37,306 nucleotides of DNA from a virus. Shown here one piece after another: positions 1 through 37,306 of this stretch. The stretch covers positions 1-37,306 of the IMG/VR virus record IMGVR_UViG_3300031331_000005; one strand, written 5' to 3'. Positions within the stretch are counted from its first letter, which is position 1; each line of letters opens with the position of its first letter. Both the position numbers and the translations under genes were made by a program. The notes beneath the pieces were generated by a model, which was not told the DNA's origin, made no database searches, and saw only the letters and a program-made list of their open reading frames with translations.

Positions 1-1832
1 TCGAGGGACAAGGTGTAGCTTTCCTGTGTACCTACAGTCGCGCCTGCGACCTCCATATCTGCCAATGTGAGGAATCCGCCATCTTGCGGGAGATAGATTG
101 ATCCTTGCGTACTCGTTCCCGTCACGGTCAATGTAGCGAGATTAGCGTCTACGCCGTAGATGGTTCCGGAGGCGTAGATGTCTTTCCATGCCGTCCCCCA
201 TTGGCCAAGGTCAATGCTGTTATGCTGACCAAGGGCTGGACGGAATTTAGAATTCAAAATGCCATATTTAGCTGTCCCGTTTATGGTAACGGCTACTCCC
301 TCGTTTGAAACGGAATAGAACCCCGTATTTGTGTCGCTTCCGAACGTGATGGACGGCGCCGAGATCGACCCGTCTCCCACCATGAGCGTTCCCGACGCGT
401 AGATATTTTTCCAGGATTTCAACGGGGAACCAAAGTCGTAGGTATCAGTATCATTTGCAAGAATATCACCAATAATAGTTATATTCGTACTGGTCAAATC
501 TATTTTGGTCGCGTCTGCGTCTATAAGTATACTGTCTTCGGATTGTAGCGTTATTCCTCCTGATCCGCCTGTTTCGATAGCAAAATCTTCATCGTCTGCT
601 AGTGTAATTCCGTTTTGGTCTTGGATCGTGGAACCCAACATGAGCGTCCCGGAGGCGTAAATATCTTTCCATGAAAGGGAAGGAGAGCCGAGATCAAACA
701 GATTATTTACAGATGGAATCAAATCGCTATTCACATTCGTTACCGCAAATTCCGTTCCCGTACCGCTTGTAAACAGCAGGTCTGTTAATTCCAATTCCGT
801 TCCCGTAGCTCCCGTGAACGTTATATCTCCAAATTGAGACAGCCCTGAAACATACAATGAGGTACTGCTTGCGTTTGTAATCACTCCATTCGTTGTGTAG
901 AACGTCGTCGAACCGAGAGAGGTTGCAAACAGGCTTGTTCCTGTGGCACCAGCAAAACCAAGGCGCGTTGAAACGTCGAGATTCGTTGAAGTCGCGTTGT
1001 CAAACGTCCCCGTGGTTGCTGTTAGTCCTTGCTGGAAGTCGGGAGTCGTAGTCGCTACACGGTTTGCTTTCAGCGTTTGATCGAACGTCGGAATAAACCC
1101 GCCCGTTGCCGAACAATTCGTCCCATCTGCCAAACAAACCAACTGGCCACCCACCGAAAGATTCGTCGTTGCGAAATTCGTCGTGGTGGCGGAGGTGCCC
1201 GTGGCGTTATCCCATACCAATCCTCCTTCAATCGTCGTTCCGCTTGACAAAATTTCTAACGAGGATATAGCACCGTGTCCCGCTGGAGCTAGAAAGAGAA
1301 TTTGCCCATCGGAAAAATATGCCGAATTGCCTAGCGGATGGGATATATAAACTTGATTATCTTTTATATTTCCTCCATAAATCGTCCCGGAGGCGTAGAT
1401 GTCTTTCCATGAATAGAGCGGGGAACCGAGATCGAACGAATTATTAGAAATGGAAATTAAATCGCTGGTTATTTTTGAAACGCTTAGATGCGTTGAAGTC
1501 ACGTTGTCCAAATTTGCATCAGTGGCCCAAAGATTCGTCGTCGTGGCGTAATCAGCGGCAAACTCCGTAGATGAAACAGCGTAATTCGTGGAACTGGGAG
1601 CCATGGTCGCGCCCCACGTCCCGTCGTTGCACGTTGTCCAGTTAGATGTAAAACCACTCGATCCGCTCGTCGGCCACGTCGTGCGACAATCCGAACCAAT
1701 GCACAATTTCGTCGTCGTCGTCGTGTCCGAGATTAACAAATTTTCACCGACGCCCGTGCTGAACGTAATAGACTGAATAACCGCCGCGGCAATAACCGAA
1801 GCTGTAGCGAGGACGCCGGCGAACGATCTCAT
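1..1832 (-). CDS. Tail-fibre/surface-type repeat protein, 3' end cut by window edge
   Basis: An open frame of 610 codons starts at 1832 and runs off the window without a stop. The N-terminus (MRSFAGVLATASVIAAAVIQ) is a signal-peptide or membrane-anchor-like hydrophobic segment. The rest is Thr/Ser/Asn-rich with many ATTTN/STNL strings. Four copies of a (S/A)WK(D/N)IYASGT motif, each after an (F/I)DLG or DFGSP turn, lie near residues 140, 385, 472 and 547. I know this style from surface proteins of Patescibacteria and from tail or head fibres; assignment as a virion fibre is inferred from its place at the end of the structural operon. Its ATG overlaps the stop of the upstream gene (ATGA, 1829-1832). 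If the genome is circular it continues in frame into the gene at 37305. Confidence 0.75.
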   Translation of the reverse strand, partial: MRSFAGVLATASVIAAAVIQSITFSTGVGENLLISDTTTTTKLCIGSDCRTTWPTSGSSGFTSNWTTCNDGTWGATMAPSSTNYAVSSTEFAADYATTTNLWATDANLDNVTSTHLSVSKITSDLISISNNSFDLGSPLYSWKDIYASGTIYGGNIKDNQVYISHPLGNSAYFSDGQILFLAPAGHGAISSLEILSSGTTIEGGLVWDNATGTSATTTNFATTNLSVGGQLVCLADGTNCSATGGFIPTFDQTLKANRVATTTPDFQQGLTATTGTFDNATSTNLDVSTRLGFAGATGTSLFATSLGSTTFYTTNGVITNASSTSLYVSGLSQFGDITFTGATGTELELTDLLFTSGTGTEFAVTNVNSDLIPSVNNLFDLGSPSLSWKDIYASGTLMLGSTIQDQNGITLADDEDFAIETGGSGGITLQSEDSILIDADATKIDLTSTNITIIGDILANDTDTYDFGSPLKSWKNIYASGTLMVGDGSISAPSITFGSDTNTGFYSVSNEGVAVTINGTAKYGILNSKFRPALGQHNSIDLGQWGTAWKDIYASGTIYGVDANLATLTVTGTSTQGSIYLPQDGGFLTLADMEVAGATVGTQESYTLSL

Positions 1833-2332
1833 AAGTGCTTAGGGTAAACAACGGGATCCGTTTTAATTCTTCCAATGGCAAACGATTCCCCACCCCGCTT
1901 GAAGCGCGAACGCTCTGTTCCGAATATCGGGTGCATCCAAAGATGAAAAACGGAATCGATCCGCTGGCGCTCTTCGATCACTTGACGCACCGAGACATCA
2001 ATTCGATACGCCGGCGCCCTTGACTCAACCTCCATCAGATAAGAAAAAGAGAGGCGAACCGCATTTTTCACGTGAGCGCTGATGCGAGACGAAAAACGCA
2101 GCATGGGAGCAATCCGGGACAAAACACGCTCATACGTGCATTCTCGAGCTCTCACATACCATTTCCTGACAGGCTGACTGATCCGACACGAGACTCCCAC
2201 GCGATGTTTGATTTGAATAAAGTGTTTTGACGGAAGGCTTTGCAACTGCCCTGTCTTTTTCAGCAAACGGAAAAGCCATCGAGGCATCGCGGATGGTTTA
2301 CCGCTTCGAATGGGAGATGCAAAAACTGGCAT
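1829..2332 (-). CDS. Hypothetical protein in virion operon
   Basis: A 167-residue basic protein that I do not recognise. Support for coding comes from context: it fills the space between two structural genes, starts 4 bases after the stop of the 134-residue gene, and its stop overlaps the next start as ATGA at 1829-1832, a sign of translational coupling. It has no clear membrane segment or signal peptide. A role in tail or fibre assembly would be a guess from position. Confidence 0.65.
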   Translation of the reverse strand: MPVFASPIRSGKPSAMPRWLFRLLKKTGQLQSLPSKHFIQIKHRVGVSCRISQPVRKWYVRARECTYERVLSRIAPMLRFSSRISAHVKNAVRLSFSYLMEVESRAPAYRIDVSVRQVIEERQRIDSVFHLWMHPIFGTERSRFKRGGESFAIGRIKTDPVVYPKHL

Positions 2333-2335
2333 AGG

Positions 2336-2740
2336 TTAAACCTCCTCCGTCGAATCCGTGATCTCAGGCAATTTTAACGTGATGCTCGGCTGATACATTG
2401 TACCAACCTTAACGTTAAACGGACCGACGAGGATCCGACGCAACATCGTTCCTCCGACGTTCTCATTAAAGACGCCCAGCTCTGAAATGACCGCCGTCTT
2501 ATTGCAGGGGAATTCCGCAGAGAGCGTCACAGAGCCATCGGGATTCACGACAACGTTCGCCCTTTTCCGTTGCATGCCGCTATCGAGAAATTCTTTATCC
2601 AGATGCTCGTCTTGATCACTGACGATTTTTTTACCTTCGCCAATTCCAATAAAAATGAACGGAGGAATCTCATCAGAAAACAGACGAGCGTTTAATGCGT
2701 AAAGACCTTTAGTCGTATTCATATGATTATGCAAGAACAA
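2336..2740 (-). CDS. Putative tail-associated structural protein
   Basis: 134 residues. The segment VISELGVFNENVGGTMLRR matches the E(I/V/L)G(L/V)F(D/N)...GG.M..R pattern I know from tail-fibre and baseplate-type proteins; the surrounding alternating hydrophobic pattern suggests beta structure. Two starts are possible: 2740, overlapping the upstream gene by 14 bases, or Met7 at 2722, just after its stop. The second gives a tighter operon join. No SD precedes either. Confidence 0.65.
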   Translation of the reverse strand: MFLHNHMNTTKGLYALNARLFSDEIPPFIFIGIGEGKKIVSDQDEHLDKEFLDSGMQRKRANVVVNPDGSVTLSAEFPCNKTAVISELGVFNENVGGTMLRRILVGPFNVKVGTMYQPSITLKLPEITDSTEEV

Positions 2741-3059
2741 GAATATTTACACTGTCTCCATTCGCACCGCGAAAATACAGAAAGCTCACGTCGCCAACGG
2801 CAAGCGTTATCGCCTCACCGGGCTGAAGTGTATACCCATCATGCGCAGCAAGGTTATCGCCATCGTCACCAACGAACATGATGACAGAATCACTGTTCGC
2901 GGCGTGACCGGCTCCCGATTCAACTCCCGCGTTTCCATCACGCGCTTTAATGAGCAACTGCTTACACGGACCAGCCGTTGCCTGGATCGCATTTGCGAAT
3001 CCTGTACATAAGACACGCTCACGTCGAATGACTCTAGGGATGGATACAACTTCGGACAT
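2727..3059 (-). CDS. Small beta-rich virion protein (decoration or fibre type)
   Basis: 110 residues with alternating short strands and glycine turns. The pattern (LLIKARDGNAG ... GYTLQPGEAITL ... LYFRGANGDSV) resembles small beta-sandwich capsid-decoration or head-fibre proteins: a nearest-neighbour 'value' segment, then a 'PGE' loop, then a C-terminal strand. It lies between the connector-like gene and the tail-associated gene. Function is inferred from fold pattern and location, not from a catalytic motif. Confidence 0.6.
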   Translation of the reverse strand: MSEVVSIPRVIRRERVLCTGFANAIQATAGPCKQLLIKARDGNAGVESGAGHAANSDSVIMFVGDDGDNLAAHDGYTLQPGEAITLAVGDVSFLYFRGANGDSVNILVLA

Positions 3060-3078
3060 ATGCTTTTAATGAAAAGAT

Positions 3079-3780
3079 TTAACGATAGCTTTTTCTACGA
3101 CGCTGGAATCTTTGGCGAACGCCTACATCAACACGTTCCACCAACATCTGAACCTGATACATCAATGACTTCGAGTCACGATCATAATTTCCATACAGCC
3201 GTTTTTCCAGCATACTCGCCAATCGGAACGCTCGCTCAGAACTAGCATACTCGAATGCGGCTCCAACGGCAAGAACTTTATGAATCAGCGGATTGATAAC
3301 AGGCAAGTCGTCATCTTCGGAGAGATCCGTCACATCCGAAATAATTTCCGCAAACAGCCCACCCGTTACATCTTCCGTCGGAATAGGATATAGGTAAATT
3401 GCATTCCCGAATAACCTATACCCGGGCAACGTTGTTGACACTTCGGCGAGTGATCCATTCTGAATCGCTTCCGTATCGATCTCTTTATCATCGATGCGAT
3501 GGCAAAGAACATAATCATTGTCCGCGTCGTATTTTACCTCCAGCCTATTCAACGCAACAAGATCCGAAGGGAACGCATACTTCGCAACACTTTCGGACAG
3601 GTTCCATTCCACCGTATCACCCTTGAATTCCCACGTCCCCATAGCCTCAAAAACCCATCCTGTGACCTCTCGATACCATTCGTTGATAGCTGCATCCAGG
3701 CTGGCGTCCGGCCAACCTGAAACCGTCAAATCTTTTGATACCAGTCGCCTGGCACTATCACGGAGATTATCTAAAGTCAT
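3079..3780 (-). CDS. Putative head-tail connector/adaptor protein
   Basis: 233 residues. The order is a helical N-terminus with tryptophans (SGWPDASLDAAINEWYREV), a middle part with YAFPSDLVALNRLEVKYD, then a strand pair RLFGNAIYLYPIPTED and a C-terminal helical region. The 'G..I.LYPIP' strand is common in podovirus-type adaptor proteins that bind below the portal, and the gene sits downstream of capsid genes as expected. It starts at ATG 3780 with no SD. The C-terminus is very basic (QRRRKSYR). It could also be another head-completion protein. Confidence 0.6.
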   Translation of the reverse strand: MTLDNLRDSARRLVSKDLTVSGWPDASLDAAINEWYREVTGWVFEAMGTWEFKGDTVEWNLSESVAKYAFPSDLVALNRLEVKYDADNDYVLCHRIDDKEIDTEAIQNGSLAEVSTTLPGYRLFGNAIYLYPIPTEDVTGGLFAEIISDVTDLSEDDDLPVINPLIHKVLAVGAAFEYASSERAFRLASMLEKRLYGNYDRDSKSLMYQVQMLVERVDVGVRQRFQRRRKSYR

Positions 3781-3825
3781 ATCCGATCATCCCGCCCTTG
3801 AAAAGAGCGGGATTCGGGACATGCC

Positions 3826-4326
3826 TTACAAGGACTCACCCCAGTTTTCGCAGTTTGCCGAAAGGTTGACGTAGGTGTCCGTAAGATGTGCTGCACTGAG
3901 CTCATCTGTACTCGCGTTAAAGTCGGTTGATCCGGCAGCGACAGCGATACGGACGTACCCAATGCACGCGTACCCTTCCGGCGTTTCCGGAACCTCGGCG
4001 TTTCCGGAACCCGAAGCCTCCGTTCCCTTGTACAGAGAGGCGGTACCATCCTCATCAACAAGAACGAGATAGACCGCTTCCCGGATGACGTTGGCATCGG
4101 CTTCGATGTCATCATCCGTAGCTGTGAACGCGACCTCTGCCGCCGTTACTTGGAACATCTTGCCCTTTACACTCACGTCAGTGTTGTTCGAGATCTTCAC
4201 CTTTGCCGCCGCACTGGAACCGATGGCAAGGTTCGGATACGTATGGCACATGTTCTTAACGGCATTGATCAGTCCGTTCAACTGCTTAGAGGCAATGCCC
4301 GGAGGTCTGATTTCTGGATTAGACAT
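3826..4326 (-). CDS. Putative virion protein, possibly head fibre/decoration
   Basis: 166 residues, Ala/Thr/Asp-rich, no membrane segment. Its middle reads as beta strands: a start like KVKISNNTDVSVKGK, then VYLVLVDEDGTASLYKG, then ACIGYVRIAVAAGSTDFNA. This 'strand, value, strand' texture is typical of phage head-fibre or decoration proteins. Gene order supports a capsid role: capsid gene, acidic protein, this gene, connector. I do not recognise a specific family. Confidence 0.6.
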   Translation of the reverse strand: MSNPEIRPPGIASKQLNGLINAVKNMCHTYPNLAIGSSAAAKVKISNNTDVSVKGKMFQVTAAEVAFTATDDDIEADANVIREAVYLVLVDEDGTASLYKGTEASGSGNAEVPETPEGYACIGYVRIAVAAGSTDFNASTDELSAAHLTDTYVNLSANCENWGESL

Positions 4327-4396
4327 AGCAATTTTATTGCTTATGGATTAGACATGCAGTTACGAACTGCAAGAAAGACGAATTAATCGATCAAGG

Positions 4397-5137
4397 TTAG
4401 AACGCAGCGATCAGCTCATCGTACTTCGGATGGCCAGCGAACAGCGTGTGTTCCAGGAATGCGGCAACCGGAGCAGGGACCATGACCGTCCGTCCCATTG
4501 GAATAACGAACACAAGACCGTTGATCTGAAACTCTTGAACGCGGACTTTCGGATTGAACGGATCCGCCGGAATGACCGTTGATACAAGCCTCGCTTCGGC
4601 GAACTTTTCGCGAACGCGACGCGCTTTCGGTCCTTCGGTTTTCCTTCCAATCTTCTTAACGATACGGAGATCACCGAAAGCATACGACTTCAAAGGATCG
4701 ACAACATCCGCTTTATTCGAGGACTTCTTAGAGGACGTTTTCTTTGCCTTTGATGCGGATGCCGGCTTCCCTTTTTTCTTTTTGGCCGGCTTCCCTTTTT
4801 TCTTTTTGGCCGGCTTCCCCCTTTTCTTTTTGGCCGACTCATCATCTTCTTCGTCCACCGCATCCTCATCTTCATCAAGAGACTCTTCGTCTCCTTCGGA
4901 CTCTTCGTCCCCTTCGGACTCTTCGTCCCCTTCGGACTCTTCGTCCCCTTCGGACTCTTCGTCCCCTTCGGACTCTTCGTCCCCTTCGGACTCTTCGTCC
5001 CCTACATCCTCATCTTCATCAAGAGACTCTTCCTCGTCAAAAGTCTCTTCATCGGAAGTTTCCTCATCGGACACGTCCCCTACATCCTCATCGAGCTGGT
5101 CGAGATCCTCGTCCTCCATCTCATTTTTCTTAGGCAT
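4397..5137 (-). CDS. Capsid-module protein with acidic and lysine-rich low-complexity blocks
   Basis: 246 residues in three parts. Residues ~1-100 are nearly all Asp/Glu/Ser and include a tandem SEGDEE hexapeptide. Next comes a Lys block with three GKPAKKKK-type octads. The globular C-terminus contains VQEFQINGLVFVIPMGRTVM and ends in a PVAAFLEHT helix. That last part resembles a small protein often encoded next to the major capsid gene in podoviruses (a 'ING..F.IP.G..V.VP.PV' pattern). Segregated negative and positive charge may bind capsid and DNA. The low-complexity parts are built from DNA tandem repeats and may vary in copy number. Confidence 0.7.
   Translation of the reverse strand: MPKKNEMEDEDLDQLDEDVGDVSDEETSDEETFDEEESLDEDEDVGDEESEGDEESEGDEESEGDEESEGDEESEGDEESEGDEESLDEDEDAVDEEDDESAKKKRGKPAKKKKGKPAKKKKGKPASASKAKKTSSKKSSNKADVVDPLKSYAFGDLRIVKKIGRKTEGPKARRVREKFAEARLVSTVIPADPFNPKVRVQEFQINGLVFVIPMGRTVMVPAPVAAFLEHTLFAGHPKYDELIAAF
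4762..4833. repeat. Three tandem 24-bp repeats (Lys-rich block)
   Basis: Units at 4762-4785, 4786-4809 and 4810-4833, nearly identical. Read on the minus strand they encode the KKKKGKPA octads of the acidic/basic capsid-module protein. Confidence 0.9.
4881..5003. repeat. Six 18-bp tandem repeats plus partial copy
   Basis: Units of GACTCTTCGTCCCCTTCG begin at 4881, 4899, 4917, 4935, 4953 and 4971, with a partial seventh at 4989; the first differs by one base. Each encodes SEGDEE on the minus strand. Being a multiple of three, gain or loss of units keeps the frame. Confidence 0.95.
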
Positions 5138-5209
5138 ACGAAAAAGAAAAATTTATTGAATTATTCAGTGCATCCGTTACTTCCGTTTCTACTACTGCAC
5201 CACGAATGT

Positions 5210-6181
5210 TTATGCGTCAACAGAGCATCCGTGCTCGATGCGCACCATCGCGAGCTGGCGAAGGATCTTCGTGATGAACCAGCACTTCCAACCAATGGAA
5301 CCGCGCTGGTTGAGCGGGTCAGCCGCACCAGCCTCGCCGGGATTGTGGATGATCATTTCAAGCTCCTTCGTGGACACGCGGGAAACGCCAAAGGCGTCTG
5401 CGCCAAGGATGAGCGTTAGGTACACATCGTTCCCGTCCGCGCCGGCATCTTCCGCCGGAGACGCGTACGTGGATTCGATGAAACGAACTTCATCCATTCG
5501 GCCGACTTCACCGGGGAGAATGCCGTCCTGCGACGGGTAATTCTGCACTTCGATGAACCCTGCATTCGGATCGTTCTTAAGGTCATACGTGACGTTCGGG
5601 TGAATGATGCCGATGTAACACGCGTTTCCCGGGATCGTGTCGATGTTGCCATTCGGCAGCTGCATCCTCGTAATCTTCGGGACGTTGTTCCCCTTCATCG
5701 TTCGGACGACTTCACGAATTTCGTCAAGCGTCAACTGCATGACCGCCGTTACTTCGGCGCGGGCCGTTGCCGTACTCGCAAACTGCGAACTCGTGCCGGC
5801 AATAAGCTGTTCACGCGTCACGATGTCGAGGTGCTGACCGGCATTCTCACCGATCATGGAAGAAAGCTCATCGAGGAACGGATCTTCCGTAGTCTCAATG
5901 ATCGCATCCGTGTACTCCACGAAACGACCAAGCTGCACCAGCGTCGCGTTTAAGTCTGAAACGGTAACGGCTGCCGCCACCGGAGTCACGCCTTCGGTGA
6001 GCGTCGGATCCGTCGTCACGTCAATGGCGTTGTAACCGCGGAATTTGATGACATTGGTTTTTCCCTTCGGAACATCTCGCACCTGGGCGAACAGCCCGTG
6101 CAAAAGCGTCGGGAGAAACCGCTGAATCATCTGCATGTCATAGAAAGAGTTGACATGCGAAATGTTTGACAGGGTAATCAT
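5210..6181 (-). CDS. Major capsid protein, N4-gp56 family
   Basis: 323 residues, usual for this family. The N-terminal half is diagnostic: 'RFLPTLLHGLFAQ', 'PKGKTNVIKFRGY', 'TEGVTPVAAAVTVS', 'LVQLGRFVEYTDAI', then 'GENAGQHLDIVTREQLIAGT' follow the order seen in N4 gp56-like capsid proteins, which adopt the HK97 fold and form the icosahedral shell. It lies directly downstream of the scaffold gene and upstream of the acidic protein. It starts at ATG 6181 with no SD. Confidence 0.9.
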   Translation of the reverse strand: MITLSNISHVNSFYDMQMIQRFLPTLLHGLFAQVRDVPKGKTNVIKFRGYNAIDVTTDPTLTEGVTPVAAAVTVSDLNATLVQLGRFVEYTDAIIETTEDPFLDELSSMIGENAGQHLDIVTREQLIAGTSSQFASTATARAEVTAVMQLTLDEIREVVRTMKGNNVPKITRMQLPNGNIDTIPGNACYIGIIHPNVTYDLKNDPNAGFIEVQNYPSQDGILPGEVGRMDEVRFIESTYASPAEDAGADGNDVYLTLILGADAFGVSRVSTKELEMIIHNPGEAGAADPLNQRGSIGWKCWFITKILRQLAMVRIEHGCSVDA

Positions 6182-6263
6182 AAAGATGATTGTCGATGAC
6201 CCCGATCGAATATATGCACTGACGCAAATGTGTACACGGACGGTTTGTACAACACGCGAACAC

Positions 6264-6989
6264 TTACTCGCGCGCGTTCTGACGGCGCAGGCGCTCCTGC
6301 TTCATCTCTTCCGAAGTCGCGCCGCTCCAGTCTTTGCGCTTGCTCTTGACAGATCCGGGACGATAGCTTCCGGTGGGTGCGGATGCCTTATCCACGGCTG
6401 CTTTCTTTTTTGCTCGTCGAATCATGGATTTAACGAGACTATCCTTCGCTGCTTCGCGTAGGGAGATGCCCTTCGCGCGCGCATATGCCTCAATCTGGTC
6501 AACGGTCTTAGTTTTTAAGTCGGGATAGTCAAAACGGAAATCGCTGCGTTCCCGATCATAGCGCGCTTCGTCGCCATCATCGGCAGAATTCTGTTTTCCC
6601 TTTTGACTCTTCTTGGAGCCCTTTTTCTCCAAAGCTTCAATGCGCCGCTTAAGATCATCACGTTCTTGTTCTGCGCTTTCACGCTTTTTCTTGTGATGCT
6701 TGCGCTGCGCATTCACTTGACGAAACTTGTCCGGCGTAACGTCGGCGTCCTCGATATCATCGAGATCGTCGTCGTCTTCGTCGTCCTCATCGTCGTCGTC
6801 TTCATCCCCATCGCCGTCTTCATCATCCTCATCATCTTCATCGTCATCGTCGTCCTCATCGTCGCCAACGGGAATGTTGAACTTCTTACACTGCTCTCGC
6901 GTGAGGTTGAACGTGTTCTTTACTAAAAATGCACGCTCTGCCTCTGTAATCTTAGTAGGGTCCTTTGCAAGGATTTCATTGAGATTCAT
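6264..6989 (-). CDS. Capsid scaffolding protein
   Basis: 241 residues. An N-terminal segment is followed by an almost pure Asp/Glu run (about residues 43-80), then a charged coiled-coil (KHHKKKRESAEQERDDLKRR) and a basic C-terminus. Location immediately before the major capsid gene plus an acidic, helical, low-hydrophobicity make-up fits an internal scaffold that leaves or is cleaved after shell assembly. No protease motif is seen. The start at 6989 is preceded by AAAGACT, not a real SD. Confidence 0.75.
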   Translation of the reverse strand: MNLNEILAKDPTKITEAERAFLVKNTFNLTREQCKKFNIPVGDDEDDDDDEDDEDDEDGDGDEDDDDEDDEDDDDLDDIEDADVTPDKFRQVNAQRKHHKKKRESAEQERDDLKRRIEALEKKGSKKSQKGKQNSADDGDEARYDRERSDFRFDYPDLKTKTVDQIEAYARAKGISLREAAKDSLVKSMIRRAKKKAAVDKASAPTGSYRPGSVKSKRKDWSGATSEEMKQERLRRQNARE

Positions 6990-7075
6990 AGTCTTTTCAT
7001 GCCTTTAGTGGCGAGTCTTTTTTATGCCTTTAGTGGCGTATATTTCTTAAGTATACACGAAAACAGATCAGAGGA

Positions 7076-7249
7076 TCAAGCTCTCGTGGTTTTCGACCGT
7101 TCCTGGCGGGCGTTCGTCTTTCGATTGGATCGACCAACCGACTTCACAACACCGCGCCCGGTCGTGATGCGGCGCTCTCGCGCCTTTCGTCCGTTCAAGG
7201 ACCCAACCTTCATGGGACGCTTTGAACCGCGACTCTTTTTTCGCTTCAT
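7076..7249 (-). CDS. 57-residue highly basic protein, protamine-like
   Basis: A short frame, ATG at 7249-7247 and TGA at 7078-7076, fills the 265-base gap between the scaffold gene and the 124-residue gene. The product starts MKRKKSRGSKRPMKVGSLNG and is about 40% Arg/Lys without acidic blocks or cysteines. It could bind packaged DNA or RNA, or the acidic scaffold and capsid-module proteins. No family is recognised; support is operon context, composition and absence of a competing gene. Confidence 0.6.
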   Translation of the reverse strand: MKRKKSRGSKRPMKVGSLNGRKARERRITTGRGVVKSVGRSNRKTNARQERSKTTRA

Positions 7250-7254
7250 AGAGA

Positions 7255-7629
7255 TTACCGATAGGACTTTTTTTTCATCCTCTCGTGTTTATGAATTAAC
7301 TCTCCCATCATTCCGAATCCAAGTGATTCGAAGATTGTGAGCAACGTGTCATAGGCCATCCGCGCCGCACGAACCTTTTCCCCGACGATATTGTTCGGGA
7401 CATCTACGCCAATATCAATATGCTGCAACGAATCCAGCTGTTTAATCTCGTTCGCGATCGCGATGAGGAGCAAACGTACCGGACCGTGCGAATCCTCTGC
7501 AAGCTGCCGGACAATATCCTGTTCATGGGGAAGAAGCGCACGAGCAACCAACGGAACATCTTCACGCGCACGTGAAGTACCGTCAGAATGATTTGGAGAG
7601 CGCTCGCCGGCGTGGACAGGCTTCGTCAT
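7255..7629 (-). CDS. Hypothetical protein downstream of portal
   Basis: 124 residues, mainly helical, with a Lys-rich C-terminus. The start overlaps the portal stop as ATGA (7626-7629), so it is probably translated by coupling. No recognised motif. Small helical genes between portal and scaffold in podoviruses are often head-assembly factors, which is the only hint here. Confidence 0.65.
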   Translation of the reverse strand: MTKPVHAGERSPNHSDGTSRAREDVPLVARALLPHEQDIVRQLAEDSHGPVRLLLIAIANEIKQLDSLQHIDIGVDVPNNIVGEKVRAARMAYDTLLTIFESLGFGMMGELIHKHERMKKKSYR

Positions 7630-9626
7630 ACAACAGGCTGATTCTTAACGGACTCCGGCACAACCGTTTTTTCTCCGGGCGGCGCAGCTTCGGGCGTCCC
7701 TCCTCGCGCTCCGGCCTGGCCTTGAGCCTTCGGAACCGGTTTTGCGGCCAGTGATGCGAGCATGAGCGGCGAGATGTTTGAGAACTCCATGATGCGGCTC
7801 ATTAGCGCACGGCCCTCTTCGGAATTTAGGAAGAAGTCCGGATTCGACCCGATACTCGAGACCAACGTCAACAGCGTATCGCGCTCCGCGGCCAGATCGC
7901 GCCGCTCATCCATAAGGTCAAAGTATACACGCAAGCTCCTGATCTTTTTCAGCGAGAAGAAGTCTCGTTCGATCTCGACCTTCTTCGGCCGGTCGCGCAT
8001 CTGTTCGGAAAGCGCATTCTCCACGATCTCCACCTCTCCCCGCATCGGAAGATGGTTCGTTTGCAAAATGTACTTTTTAACGGCCTGCGCAACAGCATAC
8101 TTCCGATACTTCTCTTCAAACATCTTCATCTCATCCACGGATCCGGATACTTCGATGATGTGTTCAACGGTCAACTCATCAATGATTTCCGGAAGTATCC
8201 AGTTAAAGAAGATGTCCGTCAGCGCCATGCCGATATCTTCACGAGCCTGATCAAAAATTTTCGCCGCCGAGAACCCCAGCTGCGCGCTCAACCTGAACGG
8301 CGTATTCGTCGGCATCGTATCACCCGTCACAACATCCGGCGTATTACACAGCCGGTCCGCCTGCGCCTCGATGTTCTGAAATACCGTCTGGAATTCCTGG
8401 AACGACCGCATCTCAAAATCCAACGGAGTGAGTGGATCTCTCGTCACAATCACGTCCCCGTTCTGCGCATCCTGCATCAAGTTACGATACACACTGGACC
8501 GCGCCGTCTGAAAAATCTGCAGCGTGCCGTTTCGCAAACACTTCTGCACCTCGTTGATCACCTCATTCATCTGCACCTGCAAATCAAACATGACCTCGCT
8601 ATTCGAGACAGGAGGACGGCCGGGCAATTTGCGGAACCAGTCTATTTCGCGATACACAAAATCCTCTTCCTCCACACTCTCCTCATACAAGAGCTCCGCA
8701 TGTCCCGAGTCAAGCGATCCGATAATGACCTTCTTGTATGCGTAGATCGGCTCCCCGTTTTCTTCCTCCGTATCTTCAAACCATCCGTACCCTTCCCAAA
8801 CGTCCATCTGCTTCATCGTGTCCGTCATGGAAAACTGGGTCAACGCCTCGCCGGACGGGGATATGTTCTTGATAAATTTGTCCCCTTTCGCCGTCGACTG
8901 ACTGATCAAGCGCTCCGCGGCCTCCTTATCCCATCCGCCATCTTCCCTGTTCCCTACTTTTTCCATAATCTGCCATGGGAACATCATCACGCGTTCGAGG
9001 AAGATCGGCGAATCTTTTAACGTTCGCGACGATGTATCCCACACGACATTTCGCAGGTCAACAATCTCCACGCGAACATCCGAACCCGATCCGCATTTTT
9101 TTAGAATGACCTTGCCGAAATTCGGCAGATCCGTCGCAATCGTATTCAGCGTCTCACCGAATTTTGTTTTCTCCATCCATCGCTGAAATTCATTGCGAAG
9201 CAGGAACGTGAAGAACCAGCCATCTTCACAATCCGTCGTGATCGAAAGATTATTCCGGTCAATATCGATATTCTTGGTCGCGTGAGCATTCCGCGGCAAA
9301 ATGATATTGTAAAAATACAGATCATCGCCGTTCTCATCCCGCGTTTTTCGATTGAACGGATCCGTCGTAACCTCTGACTCGCCTTCAAATACCGAATTCA
9401 AATAGCGATGGATCGTCTTTAACGTTTTCAGCCAATTAAACGGCACACCCTCCACAACGAGAATGGAATTATCCGTAAAATTTTTCACCGCCTGCTGACA
9501 CGCCTTCACAATATCCTGCTCCGGTTCTTGCTGATCAGCCGTCTTTTTACCGGATCCCGCGGTCGCGGCCACGTTTTCAGCGCGCTGTTTTTGTCCCGGG
9601 TATTCACCTGGCATATAGGTCGTCAA
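7626..9626 (-). CDS. Portal protein
   Basis: About 660 residues, in the range of podovirus portals. It lies directly downstream of the large terminase. The C-terminal part (DRLCNTPDVVTGDTMPTNTP, then FRLSAQLGFSAAKIFDQARE and ALTDIFFNWILPEI) has the layout of the portal stem and crown helices around the DNA tunnel. The 12-copy ring is the DNA entry and exit vertex and the docking site for terminase. The codon at 9626 is TTG; the ATG at 9614 (MPGEYPGQ) is a more likely start, giving 662 residues. The Ala/Gly/Pro-rich C-terminus ends in the overlap with the next gene. Confidence 0.8.
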   Translation of the reverse strand: MTTYMPGEYPGQKQRAENVAATAGSGKKTADQQEPEQDIVKACQQAVKNFTDNSILVVEGVPFNWLKTLKTIHRYLNSVFEGESEVTTDPFNRKTRDENGDDLYFYNIILPRNAHATKNIDIDRNNLSITTDCEDGWFFTFLLRNEFQRWMEKTKFGETLNTIATDLPNFGKVILKKCGSGSDVRVEIVDLRNVVWDTSSRTLKDSPIFLERVMMFPWQIMEKVGNREDGGWDKEAAERLISQSTAKGDKFIKNISPSGEALTQFSMTDTMKQMDVWEGYGWFEDTEEENGEPIYAYKKVIIGSLDSGHAELLYEESVEEEDFVYREIDWFRKLPGRPPVSNSEVMFDLQVQMNEVINEVQKCLRNGTLQIFQTARSSVYRNLMQDAQNGDVIVTRDPLTPLDFEMRSFQEFQTVFQNIEAQADRLCNTPDVVTGDTMPTNTPFRLSAQLGFSAAKIFDQAREDIGMALTDIFFNWILPEIIDELTVEHIIEVSGSVDEMKMFEEKYRKYAVAQAVKKYILQTNHLPMRGEVEIVENALSEQMRDRPKKVEIERDFFSLKKIRSLRVYFDLMDERRDLAAERDTLLTLVSSIGSNPDFFLNSEEGRALMSRIMEFSNISPLMLASLAAKPVPKAQGQAGARGGTPEAAPPGEKTVVPESVKNQPVV

Positions 9627-9647
9627 AAGTATACACCAAAGAACGCA

Positions 9648-11390
9648 CTATCTACAACCGCGCTTCCTGTTGCGTCGCGTCATAACCGTTTGCGTGATCT
9701 CTTGCTCCTCCATCTCTCCGGATTGTTCCGCGTACGCGTCCATCTGAACCGCGATCGCCGCTGCCATGAGCAGATCGAAGTGATTCGTCATCCCTTTGGC
9801 CTGTTTGACCGTATTCGGCACTAGAATATCCTCCTTGTCGTAGTAGAGCGCCTCATAGAGAATCGCGGGGTCCGGGCAGGTAAACGGGGACTCATCGTCC
9901 TGGAACGCGGTCGCGAGGCCGAAGAGCGCCGTCGACTTCGTGTTGACGTTCGTTAGCCAGCCCAACCGCTCCGTCTCCTTTGGCTCGTCTCCGCTCATGA
10001 TGTGGTATCGATAGATGTTTTCGTACTCCTCGCTCAACGCACCGATCGTTGTCCCGCCGTAGTTCATTTCCGGCGCGATGATACACGTCCCATACCAGCG
10101 GCCGGCACGCGCCAGCTCCCTGCCGAAATCATCAGGCTGAATGGTATTGCACTTGTACGTCGCAACGATCTCGCGCGTCGTGAAATCGACGACAACAGCC
10201 GTCGAATGGTGCCCGCCCACGCCCATGCTCGTATCCGCGCCGATGCCATACCGATGATTCTTGTGAAAGTGTTTGTAGATCTTCCACTTCGCGCCCGTGC
10301 GCATGTGATCATCCGTCTCTTCGATCGGCACAGCCGCCTCCGCGCGAATCTTCTCGTTAATGATGTCCGAATCAAACAGCTTGCTGCCGCCGGAGAGAAA
10401 TGCTTCCGCCGCATACGACGGATACTCGGACCGCATGCGCCGCGTAATGTCCGTCTCATCAAATTTTTCCTTGAGCGCACGCGACTTCAACACGTACCAT
10501 GCGCGCTTCTGCTGCGAGAACGTCTTCCCTAAATTTCGCTCCATGCGCTCAAAATACTTTTTGAACACGCGCGGAAGCTCAACCGTCTCCGCCTCTGCTT
10601 TTCCGAGCTCGTTCTTTGACGCCTTCCACCACGGGAAGAAAAAGAACCGGTATTCCAAAATGCTCAACCCCTTGCTCGGGTTGTCCGGATACTTCAACCG
10701 CGCCTGCTTCGTTGCCGCCATCGCATCCAGGCAGCGCACGTGGAACAGGTCACCCTCATTCCTGGCCGTTGATTCGATGAATACGAATGTGTTCGGAATG
10801 TCCGGCACCGTCGGGATAGCGGACTGCACAACCTCGGCAGCCTTCTCCGCCGAATCGGAACAGAGCGGACCAAGCTCGGAGAGGTGCAAGAGCCGATGCG
10901 TTCCGGAGTGAATCGTAGTCCCTGCAAACACGGACGATCCATTCGTCCACGTGATCTCCGTTTTCGAGTCGGAAGCGGAGACGAGCCCCAGGTGCTCCTT
11001 TAACGGCTCCGGAAAATGATCCCAGGCGAACAAAACCTTCCCGAGCAATTTCTTTGCATTCTCTTTTTTGTCCGCAACGATGGCCGCTGACGTGTTCTTG
11101 TGAAACAGGCATTGATCGAGAATGAAGATCTCGATGAACGTCGACATTCCAAGCTGCCGAGCTTTCGCGATAATCACGCGCCAGTGGAGATGCTGAAGAA
11201 GAAACCGCTGGAACAGATTCGGTTTAAACGTCACGACTTTAAAATCTTCGTCTAAAATTTTATAGAGATGCGAGATACGCCACCTCGGATCTTTTAACTT
11301 CTTCTTCAACTCATCCTCTTCGATATTTTCAAAATTAAAATCGTCAATGGAAAGCAGTTTATTTTTCACGCGTTCGAGAGTCGCTGTCAT
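9648..11390 (-). CDS. terL: Terminase large subunit (ATPase-nuclease)
   Basis: 580 residues. The ATPase domain shows a Walker A-like ARQLGMST at 77-84, Walker B LLHLSE at 167-172 and the coupling motif VFIESTA at 203-209. The nuclease domain shows GIGADTSMG with D386, IAPE with E441 and HFDLL with D539, the three acidic residues that hold metal in the RNase H-like fold. It packages DNA into the prohead through the portal and cuts the concatemer. It lies 118 bases downstream of the small subunit; that gap shows no feature. No SD precedes ATG 11390. Confidence 0.92.
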   Translation of the reverse strand: MTATLERVKNKLLSIDDFNFENIEEDELKKKLKDPRWRISHLYKILDEDFKVVTFKPNLFQRFLLQHLHWRVIIAKARQLGMSTFIEIFILDQCLFHKNTSAAIVADKKENAKKLLGKVLFAWDHFPEPLKEHLGLVSASDSKTEITWTNGSSVFAGTTIHSGTHRLLHLSELGPLCSDSAEKAAEVVQSAIPTVPDIPNTFVFIESTARNEGDLFHVRCLDAMAATKQARLKYPDNPSKGLSILEYRFFFFPWWKASKNELGKAEAETVELPRVFKKYFERMERNLGKTFSQQKRAWYVLKSRALKEKFDETDITRRMRSEYPSYAAEAFLSGGSKLFDSDIINEKIRAEAAVPIEETDDHMRTGAKWKIYKHFHKNHRYGIGADTSMGVGGHHSTAVVVDFTTREIVATYKCNTIQPDDFGRELARAGRWYGTCIIAPEMNYGGTTIGALSEEYENIYRYHIMSGDEPKETERLGWLTNVNTKSTALFGLATAFQDDESPFTCPDPAILYEALYYDKEDILVPNTVKQAKGMTNHFDLLMAAAIAVQMDAYAEQSGEMEEQEITQTVMTRRNRKRGCR

Positions 11391-11508
11391 AGGTCTATAG
11401 CATGTTCAAAATAGGTGATCCCAGCACACGATGACGGACGCCGCGAAAAAAAGAAAAATGAACAAGATCTCCCCGGGATGTATTTCCATAGATCGATGAA
11501 TCGGTAAA

Positions 11509-12060
11509 TCAGTCAATGATCGGCTCTTCCTCCGCTTCAATTTCGTCAAGGATATCCTTCGACTTCTTCGGCGTCACATGTTTCACCTCTGACTTTACGC
11601 GCATCCCGGTCTCATTCGACGCCACGAAGATGGCAAACTGCGTATCGTAGATCTTCGCCAGGCCGCCGCGTACAAGATAGGTCTTCATCACGTCCCTGGC
11701 AAACTGGATAGCTTGGGCGATCTCATCGGACTGTTGCGCGAGCTCACGCAGCAACGCCACTGTGAGGCCGTTTCTCGTGCACCACTCCTCGATCAACGGG
11801 AACGGTCGATGCTCACGACGCATCGAAATCTCTATACCTCCATCGCGCAGAGGGATCTTCTCCTCAACGTCCTCGTATTCCGGCTGATTAAAATATTCCA
11901 CGATAGATGCCGCAACCATCGGGAAGGCTATGGGGCCGTCAACTTTCAAGACATCTGAAACAGGCCTGGCAGGTACGGGGACCTGCGACCCGGGGATATC
12001 TTCACTTGAGACGAGGAGCTCTTTAACCTCTGCTTTCTTCCATACCGGCATGGTACGCAT
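11509..12060 (-). CDS. terS: Terminase small subunit
   Basis: 183 residues from ATG 12060, or 180 from ATG 12051 (MPVWKK). The frame is open to 12303, but the extra 81 residues are compositionally junk (homopolymer-derived FFF/KKK), so a short start is chosen. The core reads 'AASIVEYFNQ ... FPLIEEWCTRNGLTVALLRELAQQSDEIAQAIQFARDVMKTYLV', then 'AIFVASNETGM': a winged or homeo-type DNA-binding helix set followed by an oligomerisation helix, as in DNA-packaging terminase small subunits. A TAGAAT box directly before 12051 could make the transcript leaderless (weak). Confidence 0.8.
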   Translation of the reverse strand: MRTMPVWKKAEVKELLVSSEDIPGSQVPVPARPVSDVLKVDGPIAFPMVAASIVEYFNQPEYEDVEEKIPLRDGGIEISMRREHRPFPLIEEWCTRNGLTVALLRELAQQSDEIAQAIQFARDVMKTYLVRGGLAKIYDTQFAIFVASNETGMRVKSEVKHVTPKKSKDILDEIEAEEEPIID

Positions 12061-12354
12061 TCTAGCACACGAAGGCTCAATATCACAATACTGCCAGCTC
12101 AATATCGAAAAAAATTTTTTTTTTTCGGGGTGCCCATGGCCAAAAAAAAAATTAAAATAAGAGACGAAGAAAGAGGGGAGAGGATATGGTCCATTTTCGC
12201 TCCCGACTTCTCGCCGCCGTCTTTTGGTTGGGTGGGGGTATGGGGGTATGGATTCCATTCTGCCGGCACACTGCCAGCACCCCTCGTCCGCCTCAATCGT
12301 CACGCTAGGGATATTAAAAAACCCTAATGTTTTTGATTATTTGGCATTTTATGC
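12061..12354. other. Gene-free leader between control region and terS
   Basis: No gene is seen. Contents: an A/T homopolymer palindrome around 12108-12126 (A7T12 flanked by CG), a run of A at 12144-12153, and G-runs of 3, 5 and 5 at 12230-12250 that could form a weak quadruplex. These lie in the path of any leftward transcript to terS. Confidence 0.55.
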
Positions 12355-12379
12355 GTCGCACAAGAAAGTATTGTGCGAC
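12355..12379. promoter_or_regulatory. 9-bp perfect inverted repeat
   Basis: GTCGCACAA at 12355-12363 and TTGTGCGAC at 12371-12379, separated by 7 bases. It could be an operator or a small hairpin at the left end of the AT-rich region. No U-run follows in the plus direction, so a standard terminator is unlikely. Confidence 0.55.
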
Positions 12380-12389
12380 CCTTTGAATT

Positions 12390-12402
12390 GCTAAGTTAAG
12401 CG
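12390..12402. promoter_or_regulatory. Left copy of 13-bp inverted repeat (GCTAAGTTAAGCG)
   Basis: Exact reverse complement of the sequence at 13101-13113. The two copies bracket the AT-rich control region and point in opposite directions, suggesting binding sites for one regulator or replication initiator acting on both divergent operons. Confidence 0.55.
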
Positions 12403-12521
12403 ATAAAATCAATATACACTCAAAAAGATCAAGGCCATTTTACAATTTGATGAAGTAAAGTGAACTTAGCCAAATTTTAGCTTTTTGTAAAGTCAACTTA
12501 TCTTTTTGAATAAACCTTAGC

Positions 12522-12556
12522 AAAAACGAAAAAACCATTTCTCTTTAAATGTTTTT
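12522..12556. repeat. Direct repeat copy 1 (35 bp, imperfect)
   Basis: Begins AAAAACGAAAAAACCATTT; copy 2 at 12580-12614 begins AAAAACGAATAAACCATTT. Most positions match across 35 bases. A weaker relative (TTTTTACGAAAAACCATAT) lies near 12800. Confidence 0.7.
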
Positions 12557-12579
12557 ACATTTCTGCACAAAATAAGAAT

Positions 12580-12614
12580 AAAAACGAATAAACCATTTTT
12601 ATTTGAATGTTTTA
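12580..12614. repeat. Direct repeat copy 2 (35 bp, imperfect)
   Basis: Partner of 12522-12556; start-to-start spacing 58 bp. Possible iteron pair in the AT-rich control region. Confidence 0.7.
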
Positions 12615-12740
12615 TCAAAAATAAAAGAATCAATAATAAAAATTAAAAAGTTAATTTTTAAAGATAATTTGAGGCGCTTTATGAAAAAAAATATGATCCA
12701 ATACGTAAAATATCGCTTAACCGCCCATTGAAATTAACTA

Positions 12741-12786
12741 ATGTAATGTTTTAGCTTAATTCTAAAGGCTAAAAGTGACATTACAT
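12741..12786. promoter_or_regulatory. Interrupted 15-bp inverted repeat
   Basis: ATGTAATG-TTTTAGC (12741-12755) pairs with GCTAAAA (12768-12774) and CATTACAT (12779-12786), with a 4-base bulge in the right arm. It may be an operator or a hairpin in either transcript. The following CGGGCTTTTC gives only a short T-run, so terminator function is uncertain. Confidence 0.55.
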
Positions 12787-13100
12787 CGGGCTTTTCATGT
12801 TTTTACGAAAAACCATATATATATTTTTTTATTCTTTTTATCAAATATTCTTTACATCTTATCAAGTTTTCTTTCCTTTCTTTTTTTATATAATTTAATA
12901 ATCTAAAAATATAATATATTAAATTGTAATATCTCAAAGATTATCAATAAATAAATCATAAAATATGACATTGACATATTTTTATGACTTTTCAATACTT
13001 CAATGTAAGAACTTAACACAATGTTATTATTATTGATTAAAATATGACATTAGCACATTTTCTTTTTTAAATATAATTATCCACAATAACACTAAAACAC

Positions 13101-13113
13101 CGCTTAACTTAGC
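13101..13113. promoter_or_regulatory. Right copy of 13-bp inverted repeat (CGCTTAACTTAGC)
   Basis: Ends 4 bases before the -35 box of the rightward promoter, a typical place for an activator or repressor site. Exact inverted partner at 12390-12402. Confidence 0.6.
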
Positions 13114-13117
13114 ACAC

Positions 13118-13146
13118 TTGACAGATCATGCCAGCAGTGTTATTAT
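13118..13146 (+). promoter_or_regulatory. Strong sigma70-type promoter of early operon
   Basis: A perfect -35 TTGACA (13118-13123), a 17-base spacer and -10 TATTAT (13141-13146). Transcription would begin near 13153, leaving a leader of about 155 bases before the first gene at 13309. It is the best promoter seen in the window and faces the whole plus-strand block. Confidence 0.8.
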
Positions 13147-13308
13147 GTCCTTAACGTCAAGAAACGGCACCACGAAGCGAGACGATCCGGCCACGGCTGG
13201 ATAGCTCCCGCCAAGCCAGTATGCAGCAATGGGCGGCGTTGCTCGAGAAGGAACAGAAACCCGACCGATGCCGCGCCGCCTCCCACTCATTCCTAAGCTC
13301 CTTACACT

Positions 13309-13569
13309 ATGTATATGTCCACCGCCTACAGCGGAACTGTTCAAGGCCTCCGCTACAAGCTCACGCGTATGGATTACGAACACTCTCTAGCACTGGAAGA
13401 TCGACCCGATCATCTAGCGACTCACGATTGCCTCCATATCCTTCCCGCCGTGACCATTTACGCGCCCGCGCGCACCTCTCTGCGCTCGCTCGCGCTCACC
13501 GTGGGCGTCGTGCTCGCCGTCCTCGCATGGGTCTACTGGGTAAACTCCGCGTGGCCGATGATGAATTAG
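13309..13569 (+). CDS. Small membrane protein, first early gene
   Basis: 86 residues. A soluble N-terminal part is followed by one C-terminal membrane helix (about residues 60-80, SLALTVGVVLAVLAWVYWV), giving a tail-anchored layout. Internal starts at 13315 (MSTAYSG) and 13369 (MDYEHS) are possible; no SD favours one. As the first gene after the early promoter it could act in takeover, exclusion or membrane docking of replication, but no family is recognised. Confidence 0.55.
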   Translation: MYMSTAYSGTVQGLRYKLTRMDYEHSLALEDRPDHLATHDCLHILPAVTIYAPARTSLRSLALTVGVVLAVLAWVYWVNSAWPMMN

Positions 13570-13571
13570 TG

Positions 13572-13653
13572 AGGCTGACCCTCTCCGCTTGCCCCTCTAA
13601 TGGTCTGGGGGCAAGCATGAGCGGATCATAAACCCGCCGAACATTACAACCAT
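13572..13653 (+). promoter_or_regulatory. Two-hairpin leader element, copy 1
   Basis: After the stop there is TGACCCTCTCC, a GCTTGCCCC/GGGGGCAAGC hairpin, then ATGAGCGGATCA (13617-13628) whose GCGG can pair with CCGC at 13634-13637, then CCGCCGAACATTA just before the next ATG. The same order recurs at 14583-14652 and in part at four other gene junctions. Confidence 0.65.
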
Positions 13654-13833
13654 ATGGAAGACGTAGCCATTGATGAAGCGCTTACCGTGTTTTGTGAACA
13701 CGTCCTAAACATGACCCGAAGCGACGCGCAAGGGGTCGTAGAAGGCATGGACAAAGCGGCGAAATATAAAATTGCCGTCATTACAAAGCAGACAATAGAC
13801 ATTGCAACGGGTGCATATTGGGGTGCATATTGA
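13654..13833 (+). CDS. Small hypothetical protein
   Basis: 59 residues starting MEDVAIDEALTVFCEHV; helical, acidic at the N-terminus, ending GAYWGAY from a short in-frame GGTGCATAT repeat. No family recognised. It is bracketed on both sides by the repeated leader element, which supports a real gene unit. Confidence 0.6.
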   Translation: MEDVAIDEALTVFCEHVLNMTRSDAQGVVEGMDKAAKYKIAVITKQTIDIATGAYWGAY

Positions 13834-13895
13834 CCCCTTCCCTTTCCCGCTACTGGCGGGAGAGATGAGCGGATCAACCCAAAAGGAACCACGAA
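13834..13895 (+). promoter_or_regulatory. Two-hairpin leader element, copy 2 (partial)
   Basis: CCCCTTCCC after the stop, hairpin CCCGC/GCGGG, then ATGAGCGGATCA at 13865-13876. The CCGCCGAACATTA part is degraded to AACCCAAAAGGAACC, where AAAGGA could serve as a distant, weak SD. Confidence 0.55.
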
Positions 13896-14048
13896 ATGAC
13901 CGACTCTAACGAACCCGTTTTGCACCTTATCTCTATCATCTTCCGCATGGATGAAGCCCGCGAGCGTGAAGAATGCAAGCGCCGCATCCATGAAGAAGTC
14001 ACCCGCGCGGATCCCCCGCGCGCGTCCTCCTCCTCCCCTGTTCGTTAG
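13896..14048 (+). CDS. Small hypothetical protein
   Basis: 50 residues, starting MTDSNEPVLHLISIIFRMDE, with a charged helix (DEAREREECKRRIHEE) and a Ser/Pro tail. No recognised domain. Position between two copies of the leader element supports expression. Confidence 0.5.
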   Translation: MTDSNEPVLHLISIIFRMDEAREREECKRRIHEEVTRADPPRASSSSPVR

Positions 14049-14096
14049 AATGGGGGCGGTACAGGGCGGGACTTACCGCCGAGAACATTCAAAAAT
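14049..14096 (+). promoter_or_regulatory. Two-hairpin leader element, copy 3 (short form)
   Basis: GGCGG ... CCGCC hairpin followed by CCGCCGAGAACATT (14076-14089) and the next ATG at 14097. The first hairpin of the full form is missing. Confidence 0.5.
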
Positions 14097-14582
14097 ATGC
14101 GTAAATATACAGAAGCCCAACGCGCGAAGAAGCGCGCGGAACGGCAAGCCCTCACCGCTAAGGTTAGAGAAGCGGTCAAGGCGGGCGTTATCCCTACGGG
14201 GTACGTATCAGCCCGCGGACACGTTTACAGCCCGTGGAATGCGTCAATGCTTGCCCTACAAGGCGCACCCGCCGGGGTCTATGCCACGTTCAAGCAATGG
14301 CAGGAGTCCGGAAGGATGGTCATGAAAGGCCAACACGGATTCGCTATAGCGTTTGTGAGCCGTGACGAAGACGCTGGATACGTTGAAACAAGGAAGAACG
14401 CGGACGGCAAGGAAACATCAACCGTGCGCGCCACGTTCCGAACTTATACCGTGTTTGAGGAAGGACAAACGGAGATTATAGACGCCTCCCTCGCCTTTCA
14501 GAACGTCCCGCCTGTGAGCGTCACGTCAACGGGCGCGCTAGCAGTAGGACAAACAACGGAAGTGATCCCGTGCCCGTTCTGA
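14097..14582 (+). CDS. ArdC-like ssDNA-binding/antirestriction domain protein
   Basis: 161 residues. A basic N-terminal helix is followed by a core with WNASMLALQGAPAGVYATFK, GRMVMKGQHGFAIAFVSRDE and a later strand FRTYTVFEEGQTE. The order 'W ... G ... V.KG..G..I.F ... + ... F.VF...Q' matches the N-terminal domain of ArdC and polyvalent-protein relatives, which bind single-stranded DNA and protect entering DNA from restriction. The ArdC C-terminal metallopeptidase domain is absent. Function as antirestriction here is inference. Confidence 0.65.
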   Translation: MRKYTEAQRAKKRAERQALTAKVREAVKAGVIPTGYVSARGHVYSPWNASMLALQGAPAGVYATFKQWQESGRMVMKGQHGFAIAFVSRDEDAGYVETRKNADGKETSTVRATFRTYTVFEEGQTEIIDASLAFQNVPPVSVTSTGALAVGQTTEVIPCPF

Positions 14583-14652
14583 CCCCCTCCCTCGTCCGGT
14601 TCCGCCGGACGGGATGAGCGGATCATCTAAGAACCGCCGAACATTAAAAAAT
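14583..14652 (+). promoter_or_regulatory. Two-hairpin leader element, copy 4 (full form)
   Basis: CCCCCTCCC after the stop, hairpin CGTCCGG/CCGGACG, ATGAGCGGATCA at 14614-14625, then CCGCCGAACATTA at 14634-14646 seven bases before the ATG. GCGG and CCGC can close a second hairpin. The ATG inside the motif (14614) is part of the element, not a gene start. Confidence 0.65.
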
Positions 14653-14925
14653 ATGCAAAAACGTTTCCAAACGGAACTTATGCAACATTCGCCGATGAAC
14701 GAATGCACCGAAGAACTCTACGATGAGATGCTAGGCGTCCTTCCTCCTCGTCTCATGCTCTCGAATGCGTTTCTTGTGGGAGAACCAGTTACTCACAATG
14801 CGCAAGGCATGCCCGTATATGATCTTTTCTTCTGTCATGAAGGGAAGTTTTACATCGGAGGAGGAACAACCGTTAAAGATTTTCTGCTTTTTTGCGTCCC
14901 TGTAGAGGAACCTGCTATAGCTTGA
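14653..14925 (+). CDS. Small conserved-looking phage protein, function unknown
   Basis: 90 residues from ATG 14653. The frame extends upstream to 14614, but those codons lie inside the leader element, so the later start is chosen. The core 'EMLGVLPPRLMLSNAFLVGEPVTHNAQGMPVYDLFF' has the look of a small conserved domain of mobile elements (a 'LPP ... F.VGE ... G.P.Y' pattern), but I cannot name it with confidence. Confidence 0.6.
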   Translation: MQKRFQTELMQHSPMNECTEELYDEMLGVLPPRLMLSNAFLVGEPVTHNAQGMPVYDLFFCHEGKFYIGGGTTVKDFLLFCVPVEEPAIA

Positions 14926-15073
14926 CCCTTTCACCGACGATCAGCGGGGAGCCTCCCAATCGGCTCCCCTCTCCGTCCTCTCTCTCGTTCCGGACTCCCG
15001 CGGTTTTTCATATTTTGCCCGCGCATGATCCGGACGAGGGGGAAGATGGGGAGACATAATAAATAATACATCT
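14926..15073 (+). promoter_or_regulatory. Intergenic region with strong hairpins
   Basis: 148 bases without a gene. A perfect GGGGAGCC/GGCTCCCC hairpin spans 14946-14969. A second long-range pairing joins CGTTCCGGA near 14986 with TCCGGACG near 15030. It begins CCCTTTCACC after the TGA like the repeated leader elements, but lacks their ATGAGCGGATCA motif. Confidence 0.5.
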
Positions 15074-15244
15074 ATGAAATCTTTTCGCGTCGAAGTCTTC
15101 GCGGATCAGCGCCCCATTCTCATGGATCGCGACACGCTCGAAGCATCCAGCGTTCGCACCGCGTTAGGTCGTGCGTTCGCGCAAGCAAAGCCGCGTATCC
15201 GTAGGCGCGTGAAAACCGTCACGGTCCGCGTTACTAATTTATGA
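15074..15244 (+). CDS. Small basic hypothetical protein
   Basis: 56 residues, starting MKSFRVEVFADQRPILMDRD and ending in a basic segment (RIRRRVKTVTVRV). Its TGA overlaps the next ATG as ATGA (15241-15244), which supports coding. No family recognised. Confidence 0.55.
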   Translation: MKSFRVEVFADQRPILMDRDTLEASSVRTALGRAFAQAKPRIRRRVKTVTVRVTNL

Positions 15245-15393
15245 ACATAAAATGTCCCTACTGTTCACAAGAAGGCGTAAAAACGTACGAAGACGGACGC
15301 CTATGGTTCCGCTGCTACTCGTGCGGCTTCTCGTGCTTGCTAAAATTGCTCGCTGAGCATGTGAATCTCGCACGTAAACATGACTCCGCGTGA
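15241..15393 (+). CDS. Zinc-ribbon mini-protein
   Basis: 50 residues with CPYC (residues 5-8) and CYSC (25-28), a four-cysteine zinc ribbon as in small nucleic-acid-binding or transcription-linked proteins. Coupled by ATGA to the gene before. A role in transcription or primase support is only a guess. Confidence 0.65.
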   Translation: MNIKCPYCSQEGVKTYEDGRLWFRCYSCGFSCLLKLLAEHVNLARKHDSA

Positions 15394-15583
15394 CCGCTTT
15401 TTATTATTTTTTTATCCACACAAAAACGAAAAAAGCCAGCATAACACGGCTTGCATATCCTGCGATTGTGTTGTATCTTGCGCCCTATGCATTTACGAGC
15501 GAATGAAAAACGGCGCGCGCTCTCCCGTGGAAGCTCAGCGCTCCGGTCGCGCGTTTCGCGTTCAAGCGAACTTCGCAACATGA
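15380..15583 (+). CDS. Small cysteine-containing protein, uncertain
   Basis: 67 residues, starting MTPRDRFLLFFYPHKNEKSQ. Five cysteines lie in CISCDCVVSCALC, a possible metal site. It overlaps the zinc-ribbon gene by 14 bases, and its TGA overlaps the next start as ATGA (15580-15583). The second overlap is the main support; composition is otherwise ordinary. Confidence 0.5.
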   Translation: MTPRDRFLLFFYPHKNEKSQHNTACISCDCVVSCALCIYERMKNGARSPVEAQRSGRAFRVQANFAT

Positions 15584-15804
15584 GACGTGCGCGTGCCGCA
15601 CTCACCGAAGAGGATTTAAAGATTTTTCGCGCGGAAGGCGGACGCGTGCGCATGTCTAACTTGACCAAACACCAGCGCCAAGTGCTTTCCCGTCGCGCGG
15701 CCAAAGCTTCATGGAGCCAACGCGCGCGCAAAAAACGAATCCGGCAGCGCATCGCCAGACGCCAGGCGAGCCTGGACAGAGTGCCCCATAACACTGACGA
15801 TTGA
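15580..15804 (+). CDS. Small basic hypothetical protein
   Basis: 74 residues from ATG 15580; the frame extends up to 15451 but the ATGA join argues for the later start. Very Arg-rich (SRRAAKASWSQRARKKRIRQ) with a short acidic helix near the front. Likely nucleic-acid binding. It lies 6 bases upstream of the primase-helicase gene. Confidence 0.55.
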   Translation: MRRARAALTEEDLKIFRAEGGRVRMSNLTKHQRQVLSRRAAKASWSQRARKKRIRQRIARRQASLDRVPHNTDD

Positions 15805-15810
15805 TTTCCT

Positions 15811-18570
15811 ATGACGCAAAAAGGTTTCCGTCCCGACCTTTTGACATTGCCCGTTCAGAGCGAATCGTCTTTTTATGATGTTCGGTCCCCGCACTGGGCG
15901 TCCGCAGACGGCCCGTTTGCCTTTCTCCGCCTGTTCCGTGCGCACCTCCTTTGCTACATCCATGATTCGGAAAATTTTCCGATCATCCACTCGTACGGCG
16001 TCGACGGATTAACGCCGAAAACGATCGCCTTTCCGAATCCGGCCAGGCAGGCTTCGGGGTATGGCATCTTTTTTTCTGTCAACGGCTTCAAGACGGACAT
16101 GAGCAGAAAAACAGAGAACCTGTATTCGTTGAATACCGTATACGCGGACATTGACTACCCGCAAAAAAAGAATCCGCCGACGGATCGCCAGATCGTCACG
16201 TTCAAGCGTGCGGTCATGGAGGATTTGGTATCGTGCATTTCCTTTTCCGATCGAGATGCGTTCCTCAAAAATCCGTCCGAGGCGGATTGCGCGCCGGCAC
16301 CGACCGCGATTGTAGAAACCAAGAACGGATACCACGTCTACTGGGTCTTTCAAAAACCGATCTTGCTTGACGATCCGCGCCTGCGTAATAACCCCGAGCT
16401 CCGAACATCCCTGCTCGAAACATACGGGAAGATCGAAGCAAAAATCATCGAACGTTTTCATGGAGATTTGGGCGCAAAAGACGTAACGCGGGTGCTTCGC
16501 GTCCCGGGATCCTATCATCTCAAGCATCCGAATGATCCGTTTTTGGTTCGCCTCGTCCACTTCTCTCCGGAAACGACGTACACGTTTGGTTCGCTGCGCA
16601 AGTTTTGGCTTTCAAATCCGGACGCTACCGCGCCGCATGAAGTAAAGCCGGACCTTGCGTCAAACGAGCGCTGGAGCAAAGAGGCCGCCTCCATGTTCAA
16701 ACGCGCAGGAGACAAAGAGAGCCTGACGGAAGCGGAATGGCAGCGCATCGATGCCGAATACCTCATTGAGGAACGCCCGAGCATCCGCGCGCTGCTCACT
16801 CCTTCAGGGATCCCCGAGGGCCAGCGGAATAAATGCCTGCTCATTGCAGCCTCCGCGCTTCGCCGAGCAGGCTGGAGCGAGGAACGCGTGCTGAGCGAAG
16901 TCGTAACGTCCGGCTATTCGGGGCTTGCCGAATATGAAATACGGAACACGGTCAAGTCCGCATTCCGGCGCGCTACACCATATGTATTCGGCTGGAATGA
17001 TCCGATCCTTTCGCAGTACGTGACGCTTGAAGAAGTGAGCGAGATTGTCCGGCGCGTCATCGCCATTCGGCAGTCGCGAAGGAAGCCGTCTAATTTGGGA
17101 GCGGGCGAAGAACCTGAAAAAGTGCCAAAAGAAATTATTGAACAAAAACACCTCTTTGGGGTTCCGGAACAGTACCCCGTCCTGCCGCGTGATATAAAAA
17201 AGGCGCTGTACGATCATTTTGAAATTGAATTCGTGAAAGCGCACCCCGATGTTTTTTACGTTGAGAATTTAGGATTCTATCAGCGAAAAGAGGAAGGCTG
17301 GTATGAAAACATGACGCATGAATCCGTGGAATGTCTCGTCAATCGACTGCTGTACCGAATCGGATTAGCGGACAAGCGCGGCACGTCAAACATTGCGGCG
17401 AAGGTGAAGTCGCTGCAAGCGTTTGAGTCCATACGGCTCACGCGTGAATCGCTGGAGTTTGCAACGAATACTTTGGCCGGAGAAGGCACGTTCTTGAATG
17501 TGCGGACGGGTATTTTGGATATTGATTCTGGACGCATGATCCCGCGCAACCCGAAGATGTTTTTCATGCACCGTGTTGATGCGGACCCGCTCAATGATCC
17601 CCAGTGTCCGAATTTTGAATCGTTCATCGCTGAAATCGCCAAGTCGCGCGAGGATGTTGTGACGCGAGAGCGCATCCAGCTGATCCAGGAGGCGTGCGGA
17701 TATGCGCTTACGCCGTATAACCATTTCCAAAAAGCGTTTTTATTCATCGGGCGCGGGTCAAACGGTAAATCAACCCTCATGGATATCTTCACGCGGCTCC
17801 TGGGCACGAGCAATGTTTCCCAACTCAACTTTAAGCAGCTGAACGGCCAGTTTAATTTGCATACGCTCTACCAGAAGCGGTTGAACATTGTGGAGGAAGT
17901 GAAAAAGAGCGAACAGCACTATTTTGATTCGGACATTCTGAAAAAAATTATTTCCGGACAGATGGTGGATGCGGAGCGCAAATTCGTCCAGGACCCATTT
18001 TCATTCCGTCCGTTCGTCAAGCTGTTCATTCTGGTCAACGACTTTCCGCGCTTCTCTGATGCCGGCTTTGCGTTCTATCGCCGCTTTTTGGTTATCCCGT
18101 TTGAGCAAACGTTTGACGGATCGCGCGTAGATCCTTTTCTTCCTGATAAACTGTGGAAAGAACGCAGCGGGATCCTCCGCTGGGCCATGGAGGGGTGGCA
18201 GCGGCTCCAGCGACGAGGGTGCTTTTACGAGAGTAAAGAGACGATTGACGCACTGGACGCGTTCCGTGAGAGCAATAGTCCCGTTGTGGAATTCCTGTTG
18301 AACAACTACATGATCGAATCGGAAACAGAGCGCGTGAGCGAGAGCGACGCAGGGCACTGGATTATCCCGTTTGAGGACGTGTACAACGCGTATCGCCGCT
18401 ACGCAGGCACGAATGGCTACGGGACGAAGAGCCGCAACACGTTCAAAAAGGAATTGAGCGACCTTACGCATTCGCGCCTTCATGCGGTTTCACTCCAAAC
18501 GACATTGCAAAAAGATTACGTGTGCGGTATACGCATGCACCCTCTAAATCCTTTTCCTCCCCTCCTATGA
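15811..18570 (+). CDS. Primase-helicase (AEP-type primase fused to SF3 helicase)
   Basis: 919 residues. The N-terminal primase-polymerase part shows YADIDYP with D113 and D115 as metal ligands, NGYHVYWVF with H175, and VTRVLRVPGSYHLKHP (226-240), the order of archaeo-eukaryotic primase motifs in RepB/D5-type proteins. A middle D5-N-like part precedes an SF3 helicase: Walker A GRGSNGKST (647-655), Walker B NIVEEV and sensor FILVNDFPRFSD. It should unwind and prime phage DNA. It is the only replication protein with such functions here, and no DNA polymerase is recognised, so the host enzyme is probably used. The stop overlaps the next start as ATGA. Confidence 0.88.
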   Translation: MTQKGFRPDLLTLPVQSESSFYDVRSPHWASADGPFAFLRLFRAHLLCYIHDSENFPIIHSYGVDGLTPKTIAFPNPARQASGYGIFFSVNGFKTDMSRKTENLYSLNTVYADIDYPQKKNPPTDRQIVTFKRAVMEDLVSCISFSDRDAFLKNPSEADCAPAPTAIVETKNGYHVYWVFQKPILLDDPRLRNNPELRTSLLETYGKIEAKIIERFHGDLGAKDVTRVLRVPGSYHLKHPNDPFLVRLVHFSPETTYTFGSLRKFWLSNPDATAPHEVKPDLASNERWSKEAASMFKRAGDKESLTEAEWQRIDAEYLIEERPSIRALLTPSGIPEGQRNKCLLIAASALRRAGWSEERVLSEVVTSGYSGLAEYEIRNTVKSAFRRATPYVFGWNDPILSQYVTLEEVSEIVRRVIAIRQSRRKPSNLGAGEEPEKVPKEIIEQKHLFGVPEQYPVLPRDIKKALYDHFEIEFVKAHPDVFYVENLGFYQRKEEGWYENMTHESVECLVNRLLYRIGLADKRGTSNIAAKVKSLQAFESIRLTRESLEFATNTLAGEGTFLNVRTGILDIDSGRMIPRNPKMFFMHRVDADPLNDPQCPNFESFIAEIAKSREDVVTRERIQLIQEACGYALTPYNHFQKAFLFIGRGSNGKSTLMDIFTRLLGTSNVSQLNFKQLNGQFNLHTLYQKRLNIVEEVKKSEQHYFDSDILKKIISGQMVDAERKFVQDPFSFRPFVKLFILVNDFPRFSDAGFAFYRRFLVIPFEQTFDGSRVDPFLPDKLWKERSGILRWAMEGWQRLQRRGCFYESKETIDALDAFRESNSPVVEFLLNNYMIESETERVSESDAGHWIIPFEDVYNAYRRYAGTNGYGTKSRNTFKKELSDLTHSRLHAVSLQTTLQKDYVCGIRMHPLNPFPPLL

Positions 18571-19199
18571 TCGATCCTCCCATTCATCTCTTGCTCCCCG
18601 CCGGACACGGTAAGCCGGGCAAAAGTCCGTTTATTCGTCCGATGGCTGCGTTTCTCCTCTCAACCCTTCGCCCGACGCGCGAAGCGCACGCACTTTCGTT
18701 TCTCCAAATTCGCGCGGCATTCATCGGATGGTTCTTTGGTTTTATGGAGCCCGTCTATCGTTTGCAAACGTCGCACCTTGCATACATGATGGCGATTTCC
18801 CCGAGTGGTTTTTCCCGTATCATTATTAACGCGGTCCGATCAGACAGGTTCGTCCGTCTCTGGCATGAACGCCACCCGGATTTTTCAGAAACGCCGCCAA
18901 AGATAAAATGGATCGGCACGCATCGTCTTCCGTTCCTGTTTAACGTACTCGTTTCAGAGGCCGGAGAGCCGCTGCCCGGGGAAGAGCGGATCGAGTTTGA
19001 GAAGCACTATCCTCCCTTCCATGAGTCTCCGATTGGATTGTTTGAAAATCAAGGCGCGCTGCCGCGGTTCAAACGCAAGCACTGGGAAATCTCGACCGTA
19101 ACGTACCTGACTCCTGCCGAGAAAGAAGCCCTCCGATTCCAAAATACCGTAACCGCTCCTCTGCGCAAACGCCACCTGGAGCGTTCAAAACGCATATGA
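18567..19199 (+). CDS. Hypothetical protein in replication block
   Basis: 210 residues from ATG 18567, chosen because it overlaps the primase-helicase stop as ATGA; the frame itself opens at 18522. No recognised motif. It has an aromatic-rich middle (IGWFFGFMEPVYRLQTSHLA) and a helix-turn-helix-like stretch (MMAISPSGFSRIIINAV). Sequence-specific DNA binding is possible but unproven. Confidence 0.65.
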   Translation: MIDPPIHLLLPAGHGKPGKSPFIRPMAAFLLSTLRPTREAHALSFLQIRAAFIGWFFGFMEPVYRLQTSHLAYMMAISPSGFSRIIINAVRSDRFVRLWHERHPDFSETPPKIKWIGTHRLPFLFNVLVSEAGEPLPGEERIEFEKHYPPFHESPIGLFENQGALPRFKRKHWEISTVTYLTPAEKEALRFQNTVTAPLRKRHLERSKRI

Positions 19200-19561
19200 T
19201 GTACGATTTTCAACAGTTTAACTGGCTACGCAACGCAAGGGACGTGCTCGTTGCGGAGCTCAAGACAAAAGACTACGCCAAACGCACGAAAATAAAGAAG
19301 GACCTTCGCGAGGTCGTTTCCGCCATGCGCAAGATTGTGGATGAAGAGATTTGGGATCGGGCGATCGGTGCGCCCGTGTTCCTCACGACGCTGTACTTTA
19401 TAGACGTAAACGGCGTCCAGTGCATGGAGCGGGGTATCATCGAATCCGCGTGCGAGGATGGTACGTACAGCGTTCTGCGGCGTAACGACGGGCGTGCGAA
19501 TCTTAAGACAACGGAAATGCGCCTCATCTGGCTCGCTGAATGGAGCAAATATCTGATTTAG
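19196..19561 (+). CDS. Hypothetical protein in replication block
   Basis: 121 residues, coupled to the gene before by ATGA (19196-19199). The N-terminal half is a charged helix (KTKDYAKRTKIKKDLREVVS); the C-terminal half reads as a small beta barrel (FLTTLYFIDVNGVQCMERGI ... YSVLRRNDGRANLKTTEMRL). No family recognised. Confidence 0.6.
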   Translation: MMYDFQQFNWLRNARDVLVAELKTKDYAKRTKIKKDLREVVSAMRKIVDEEIWDRAIGAPVFLTTLYFIDVNGVQCMERGIIESACEDGTYSVLRRNDGRANLKTTEMRLIWLAEWSKYLI

Positions 19562-19646
19562 CCGCATGAGGCCGAAGAGCGCCGCGTACGATTGCGTAAA
19601 TGCGGGACGGCGTTTAACCTTCTACGTCCGCGCTCTTCGACCCCAT

Positions 19647-21026
19647 ATGATTATCGATTCACGTATTCGCATGGATGCGCTCGAATGGAGCATGATCCCG
19701 CGCCTCACACGCGAGCGCATCAAGCGCGACCTTACTTATAAAAATCCCGCCTATTCTCGCGCGGAACGTTTAGGATTCTCTACGGCGCACATTCCAAAAG
19801 AGATCACGACCTACATCTATTCCGCGGAAAACGGGTTCACGGCCGGCAGGGGAGAGTTCTATAAAATACAGCAGGCGCTCCTTGAGATCGGCGTAACAGA
19901 TCCTCCCGAGATCCTGATGCAACAGAGACCGCTGCCTCGCGTAAGGTATGTAAATACCGCGTTCACGCTGGACGAACGTCAAACGCGGTGCGTTGACGCG
20001 GCCATGCGGAAGCGGCAGGGAATTATCCTGGCCGCAACGGGGAGCGGTAAAACGGATATGATCTTCAAGCTCATCGCCGAGCGCAAACAGAAAACATTGA
20101 TCGTGGTCCCGCGCAAGGTGCTGGCCGAACAGATTTTGAGCGATCTCCGTACGCGCCTTCCGGATGTCTCGATTGGAACGCTCATTGGTGGCAAGGCCGT
20201 TTGGGGTGATGTCACGGTTGCGCTGGAACGCACGGCGTTGAAACATGTTAATGAAGCATCAGAGCGTTTTGGCATGCTCATTGCCGACGAGGTGCACGTG
20301 GCCGCCGCGCCCATGTTTCAAACGCTCTATAATCGATTTCCGTTCGAGTATCGGTATGGGTTTACCGGAACGATGCGGCGAAAAGATCAGATGGAATTTC
20401 TAATTTACGCGACGTTCGGCAGGCTGCTTGAACGCGTCACATCCCACGAGATCATTTCCGCCGGCCGCGCTGTTCCGGTGGAGCCGGTTATCCATGACAC
20501 GCACTCCGTTGTGCCGCCGGAGTATCACGATCTCGATGCCATAAAATTTTCTCAAGCGGTGAACGCGAACCTGCATGCGGATTACGCACGTACGCTGCAA
20601 GTCAAAGATATCATCGTCTCCATTCTCGAGCGTGACCCGAAAGCGAGGATCGCCGTGGCTAGCCGATACCTTCATCCGCTGCGCGTTCTGCTCCGCGAGC
20701 TGGAGTGTGAAGATGCGCGTGCGATTATGATAACCGGTCAAACGAAGAACCAGGAAGAGGCGTGCCAACAAATTGAGAAGGGAGAAAGCAACGTGGCGCT
20801 CGCAACCATTCCGGTGTTTGGAACAGGTATCAATATTCCGAGCCTCACGGATATCATTTTGATCTCTCCGGTGTTCTCAAATCGACTAATGATCCAGCAG
20901 CTCCGCGGGAGGCTTATGCGTACGAGTGCAAAAAAGCGCTGTGGAAAACTCCATATGCTTTGGGACGGAAATGTCTTCGATCCTAAGAAATTAGAGTCTT
21001 TTCTGCGAATCGTCCGAAGCTCTTGA
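19647..21026 (+). CDS. SF2 DNA helicase (DEAD/DEAH superfamily)
   Basis: 459 residues from ATG 19647 (MIIDSRIRMD); the frame opens at 19566 but the first 27 residues look non-coding. Motif I TGSGKT (131-136), Ia IVVPRKVLAEQ, II DEVH (214-217), III GFTGT (238-242), and C-terminal VI QQLRGRLMR are all present. The layout is that of phage UvsW/T5 D10-like and XPB-like branch-migrating helicases. It probably remodels forks or recombination intermediates together with the RusA-type resolvase. Confidence 0.85.
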   Translation: MIIDSRIRMDALEWSMIPRLTRERIKRDLTYKNPAYSRAERLGFSTAHIPKEITTYIYSAENGFTAGRGEFYKIQQALLEIGVTDPPEILMQQRPLPRVRYVNTAFTLDERQTRCVDAAMRKRQGIILAATGSGKTDMIFKLIAERKQKTLIVVPRKVLAEQILSDLRTRLPDVSIGTLIGGKAVWGDVTVALERTALKHVNEASERFGMLIADEVHVAAAPMFQTLYNRFPFEYRYGFTGTMRRKDQMEFLIYATFGRLLERVTSHEIISAGRAVPVEPVIHDTHSVVPPEYHDLDAIKFSQAVNANLHADYARTLQVKDIIVSILERDPKARIAVASRYLHPLRVLLRELECEDARAIMITGQTKNQEEACQQIEKGESNVALATIPVFGTGINIPSLTDIILISPVFSNRLMIQQLRGRLMRTSAKKRCGKLHMLWDGNVFDPKKLESFLRIVRSS

Positions 21027-21052
21027 CAAAGCAAGCATAATACTGCTAGCAT
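21023..21052 (+). promoter_or_regulatory. Sigma70-type promoter upstream of SSB-like gene
   Basis: TTGACA at 21023-21028, 18-base spacer, TAGCAT at 21047-21052. It lies across the helicase stop and in the 50-base gap before the SSB-like gene, consistent with extra expression of that abundant protein. Confidence 0.6.
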
Positions 21053-21091
21053 ATTCAATATTATCTAATTCTCTCAATGTACATCTCTTTT

Positions 21092-21673
21092 ATGAGTAAA
21101 TTTAAGAAGGCAGTTAAAACGTTCAGCAAGACGATTGCTCTGAACCCTGATTCCGAGGCCATTAAAAACGGCAAAGCCGAATACGCCGGTCCGCGCATCG
21201 TCGGATCACTGCGAAGCCGTGACATGGTTGAAACAACCAATGGCACGAATCGCGTGTACGAATTCGATCTGTACGCGAACCCGAACGACGATGCGGCGTT
21301 TGGCGTGACCCCGCCGGACGGTGAAGCCGTTTCGTTGTGGGCAAACAAGGTGCTCGAAAGCAAACTTGAAGAGGGCGGCGATAATGGCGACCCCGTCCCC
21401 GAGGGAGCTATCGTGTCGATCGAATTCCTCGAACGCCGAAAAGGCAAGAGCGGATTCGCTGCAACGAAAGGGTACGACAATTACGAAGTCGGCTACTTCC
21501 TTCCGCCTGCGAATTTTCGCAAAGCTGATGCTTCACAGGCTTCGGCTCAGAATGCGGAAGTGGACGAACCGTTTCCCTCCGCTCCATCTGCGCCTTCGCC
21601 CGCGGCCACGCCTGCCGCTCGAACAACGGCAGCTCAACCTGCGGCCAATCCGCTGGACGATCTCGGTCTTTAA
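21092..21673 (+). CDS. Putative single-stranded DNA-binding protein
   Basis: 193 residues from ATG 21092 (MSKFKK); ATG 21077 would add five residues. Beta-rich body (residues ~20-130), then a Pro/Ala-rich flexible linker and an acidic-hydrophobic tip (NPLDDLGL). Body-linker-acidic tip is the layout of bacterial and phage SSB proteins, where the tip recruits partners. I do not see a decisive OB-fold motif, so the call rests on layout, neighbours (helicase before, nuclease after) and its own promoter. Confidence 0.6.
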   Translation: MSKFKKAVKTFSKTIALNPDSEAIKNGKAEYAGPRIVGSLRSRDMVETTNGTNRVYEFDLYANPNDDAAFGVTPPDGEAVSLWANKVLESKLEEGGDNGDPVPEGAIVSIEFLERRKGKSGFAATKGYDNYEVGYFLPPANFRKADASQASAQNAEVDEPFPSAPSAPSPAATPAARTTAAQPAANPLDDLGL

Positions 21674-21732
21674 TTCACGCATCCTAATTGCGGCAACCTC
21701 TTTTTGGGTGCCGCCTCAAACAGTGATTCGTT
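21674..21732 (+). promoter_or_regulatory. Short intergenic hairpin
   Basis: GCGGCA and TGCCGC (roughly 21690-21714) pair around a T-rich loop (TCTTTTT). No T-run follows the stem, so a classic terminator is not supported; it may be an attenuator or processing site between the SSB-like and the next gene. Confidence 0.4.
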
Positions 21733-22011
21733 ATGACGATAAAAACCATTTCTCGCGGCTACAAGCAGACCGTGCAGGTCGATCTGCCAGATGGCCGCAA
21801 AGCGTGGCTCAGCCATGAAGCCGAAGTTGGTGCGGAGCTGGACGAAGCTGACACTTCGAATCTTAGTGAGTGCTATGAGCAGCTGTATGAGATCGCTGCA
21901 GCGGAAGTTGTGAATGCGATCAAACAGCAGAAGGCGCAGATCAACAGCGCTACGCAACAGGTGCCTGCCGCGTCTATCGGTGGCGCTCCCGCTCGCCCTC
22001 CGCGCATCTAA
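21733..22011 (+). CDS. Small hypothetical protein
   Basis: 92 residues. The front half has a small barrel-like pattern (YKQTVQVDLPDGRKAWLSHE), followed by a helical part and a Pro/Ala tail. It sits between SSB-like and nuclease genes and may join the recombination set. No family recognised. Confidence 0.6.
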   Translation: MTIKTISRGYKQTVQVDLPDGRKAWLSHEAEVGAELDEADTSNLSECYEQLYEIAAAEVVNAIKQQKAQINSATQQVPAASIGGAPARPPRI

Positions 22012-22052
22012 TTGTTCTAATCATCCCCGCCAGGGACACCTATTCATTCCTT

Positions 22053-23120
22053 ATGTCAAGAGCATATTCTGTCGGTATCGACACTCCATCATTTTCCGAT
22101 CTTCGAACGTTCTCGTTGTGCCCGCGTCTTTGGTACGAGCAGAACATTACGAAGGAGTACGTGCAACCGGAAGAGGATTACTTCACCTATGGTTCGCTCG
22201 TGGATATGCTCTTGACGGAGCCGGAAAACGTTCCGAAGAAATTCGTGAAGGTCGTTCGCCGGTCAAAGGACCAGACCGGCATGGAAACAGTCGGCAAGAT
22301 CAACGTCCTCAAGGAAGAGATCGCAACGCTTGAAACGGCGCTCGCGGAAAAGGCGAACAAGATCAAAGAGAAGAGCCTCAAAAATAAAAAGAAAGATTTG
22401 AAGGAGCTCTCCATTCAGTTGAAGGCTATCCGATCCAATGAGAAAAAAACGCAGGTCACGGCGAGCGTATGGGACAATGCGCACGAGACCGCGGAAGCGA
22501 TTAAGGAGAATCCGCTTTGGAAAAACATGATCGCTCCGAGGATCGAAGAGGGATGCGGAACGTTTCAGTTAGCGCTCATTGCTGAGGAAATCGGTTTAAA
22601 AGGAACGCTTGACGTGTTCCTTGGTCCAAAGGCGCTCGTTACCGCTCTCAAGCTATTCGCCAGCGGTAACTGCAAGCTTGAGGAAGTTTTGAAAGTAGCG
22701 GTTGATACGGATCCGAAAGAGCTAGCCTCCGTGACCATCGTCGACATCAAAACCTGTTACATGTTAAAGAAGTTCGATCCAAGGTCATACGCGGCACAAT
22801 TAGCCATTTATCGGGCGATCATTGAGGAGTTGACCGGCATTAAGGCTCACGCCTTCATTTTGGCCGGTGATAAGGACTCAGACCTGAAAATGGCTCAGCA
22901 CTACCAATTCACGCCTGAAACGCTTGACGAGGCCATTTCACGCGCTCTAGACGTTAAGGAATGGTTCGATCAGTCGTTTAAGGCATGGGAGGAAGATGCC
23001 AACGTATCCAAAGCGTTCCCTGCGGCAAAGACGCTTGACGGAAAGGAGCAGGAGTGCATGCGCTGTTCGGTATGTCGACATGAGCCGTTCTCCCGTAATA
23101 CAGAACCCGTTATCTTATGA
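22053..23120 (+). CDS. PD-(D/E)XK nuclease, Cas4/RecB-like with probable Fe-S cluster
   Basis: 355 residues. Nuclease motifs in order: FSDLRTFSLCPRLWYE at the front, GTLDVF with D187, VDIKT with D231 and K233, and YAAQLAIYR (Q249). C23 near the N-terminus and C335, C338, C341 near the C-terminus form the four-cysteine set that holds a 4Fe-4S cluster in Cas4 and AddB-type nucleases. Residues ~82-130 are a Lys/Glu-rich coiled-coil inserted between the first motif and the catalytic core, which is unusual. No Cas genes or CRISPR array are nearby, so a phage exonuclease for recombination is the likely role. Confidence 0.8.
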   Translation: MSRAYSVGIDTPSFSDLRTFSLCPRLWYEQNITKEYVQPEEDYFTYGSLVDMLLTEPENVPKKFVKVVRRSKDQTGMETVGKINVLKEEIATLETALAEKANKIKEKSLKNKKKDLKELSIQLKAIRSNEKKTQVTASVWDNAHETAEAIKENPLWKNMIAPRIEEGCGTFQLALIAEEIGLKGTLDVFLGPKALVTALKLFASGNCKLEEVLKVAVDTDPKELASVTIVDIKTCYMLKKFDPRSYAAQLAIYRAIIEELTGIKAHAFILAGDKDSDLKMAQHYQFTPETLDEAISRALDVKEWFDQSFKAWEEDANVSKAFPAAKTLDGKEQECMRCSVCRHEPFSRNTEPVIL

Positions 23121-23443
23121 GTGATCCCCGTCAAGAAGCGCTCGCACCGCTTCATAATCAGCAGCCTCTTTTAGACGATGAGCCAACCCTGCTAACCGTT
23201 GCCGAATCAACGTACAAACAGGCTGCCGCTCGCGCGCAACAGCACTTGCTCATGGCCCGTATTTCCGAACGACAGGGAGCGGCATCAAAAACGAACCGGC
23301 GCAAATTTGAAAAACAACGCACGATAGAGCTTGATGCGATGTACGCACAGCTTGCGATTAAAGCGTTCCTCAGTGATATCATCATAGAGGAACGAAAGAA
23401 AAAAGCAGACGCCTATAAGCCAAAGCTCAAAAAGAAGCACTGA
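23117..23443 (+). CDS. Hypothetical protein coupled to nuclease
   Basis: 108 residues; its start overlaps the nuclease stop as ATGA (23117-23120). Mostly helical with a very basic C-terminus (ERKKKADAYKPKLKKKH). No family recognised; it may partner the nuclease. Confidence 0.6.
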   Translation: MSDPRQEALAPLHNQQPLLDDEPTLLTVAESTYKQAAARAQQHLLMARISERQGAASKTNRRKFEKQRTIELDAMYAQLAIKAFLSDIIIEERKKKADAYKPKLKKKH

Positions 23444-23454
23444 TCCATCTTCTT

Positions 23455-23616
23455 ATGAATGCCGTCTTGATCATCTACCTGCTATTGAACACCTGTTTTT
23501 ATGCAGCGATCGGGCAAGACGCGATGAAGAACGGCGAGTATCTACTAGGAACCGGAGCATTGCTGTTTTCCATGCTCTCGCTCACGCTGGAAGTAGGGAT
23601 TTTTTACACGCTATGA
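23455..23616 (+). CDS. 53-residue double-spanning membrane protein
   Basis: The product starts MNAVLIIYLLLNTCFYAAIG and has two hydrophobic helices (about residues 3-20 and 30-52) joined by a short charged loop (QDAMKNGEY). The size and hairpin layout fit small holins, but charge pattern and context give no proof. Its TGA overlaps the next ATG as ATGA at 23613-23616. Confidence 0.55.
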   Translation: MNAVLIIYLLLNTCFYAAIGQDAMKNGEYLLGTGALLFSMLSLTLEVGIFYTL

Positions 23617-23879
23617 CGTATCCAGATCGAGCATTCTTCATCGTGTTCTGCATTGTTGCTTTCATCGCTTCTTTTTTAGGCACGGCTATTGTTTTGAACA
23701 TATTTAATTACATCGAGCTTCCTGCTGCAGAATGGTATTGCGGCCAAAAAGGATCATCTTACATCTGTCAACGTTTTACAAAGAAAAAGGAGGTGACGTG
23801 TGACGCAGGTTGTACTGAAAAATCGTGTCCGTGTGACGGTGCTGAAAGTCCCGCCGGCGCACATCCCGTTGCTCGTTGA
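23613..23879 (+). CDS. Membrane protein with cysteine-rich tail
   Basis: 88 residues. One membrane helix (about residues 8-31) is followed by an outside or periplasmic part with eight cysteines, two of them in a CPC. Coupled to the previous membrane gene, so the pair may form one membrane unit (holin, antiholin or exclusion). It overlaps the next gene by 80 bases, and that next gene has the stronger start signal. Confidence 0.55.
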   Translation: MTYPDRAFFIVFCIVAFIASFLGTAIVLNIFNYIELPAAEWYCGQKGSSYICQRFTKKKEVTCDAGCTEKSCPCDGAESPAGAHPVAR

Positions 23880-23997
23880 AGCAGATGCGAAACGCATTGC
23901 CGTCATCGAGCTGTATGTACTGATGCACGGAGGCGCTCACCGCATTCGTGCACGCAGCATTGATCTTGCTGCTAGTTTTCCGGACGTGATCTCATAG
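23800..23997 (+). CDS. Small hypothetical protein with perfect Shine-Dalgarno
   Basis: 65 residues from GTG 23800. AAGGAGGTGA sits a few bases upstream, inside the preceding gene, and is the only full-strength SD I found in the window. The protein is beta-strand rich (VVLKNRVRVTVLKVPPAHIP) and has no recognised family. It ends directly before the large structured RNA region. Confidence 0.65.
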   Translation: MTQVVLKNRVRVTVLKVPPAHIPLLVEADAKRIAVIELYVLMHGGAHRIRARSIDLAASFPDVIS

Positions 23998-24011
23998 CAC
24001 TTTACGTATCT

Positions 24012-24102
24012 CGAGAGGAGATTTGACATCTCCTCTCCCCTCTATCGCTCCGGAACGATGAACCAGGAATATTTCCGAAGCGATAGAGGGGCACATTGCC
24101 CC
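24012..24102 (+). ncRNA. Three consecutive 5' hairpins of the structured RNA
   Basis: GAGAGGAGAT/ATCTCCTCTC with a 5-base loop (24012-24038); CCCCTCTATCGCT...AGCGATAGAGGGG closing a longer arm (24037-24092); GGGGC..GCCCC (24088-24102), which shares bases with the second and so may switch with it. No T-run follows, so they do not form a usual terminator for the genes upstream. Confidence 0.65.
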
Positions 24103-24168
24103 TCAGTACACGTTCCTTCTCAGTTGTTTGATTAGGCAGGCACGAGTCCATGAAGCTCTCTCGTGCCT

Positions 24169-24244
24169 CGCCTCGAGATACTGATAACGGTTGCGGCCGG
24201 AAACTCCGCAGAGTAGGGCCTTTCCCTTTCAGTATCTTTAGGCG
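24169..24244 (+). ncRNA. RNA arm 1 with pseudoknot
   Basis: Outer stem 24169-24184 with 24229-24244, 15 of 16 positions paired. Inside, TGCGG (24192-24196) pairs CCGCA (24206-24210), while GGAAA (24199-24203) pairs TTTCC (24221-24225); the two helices cross. Confidence 0.65.
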
Positions 24245-24448
24245 GGGTGCACTGAAAGTTAGATCGGCAAAGGGCTGCTGGTTTAACCGGATCCGCTATA
24301 GACGGCGCTAGCCCACCCATTGCAACTGATCCCTGACAATGGAGAGCCAAAACCATATTGAAGGATCGAAAAGCGAGAGAACCTGCCATCCAGTGAAACG
24401 TCCGAGGAATTAAATTGCCTTGGCTATAGTCGTCACTGGATGGCCTCT

Positions 24449-24545
24449 CGCCTCCACTTCGTTCGTGTGAGCTGGCCGTTCGGCGACCAGATGCCGTCTT
24501 CTTCGGGGGATGGGTTTGCTACTCGACATGAGCGGAGTGAAGGCG
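24449..24545 (+). ncRNA. RNA arm 2 with 20-position outer stem and UUCG hairpin
   Basis: 24449-24468 pairs with 24526-24545 with a single mismatch. Inside are a CTGG/CCAG hairpin stacked on GCC/GGC and a C(TTCG)G tetraloop near 24501-24506. Confidence 0.7.
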
Positions 24546-24586
24546 GGAAATGGAACCCGCGTACATAAACTTATCTAACTCTTAAT

Positions 24587-24674
24587 CTGGTCACAATATG
24601 TAGATACACACATGAGATTTCAACACATTAAAAATTCATAGCGAGGGTAAGATGTGACCAGTCTTGCCCCTCGC
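24587..24674 (+). ncRNA. H-type pseudoknot with two long stems
   Basis: CTGGTCACA (24587-24595) pairs perfectly with TGTGACCAG (24653-24661). GCGAGGGTAAG (24641-24651) pairs with CTTGCCCCTCGC (24663-24674). The order a-b-a'-b' crosses, with only one or two bases between helices, so they can stack end to end. Confidence 0.7.
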
Positions 24675-24751
24675 CTCGAAGTGGTGAGAAAAGACGGACG
24701 ATCGTGATGACAAAACCGTCCGAGTAGGTCACGGCTCACTGCTTCAAGGCG
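24672..24751 (+). ncRNA. RNA arm 3 with pseudoknot
   Basis: Outer stem 24672-24688 with 24735-24751. Inside GACGG (24693-24697)/CCGTC (24716-24720) and CGTGA (24703-24707)/TCACG (24729-24733) cross. Followed directly by the GAAA-capped hairpin 24749-24760. Confidence 0.65.
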
Positions 24752-24782
24752 GGAAACCGCAGACGAGTAAGGAGATTGAGTG
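24747..24782 (+). repeat. 36-bp exact direct repeat, copy 1
   Basis: Spans the end of arm 3, the GCGG-GAAA-CCGC hairpin, ACGAGTAA and the 5' acceptor strand. Identical to 25021-25056, 274 bases downstream. A 19-base exact repeat (24902-24920 and 25149-25167) covers the 3' acceptor strand and next CGCCT, so a whole module appears duplicated while loops diverged. Confidence 0.9.
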
Positions 24783-24912
24783 GCGGAATAGGTAGACGCT
24801 ACGAGCCGTACAGGCTTTCGGGGTCTTACAGGCGGTGAAGTGACTCCTGAGCTACTAAACCCGAATTTGGAGCCGTTTGTCATGCGAGGTGCAAATCCTC
24901 GCCTCAATCTTC
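24771..24912 (+). ncRNA. tRNA-like domain 1 (Leu-type D arm, no normal anticodon arm)
   Basis: GGAGATTGAG (24771-24780) pairs with CTCAATCTTC (24903-24912), a 10-bp acceptor-like stem. Next is TGGCGGAATAGGTAGACGC (24781-24799), identical in form to a tRNA-Leu D arm with its GG. The T arm GCGAGG/CCTCGC holds the loop TGCAAAT (24890-24896), where position 55 is G instead of T. About 85 bases replace the anticodon and variable arms, including TTCGGG/CCCGAA pairing. It is 142 bases long, too long for a tRNA, and no 5-bp/7-base anticodon arm with U33 could be drawn. Confidence 0.7.
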
Positions 24913-24915
24913 TCT

Positions 24916-25025
24916 CGCCTCATGGGTACAACATCCGAGTATACCGGACAGATAAGCCCCACCCCATATATGCACGTCTAGGGAGTGGGAGAAGAAGCGA
25001 GACGTGCCGTTGTATCCAGCAGGCG
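24916..25025 (+). ncRNA. RNA arm 4 with pseudoknot
   Basis: Outer stem 24916-24932 with 25009-25025, 15 of 17 paired. Inside, CCCCACCCC (24957-24965) pairs GGGAGTGGG (24981-24989) with a bulge, and GCACGTCT (24972-24979) pairs perfectly with AGACGTGC (25000-25007); the helices cross. Confidence 0.7.
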
Positions 25026-25056
25026 GGAAACCGCAGACGAGTAAGGAGATTGAGTG
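25021..25056 (+). repeat. 36-bp exact direct repeat, copy 2
   Basis: Partner of 24747-24782, in front of tRNA-like domain 2. Confidence 0.9.
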
Positions 25057-25159
25057 ACAGCAGAATGGTATTGCTGTGCCAGCTATATCCTAGGACTGGT
25101 AGGCCGAAGCCCCGTGCACGGGGTGGGGTCATGCAAGTTCGAATCCTGCCTCAATCTTC
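25045..25159 (+). ncRNA. tRNA-like domain 2 (canonical T loop, odd anticodon region)
   Basis: The same acceptor-like stem GGAGATTGAG/CTCAATCTTC (25045-25054, 25150-25159). D arm ACAGC-AGAATGGTATT-GCTGT (25057-25077). T arm GCAAG-TTCGAAT-CCTGC (25133-25149) with one A-C mismatch. In the anticodon place GCCAG/CTGGT closes a 13-base loop instead of 7, and a long variable-type hairpin CCCCGTGCACGGGG (25110-25123) follows. The elbow sequences could form, but decoding seems unlikely. Confidence 0.7.
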
Positions 25160-25196
25160 TCTCGCCTTTGCTTCACTCAACACGAGCGGAGCGAAG

Positions 25197-25700
25197 ATGA
25201 GAATTATGCAAAAATACCCTCTAATCCTCGATGTGTGTTGCGGCGGCCGCACGTTCTGGTTCAATAAGCACGACCCCCGAGCTCTATTCTTAGATAATCG
25301 TGTATTTCCAAAGCAGGTCATCTGGGAAAAAGGGGATCAGCAGAGACTCTTTGAAGTGAAGCCGGATAAGATCATGGACTTCCGCGATCTCGAGCTCGCC
25401 TCAAATACATTCAAGCTCGTTGTTTTCGATCCACCGCATATATTAAAACGAAACGGGAAGACTGGATGGATGGGAAAGAAGTATGGCTCATTGAATAAAG
25501 AAACGTGGCAGGACGATATCCGCAAGGGATTCTCTGAGTGTTTCCGCGTTCTGCAAAAAGAAGGGGTGCTGATATTCAAGTGGTCGGAAATAGAGATCCC
25601 GCTCCGTAAAATACTTGAGCTCACGGATGAAAAACCTTTATTTGGCCACAAGAGCGGAAAGAACAGCAAGACGCACTGGATAGCATTCATAAAATCCTAA
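25197..25700 (+). CDS. Class I SAM-dependent methyltransferase
   Basis: 167 residues from ATG 25197, with GGAG five bases upstream (25188-25191). The frame is open back to 24840, but that part lies in the structured RNA. Motif I DVCCGGRTFWF (12-22) binds SAM; motif IV FDPPH (77-81) is a DPP(Y/H)-type catalytic loop as in N6-adenine or N4-cytosine amino-methylases. Short phage relatives modify DNA, but RNA as target cannot be excluded given its place after the RNA. Target unknown. Confidence 0.8.
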   Translation: MRIMQKYPLILDVCCGGRTFWFNKHDPRALFLDNRVFPKQVIWEKGDQQRLFEVKPDKIMDFRDLELASNTFKLVVFDPPHILKRNGKTGWMGKKYGSLNKETWQDDIRKGFSECFRVLQKEGVLIFKWSEIEIPLRKILELTDEKPLFGHKSGKNSKTHWIAFIKS

Positions 25701-25717
25701 TTGAATTAACTAAATAT

Positions 25718-26092
25718 ATGTCAGACAAATATCCCATCGGAGCGAAGCTCGTCCCGAAAAACACGTATACTCATCGCAACTTAATTGTTATTGATCCGAG
25801 CGATATTGTGTTTACAGAAAATGGGTATGGCAATTTATGTCCAATCACCATCAGAGAACTCGAAGAAAGAGGGTACACCGTCAAGATTCAACCCGCTCCT
25901 AAGCCGTTGACGCTGGCGAATGTGGAAAATGGAATGAAATACTGGTTTTGTGGAAATGGAAAAGTCTATAAAACTGAATTTCACAACAGTAATCCTTTTG
26001 ACCACGCCATCGTCCGCGCCGGTCTCGCCTTCCGCACGAAGGAAGATTGCGAAGCGGCCACTAAGGCGAAGGGGGAGGAAGGAATGATATGA
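25718..26092 (+). CDS. Hypothetical phage protein
   Basis: 124 residues. The C-terminal half, MKYWFCGNGKVYKTEFHNSN then FRTKEDCEAATKA, follows a 'G.vy.t.f......F.T.e.ae' pattern common in small accessory proteins of phages. No known activity. The stop overlaps the next start (ATGA, 26089-26092). Confidence 0.6.
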   Translation: MSDKYPIGAKLVPKNTYTHRNLIVIDPSDIVFTENGYGNLCPITIRELEERGYTVKIQPAPKPLTLANVENGMKYWFCGNGKVYKTEFHNSNPFDHAIVRAGLAFRTKEDCEAATKAKGEEGMI

Positions 26093-26601
26093 CAAAAAAG
26101 ACCCTTGAACTCTTGGAGCTACTACGTGAGCAATATCCGCATCCTGATAGTGCGATTATTGCCGAGTTTCAAAATATGACAGGAGGGTATGCACGACGCG
26201 CGGATGCAATCGCGATGCACTGCTGGCCGTCAAAGGGGTTGGAGCTTATAGGATTCGAGATTAAAACATCCCGTGCCGACTGGCTCCGTGAATTAAAACA
26301 GCCAGAAAAAGCGGAGGCCATCAAGCAATTCTGTGATAGGTGGTATCTCGTAATTTACGAATACGAAATAGTACATTTCGGTTTTGGTTTTGAACAGAAA
26401 GAAGTGCCTGATGACTGGGGCGTGATGATCCGGCAATGGGAGGGTTCTGGTTACAAACTTAAAATCAAAAAGGAAGCTCCGAAGCTCGACCCGAAACCGA
26501 TTGACCGTCTGTTCCTCGCGTCTCTCATGCGTTTGGCGAGCAATCCATTCAATGACGTTGTAATTAACGGGCGGAAATATACTGTCGCCCCCTCCCCCTA
26601 A
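26089..26601 (+). CDS. PD-(D/E)XK-like nuclease (MmcB/VRR-like)
   Basis: 170 residues. Candidate active-site residues: E26, D39 in RRADAIAMHC, then E57 and K59 in GFEIKTSRADW, followed by LRELKQPEKAEAI and a strand DRWYLVI. This order (E, D, ExK, then K-Q/helix) matches restriction-endonuclease-fold proteins found in phages, often acting on branched or damaged DNA. Substrate unknown. Coupled to the gene before by ATGA. Confidence 0.65.
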   Translation: MTKKTLELLELLREQYPHPDSAIIAEFQNMTGGYARRADAIAMHCWPSKGLELIGFEIKTSRADWLRELKQPEKAEAIKQFCDRWYLVIYEYEIVHFGFGFEQKEVPDDWGVMIRQWEGSGYKLKIKKEAPKLDPKPIDRLFLASLMRLASNPFNDVVINGRKYTVAPSP

Positions 26602-26606
26602 CCCCT

Positions 26607-26969
26607 ATGTCCACCAAAGAAGAACAAATTTTAGGTGATGTAATTCAGAGCATGGCTAACCTCGCGGCGCAAGATCATCGAAAACATCCGCTTTATAAAG
26701 TCTTTCAAGAAGAGATGGAAGATCGCAATATACTCAATCGTCTTTCGTACGAAATGATGCGGCTCGTTTTAGTGGCAACGCAGGCTATGAGCGATGCGGG
26801 ATTGGATGTATCAAAAGAACAGTTTTATTTTTTGCTCAAGTTACCGTATGAGTCCGAACGACTGGAGAAAGAAATCCGCGAAAATGAGGGAAGCGGATGT
26901 TGCGTAGATAAGACGTATTCGCGGCTTCAAAAAAGATTTGAACAACTTGGTAAAAAAATAACCCCCTAA
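26607..26969 (+). CDS. Hypothetical helical protein
   Basis: 120 residues, all helical by pattern, no recognised motif. It begins 5 bases after the previous stop in the context TAA-CCCCT-ATG, which recurs before the genes at 26975 and 27919. Confidence 0.6.
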   Translation: MSTKEEQILGDVIQSMANLAAQDHRKHPLYKVFQEEMEDRNILNRLSYEMMRLVLVATQAMSDAGLDVSKEQFYFLLKLPYESERLEKEIRENEGSGCCVDKTYSRLQKRFEQLGKKITP

Positions 26970-26974
26970 CCCCT

Positions 26975-27424
26975 ATGACCAAAGAACAAGAAGAATGGTG
27001 GGAACAGATTTTCCACGATACATTGCGGGGGCATAAGTTTATGGACGAAGAAACAAATATCCTCGAAACGGATTGCTCAACGCCCATGAGTCCGTTTGGT
27101 ATCCACAATATGGTGAGGCGTATCGTCACTGAAGCCGAAGCCCGTGGCCGTCTCCAAGGAAGGAGGGAGGCGTTGGAAAGTGGCATTGATTATCAACGCG
27201 GACGAATTGCTGGGCTGGCAGAGGCGATGAAATTGTTTAAAGATCACGGGAATTGTTACGATCCACAAAGCGGGCATGAGTTTGAAAACGCTTTACGTAT
27301 TCGGATAGATGGAGACCCACATGTTCATGTTGCGGGCACGAAAGACGAGTGCGCTCTTTGCGGAAAGGATTTAGGTGATCCAATCCATCTCCGTTCCAAG
27401 CTCAAAAAATCTAAAAACCTATGA
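26975..27424 (+). CDS. Hypothetical protein with GRIAGL repeat helix
   Basis: 149 residues. A helix ARGRLQGRREALESGIDYQ is followed by RGRIAGLAEAMKLF; near the C-terminus is CALCGKDLGD, half of a zinc ribbon. The GRIAGL..A helix is shared with the following gene, suggesting duplication. Start context TAACCCCTATG. Confidence 0.6.
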   Translation: MTKEQEEWWEQIFHDTLRGHKFMDEETNILETDCSTPMSPFGIHNMVRRIVTEAEARGRLQGRREALESGIDYQRGRIAGLAEAMKLFKDHGNCYDPQSGHEFENALRIRIDGDPHVHVAGTKDECALCGKDLGDPIHLRSKLKKSKNL

Positions 27425-27648
27425 AAAAATCCCCATCTATCCAAGAGACGATGAAGATGAAAACTCCGCGCTTCCGTAAAAAAGTAGCGGAAGAACAGGA
27501 ACACATTAGAGAAGAAGTGAAAGCCTACAATGAAGGTAGAATTGCTGGACTGGAGGAGGCGATACAGTTATGGAATCAATGGAAAAATATGGGCGGTGCA
27601 TTTTCTAAAGCTCTCCGCCAGAAGCTCGAAGAAGCTAAAAAAGAATAA
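27421..27648 (+). CDS. Short paralogue of the preceding gene
   Basis: 75 residues, ATGA-coupled to the previous gene. The helix EGRIAGLEEAIQLWNQWKN and the downstream SKALRQKLEEA repeat the arrangement in the 149-residue protein (RGRIAGLAEAMKLF ... ENALRIRI). Highly charged, helical, no known function. Confidence 0.6.
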   Translation: MKKSPSIQETMKMKTPRFRKKVAEEQEHIREEVKAYNEGRIAGLEEAIQLWNQWKNMGGAFSKALRQKLEEAKKE

Positions 27649-27653
27649 TCTCT

Positions 27654-27827
27654 ATGCCCGAATACATCGCAGTCCCTCTAATTTTCATCTTTTACGGTCT
27701 CGCTATCCACCGGCTAGCTCGTAGTCTTGAACACCAGCGTTGGCTCCTCACCATTCAGTACACTCTTGGTCACGACGCCAAGAAGCAATGCGAGGAAGCG
27801 TATAAAAAGAAAGTATGGAAAGCATGA
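27654..27827 (+). CDS. Small single-span membrane protein
   Basis: 57 residues: an N-terminal hydrophobic helix (IAVPLIFIFYGLAI) followed by a basic, helical cytoplasmic-type tail ending KKKVWKA. It ends in an ATGA overlap with a tiny frame. Function unknown; might belong with the lipoprotein gene downstream. Confidence 0.55.
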   Translation: MPEYIAVPLIFIFYGLAIHRLARSLEHQRWLLTIQYTLGHDAKKQCEEAYKKKVWKA

Positions 27828-27913
27828 TCCCTCGTCAGACACCAGAGGAAGCTGGATACGAACCTGAGAATGACGATGAGAGACGATTCTATAGATTAAA
27901 AGCTAACGAATAA
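27824..27913 (+). CDS. 29-residue acidic mini-protein, tentative
   Basis: ATG overlaps the previous stop (ATGA); the product is acidic (GYEPENDDERRFYRLK) and ends with TAA followed by CCCCT-ATG of the next gene. It is supported only by the perfect fit between two coupled junctions. Confidence 0.4.
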   Translation: MIPRQTPEEAGYEPENDDERRFYRLKANE

Positions 27914-27918
27914 CCCCT

Positions 27919-28224
27919 ATGAAATACTTCCTCTTTATTTTCTGCATCCTTCTTCTCGGAGCAGGGTGCCAGTCCACAAACACGAAACAAGTCTCAACGG
28001 TTGAGGCCTATGGGCAGTTAAACGATCTCATTAAAGACAAATGTTTTTATACGGATAACAAAGAAGAAATAGAACTCTGTCAGGATACGCCGGACTGCTG
28101 TCATTTTACGGGATGTTTGATCGAAGTATCCCATGATTGTCCGGACGGAAGTGTTGCGACTGGAACGATTCGGATGTATATGTCGGATTTACTTTGGGAC
28201 AACAAATGTCTTGAAAAGCTGTAG
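27919..28224 (+). CDS. Phage-encoded cysteine-rich lipoprotein
   Basis: 101 residues. Signal MKYFLFIFCILLLGAGC with a lipobox-like LGAGC places lipidation at C17. The mature part has seven further cysteines, enough for disulphides outside the cytoplasm, and an acidic make-up. Phage lipoproteins often block superinfection or form part of lysis (Rz1-like), but this one lacks the Pro-rich Rz1 tail. Start context TAACCCCTATG. Confidence 0.7.
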   Translation: MKYFLFIFCILLLGAGCQSTNTKQVSTVEAYGQLNDLIKDKCFYTDNKEEIELCQDTPDCCHFTGCLIEVSHDCPDGSVATGTIRMYMSDLLWDNKCLEKL

Positions 28225-28293
28225 TCCCTCCTCCTCGCCTTCATTCTGTGAGGGTCGGAGGGCGGATTAACGTCCAGTAAACTATTTAATTTT
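28225..28293 (+). promoter_or_regulatory. Leader element, divergent copy
   Basis: CCCTCCTCC after the stop, then CCTTC...GAGGG pairing and GGGCGGATTAACGTCC, resembling GCGGGATTAACCGC of the next copy. AT-rich run before ATG 28294. Confidence 0.45.
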
Positions 28294-28602
28294 ATGGGAA
28301 CAGTTAGTACTAAGCTGTCAAATGAGTACGCTCTTTTGAATTTCAAGAGAGATGAAGACGATACACTCCGTTTTCAGCCCGTCGTCTTCTACGAGTTGCA
28401 CGAAGACGGAACCGAGGAAAACGGTACGACGATCGAAGAAATGCTCCGCGTTTCGCTTGAACGCCTTACCGATCTGAACGGACGTTTTTCGTGCAAGGAG
28501 AACGAAACCGCTATCGTCGGCATGAAGCAGGCGGTCGAAGCATTAAACGCCCGTACAGCGGATCGTAAGGCGCGTGGTGTGGAAGGCAAGCACGAAGCCT
28601 AG
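28294..28602 (+). CDS. Possible Acb2/Tad1-hairpin-type protein (anti-CBASS/Thoeris candidate)
   Basis: 102 residues. The C-terminal half runs IEEMLRVSLERLTDLNGRFS, CKENETAIVGMKQAVEALNA, then RTADRKARGVEGKHEA. From memory, 'F.C.EN..A...L..A...L..RT.DR.ARGVEGTH' is the signature tail of phage proteins annotated with the Acb2/Tad1 hairpin domain, which sequester cyclic-nucleotide alarm signals of CBASS and Thoeris. The N-terminal FYELHEDGTEENGTTIEE strand part is also typical. Whether it binds nucleotides is inference. Confidence 0.5.
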   Translation: MGTVSTKLSNEYALLNFKRDEDDTLRFQPVVFYELHEDGTEENGTTIEEMLRVSLERLTDLNGRFSCKENETAIVGMKQAVEALNARTADRKARGVEGKHEA

Positions 28603-28681
28603 CTCCCTCCCTCACAGGTGTACGGAAATATCGTACACCTTCGGGATGAGCGGGATTAACCGCTAATGACCCTACTTCTTT
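28603..28681 (+). promoter_or_regulatory. Two-hairpin leader element, late copy
   Basis: CTCCCTCCC after the stop; perfect hairpin AGGTGTACG/CGTACACCT; then ATGAGCGGGAT at 28646-28656 with GCGG-GATTAA-CCGC forming the second hairpin. Same order as the elements at 13.6-14.6 kb, 14 kb away. Confidence 0.6.
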
Positions 28682-28939
28682 ATGAATGTTTTACTCTCTG
28701 AATGTCCTCTGAAATGCACGTGCGGCCGATCCATGCCGAGTCGCGGGCGAGCTTTCGATAGAAATTTTCGCAGGTATCGCAACCCGTCAATCTGCCGGCA
28801 CAAGAGCCCTGGCAAAGCCGGGATGAACGACTGGCGCATGCTCCAACATCGTGCTAAAAAACTTTACGTGAAACGTCCGTCATGGCTTCGCCGTACCCTC
28901 ATAAGGGTCATGTCGTGGCTTCGACTGATCGGTAAATAG
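28682..28939 (+). CDS. Small basic protein with cationic amphipathic C-terminus
   Basis: 85 residues. Cysteines C8, C12, C14 and C38 (CPLKCTC ... SICRH) may bind metal. The C-terminus SWLRRTLIRVMSWLRLIGK alternates Arg/Lys with Trp/Leu/Ile, like a membrane-active peptide. No family recognised; lysis or membrane binding is a possibility, not a call. Confidence 0.55.
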   Translation: MNVLLSECPLKCTCGRSMPSRGRAFDRNFRRYRNPSICRHKSPGKAGMNDWRMLQHRAKKLYVKRPSWLRRTLIRVMSWLRLIGK

Positions 28940-28940
28940 T

Positions 28941-29282
28941 ATGCCACGATCTAAACATCTCCCGCCTCCTTCGAAGCTACAGGTCTCGCTCTCACTGGAA
29001 ACGCGAGAAGTAATTCAATGGCTACTCGAAGGAGATTATTGTACGCAACCGATACGCAGAAAAGCACTCAAGGAATGGAAGAGAGCGATCCGTCAACAGG
29101 AGAAAGCGGATACACTCCTACCACCTATTGAGGAGCGTGCATTGACGCGTGAAGAAGAAATATCTGTCATTTCAAGCGGTGCAATAGGCAGAATAGAACT
29201 TCCTACTCGAATCATTGAGAGCGTTAATACGAGCGATCCTAAACAATGCAAGAAATGCAGGGGAAGGAAAGATAAAAAATAA
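28941..29282 (+). CDS. Hypothetical protein with C-terminal CxxC
   Basis: 113 residues, basic, helical. N-terminal part LQVSLSLETREVIQWLLEGD suggests a small DNA-binding helix set; the end QCKKCRGRKDKK has a single CxxC. Starts one base after the previous stop. Not recognised. Confidence 0.55.
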   Translation: MPRSKHLPPPSKLQVSLSLETREVIQWLLEGDYCTQPIRRKALKEWKRAIRQQEKADTLLPPIEERALTREEEISVISSGAIGRIELPTRIIESVNTSDPKQCKKCRGRKDKK

Positions 29283-29286
29283 ATTT

Positions 29287-29694
29287 ATGGAATCAAATGT
29301 CATCCTTTTTCGATTGACCATGTCGATCGTTCCAAAGAAGAACTCCAAGATCCCGAGGGTCAGCAGTCGCGGAAAGCCGTTTCTTCAACCGAACCTGAGA
29401 GCCGTGGAGTCGGAACAGTTTCTGCGCCAGGAAGCGTCCCTGCAGGCTCGTGGCTTCACTCCGATCGAAACACCCGTTAAACTGTTTGTACGCGCATGGA
29501 AGGCTCCCAGGTCTCGCGCGGATCTCTCCGGCATCGTTGAAACGGTGCAAGATGCTCTAAACGGCATTGCCTATATCGACGATCGACAGGTGCATGCAAT
29601 TTTTGCAAAATGGATGAAGGGCGATCCGGACAAAGTCAACGGGATCCCGTTGAGCGCCGTCGTGATAGTAGAAAAACTTTATGAAGATTCCTGA
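29287..29694 (+). CDS. rusA: RusA-type Holliday junction resolvase
   Basis: 135 residues from ATG 29287 (the frame opens at 29215, inside the gene before). N-terminal VPKKNSKIPRVSSRGKPF, then DLSGIVETVQDALNGIAYIDDRQV (79-102). RusA enzymes use acidic residues in D-x-D-N, a D in the following helix and a DD after 'G.v..DD.Q'. Here D79, D89, D98 and D99 are present, but the second Asp of D-x-D is Ser81. It would cut branched intermediates before packaging. Confidence 0.8.
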   Translation: MESNVILFRLTMSIVPKKNSKIPRVSSRGKPFLQPNLRAVESEQFLRQEASLQARGFTPIETPVKLFVRAWKAPRSRADLSGIVETVQDALNGIAYIDDRQVHAIFAKWMKGDPDKVNGIPLSAVVIVEKLYEDS

Positions 29695-29839
29695 CACGGA
29701 AAAAAAAGAGTGCCCTGAGTGTCATGCACTCATTTATTTCTATCCTGTCGGCTATACGAATGCGGACGGTGAATGGGAATACGATCACATGGAGTGCCCT
29801 GTCTGCGGCTACGTTGCATCTTCCGAGGACACTGGTTAG
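29681..29839 (+). CDS. Small zinc-ribbon protein
   Basis: 52 residues with CPEC (11-14) and CPVCGY (39-44), a standard four-cysteine zinc ribbon. It overlaps the resolvase gene by 14 bases. It is the last plus-strand gene; its TAG shares bases with the TAA of the convergent 1739-residue gene. Confidence 0.65.
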   Translation: MKIPDTEKKECPECHALIYFYPVGYTNADGEWEYDHMECPVCGYVASSEDTG

Positions 29840-32800
29840 CGCTTACGGCGCTTGCGTTTTTCATTTTTCGCGGCCCAAGCGTCTTTCATTCCCTCGAATG
29901 GCGTAAGCATCATATCCGATACGCCCAGGGCACGCGTCGCTGTTCGGAGCAGATAGAACGTCCCTTCGTCAAAATCCCCTGACGCGAATTGTTGCGCTGC
30001 TCGTTGGATACCTTCTGAAAAAACATTCAGCGTGACCCCTGGACGAAATTCGTAATTTTTCCCCATCAAGACATTCTGCAGAATGGTATTGATAAAATCT
30101 CCGATGAGGAAGAATCCCGTGGCTTGTTCTGTCATCGCGATCGCCGATCCCATCGCAGCCTCATGAAGCTTGAACACGCTCGTGGCCCGCTTTCGCGTTT
30201 CCTCCGCTTTCTCCTTTTCTCCCATGGCTTCCGTTACGGCCGCTTTAACCATCTTGCCCGGGACGCTCGCGCCAGCACGCAACCAGTAGAACAGGAGCCC
30301 CTGCAGGAACACGGTGTACCCGATATATTTTGTCGCCTGCGTCTTTGTCAGCCGTCCGTCGCGCATGAGGCGCACCGCATCGATCATGCTGCTCGCAATC
30401 TTCATGTTCTGCTGCGTCAATTCCGCAAAGAATTTTGTTCCCGCTTCCTGCGAGAATCGCGGCTTGCCGATAAACGTCATATCCGGCTGCGTACGGAGGA
30501 TAACGGAATTAACGACCTCGCCGGCGCGCACGTATGCGTCCTTTTCCGACATGCCCTCGCGTCCATATTTGCGCACCAATCCCCAAAAGATGCCGGACGC
30601 GCCGCGCATGTTGACGTACTGGTCCGCTGGTTCCGTTGTGAGGCGCATCCCGAGATCCGCTGTTGATTTGATCTTACGCACTGTCCAGTGTTTACTAGGC
30701 CGCTCTGAAATTTCCGATACGGGACGCAGCCGGCGGAGTCGTAGGACGTTTACGTGTTTCTCTAAAATCTGACGACGAGACTTGTTCCAGCGGTTTCGTA
30801 ATCCCCACTCGTAATCTCTTAACGGAATATTCATTGATCCCGATTCCGCTCGATATTGCGCGTTCGCGGAAAACTGCCCAACAGCAACACGGACATTCGA
30901 GAGGATGCCCTTGAACAAGGCGTTACTCAACTGGTCGACGCCCGTCGGATTCCATTGATCCTTACCGCTCTTCACACGACCGCCTCCGGTCAAGTTTTCC
31001 GTATGCCAGTCAACGGTTTCAAGAAACGCTTTTCCGTATTTCGTCTCCATCGCTCCGCGGAAGTCTTTGTCTCGAATAATCGCATTCAGATCCGTGAGAT
31101 CTTTTGCCGTCTGCTCATACCATGTCGCGCGTTGCACGTACCGGCGGTATTCCTGAAACGGGTCAACGAGCTTCAACGCGGAGAATACGCGAGGATCCGT
31201 CCGACGAACCATGCCCGGATCAATGGAAACGCTGTACTGTTTTAGATCATTCAGTCCGGATTCAGCGAATCCCGCAACACCTCGGTCATCTATGTGCATG
31301 CCTTCGTCGTGCATAGGGCCGGCGTATCGCTCCCGATACCCGAGCGGCACGCCGCTACGCTCTTCAAAGACCGGTGCGAGCTTGTCCCATAAGGGCGCGT
31401 ATCCGTTGTCAATGAGCCACGTCCCCATCTGCTTATCTTCGGGCTTCAAGAGATCGTAGACAGCTTCCCTGATTTCGGGCGTCCACGTATTCCCGCGCGT
31501 GATCCGTTCGCTTCCGACCTTCGTCTGGTCATACATCCACATCGCAAGCGCGTTGTTGCGGCTCACGCGTACGGCAATATCTTCCCCTTTCGTGTTCTTA
31601 AAAACGCCAAGATCGTGAACCGGTTCCATATCGATCTGCGCATGGATCCACTTCTTTTCGCTCCCATACAATTCGGTTCCGGTCTTTTGAAATCGCTCCA
31701 TGTAGTCCGTATATTCGATTAAAGCATCGATACCTTTTCTTGAAACGCGGTCTACCAGCTGTTCAAATCTTCCACCAACGCGCCGAGCGATCGCCTGGTA
31801 CGCAGAATGGTTGTTCAAATACCCGCGAAGCTTCTCGCGCCAATTACTCGCCGCCTTGGCGGGATCGATACGCGTTTCAAGCGGACGCGTCGGAGAATTG
31901 TACACTTCTTCAACGATTTCTTTCGTCACCTCGTTTTGTCGCGCGCGCCGCGCATCGATCATCTCGTTCCGCTTCGTCTTCCCTTCCGTGACATAGGACT
32001 GGATCGTTTCGAGCGTGTAGCGCAACTGCGGCAACGTTTGATCTTTCATGCCGCCAAGATTCAACAAATCGATCTGCCGCGCGATCTCTTCGGGCATCTC
32101 ATACGAAGCCTCACCAGATGCACGCTGCATCTCGTCCGCTTTTCGCGTTAATTCCACCATGCGCCTGTTCACCTCCGCTCGATCCATGCTCACGTATTCC
32201 CTGACAGCATCGATGCGCGCCTGATGTTCCGCCGTCAGCTTCCCGCGCGGCAGCCCCGCCCGGAGAGCGACCTTCGCGTTCTGCAGTGTTTTCTTTATCT
32301 TTTTCTGCAATCGTTTCCGTTCAAACGTATTCCACTTCGCGCGGACATCATCAATGATCTCCGCCGCACGTTCGGCGTCTTTGACATTTTTCAACTTGAC
32401 CAAAAAACTTCCGCGCACTTCTTTTGGAACACGGTTCTCGCGCATGAAGTCAACGAGAATCTGTTGAGCAGCCGCCTTGTTATTGAACTTCTGTCGCAGC
32501 CTGGCTTTCGCACGTTCCGCGGACTGCTTGAGAAAAGCCCGTTCGAGTGTCTCTTTAACCTTGCGGCGCGACAGGGAGGTTTTCTGCTTTTCCTCCATGC
32601 GCTTCCGATCGGCCTTTCGCAGATTCTTCTGCCGGTCAACGGCCGTTTCTCGCTTTTCTTGCCGGCGCTTTATTTCCTGCTCCACGGTTTCGCGAGCCTT
32701 GCGCTCTGCCTTTGTCTCGCGTGGCAAGGCTTCATTTTCTGATTTGGCGCGGCTCAACTCTTGCCGGATCATTCGTTCTTTATTCAATCGCTCGCGGAAC

Positions 32801-35055
32801 GCATCGAGCACCTTGTCCGAATCAGGGAGATTCTCGATAGCCCGTTCCGCACGCTGCCGTCGCAGGATCTCTGCACCTGTTGCCGTGCGGCCGCGCATCA
32901 CGCGCTCGCGTTCCTTCATATCTCCGCGCAGCCGTGAACTCAATCCTGCCACATCCATTTCCTCGAGCTCGGGCGTTCGTGAGACGCGACGCTTCCAATC
33001 TTTGTACTGCTCCTCTCTGCGCTCTTCAAATTTCAAATTTTCACGTTCCGTCTTTAAACGTTCTCGCGTCTCCTTATACCGCTGTTCCGTCTCCCGCCGT
33101 GCGATAACACGATCCGCCATATCCTCTGCGCGCTGCTGGAGCTCTTCCGTGGCCGCTCGCTTGATCGTTTTCGGCTTCGGAGTGTTCTCGAAAATATATC
33201 GTTCAGCCCGGTCCTCGAGATCCCGACGGATAGCGTCAAGCTCTGACTGGTTCTGCGCTTTTTCCGCTTCACGAATACGGTTCAAATCATCTGGCGTGAT
33301 CGTTTTCACGTGCGCCTCTTCATGGACCATAATCGTTTCCTTATATCGCTTCATGAGATCGCTTGGACGCTCTCCGGTCTTAGCCGTAAACGTTCGCTTA
33401 CGCTTGCCTCCGACAACGATCGTGTCGCCATTGAGGAGCTTGGAAACATCTTGCGCGATCACAGGATCATTGAAAACGATTTCTCCGGTCGCTGAATCAA
33501 AATATGCCGGACGATCATCGTACACATCGTCAACGTGCCGCGTCTTAATTTCCGACTTCGGATCGTCCTTTTGGATCGCTTCAATGATTTCACGTTCAAA
33601 CGCATATTGCGTAACAGGATCTTCAAGCTCGGCCGCCATGCGCTTTGTTCGGGACGATACCGGCGTTTCGAGGACCGCTTCAATTTTTCCGACCTCTTGC
33701 ACCGCTTCACCGAAAGACTGCGCCTGATCTGCAAGCTGGACAGCCCGAGACATCTTATCGCCCCATGTGGCCGCCCATTGTGGCCGTAGAGCAGAGTTAT
33801 CCTTGATTTGGGCATAAGAGGACAAGAGACGCTCTGAAACGCTTAGAGCCTCAATTTTGGAGCGTGAGGCCATATCGTCAATAACCTCGTAATCCTTGAC
33901 TTTCTGACGATATTTTTCTTTGATCTCCGAGACAGTCGCTTTTTGGGGATCTTTAACGCCAAGCATGTCCCCGGCAGTCTTGAGTGTGTCCTTAATCGTC
34001 ATGCGTTCCTGAATGACAGACCGGCCTTTTCCTACAGCTTTGCCCGCTCCGTGGAACGCGAGGATGATCGCGCCCAGGCCGGCCATCTCCTTAATCGAAT
34101 CGAGCTCCTCCGGCGTCGCATTCGGATTAACGAGTCCGTAGCTCCCTGCAGCGATCGATCCGCCGGCGGCCTGAATGGATCCGAAAACGTTCTGCTCGAC
34201 AGCCTCTGCCCCATGTTCTCCGGCCTTTCTCCCTTTTTCCCCGCCAACAGTCGCACCGGCAAGTCCTCCGATCTCGGGCATAGCGGACATCGCCTGGAGC
34301 ATTAAAAATCCACCGGTTAGGTTGATCGCGTTTTCAAATGCTGACGGTGCAAGCGAAAAAAACTGTTCCCGCTCCGTCTCCTTTGTCGATGCTTCCTTAA
34401 TCGCTCCCCCTGCCCGCTGAAAGGTTTGGATGATGTTATCTGCCACGCCTCCGACGAAACGCACGGCGGCGTTCACCGTCGATCCGGACGGTTGAAAAGG
34501 AACGCCGACAACAGGAGTATTTTCTTTTTGTTGCGGTGCATCTTTTCGGAAATCCCGAAGAGACGTTGTGATGCTTCGCATGGACGAAAAAAAGTGTTCA
34601 ACATTGTCGCTCGCTTCAAGCACGTCTTTGTTAATGCGTCCAATCTCTTTGTACGCCTCAATCTGCTCGCGTGTCTTTGGGTGATATGCCGTGGAGAGCG
34701 ATGAAATGACTGCATGCTCCTTTTTCAAGCGATCAATCGTACTCTCTTCCAGGGCGCTTTTTCGAGGCCCCTGGCCAACAGGGCCAACCGGTTCCTTTGG
34801 AGACGGTTCCGTCTTTGACTTCCGAAACGCGAACTTTGATTTGATATCTTCCGCTGCCTGTCGAGGTGACTTGCTGGATGCAACCTTGCTGGGTGCCGCC
34901 TTACCGCCGCCAATCCGTCCATTGATAATCGACGAAATTTCGTCGAGTGACTTTCGACTTCCCGTTTGATTCAATGTAGGCGACGGAATGTTACTTCCGC
35001 CGCCAATCCGTCCATTGATAATCGACGAAATTTCGTCGAGTGACTTTCGAGGCAT
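29836..35055 (-). CDS. Giant polyvalent virion protein with zincin motif
   Basis: 1739 residues. In order: a duplicated peptide RKSLDEISSIINGRIGGG (3-20 and 34-51); a Gly/Ala hydrophobic region (~240-330); a J-domain-like helix set, KDTLKTAGDMLGVKDPQKAT then IKEKYRQKVKDY (~350-400) without HPD; a zinc-peptidase motif H578-E-E-A-H582 after AYFDSATGEIVFND; long Arg/Glu coiled coils (~620-1000); and a C-terminal part with a membrane-like helix near 1585 and a basic tail KRKRRKR. Such giant multi-domain proteins are packed in podovirus heads and injected with the DNA. Peptidase activity is inferred from HExxH only. The start at 35055 lies 9 bases from the previous stop. Confidence 0.8.
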   Translation of the reverse strand: MPRKSLDEISSIINGRIGGGSNIPSPTLNQTGSRKSLDEISSIINGRIGGGKAAPSKVASSKSPRQAAEDIKSKFAFRKSKTEPSPKEPVGPVGQGPRKSALEESTIDRLKKEHAVISSLSTAYHPKTREQIEAYKEIGRINKDVLEASDNVEHFFSSMRSITTSLRDFRKDAPQQKENTPVVGVPFQPSGSTVNAAVRFVGGVADNIIQTFQRAGGAIKEASTKETEREQFFSLAPSAFENAINLTGGFLMLQAMSAMPEIGGLAGATVGGEKGRKAGEHGAEAVEQNVFGSIQAAGGSIAAGSYGLVNPNATPEELDSIKEMAGLGAIILAFHGAGKAVGKGRSVIQERMTIKDTLKTAGDMLGVKDPQKATVSEIKEKYRQKVKDYEVIDDMASRSKIEALSVSERLLSSYAQIKDNSALRPQWAATWGDKMSRAVQLADQAQSFGEAVQEVGKIEAVLETPVSSRTKRMAAELEDPVTQYAFEREIIEAIQKDDPKSEIKTRHVDDVYDDRPAYFDSATGEIVFNDPVIAQDVSKLLNGDTIVVGGKRKRTFTAKTGERPSDLMKRYKETIMVHEEAHVKTITPDDLNRIREAEKAQNQSELDAIRRDLEDRAERYIFENTPKPKTIKRAATEELQQRAEDMADRVIARRETEQRYKETRERLKTERENLKFEERREEQYKDWKRRVSRTPELEEMDVAGLSSRLRGDMKERERVMRGRTATGAEILRRQRAERAIENLPDSDKVLDAFRERLNKERMIRQELSRAKSENEALPRETKAERKARETVEQEIKRRQEKRETAVDRQKNLRKADRKRMEEKQKTSLSRRKVKETLERAFLKQSAERAKARLRQKFNNKAAAQQILVDFMRENRVPKEVRGSFLVKLKNVKDAERAAEIIDDVRAKWNTFERKRLQKKIKKTLQNAKVALRAGLPRGKLTAEHQARIDAVREYVSMDRAEVNRRMVELTRKADEMQRASGEASYEMPEEIARQIDLLNLGGMKDQTLPQLRYTLETIQSYVTEGKTKRNEMIDARRARQNEVTKEIVEEVYNSPTRPLETRIDPAKAASNWREKLRGYLNNHSAYQAIARRVGGRFEQLVDRVSRKGIDALIEYTDYMERFQKTGTELYGSEKKWIHAQIDMEPVHDLGVFKNTKGEDIAVRVSRNNALAMWMYDQTKVGSERITRGNTWTPEIREAVYDLLKPEDKQMGTWLIDNGYAPLWDKLAPVFEERSGVPLGYRERYAGPMHDEGMHIDDRGVAGFAESGLNDLKQYSVSIDPGMVRRTDPRVFSALKLVDPFQEYRRYVQRATWYEQTAKDLTDLNAIIRDKDFRGAMETKYGKAFLETVDWHTENLTGGGRVKSGKDQWNPTGVDQLSNALFKGILSNVRVAVGQFSANAQYRAESGSMNIPLRDYEWGLRNRWNKSRRQILEKHVNVLRLRRLRPVSEISERPSKHWTVRKIKSTADLGMRLTTEPADQYVNMRGASGIFWGLVRKYGREGMSEKDAYVRAGEVVNSVILRTQPDMTFIGKPRFSQEAGTKFFAELTQQNMKIASSMIDAVRLMRDGRLTKTQATKYIGYTVFLQGLLFYWLRAGASVPGKMVKAAVTEAMGEKEKAEETRKRATSVFKLHEAAMGSAIAMTEQATGFFLIGDFINTILQNVLMGKNYEFRPGVTLNVFSEGIQRAAQQFASGDFDEGTFYLLRTATRALGVSDMMLTPFEGMKDAWAAKNEKRKRRKR
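34904..34957. repeat. 54-bp perfect direct repeat, copy A, with 18-bp palindrome
   Basis: Identical to 34997-35050, offset 93 bp (31 codons). Contains the perfect palindrome TCGACGAAATTTCGTCGA at 34929-34946. Encodes the duplicated peptide near the start of the giant protein. Confidence 0.95.
34997..35050. repeat. 54-bp perfect direct repeat, copy B, with 18-bp palindrome
   Basis: Palindrome at 35022-35039. It lies at codons 2-20 of the giant gene, so as mRNA it would form hairpins close to the start codon. Confidence 0.95.
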
Positions 35056-35064
35056 ACACTTCGA

Positions 35065-36501
35065 TCACTCTCCTCCAAATAATCCTGTTACCCAATTCCA
35101 TCCCTTTGAAAGCCAACCTTCTCCTTCCGACTGATTATTTTGCATCTGCAAAATCTCCGACATCGTTTTACCCACGTATTCAGGATGCGCCTGCACATCC
35201 CATCCAGCATCACTGACATCTTTGATGCTCAACGGTTGATCGCCTTCACCCGGCTTCGATTGTGTACTGAAATAATTTTTCACAGCGTTGACCTGCTTCG
35301 TATCAAGAGGCCCGCCCATGACAGACTGCAAATCTCGAACCGTATCCTCAACCGAAAGTCCGGCGTCATAAGCTGCTGCAATACGTTGCGATTCCTCTTC
35401 ATCGAAGAGCGAAAGGATATCGGATCCCCCGCCGCCCCCACTACCACGATTACTTCTGCTCGTCGCCTCAACCTGTTCGCGCAACTGCTGCAATTCAAGG
35501 CGCTCGCGTTCGGACAGGAACGGCAGCATCTTCTTGAGCGCTTCTTCCGGCGTATCCATGAACGTCGCACCTGACTGCGCAAACGAGTCCGGATAGTTTT
35601 CAGCCATCGTTACGAGCGTATCTTTATTCGTCTGCAATCGCGTCGCTTCATCGACCAGCTGTTGCCGGCGCCTGTTAATCGTCTCCTTTTCGTCCACCCT
35701 CAATGTGATGAGATCCGCATTTTCCAAATCCAAAAGCGTCAAAAGAGCGGCTTCCTGGTCATTGAGATCGTCCCCGAGGGCCGTTACCATGCGATCCGCG
35801 TACGCGCGAGCTTCATCAATGTTTCCCTTAATGAGCTCCGCGACTCCTTTGAGGGATTCGATCTTTGCCTGCTGCTGCTTCTGGAGGTTGAATGAACGCC
35901 CTTGAAGCAGCGAGGCGCGGACCGGACGATTCTCTTCGTAAATAATGCCCTCGTTCATCGCATTCGTCGCATCCACAATCTTTTGGCGGATATTTTTCAG
36001 GGCATTTTTCTGTTCCTCCAGCTTCGCTTCACTCTGGCGCAGGAAGTCCGATCGCGTTGTTGCGCCCACAATCGAGGCCAGTCGATCTTTCAGACCGCTG
36101 ACAACACCCTCTTGACTCTGAACGGCTTCCGCCTGCGTTGCCTCCTGCTGCTTGTCTATATCGTCGATCGCTTTATCCATCCCGCTTAGATACTGCTCTG
36201 CGACCGCGTTTCGCGTTTCAAAATCCGCAGCACCCGGAACATCGGGATACTGCACATCTTCGTTCGTTCCGACTAAATTATCAGACGAAATCGTTTCATT
36301 TTTCGGAGGCTTAAAGGGTTCTGATGCCGGAATGGACGAAATATTCTCTTCAGGATTCCAAAAAATATTACCTTGGTCATCTCGCGTTGTCGCCTGTTCC
36401 AGCTGGTACGGCGTGTACTGTGTTTGCAGACTGCTCCAATTTGTAGCGCCAATATAATTCGGGCTGTCCTGCGGCGATTTTTCAGGGTTCAATCCAGGCA
36501 T
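35065..36501 (-). CDS. Virion/internal coiled-coil protein
   Basis: 478 residues from ATG 36501 (MPGLNPEKSP); the frame opens at 36543 but would overlap the upstream gene. Proline/Asn-rich N-terminus, long Gln/Glu/Lys coiled coils (~110-350), a glycine spacer (NRGSGGGGGSD), a small helical domain (DEEESQRIAAAYDAGLSVED ... DLQSVMGG) and a Trp-rich tail (WLSKGWNWVTGLFGGE) that could be membrane-active. Place just before the giant protein suggests an ejected internal protein. No exact family recognised. Confidence 0.65.
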   Translation of the reverse strand: MPGLNPEKSPQDSPNYIGATNWSSLQTQYTPYQLEQATTRDDQGNIFWNPEENISSIPASEPFKPPKNETISSDNLVGTNEDVQYPDVPGAADFETRNAVAEQYLSGMDKAIDDIDKQQEATQAEAVQSQEGVVSGLKDRLASIVGATTRSDFLRQSEAKLEEQKNALKNIRQKIVDATNAMNEGIIYEENRPVRASLLQGRSFNLQKQQQAKIESLKGVAELIKGNIDEARAYADRMVTALGDDLNDQEAALLTLLDLENADLITLRVDEKETINRRRQQLVDEATRLQTNKDTLVTMAENYPDSFAQSGATFMDTPEEALKKMLPFLSERERLELQQLREQVEATSRSNRGSGGGGGSDILSLFDEEESQRIAAAYDAGLSVEDTVRDLQSVMGGPLDTKQVNAVKNYFSTQSKPGEGDQPLSIKDVSDAGWDVQAHPEYVGKTMSEILQMQNNQSEGEGWLSKGWNWVTGLFGGE

Positions 36502-36515
36502 ATGAATAGATTGTA

Positions 36516-36830
36516 TCACGTTGAAAGAGCTACAGAAACCCACGCCGCATTCGCTGCATCGTACAGGTAAAGCGCGTATGATCCTGCATTCTCATAAATC
36601 AATATCTGATCGATGGCTTTGCGCGGCGTAAAATCGGGTACTGCCGTAACCGTACGAAAGAGCCCTTCCAAATGTTTTAGTTGAACAGGGAGCGCATCAA
36701 ACCCATCATGTCGATGAAACTGGATCGGCGGACTTAATTCGGGATTTGACAAAAATTGCCTAACCGTATCTTCAACAGCCTGCTTAAATTCAGACGTATC
36801 AACGAACTCCTGCTCCTTGAACTTCTTCAT
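36516..36830 (-). CDS. Small tail/fibre-associated protein
   Basis: 104 residues. The centre carries FHRHDGFDALPVQLKHLEG; an H-x-H-D-G-x-D motif of this type is frequent in short tail-fibre and virion proteins of phages. Predicted beta strands follow (QILIYENAGSYALYLYD). Overlaps the upstream gene by 32 bases. Confidence 0.6.
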   Translation of the reverse strand: MKKFKEQEFVDTSEFKQAVEDTVRQFLSNPELSPPIQFHRHDGFDALPVQLKHLEGLFRTVTAVPDFTPRKAIDQILIYENAGSYALYLYDAANAAWVSVALST

Positions 36831-37306
36831 AATCGAGAGAGACGCTTAGCAACCCCGATGCGCTTCCGGTTGCACTTTTATTAAACTGCGTAAAAAATCT
36901 CAAAATGCTAATAATCGGACTGTTTTCGATTGCGCGTTCATAAAAACCGCTGACACCATACGTCCCCGATCCATCAATATCCAACAACTCTACTGTTTCC
37001 GATGCACGATCAAAGCAATAAAACGTAAATCGCGACTGCGACAAAGCTGTGCGGTGGAGCTGTACGCGAATACGTTGTAGCTTGATGAACGAAGGAAATT
37101 CAATCGGAATCTCATGGAGCTCGGACGTTTCATATCCACTATTCGTCGGAGGCTCAAATGATGCCCGAGGAAACGTGACATTCCGAAGACACTTGAGTGT
37201 TTGAACCTTATGAAAAATACGAATACCTGTTTTTTGCGATTCAGGATATGCAACCAATGCTTTTACGCCATCGATCGGAGTAGACCCGTAACAATCATTC
37301 ATCATC
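36799..37306 (-). CDS. Virion protein, 5' end at window edge (probably C-terminus of the left-edge protein)
   Basis: 168 residues are visible from ATG 37305, but the frame is open at the edge and need not start there. Alternating strands (ALVAYPESQKTGIRIFHKVQ ... FTFYCFDRASETVELLDIDG) suggest a beta-rich receptor-binding or tail domain. If ends 37306 and 1 are joined, the left-edge protein continues GA|G-ATG-ATG in frame into this one, giving about 779 residues in total. Confidence 0.6.
   Translation of the reverse strand, partial: MMNDCYGSTPIDGVKALVAYPESQKTGIRIFHKVQTLKCLRNVTFPRASFEPPTNSGYETSELHEIPIEFPSFIKLQRIRVQLHRTALSQSRFTFYCFDRASETVELLDIDGSGTYGVSGFYERAIENSPIISILRFFTQFNKSATGSASGLLSVSLDYEEVQGAGVR

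Follow-up and report, generated by a model that had tools for sequence, protein, structure and literature searches.

The window, i.e., the whole stretch of DNA analysed here, is a phage record of 37,306 bases from IMG/VR, whose capsid protein belongs to the phrog_1357 family. The nearest relatives of this protein among named phages, at ~35-38% identity, are encoded by Bacillus megaterium phages and by a phage contig from the human gut; the primase and terminase matches are remote only, and single-protein queries with the exonuclease, helicase and capsid returned no relatives. The early genes for primase, helicase and exonuclease lie on the + strand, in a run that breaks at 23998 and resumes with a methyltransferase ORF. 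The region in between is bounded by a small ORF on its 5' side (stop at 23997) and by the methyltransferase ORF on its 3' side (ATG at 25197). The first-pass annotation had described it as a gene-free stretch of 1.2 kb, and no convincing reading frame is indeed found, the three + frames of 24005-25196 holding 15, 20 and 17 stop codons. No terminator-like site was found 3' of the structured region, and the sole promoter-like site found lies on the - strand, none of the region's own being found on the + strand. Elsewhere in the window, a 1739-aa ORF (29836-35055, - strand) has no Pfam match at E 0.01.

24005-25196, + strand: candidate composite structured noncoding RNA region (fold z-scores; no Rfam or ARAGORN match; no convincing frame)
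25170-25192 (within 25170-25211), + strand: terminal hairpin over the likely Shine-Dalgarno GGAG of the methyltransferase ORF (sequence and fold)
25197-25700, + strand: DNA methyltransferase ORF, as context (phrog_954, E 1.4e-66; likely start ATG 25197)

On the + strand, 24211-25205 folds to -377.6 kcal/mol, compared to -330.6 ± 9.9 kcal/mol for shuffled sequences (z -4.77), and none of 20 shuffles is as low. The - strand reaches z -3.93, again with 0/20 shuffles as low, so that the structure is indeed stronger on the gene-sense strand, where it had been placed at first. In 200-nt windows of the + strand, from 23951 to ~25150, local z is -5.1, -3.8, -4.4, -2.2, -1.4, -1.1, -2.8 and -2.8, whereas most values in the coding neighbours of 24005-25196 lie between -2.3 and +1.4, mostly near zero.

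When the region was scanned against Rfam 15, no match was obtained at the gathering score (GOLLD, ROOL, tmRNA, introns and tRNA included). Only a chance-level snoRNA match appeared at E up to 10, and ARAGORN called no tRNA. As ROOL is found in loci L241 and L242 by the same search, the negative ROOL test of the window works. Blastn retrieved no relative of the 1.2 kb as a whole from phages, where only a 23-nt D-arm match appeared, or from plasmids, and exact 20-mers in viral contigs and exact 25-mers in genome contigs gave no whole-region relative either. Covariation is therefore testable for the tRNA-like module only (see below), and a single RNA over the 1.2 kb is a tentative reading.

The chain of A and B stems

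The following stems and hairpins lie outside the tRNA-like domains.

24013-24037, + strand: hairpin GAGAGGAGA..UCUCCUCUC (sequence and fold)
24037-24091, + strand: long hairpin, 18/19 paired (24037-24055/24073-24091; stem search)
24139-24167, + strand: A1 hairpin GGCACGAG..CUCGUGCC
24169-24244, + strand: B1 stem, CGCCU/AGGCG closing, inner run of 10 bp
24373-24451, + strand: A2 stem GCGAGAG..CUCUCGC with GCCAUCCAGUGA/UCACUGGAUGGC, 12/12 paired (24385-24396/24433-24444)
24449-24545, + strand: B2 stem, inner run of 14 bp
24641-24674, + strand: A3 stem GCGAGGG..CCCUCGC
24672-24751, + strand: B3 stem, inner run of 11 bp
24749-24760, + strand: GCGG-GAAA-CCGC tetraloop hairpin, rival of the B3 3' arm (fold probability 0.9)
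24916-25025, + strand: B4 stem, inner run of 10 bp

The long near-perfect stems of the first-pass annotation are recovered with slightly different ratios, as the 18/19 and 12/12 stems listed above, 24166-24184/24229-24247 (16/19 paired) and 24006-24020/24167-24181 (13/15 paired). The GNRA and UUCG loops are also there, the former in two copies of the GCGG-GAAA-CCGC hairpin. The helices that had been described as crossing fit better as alternatives that exclude one another, and no pseudoknot is demonstrated.

A and B stems alternate, joined by recurrent CUCGCCU and AGGCGGG arms, and two of the A positions are occupied by tRNA-like domains. Between the B stems are found A stems with CUCGC ends, together with the GCGG-GAAA-CCGC hairpins. 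The repeated CGCCT...AGGCG arms noticed at first are far above chance, CTCGCCT occurring in 6 copies and AGGCGGG in 4, against ~0.11 expected for each in dinucleotide shuffles. Five CTCGCCT alternate with the four AGGCGGG on the + strand, and the sixth lies in the T arm of the first tRNA-like domain. All four B stems open with CGCCU/AGGCG and differ in their inner helices, each strand of which fits its own partner only: the longest run is 10, 14, 11 and 10 pairs for cognate strands, compared to 2-7 for swapped ones. Outside the tRNA-like domains, structural support is thus paralogous, coming from four B stems within one molecule.

The folding energy is -474.9 kcal/mol in the B register, -477.2 when left free and -440.2 in the alternative register, in which each AGGCGGG pairs with the next CUCGCCU. 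Enforcing all four B stems therefore costs 2.3 of 477 kcal/mol and the alternative register 37; the latter, ~35 kcal/mol worse than the B register, was rejected. The CUCGCCU/AGGCGGG pairing includes one G-U at a constant place. On the other strand this position would read C-A, a mismatch, which favours an RNA on the + strand.

Two other motifs were followed beyond the region. A gapped pattern built on AGGCGGGAAACCGC matched 12 stretches, about the chance expectation, of which two are tRNA-Ser variable arms and the rest look unrelated. The variable arm of tRNA-Ser in loci L018 and L024, GCAGGCGGGAAACCGCCTCGAG, resembles the AGGCGGGAAACCGC hairpin of the window, a likeness that is probably convergent. 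AGGCGG..CCGC motifs were considered as marks of the same chassis near other tRNA-like domains and rejected, since 8 were counted against 3 on the opposite strand, mostly in the window itself.

The tRNA-like domains TLS1 and TLS2

24747-24782, + strand: 36-nt exact direct repeat, copy 1 (TLS1 5' flank and acceptor)
24774-24909, + strand: TLS1, tRNA-Leu-like, with D arm 24783-24799, shrunken anticodon-position hairpin 24803-24817 and T arm 24884-24902 (descriptor, fold, family covariation)
24901-24920, + strand: 20-nt exact direct repeat, copy 1 (TLS1 3' flank)
25021-25056, + strand: 36-nt exact direct repeat, copy 2 (TLS2 5' flank and acceptor), with GAAA hairpin 25023-25034
25048-25156, + strand: TLS2, with D arm 25057-25077, anticodon-position hairpin 25079-25099, variable-arm-like helix 25102-25130 and T arm 25133-25149
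25148-25167, + strand: 20-nt exact direct repeat, copy 2 (TLS2 3' flank)

The embedded tRNA-like domains suspected at first pass are real. In both TLS1 and TLS2, acceptor, D and T arms follow one another in tRNA order and spacing, and the acceptor strands, flush with the T stem, are complementary at 7/7. TLS1 is composed of a 7-bp acceptor, UG, a D arm GCG-GAAUAGGUAGA-CGC, a small hairpin (loop GUACA) and a 6-bp T arm with loop UGCAAAU, the T stem being flush with the acceptor in a 13-bp stack. TLS2 shares the acceptor of TLS1 and continues with a D arm of 5 bp (loop AGAAUGGUAUU), a hairpin (loop UAUCC), a helix at the variable-arm position and a T arm with loop UUCGAAU, in which 4/5 stem pairs are formed and one is an A-C mismatch. 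By inspection, the anticodon position holds only these 5-nt loops, GUACA in TLS1 and UAUCC in TLS2, with no 7-nt loop on a 5-bp stem; both domains are thus predicted to be incompetent for decoding.

The unconstrained fold prefers other pairings around TLS1, giving its acceptor a pair probability of 0.02; enforcing TLS and B pairs together costs only 9 of 477 kcal/mol. The variable-arm strands of TLS1, ACAGGCGG/CCGUUUGU, are pairable with a fold probability of 0.01, and in TLS2 a helix GGCC/GGUC appears once TLS and B pairs are imposed on the fold.

The interiors of TLS1 and TLS2 are unrelated and their 36- and 20-nt flanks are identical. This suggests either that cassettes have been swapped in a fixed chassis or that the flanks have been homogenised by recombination (gene conversion).

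A family of related domains in phages

Among 80 capsid-relative loci obtained by a capsid alignment search, 49 records were searched for TLS, and the first homologue was found in L113 (also in L184). In one contig, the match to TLS1 covers both its D arm (20/20) and its T arm (92%), with acceptor and T stem changed complementarily. The T-arm pattern TCATGNNNGGTGCAAATCCNNNC matches at least 120 stretches in viral contigs and, among the matches listed, a Leu-type D arm is present at most 260 nt upstream of 89 of 115 distinct T-arm matches. The 7-nt arms, again among the matches listed and without selection on acceptor complementarity, are complementary at 7/7 in 72/88 and at 6/7 in 13/88, compared to 4.6% at 7/7 for shuffled partners. 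For 54 distinct sequences among the matches listed, all prefiltered to have 6/7 or 7/7 acceptor pairs, covariation scores 0.718, compared to 0.182 after shuffling and 0.05-0.15 (maximum 0.151) after sliding; every acceptor pair changes on both sides in this set, and the T-stem pairs covary too. The covariation in homologues that the first-pass annotation had proposed to look for is thus very strong for the TLS module, and no homologue was found on which to look for it over the whole region.

More than 50 distinct acceptor sequences occur in the family. At least 6 pairs are formed by a helix just before the AU and the T stem in 44/69 cases (14.2 ± 3.4 by permutation), and the variable-arm-position helix typically begins ~10 nt after the D arm. 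A broader descriptor of the TLS retrieves 119 domains, ordinary tRNAs included, versus 0 in reversed sequence. Judging from these patterns, the acceptor, D and T arms of the family are in all probability kept under selection. Its members look like descendants of class-II tRNA-Leu whose anticodon arm has been lost or shrunken and which, for this reason, would be unable to decode; L235 holds forms with features intermediate between tRNA-Leu and TLS. In 60/88 family members among the matches listed, the acceptor is followed by an A, so that charging by LeuRS via A73 was rejected as a strict identity rule. In some TLS inserts of L161, L183, L197, L199, L203 and L234, a second T-arm-like hairpin (e.g., GGGTTCGATTCCC) is present, as if a tRNA were nested.

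The D arm of TLS1 is identical to the family consensus UGGCGGAAUAGGUAGACGC, and its T arm has the 6-bp stem and UGCAAAU loop by which the family is recognised. TLS2 has neither and departs from the consensus in both arms. Scans of the family loci show that Rfam models do not contain the TLS, and no published description of the family was found by phrase or by sequence motif, in a search of mainly open-access journal papers, so that a prior description is possible. TLS1 thus belongs to a widespread, apparently uncatalogued phage RNA family.

BLAST of TLS1 against named phages returned 135 records, and nearly all come from phages of Enterococcus, Bacillus, Listeria, Leuconostoc and Lactobacillus; lone short D-arm matches among them may be ordinary tRNA-Leu. 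The exact T arm is found in 13 genome contigs, all from Bacillota. Full TLS with a 7/7 acceptor are present in SPP1, Listeria LP-101, Enterococcus 21C1, LP65, Brochothrix BtpYZU01 and Bacillus Goe27, and no RNA annotation of the TLS was found in the phage records examined. In SPP1 (L237, X89721), the unannotated TLS (2497-2605, 7/7 acceptor) lies between gene 9 and the scaffold gene 11, and in Listeria LP-101 it lies between a RinA-family gene and the downstream genes. The neighbourhoods of the relatives contain noncoding RNAs (ROOL, tmRNA, rliG, rli62 and mcrA RNA). In Enterococcus 21C1 (L240), the TLS (2495-2623) directly follows the phage tmRNA gene (Rfam 2145-2495) in a tRNA island; in Lactobacillus 8014-B2 and LP65, ROOL shares the tRNA island with the TLS; and in Listeria phages the TLS is flanked by rliG or rli62 and by mcrA RNA.

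Three of these neighbourhoods call for separate mention. In L175 (~6418-6786), L170 and L153, the end of the Rfam rliG match falls at or inside the TLS 5' part, and the sRNA rliG may continue into the TLS. Both rliG and rli62 come from prophage A118, and rliG is among the sRNAs up-regulated inside macrophages (PMC3556495). In L207, ~850 nt (3337-4180) are strongly structured and largely ORF-free, with local z down to -4.7. This stretch follows an ORF that resembles an ArpU-type regulator and precedes a TLS (4584-4725). Neither Rfam nor blastn in phages gave a match to it, and it could be a separate giant RNA. Finally, a long noncoding stretch downstream of the TLS of L147 (- strand, 1740-1970) carries two copies of one 10-bp hairpin, GCCACTAGG..CCTAGTGGC, with TAGGGTAGCA after it.

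Possible roles and comparison with known RNAs

Our preferred reading, to which we give a probability of roughly 0.6, is that 24005-25196 is a composite structured noncoding scaffold RNA transcribed with the early operon, its 1.2 kb presumably acting as one folded RNA. The proposal of a new giant RNA class, made at first pass, holds as far as RNA-level structure and the lack of an Rfam match are concerned; a single giant RNA, or a class, is not established, no whole-region homologue having been found. The RNA would be made as part of the early operon transcript, because no promoter or terminator of its own was found. The TLS seem to keep the features that are read by tRNA enzymes (acceptor/T stack and D arm), minus the anticodon, and with the anticodon missing and the other tRNA features kept, they are likely to have a partner that does not read the anticodon. 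The tRNA-like domains could thus be stable modules on the scaffold, recognised by host RNase P, CCA-adding enzyme and LeuRS. The first two would fit as partners. LeuRS needs no anticodon and hence would fit as well, a fit weakened because only about two thirds of the family have A after the acceptor. The whole RNA might be a functional analogue of the GOLLD and ROOL RNAs that phages keep beside tRNA islands.

The alternative that survives best, although we hold it to be rather unlikely, is an island of separate small RNAs, in which the operon transcript would be cut at TLS1 and TLS2 by RNase P and 3' tRNA processing, the other stems being individual hairpins or stabilisers. The two domains would then punctuate processing, a role that tRNAs have in other polycistronic transcripts. 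It is in line with the position of the TLS in relatives, where they stand alone between genes (SPP1, Listeria LP-101) or in tRNA islands, and the window region has no promoter or terminator of its own. However, the acceptor helices in the window run on into the flank with extra pairs, which makes TLS1 and TLS2 look like integral parts of a larger fold, and the chassis around them is repeated and includes B stems that share one architecture. This suggests one assembly, and the scaffold RNA is therefore preferred over simple processing sites.

Much less probable is a cis-acting leader that would control translation or transcript stability of the methyltransferase gene. The ORF at 25197 has its likely Shine-Dalgarno within the last hairpin, but a length of 1.2 kb with two tRNA mimics far exceeds what is needed, and 0/7 methyltransferase relatives found have the RNA beside them. 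A cis effect of this terminal hairpin (25170-25211) on the ORF is in itself possible.

It is very improbable that the region is a decayed tRNA cluster, with TLS1 and TLS2 as pseudogenes and the remainder as debris. The shrunken anticodon arms, the G at T-loop position 55 of TLS1 and the silence of ARAGORN would be expected from decay; the arms of the family, however, covary strongly across its distinct acceptors, unlike under random decay, which disfavours this reading at the family level, and all four B stems are intact. The least credible alternative is an element acting as DNA (replication or packaging hairpins, or recombination sites), for although hairpins form on both strands and the repeated arms make inverted repeats, the fixed-place G-U pairs favour a + strand RNA, the tRNA-like modules have sense orientation and folding is better on the + strand.

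Beyond the scaffold RNA preferred here, we put forward, tentatively and at well below even odds, a giant phage RNA class built from interchangeable tRNA-mimic cassettes in a repeated chassis. It would draw on an unrecognised, widespread family of anticodon-less tRNA-Leu mimics of Bacillota phages, which host tRNA enzymes might bind or charge while they take no part in decoding. The stretch thus adds to the large phage RNAs a candidate with no match to GOLLD or ROOL and with two putatively non-decoding tRNA mimics; it is the TLS family, rather than the giant RNA, that is the more general finding. As this family is present in well-studied, culturable phages (SPP1, phi3T), as well as in Listeria A118-like loci, deletion, processing and aminoacylation are open to direct testing. 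If RNase P, LeuRS or the CCA enzyme bind its members, this would be a non-translational use of the tRNA shape across Bacillota phages, one that tRNA finders and Rfam 15 would have missed.

Among known RNAs, tmRNA has a tRNA-like end domain in which a helix replaces the anticodon arm, as in the TLS. The window has no RF00023 match, though this model finds the tmRNA of L240, and the TLS differs in keeping a paired Leu-type D arm. In staphylococci, a non-translational tRNA-Gly used for the cell wall has a T-loop that departs from UUCRANY and is kept out of translation; it is of another tRNA type and has an intact anticodon arm. Class-II tRNA-Leu has the acceptor, UG, GCGGAAUAGGUAGACGC D arm, AU and T arm in common with the TLS, whose putative helix before the AU resembles its variable arm, and a phage tRNA-Leu in L234 has the same order of variable arm, AU and T arm. 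The TLS differs by the absence of a 7-nt anticodon loop, by its 6-bp T stem and by its T-loop UGCAAAU, and neither RF00005 nor ARAGORN called a tRNA at TLS1 or TLS2.

GOLLD and ROOL are giant phage RNAs, often near tRNAs, for which we know of no function; their kind is marked by RNA-only multimeric cages. ROOL (RF03087) adjoins tRNA islands and is near a TLS in 8014-B2 and LP65, but the window has no sequence or structure match to RF03087. GOLLD is likewise a very large, ornate phage RNA near tRNAs, whose linkers sometimes contain tRNAs (PMC12286853); the window has no match to its Rfam model (at gathering score or at E up to 10), and its tRNA-like domains, apparently unable to decode, are set in repeated stem modules. 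The region is thus best read as GOLLD- and ROOL-like in its setting and unrelated to both in sequence.

Follow-up and report, generated by a model that had tools for sequence, protein, structure and literature searches.

The virus record IMGVR_UViG_3300031331_000005 from IMG/VR is linear and may be a fragment; its 37,306 bases make up the whole stretch of DNA analysed here (the window). It encodes tailed-phage proteins, among them a major head protein, terminase, primase-helicase, helicase, exonuclease and DNA methyltransferase. Only distant relatives of the phage itself were found, and protein-anchored searches (exonuclease, primase, major capsid, terminase and methyltransferase) returned only distant or single-gene relatives. 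Between a short ORF that ends at 23997 and the methyltransferase gene lies about 1.2 kb of DNA without recognisable coding sequence, and it is here that the structured region is located (Table 1). A protein-coding origin of the region was considered and rejected, as stops occur in all six frames and its short ORFs have no family matches.

The two tRNA-like domains near the methyltransferase gene had been picked out in a sequence-only reading; they do not stand alone but form the 3' end of a structured region that spans about 1.1 kb. For 24130–25200 the MFE z-score was -6.7 on the plus strand and -4.1 on the minus strand, against -2.0 and -0.4 for two coding controls, and there were 11 strong local helices in 24001–25205 where shuffled sequences gave an expectation of 0.55. 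Four modules recur along the region, each with a different helix sequence, and their arms pair at 10/10 positions within a module and at 5–8/10 between modules, a pattern that amounts to covariation among paralogous modules within one molecule; since no homologue was found, the covariation evidence is of this between-module kind only. The strand TGTGACCAG (24653–24661) of the first candidate pseudoknot sits in the loop of a hairpin at 24641–24674, and module 3 runs into the hairpin GCGG-GAAA-CCGC at 24749–24760. Over 29 bases the terminal hairpin shares 79% identity with the module 2 3' arm (24521–24549). A sigma-70 scan gave one promoter-like site, fewer than expected, and terminator-like sites numbered six against 2.3 expected, none of them convincing at the end of the RNA.

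Table 1. Positions in the window of the structured region, its component elements and the adjoining gene.
Feature	Position	Strand	Remarks
Whole structured non-coding region	about 24130..25200	+	Fold z-score, helix excess, no coding content; may begin near 24000
Upstream hairpin CCCCTCTATCGCT.../...AGCGATAGAGGGG	24037..24091	+	13 perfect pairs; possibly part of the RNA
Module 1, CTCGCCT - helix - AGGCGGG	24167..24246	+	z -4.4; arms pair 10/10
Hairpin GCCATCCAGTGA/TCACTGGATGGC	24385..24444	+	12 perfect pairs, z -4.3
Module 2, CTCGCCT - helix - AGGCGGG	24447..24547	+	z -3.5; own arms pair 10/10
Candidate pseudoknot, CTGGTCACA (24587–24595) with TGTGACCAG (24653–24661)	24587..24661	+	9 perfect pairs; putative
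Module 3, CTCGCCT - helix - AGGCGGG	24670..24753	+	z -3.8; own arms pair 10/10
tRNA-like domain 1	24764..24917	+	Outer stem 24764–24780/24903–24917; D arm 24783–24799; T arm 24884–24902
Module 4, CTCGCCT - helix - AGGCGGG, between the domains	24914..25027	+	z -3.6; own arms pair 10/10
Candidate H-type pseudoknot in module 4	24957..25007	+	CCCCACCCC/GGGAGTGGG interleaved with GCACGTCT (24972–24979)/AGACGTGC (25000–25007); putative, from the helix list
tRNA-like domain 2	25038..25164	+	Outer stem 25038–25054/25150–25164; D arm 25057–25077; T arm 25133–25149
Terminal hairpin, shortened copy of the module 2 arms	25161..25200	+	z -3.9
DNA methyltransferase gene	25206..25700	+	Downstream of the structured region; phrog_954, 2.4e-66; start could be 25197

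The terminal hairpin also covers GGAG (25188–25191) and, in frame with the methyltransferase, an ATG at 25197, and by pairing these it could hide a ribosome-binding site, so that the whole would act in cis as a 5' leader controlling translation of the methyltransferase. This is quite unlikely, given that homologous methyltransferases start nearer 25206, with a weak ribosome-binding site that the hairpin includes only in part, and that no such leader was seen in the methyltransferase relatives among the loci examined. We know of no precedent for a 1.1-kb leader that contains two tRNA-like domains.

The two domains resemble tRNA in considerable detail. Acceptor stem, D arm and T arm lie in register in both: seven inner pairs stand as the acceptor stem, TG occupies positions 8–9, and a D arm with GG follows. 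In domain 1, CGAG (24764–24767), TA and AGGAGATTGAG (24770–24780) face CTCAATCTTCT (24903–24913) and CTCG (24914–24917), and the outer stem of domain 2 is identical to this. The stem common to both is one pair longer than the 10 bp first reported, having 11 bp (one G.U), and a 2-nt TA bulge on the 5' side separates it from the CGAG/CTCG extension, which had been correctly recognised in both domains. The helix runs beyond the end of a mature tRNA, and no CCA is encoded, the 3' strand reading CTCAATC-TTCT-CTCG. The D and T arms, described earlier as having GG and nearly TTCGAAT loops, were also found as claimed. Domain 1 has the D arm T-G-GCG-GAATAGGTAGA-CGC (24781–24799, counted from the preceding TG) and the T arm GCGAGG-TGCAAAT-CCTCGC, the latter extended by one pair against the 3' acceptor strand; in domain 2 they are ACAGC-AGAATGGTATT-GCTGT and GCAAG-TTCGAAT-CCTGC, this T arm having one A.C mismatch and lying flush to the 3' acceptor strand. 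The Leu-type character ascribed to the first D arm is borne out by a blastn comparison in which it matched the corresponding D-arm sequence of E. coli leuV/leuP/leuQ (tRNA-Leu(CAG)) at 19/20 bases.

It is at the anticodon position that the domains part from tRNA. Domain 1 carries there the hairpin GAGCC-GTACA-GGCTT (24803–24817), with a 5-nt loop and a pairing probability of about 0.9–1, and domain 2 the hairpin CCAG-(13 nt)-CTGG (25079–25099), the loop of which contains the palindrome TCCTAGGA; 3' of the latter is a variable-arm-like hairpin, CCCCG-TGCA-CGGGG (25110–25123). Palindromic loops (GUAC, UCCUAGGA and GUGCAC) occupy the old anticodon and variable-arm positions. The earlier description of elbows without a decoding arm holds in that the elbows are real and there is no usable anticodon, but the position is filled by a hairpin in both domains; the earlier description had the region replaced by about 85 bases in one domain and by a 13-base loop plus hairpin in the other.

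Comparison of the domains with each other showed flanks that are identical at 56/56 positions (36/36 plus 20/20) around interiors in which only 38/88 aligned bases agree, so that the stems of the two domains are interchangeable. Pairing alone would permit compensatory drift, yet the flanks are identical, and the stem sequence itself therefore appears to be held constant, whether via strand exchange between the domains, a binding partner or recent recombination.

Chance does not account for the resemblance. A purpose-built scanner demanded 7/7 acceptor pairs, T8-R9, a D arm with GG, a T[T/G]CRA T loop, and a T arm flush to the acceptor. It found exactly two sites in the window, the two domains, where 300 dinucleotide shuffles led to an expectation of 0.0033 mean matches per window, although the T[T/G]C variant of the T loop was allowed with domain 1 already known. 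Applied to 322 kb of fetched loci, it returned, besides copies of both domains, four sites only, all of them real tRNA genes. Such clear tRNA ancestry, especially in the Leu-type D arm, together with degenerate anticodon arms, might be expected of two decayed tRNA genes from a phage tRNA array. Decay, however, does not yield 11-bp perfect stems with CGAG/CTCG that are identical twice around diverged interiors, nor does it make the structured modules that surround the domains, and this origin is decidedly improbable.

The domains were rejected as decoding tRNAs. Their loops at the anticodon position are of 5 and 13 nt rather than the 7-nt loop with U33 of a tRNA, ARAGORN in its default mode found 0 tRNA genes in the window, and the window matched none of the Rfam models (GOLLD, ROOL, tmRNA, tRNA and YrlA included), even with E values as high as 10 allowed; decoding is very unlikely. 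What the domains have in common with a class II tRNA such as tRNA-Leu is the Leu-type D arm of domain 1, the long variable-arm-like region of domain 2, the T loops and the seven acceptor pairs; they differ from it in lacking a 7-nt anticodon loop and a CCA, in having an acceptor helix that continues outward, and in being negative by ARAGORN and Rfam. The parallel that had been drawn with tmRNA is apt insofar as a tRNA-like domain lies within a larger RNA, but there are two domains here instead of one, D stems are present, and no tag reading frame was predicted. tmRNA identity was itself rejected, with 0 genes by ARAGORN -m and none in the window by Rfam.

The ARAGORN check recommended in the sequence-only reading was less clear-cut in intron mode. 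At the default threshold this gave a single match in the window, a tRNA-Val(UAC) at 24773–25159 with a 302-nt intron and a score of 101.4, and any such match was obtained in only 1 of 100 shuffled windows. Taken literally, the locus would hold an interrupted tRNA, its 5' half in domain 1 and its 3' half in domain 2. That is highly improbable: there is an A.A mismatch in the anticodon stem CGAGC/GCACG, G stands at position 33 instead of U, a Leu-type D arm would be combined with a Val anticodon, the 'intron' includes module 4 together with a D arm and an entire T arm, and no group I or II intron core was found between the halves by Rfam at E up to 10. With identical acceptors in both domains, ARAGORN is able to join the better D arm (domain 1) to the better T arm (domain 2), and the match, not accepted as a gene, is regarded as a further sign of tRNA likeness.

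The same identity of the acceptor strands bears on how the RNA may fold, since the 3' strand of domain 1 has a possible partner in the 5' strand of domain 2. In full-length nested folding these two strands prefer to pair, around module 4, and the swapped topology is closed on the outside by the remaining two, 5' of domain 1 and 3' of domain 2. For the 3' part, the local-domain and swapped-strand topologies differ by only about 3 kcal/mol, which is inside model error. When the tRNA-like arms were forced within the domains, the cost was 1.4 and 2.3 kcal/mol above the MFE of each domain, and in domain 2 folded alone the D and T arms were disfavoured, with a pairing probability of about 0.05. In both topologies an acceptor helix still has a D arm and a T arm beside it, so the elbow could form in either.

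Searches for the RNA in other genomes were negative. Blastn of the region against phages and plasmids gave no relative, and neither did a motif scan of prokaryote genome contigs; in viral contigs, motifs in exact and relaxed form matched only coding or unrelated sequence. The RNA was also not found in the records of the protein-anchored relatives. One contig (G001), with a methyltransferase 64% identical, has long hairpins at 1420–1780, where no genes are obvious, and its weak YrlA match looks spurious. A distant relative (G003; IMGVR_UViG_3300030397_000152) carries at 3082–3500 a row of three Y RNA-like units that match YrlA. The best two had E values of 1.7e-8 and 2.8e-6 in one search, below the curated cut-off, and another search gave 1.4e-6, 2.3e-4 and 0.008 for the three, all below the gathering score. 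Each unit has a T arm, acceptor-like stem and D arm in permuted order, with repeated CGCTTGTTCCCTCA...GAGTGGCGAAGAT sequences between the units, and ARAGORN found no tRNA in the scanned overlapping part of the record. These units are a parallel to the window RNA, not a demonstrated homologue.

Because of these units, the window RNA was also tested for YrlA membership, and no RF02553 match was obtained at E up to 1 or 10. The likeness to YrlA lies in a tRNA-like module with a T arm, an acceptor-like stem and a D arm but no anticodon, and the swapped pairing would even give the same order, T1 - stem - D2; the differences, beyond the lack of a match, are that the acceptor hairpin would be extended by the 120 nt of module 4, and that a second D arm and a second T arm would be left over. 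In bacterial Y RNAs, the tRNA-like module is thought to bind protein as a tRNA mimic, and a TTCGAAT T loop with G53-C61, together with the GG of the D loop, are the recognition elements of elbow-binding enzymes. tRNA mimicry and a structural-module role, the two possibilities raised at the outset, are both plausible. As a mimic, the elbows would bind a tRNA-handling protein of the host or phage (a modification enzyme, synthetase, nuclease or Ro-like protein), the rest of the RNA serving as scaffold or decoy. The T loop and D-loop GG favour this, as do the units of the distant relative in their tRNA-permuted order, but the window RNA has no YrlA match, and the window ORFs tested include none that is recognisable as Ro/Rsr or another RNA-handling gene; mimicry as the main role is unlikely.

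A closer analogy is offered by GOLLD and ROOL, RNAs for which we know of no function and which are, to our knowledge, repeatedly found near tRNA genes. Like them, the window RNA is, by predicted structure, a large and highly structured phage non-coding RNA: it is phage-encoded, falls in or above the 0.6–1 kb range, and has many helices, with candidate pseudoknots and loop-loop contacts. It differs in giving no match to either Rfam model at E up to 10, and in having tRNA-like parts built into its stems with the anticodon lost. In GOLLD and ROOL, tRNAs adjoin the RNA or sit in the GOLLD linker, kissing loops and A-minor contacts fix the angles between RNA rods, and loop-loop contacts allow RNA-only assemblies to form (PMC12286853).

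The tRNA-like anatomy occurs in register and twice, the stems are interchangeable, the pattern is non-random and the surrounding modules are repeated. These features are consistent with tRNA-derived elbow modules that play an architectural part in a large, intricately folded plus-strand RNA of the phage, some 1.1 kb long, an explanation to which we give about even weight. It presupposes that the region is transcribed as a single molecule. A class II, Leu-like tRNA may have been captured by a large RNA, its acceptor stem being made continuous with helices of that RNA (CGAG/CTCG and further out) and its anticodon arm turned into other hairpins, with the module then duplicated. If the elbows form, an L-shaped corner would be locked by each D loop/T loop pair, setting the orientation of the neighbouring rods, and the palindromic loops GUAC, UCCUAGGA and GUGCAC, along with the exchangeable stems, could pair two domains or two copies of the RNA, perhaps allowing assembly. 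The best reading, drawn from the one sequence known, is that the RNA would, by analogy, work like the GOLLD/ROOL class without belonging to any family tested. It could be speculated further, though this is rather doubtful, that a new class of giant phage RNA is represented, one that uses captured tRNAs as duplicated corners; through their identical, exchangeable acceptor stems and palindromic loops, the domains would swap partners inside one RNA or between copies and so build or switch an RNA-only assembly. If real, the window RNA would be a large phage RNA that no Rfam family covers, and an example from nature of tRNA parts put to a new use as structural corners, with decoding removed. tRNA elbows built into an RNA frame would also provide a concrete, testable link between ornate phage RNAs and tRNA genes. 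It would show, too, that elements of this kind can be missed completely by tRNA finders and Rfam.

Several other parts of the window drew attention. The 1739-aa ORF at 29836–35055 on the minus strand matched nothing in Pfam at E 0.01 and nothing convincingly in PHROG. Between divergent gene blocks, about 0.9 kb (12304–13220) is devoid of ORFs of at least 100 aa and folds weakly (MFE -14 for 12801–13000), and is likely to be a regulatory or origin region. Beside the major head protein gene, a 246-aa ORF contains tandem repeats of 17–18 nt, GGACGAAGAGTCCGAAGG (4801–5000, minus strand), which specify an acidic repeat and, as RNA, fold into a very regular rod with a z-score of -7.4.
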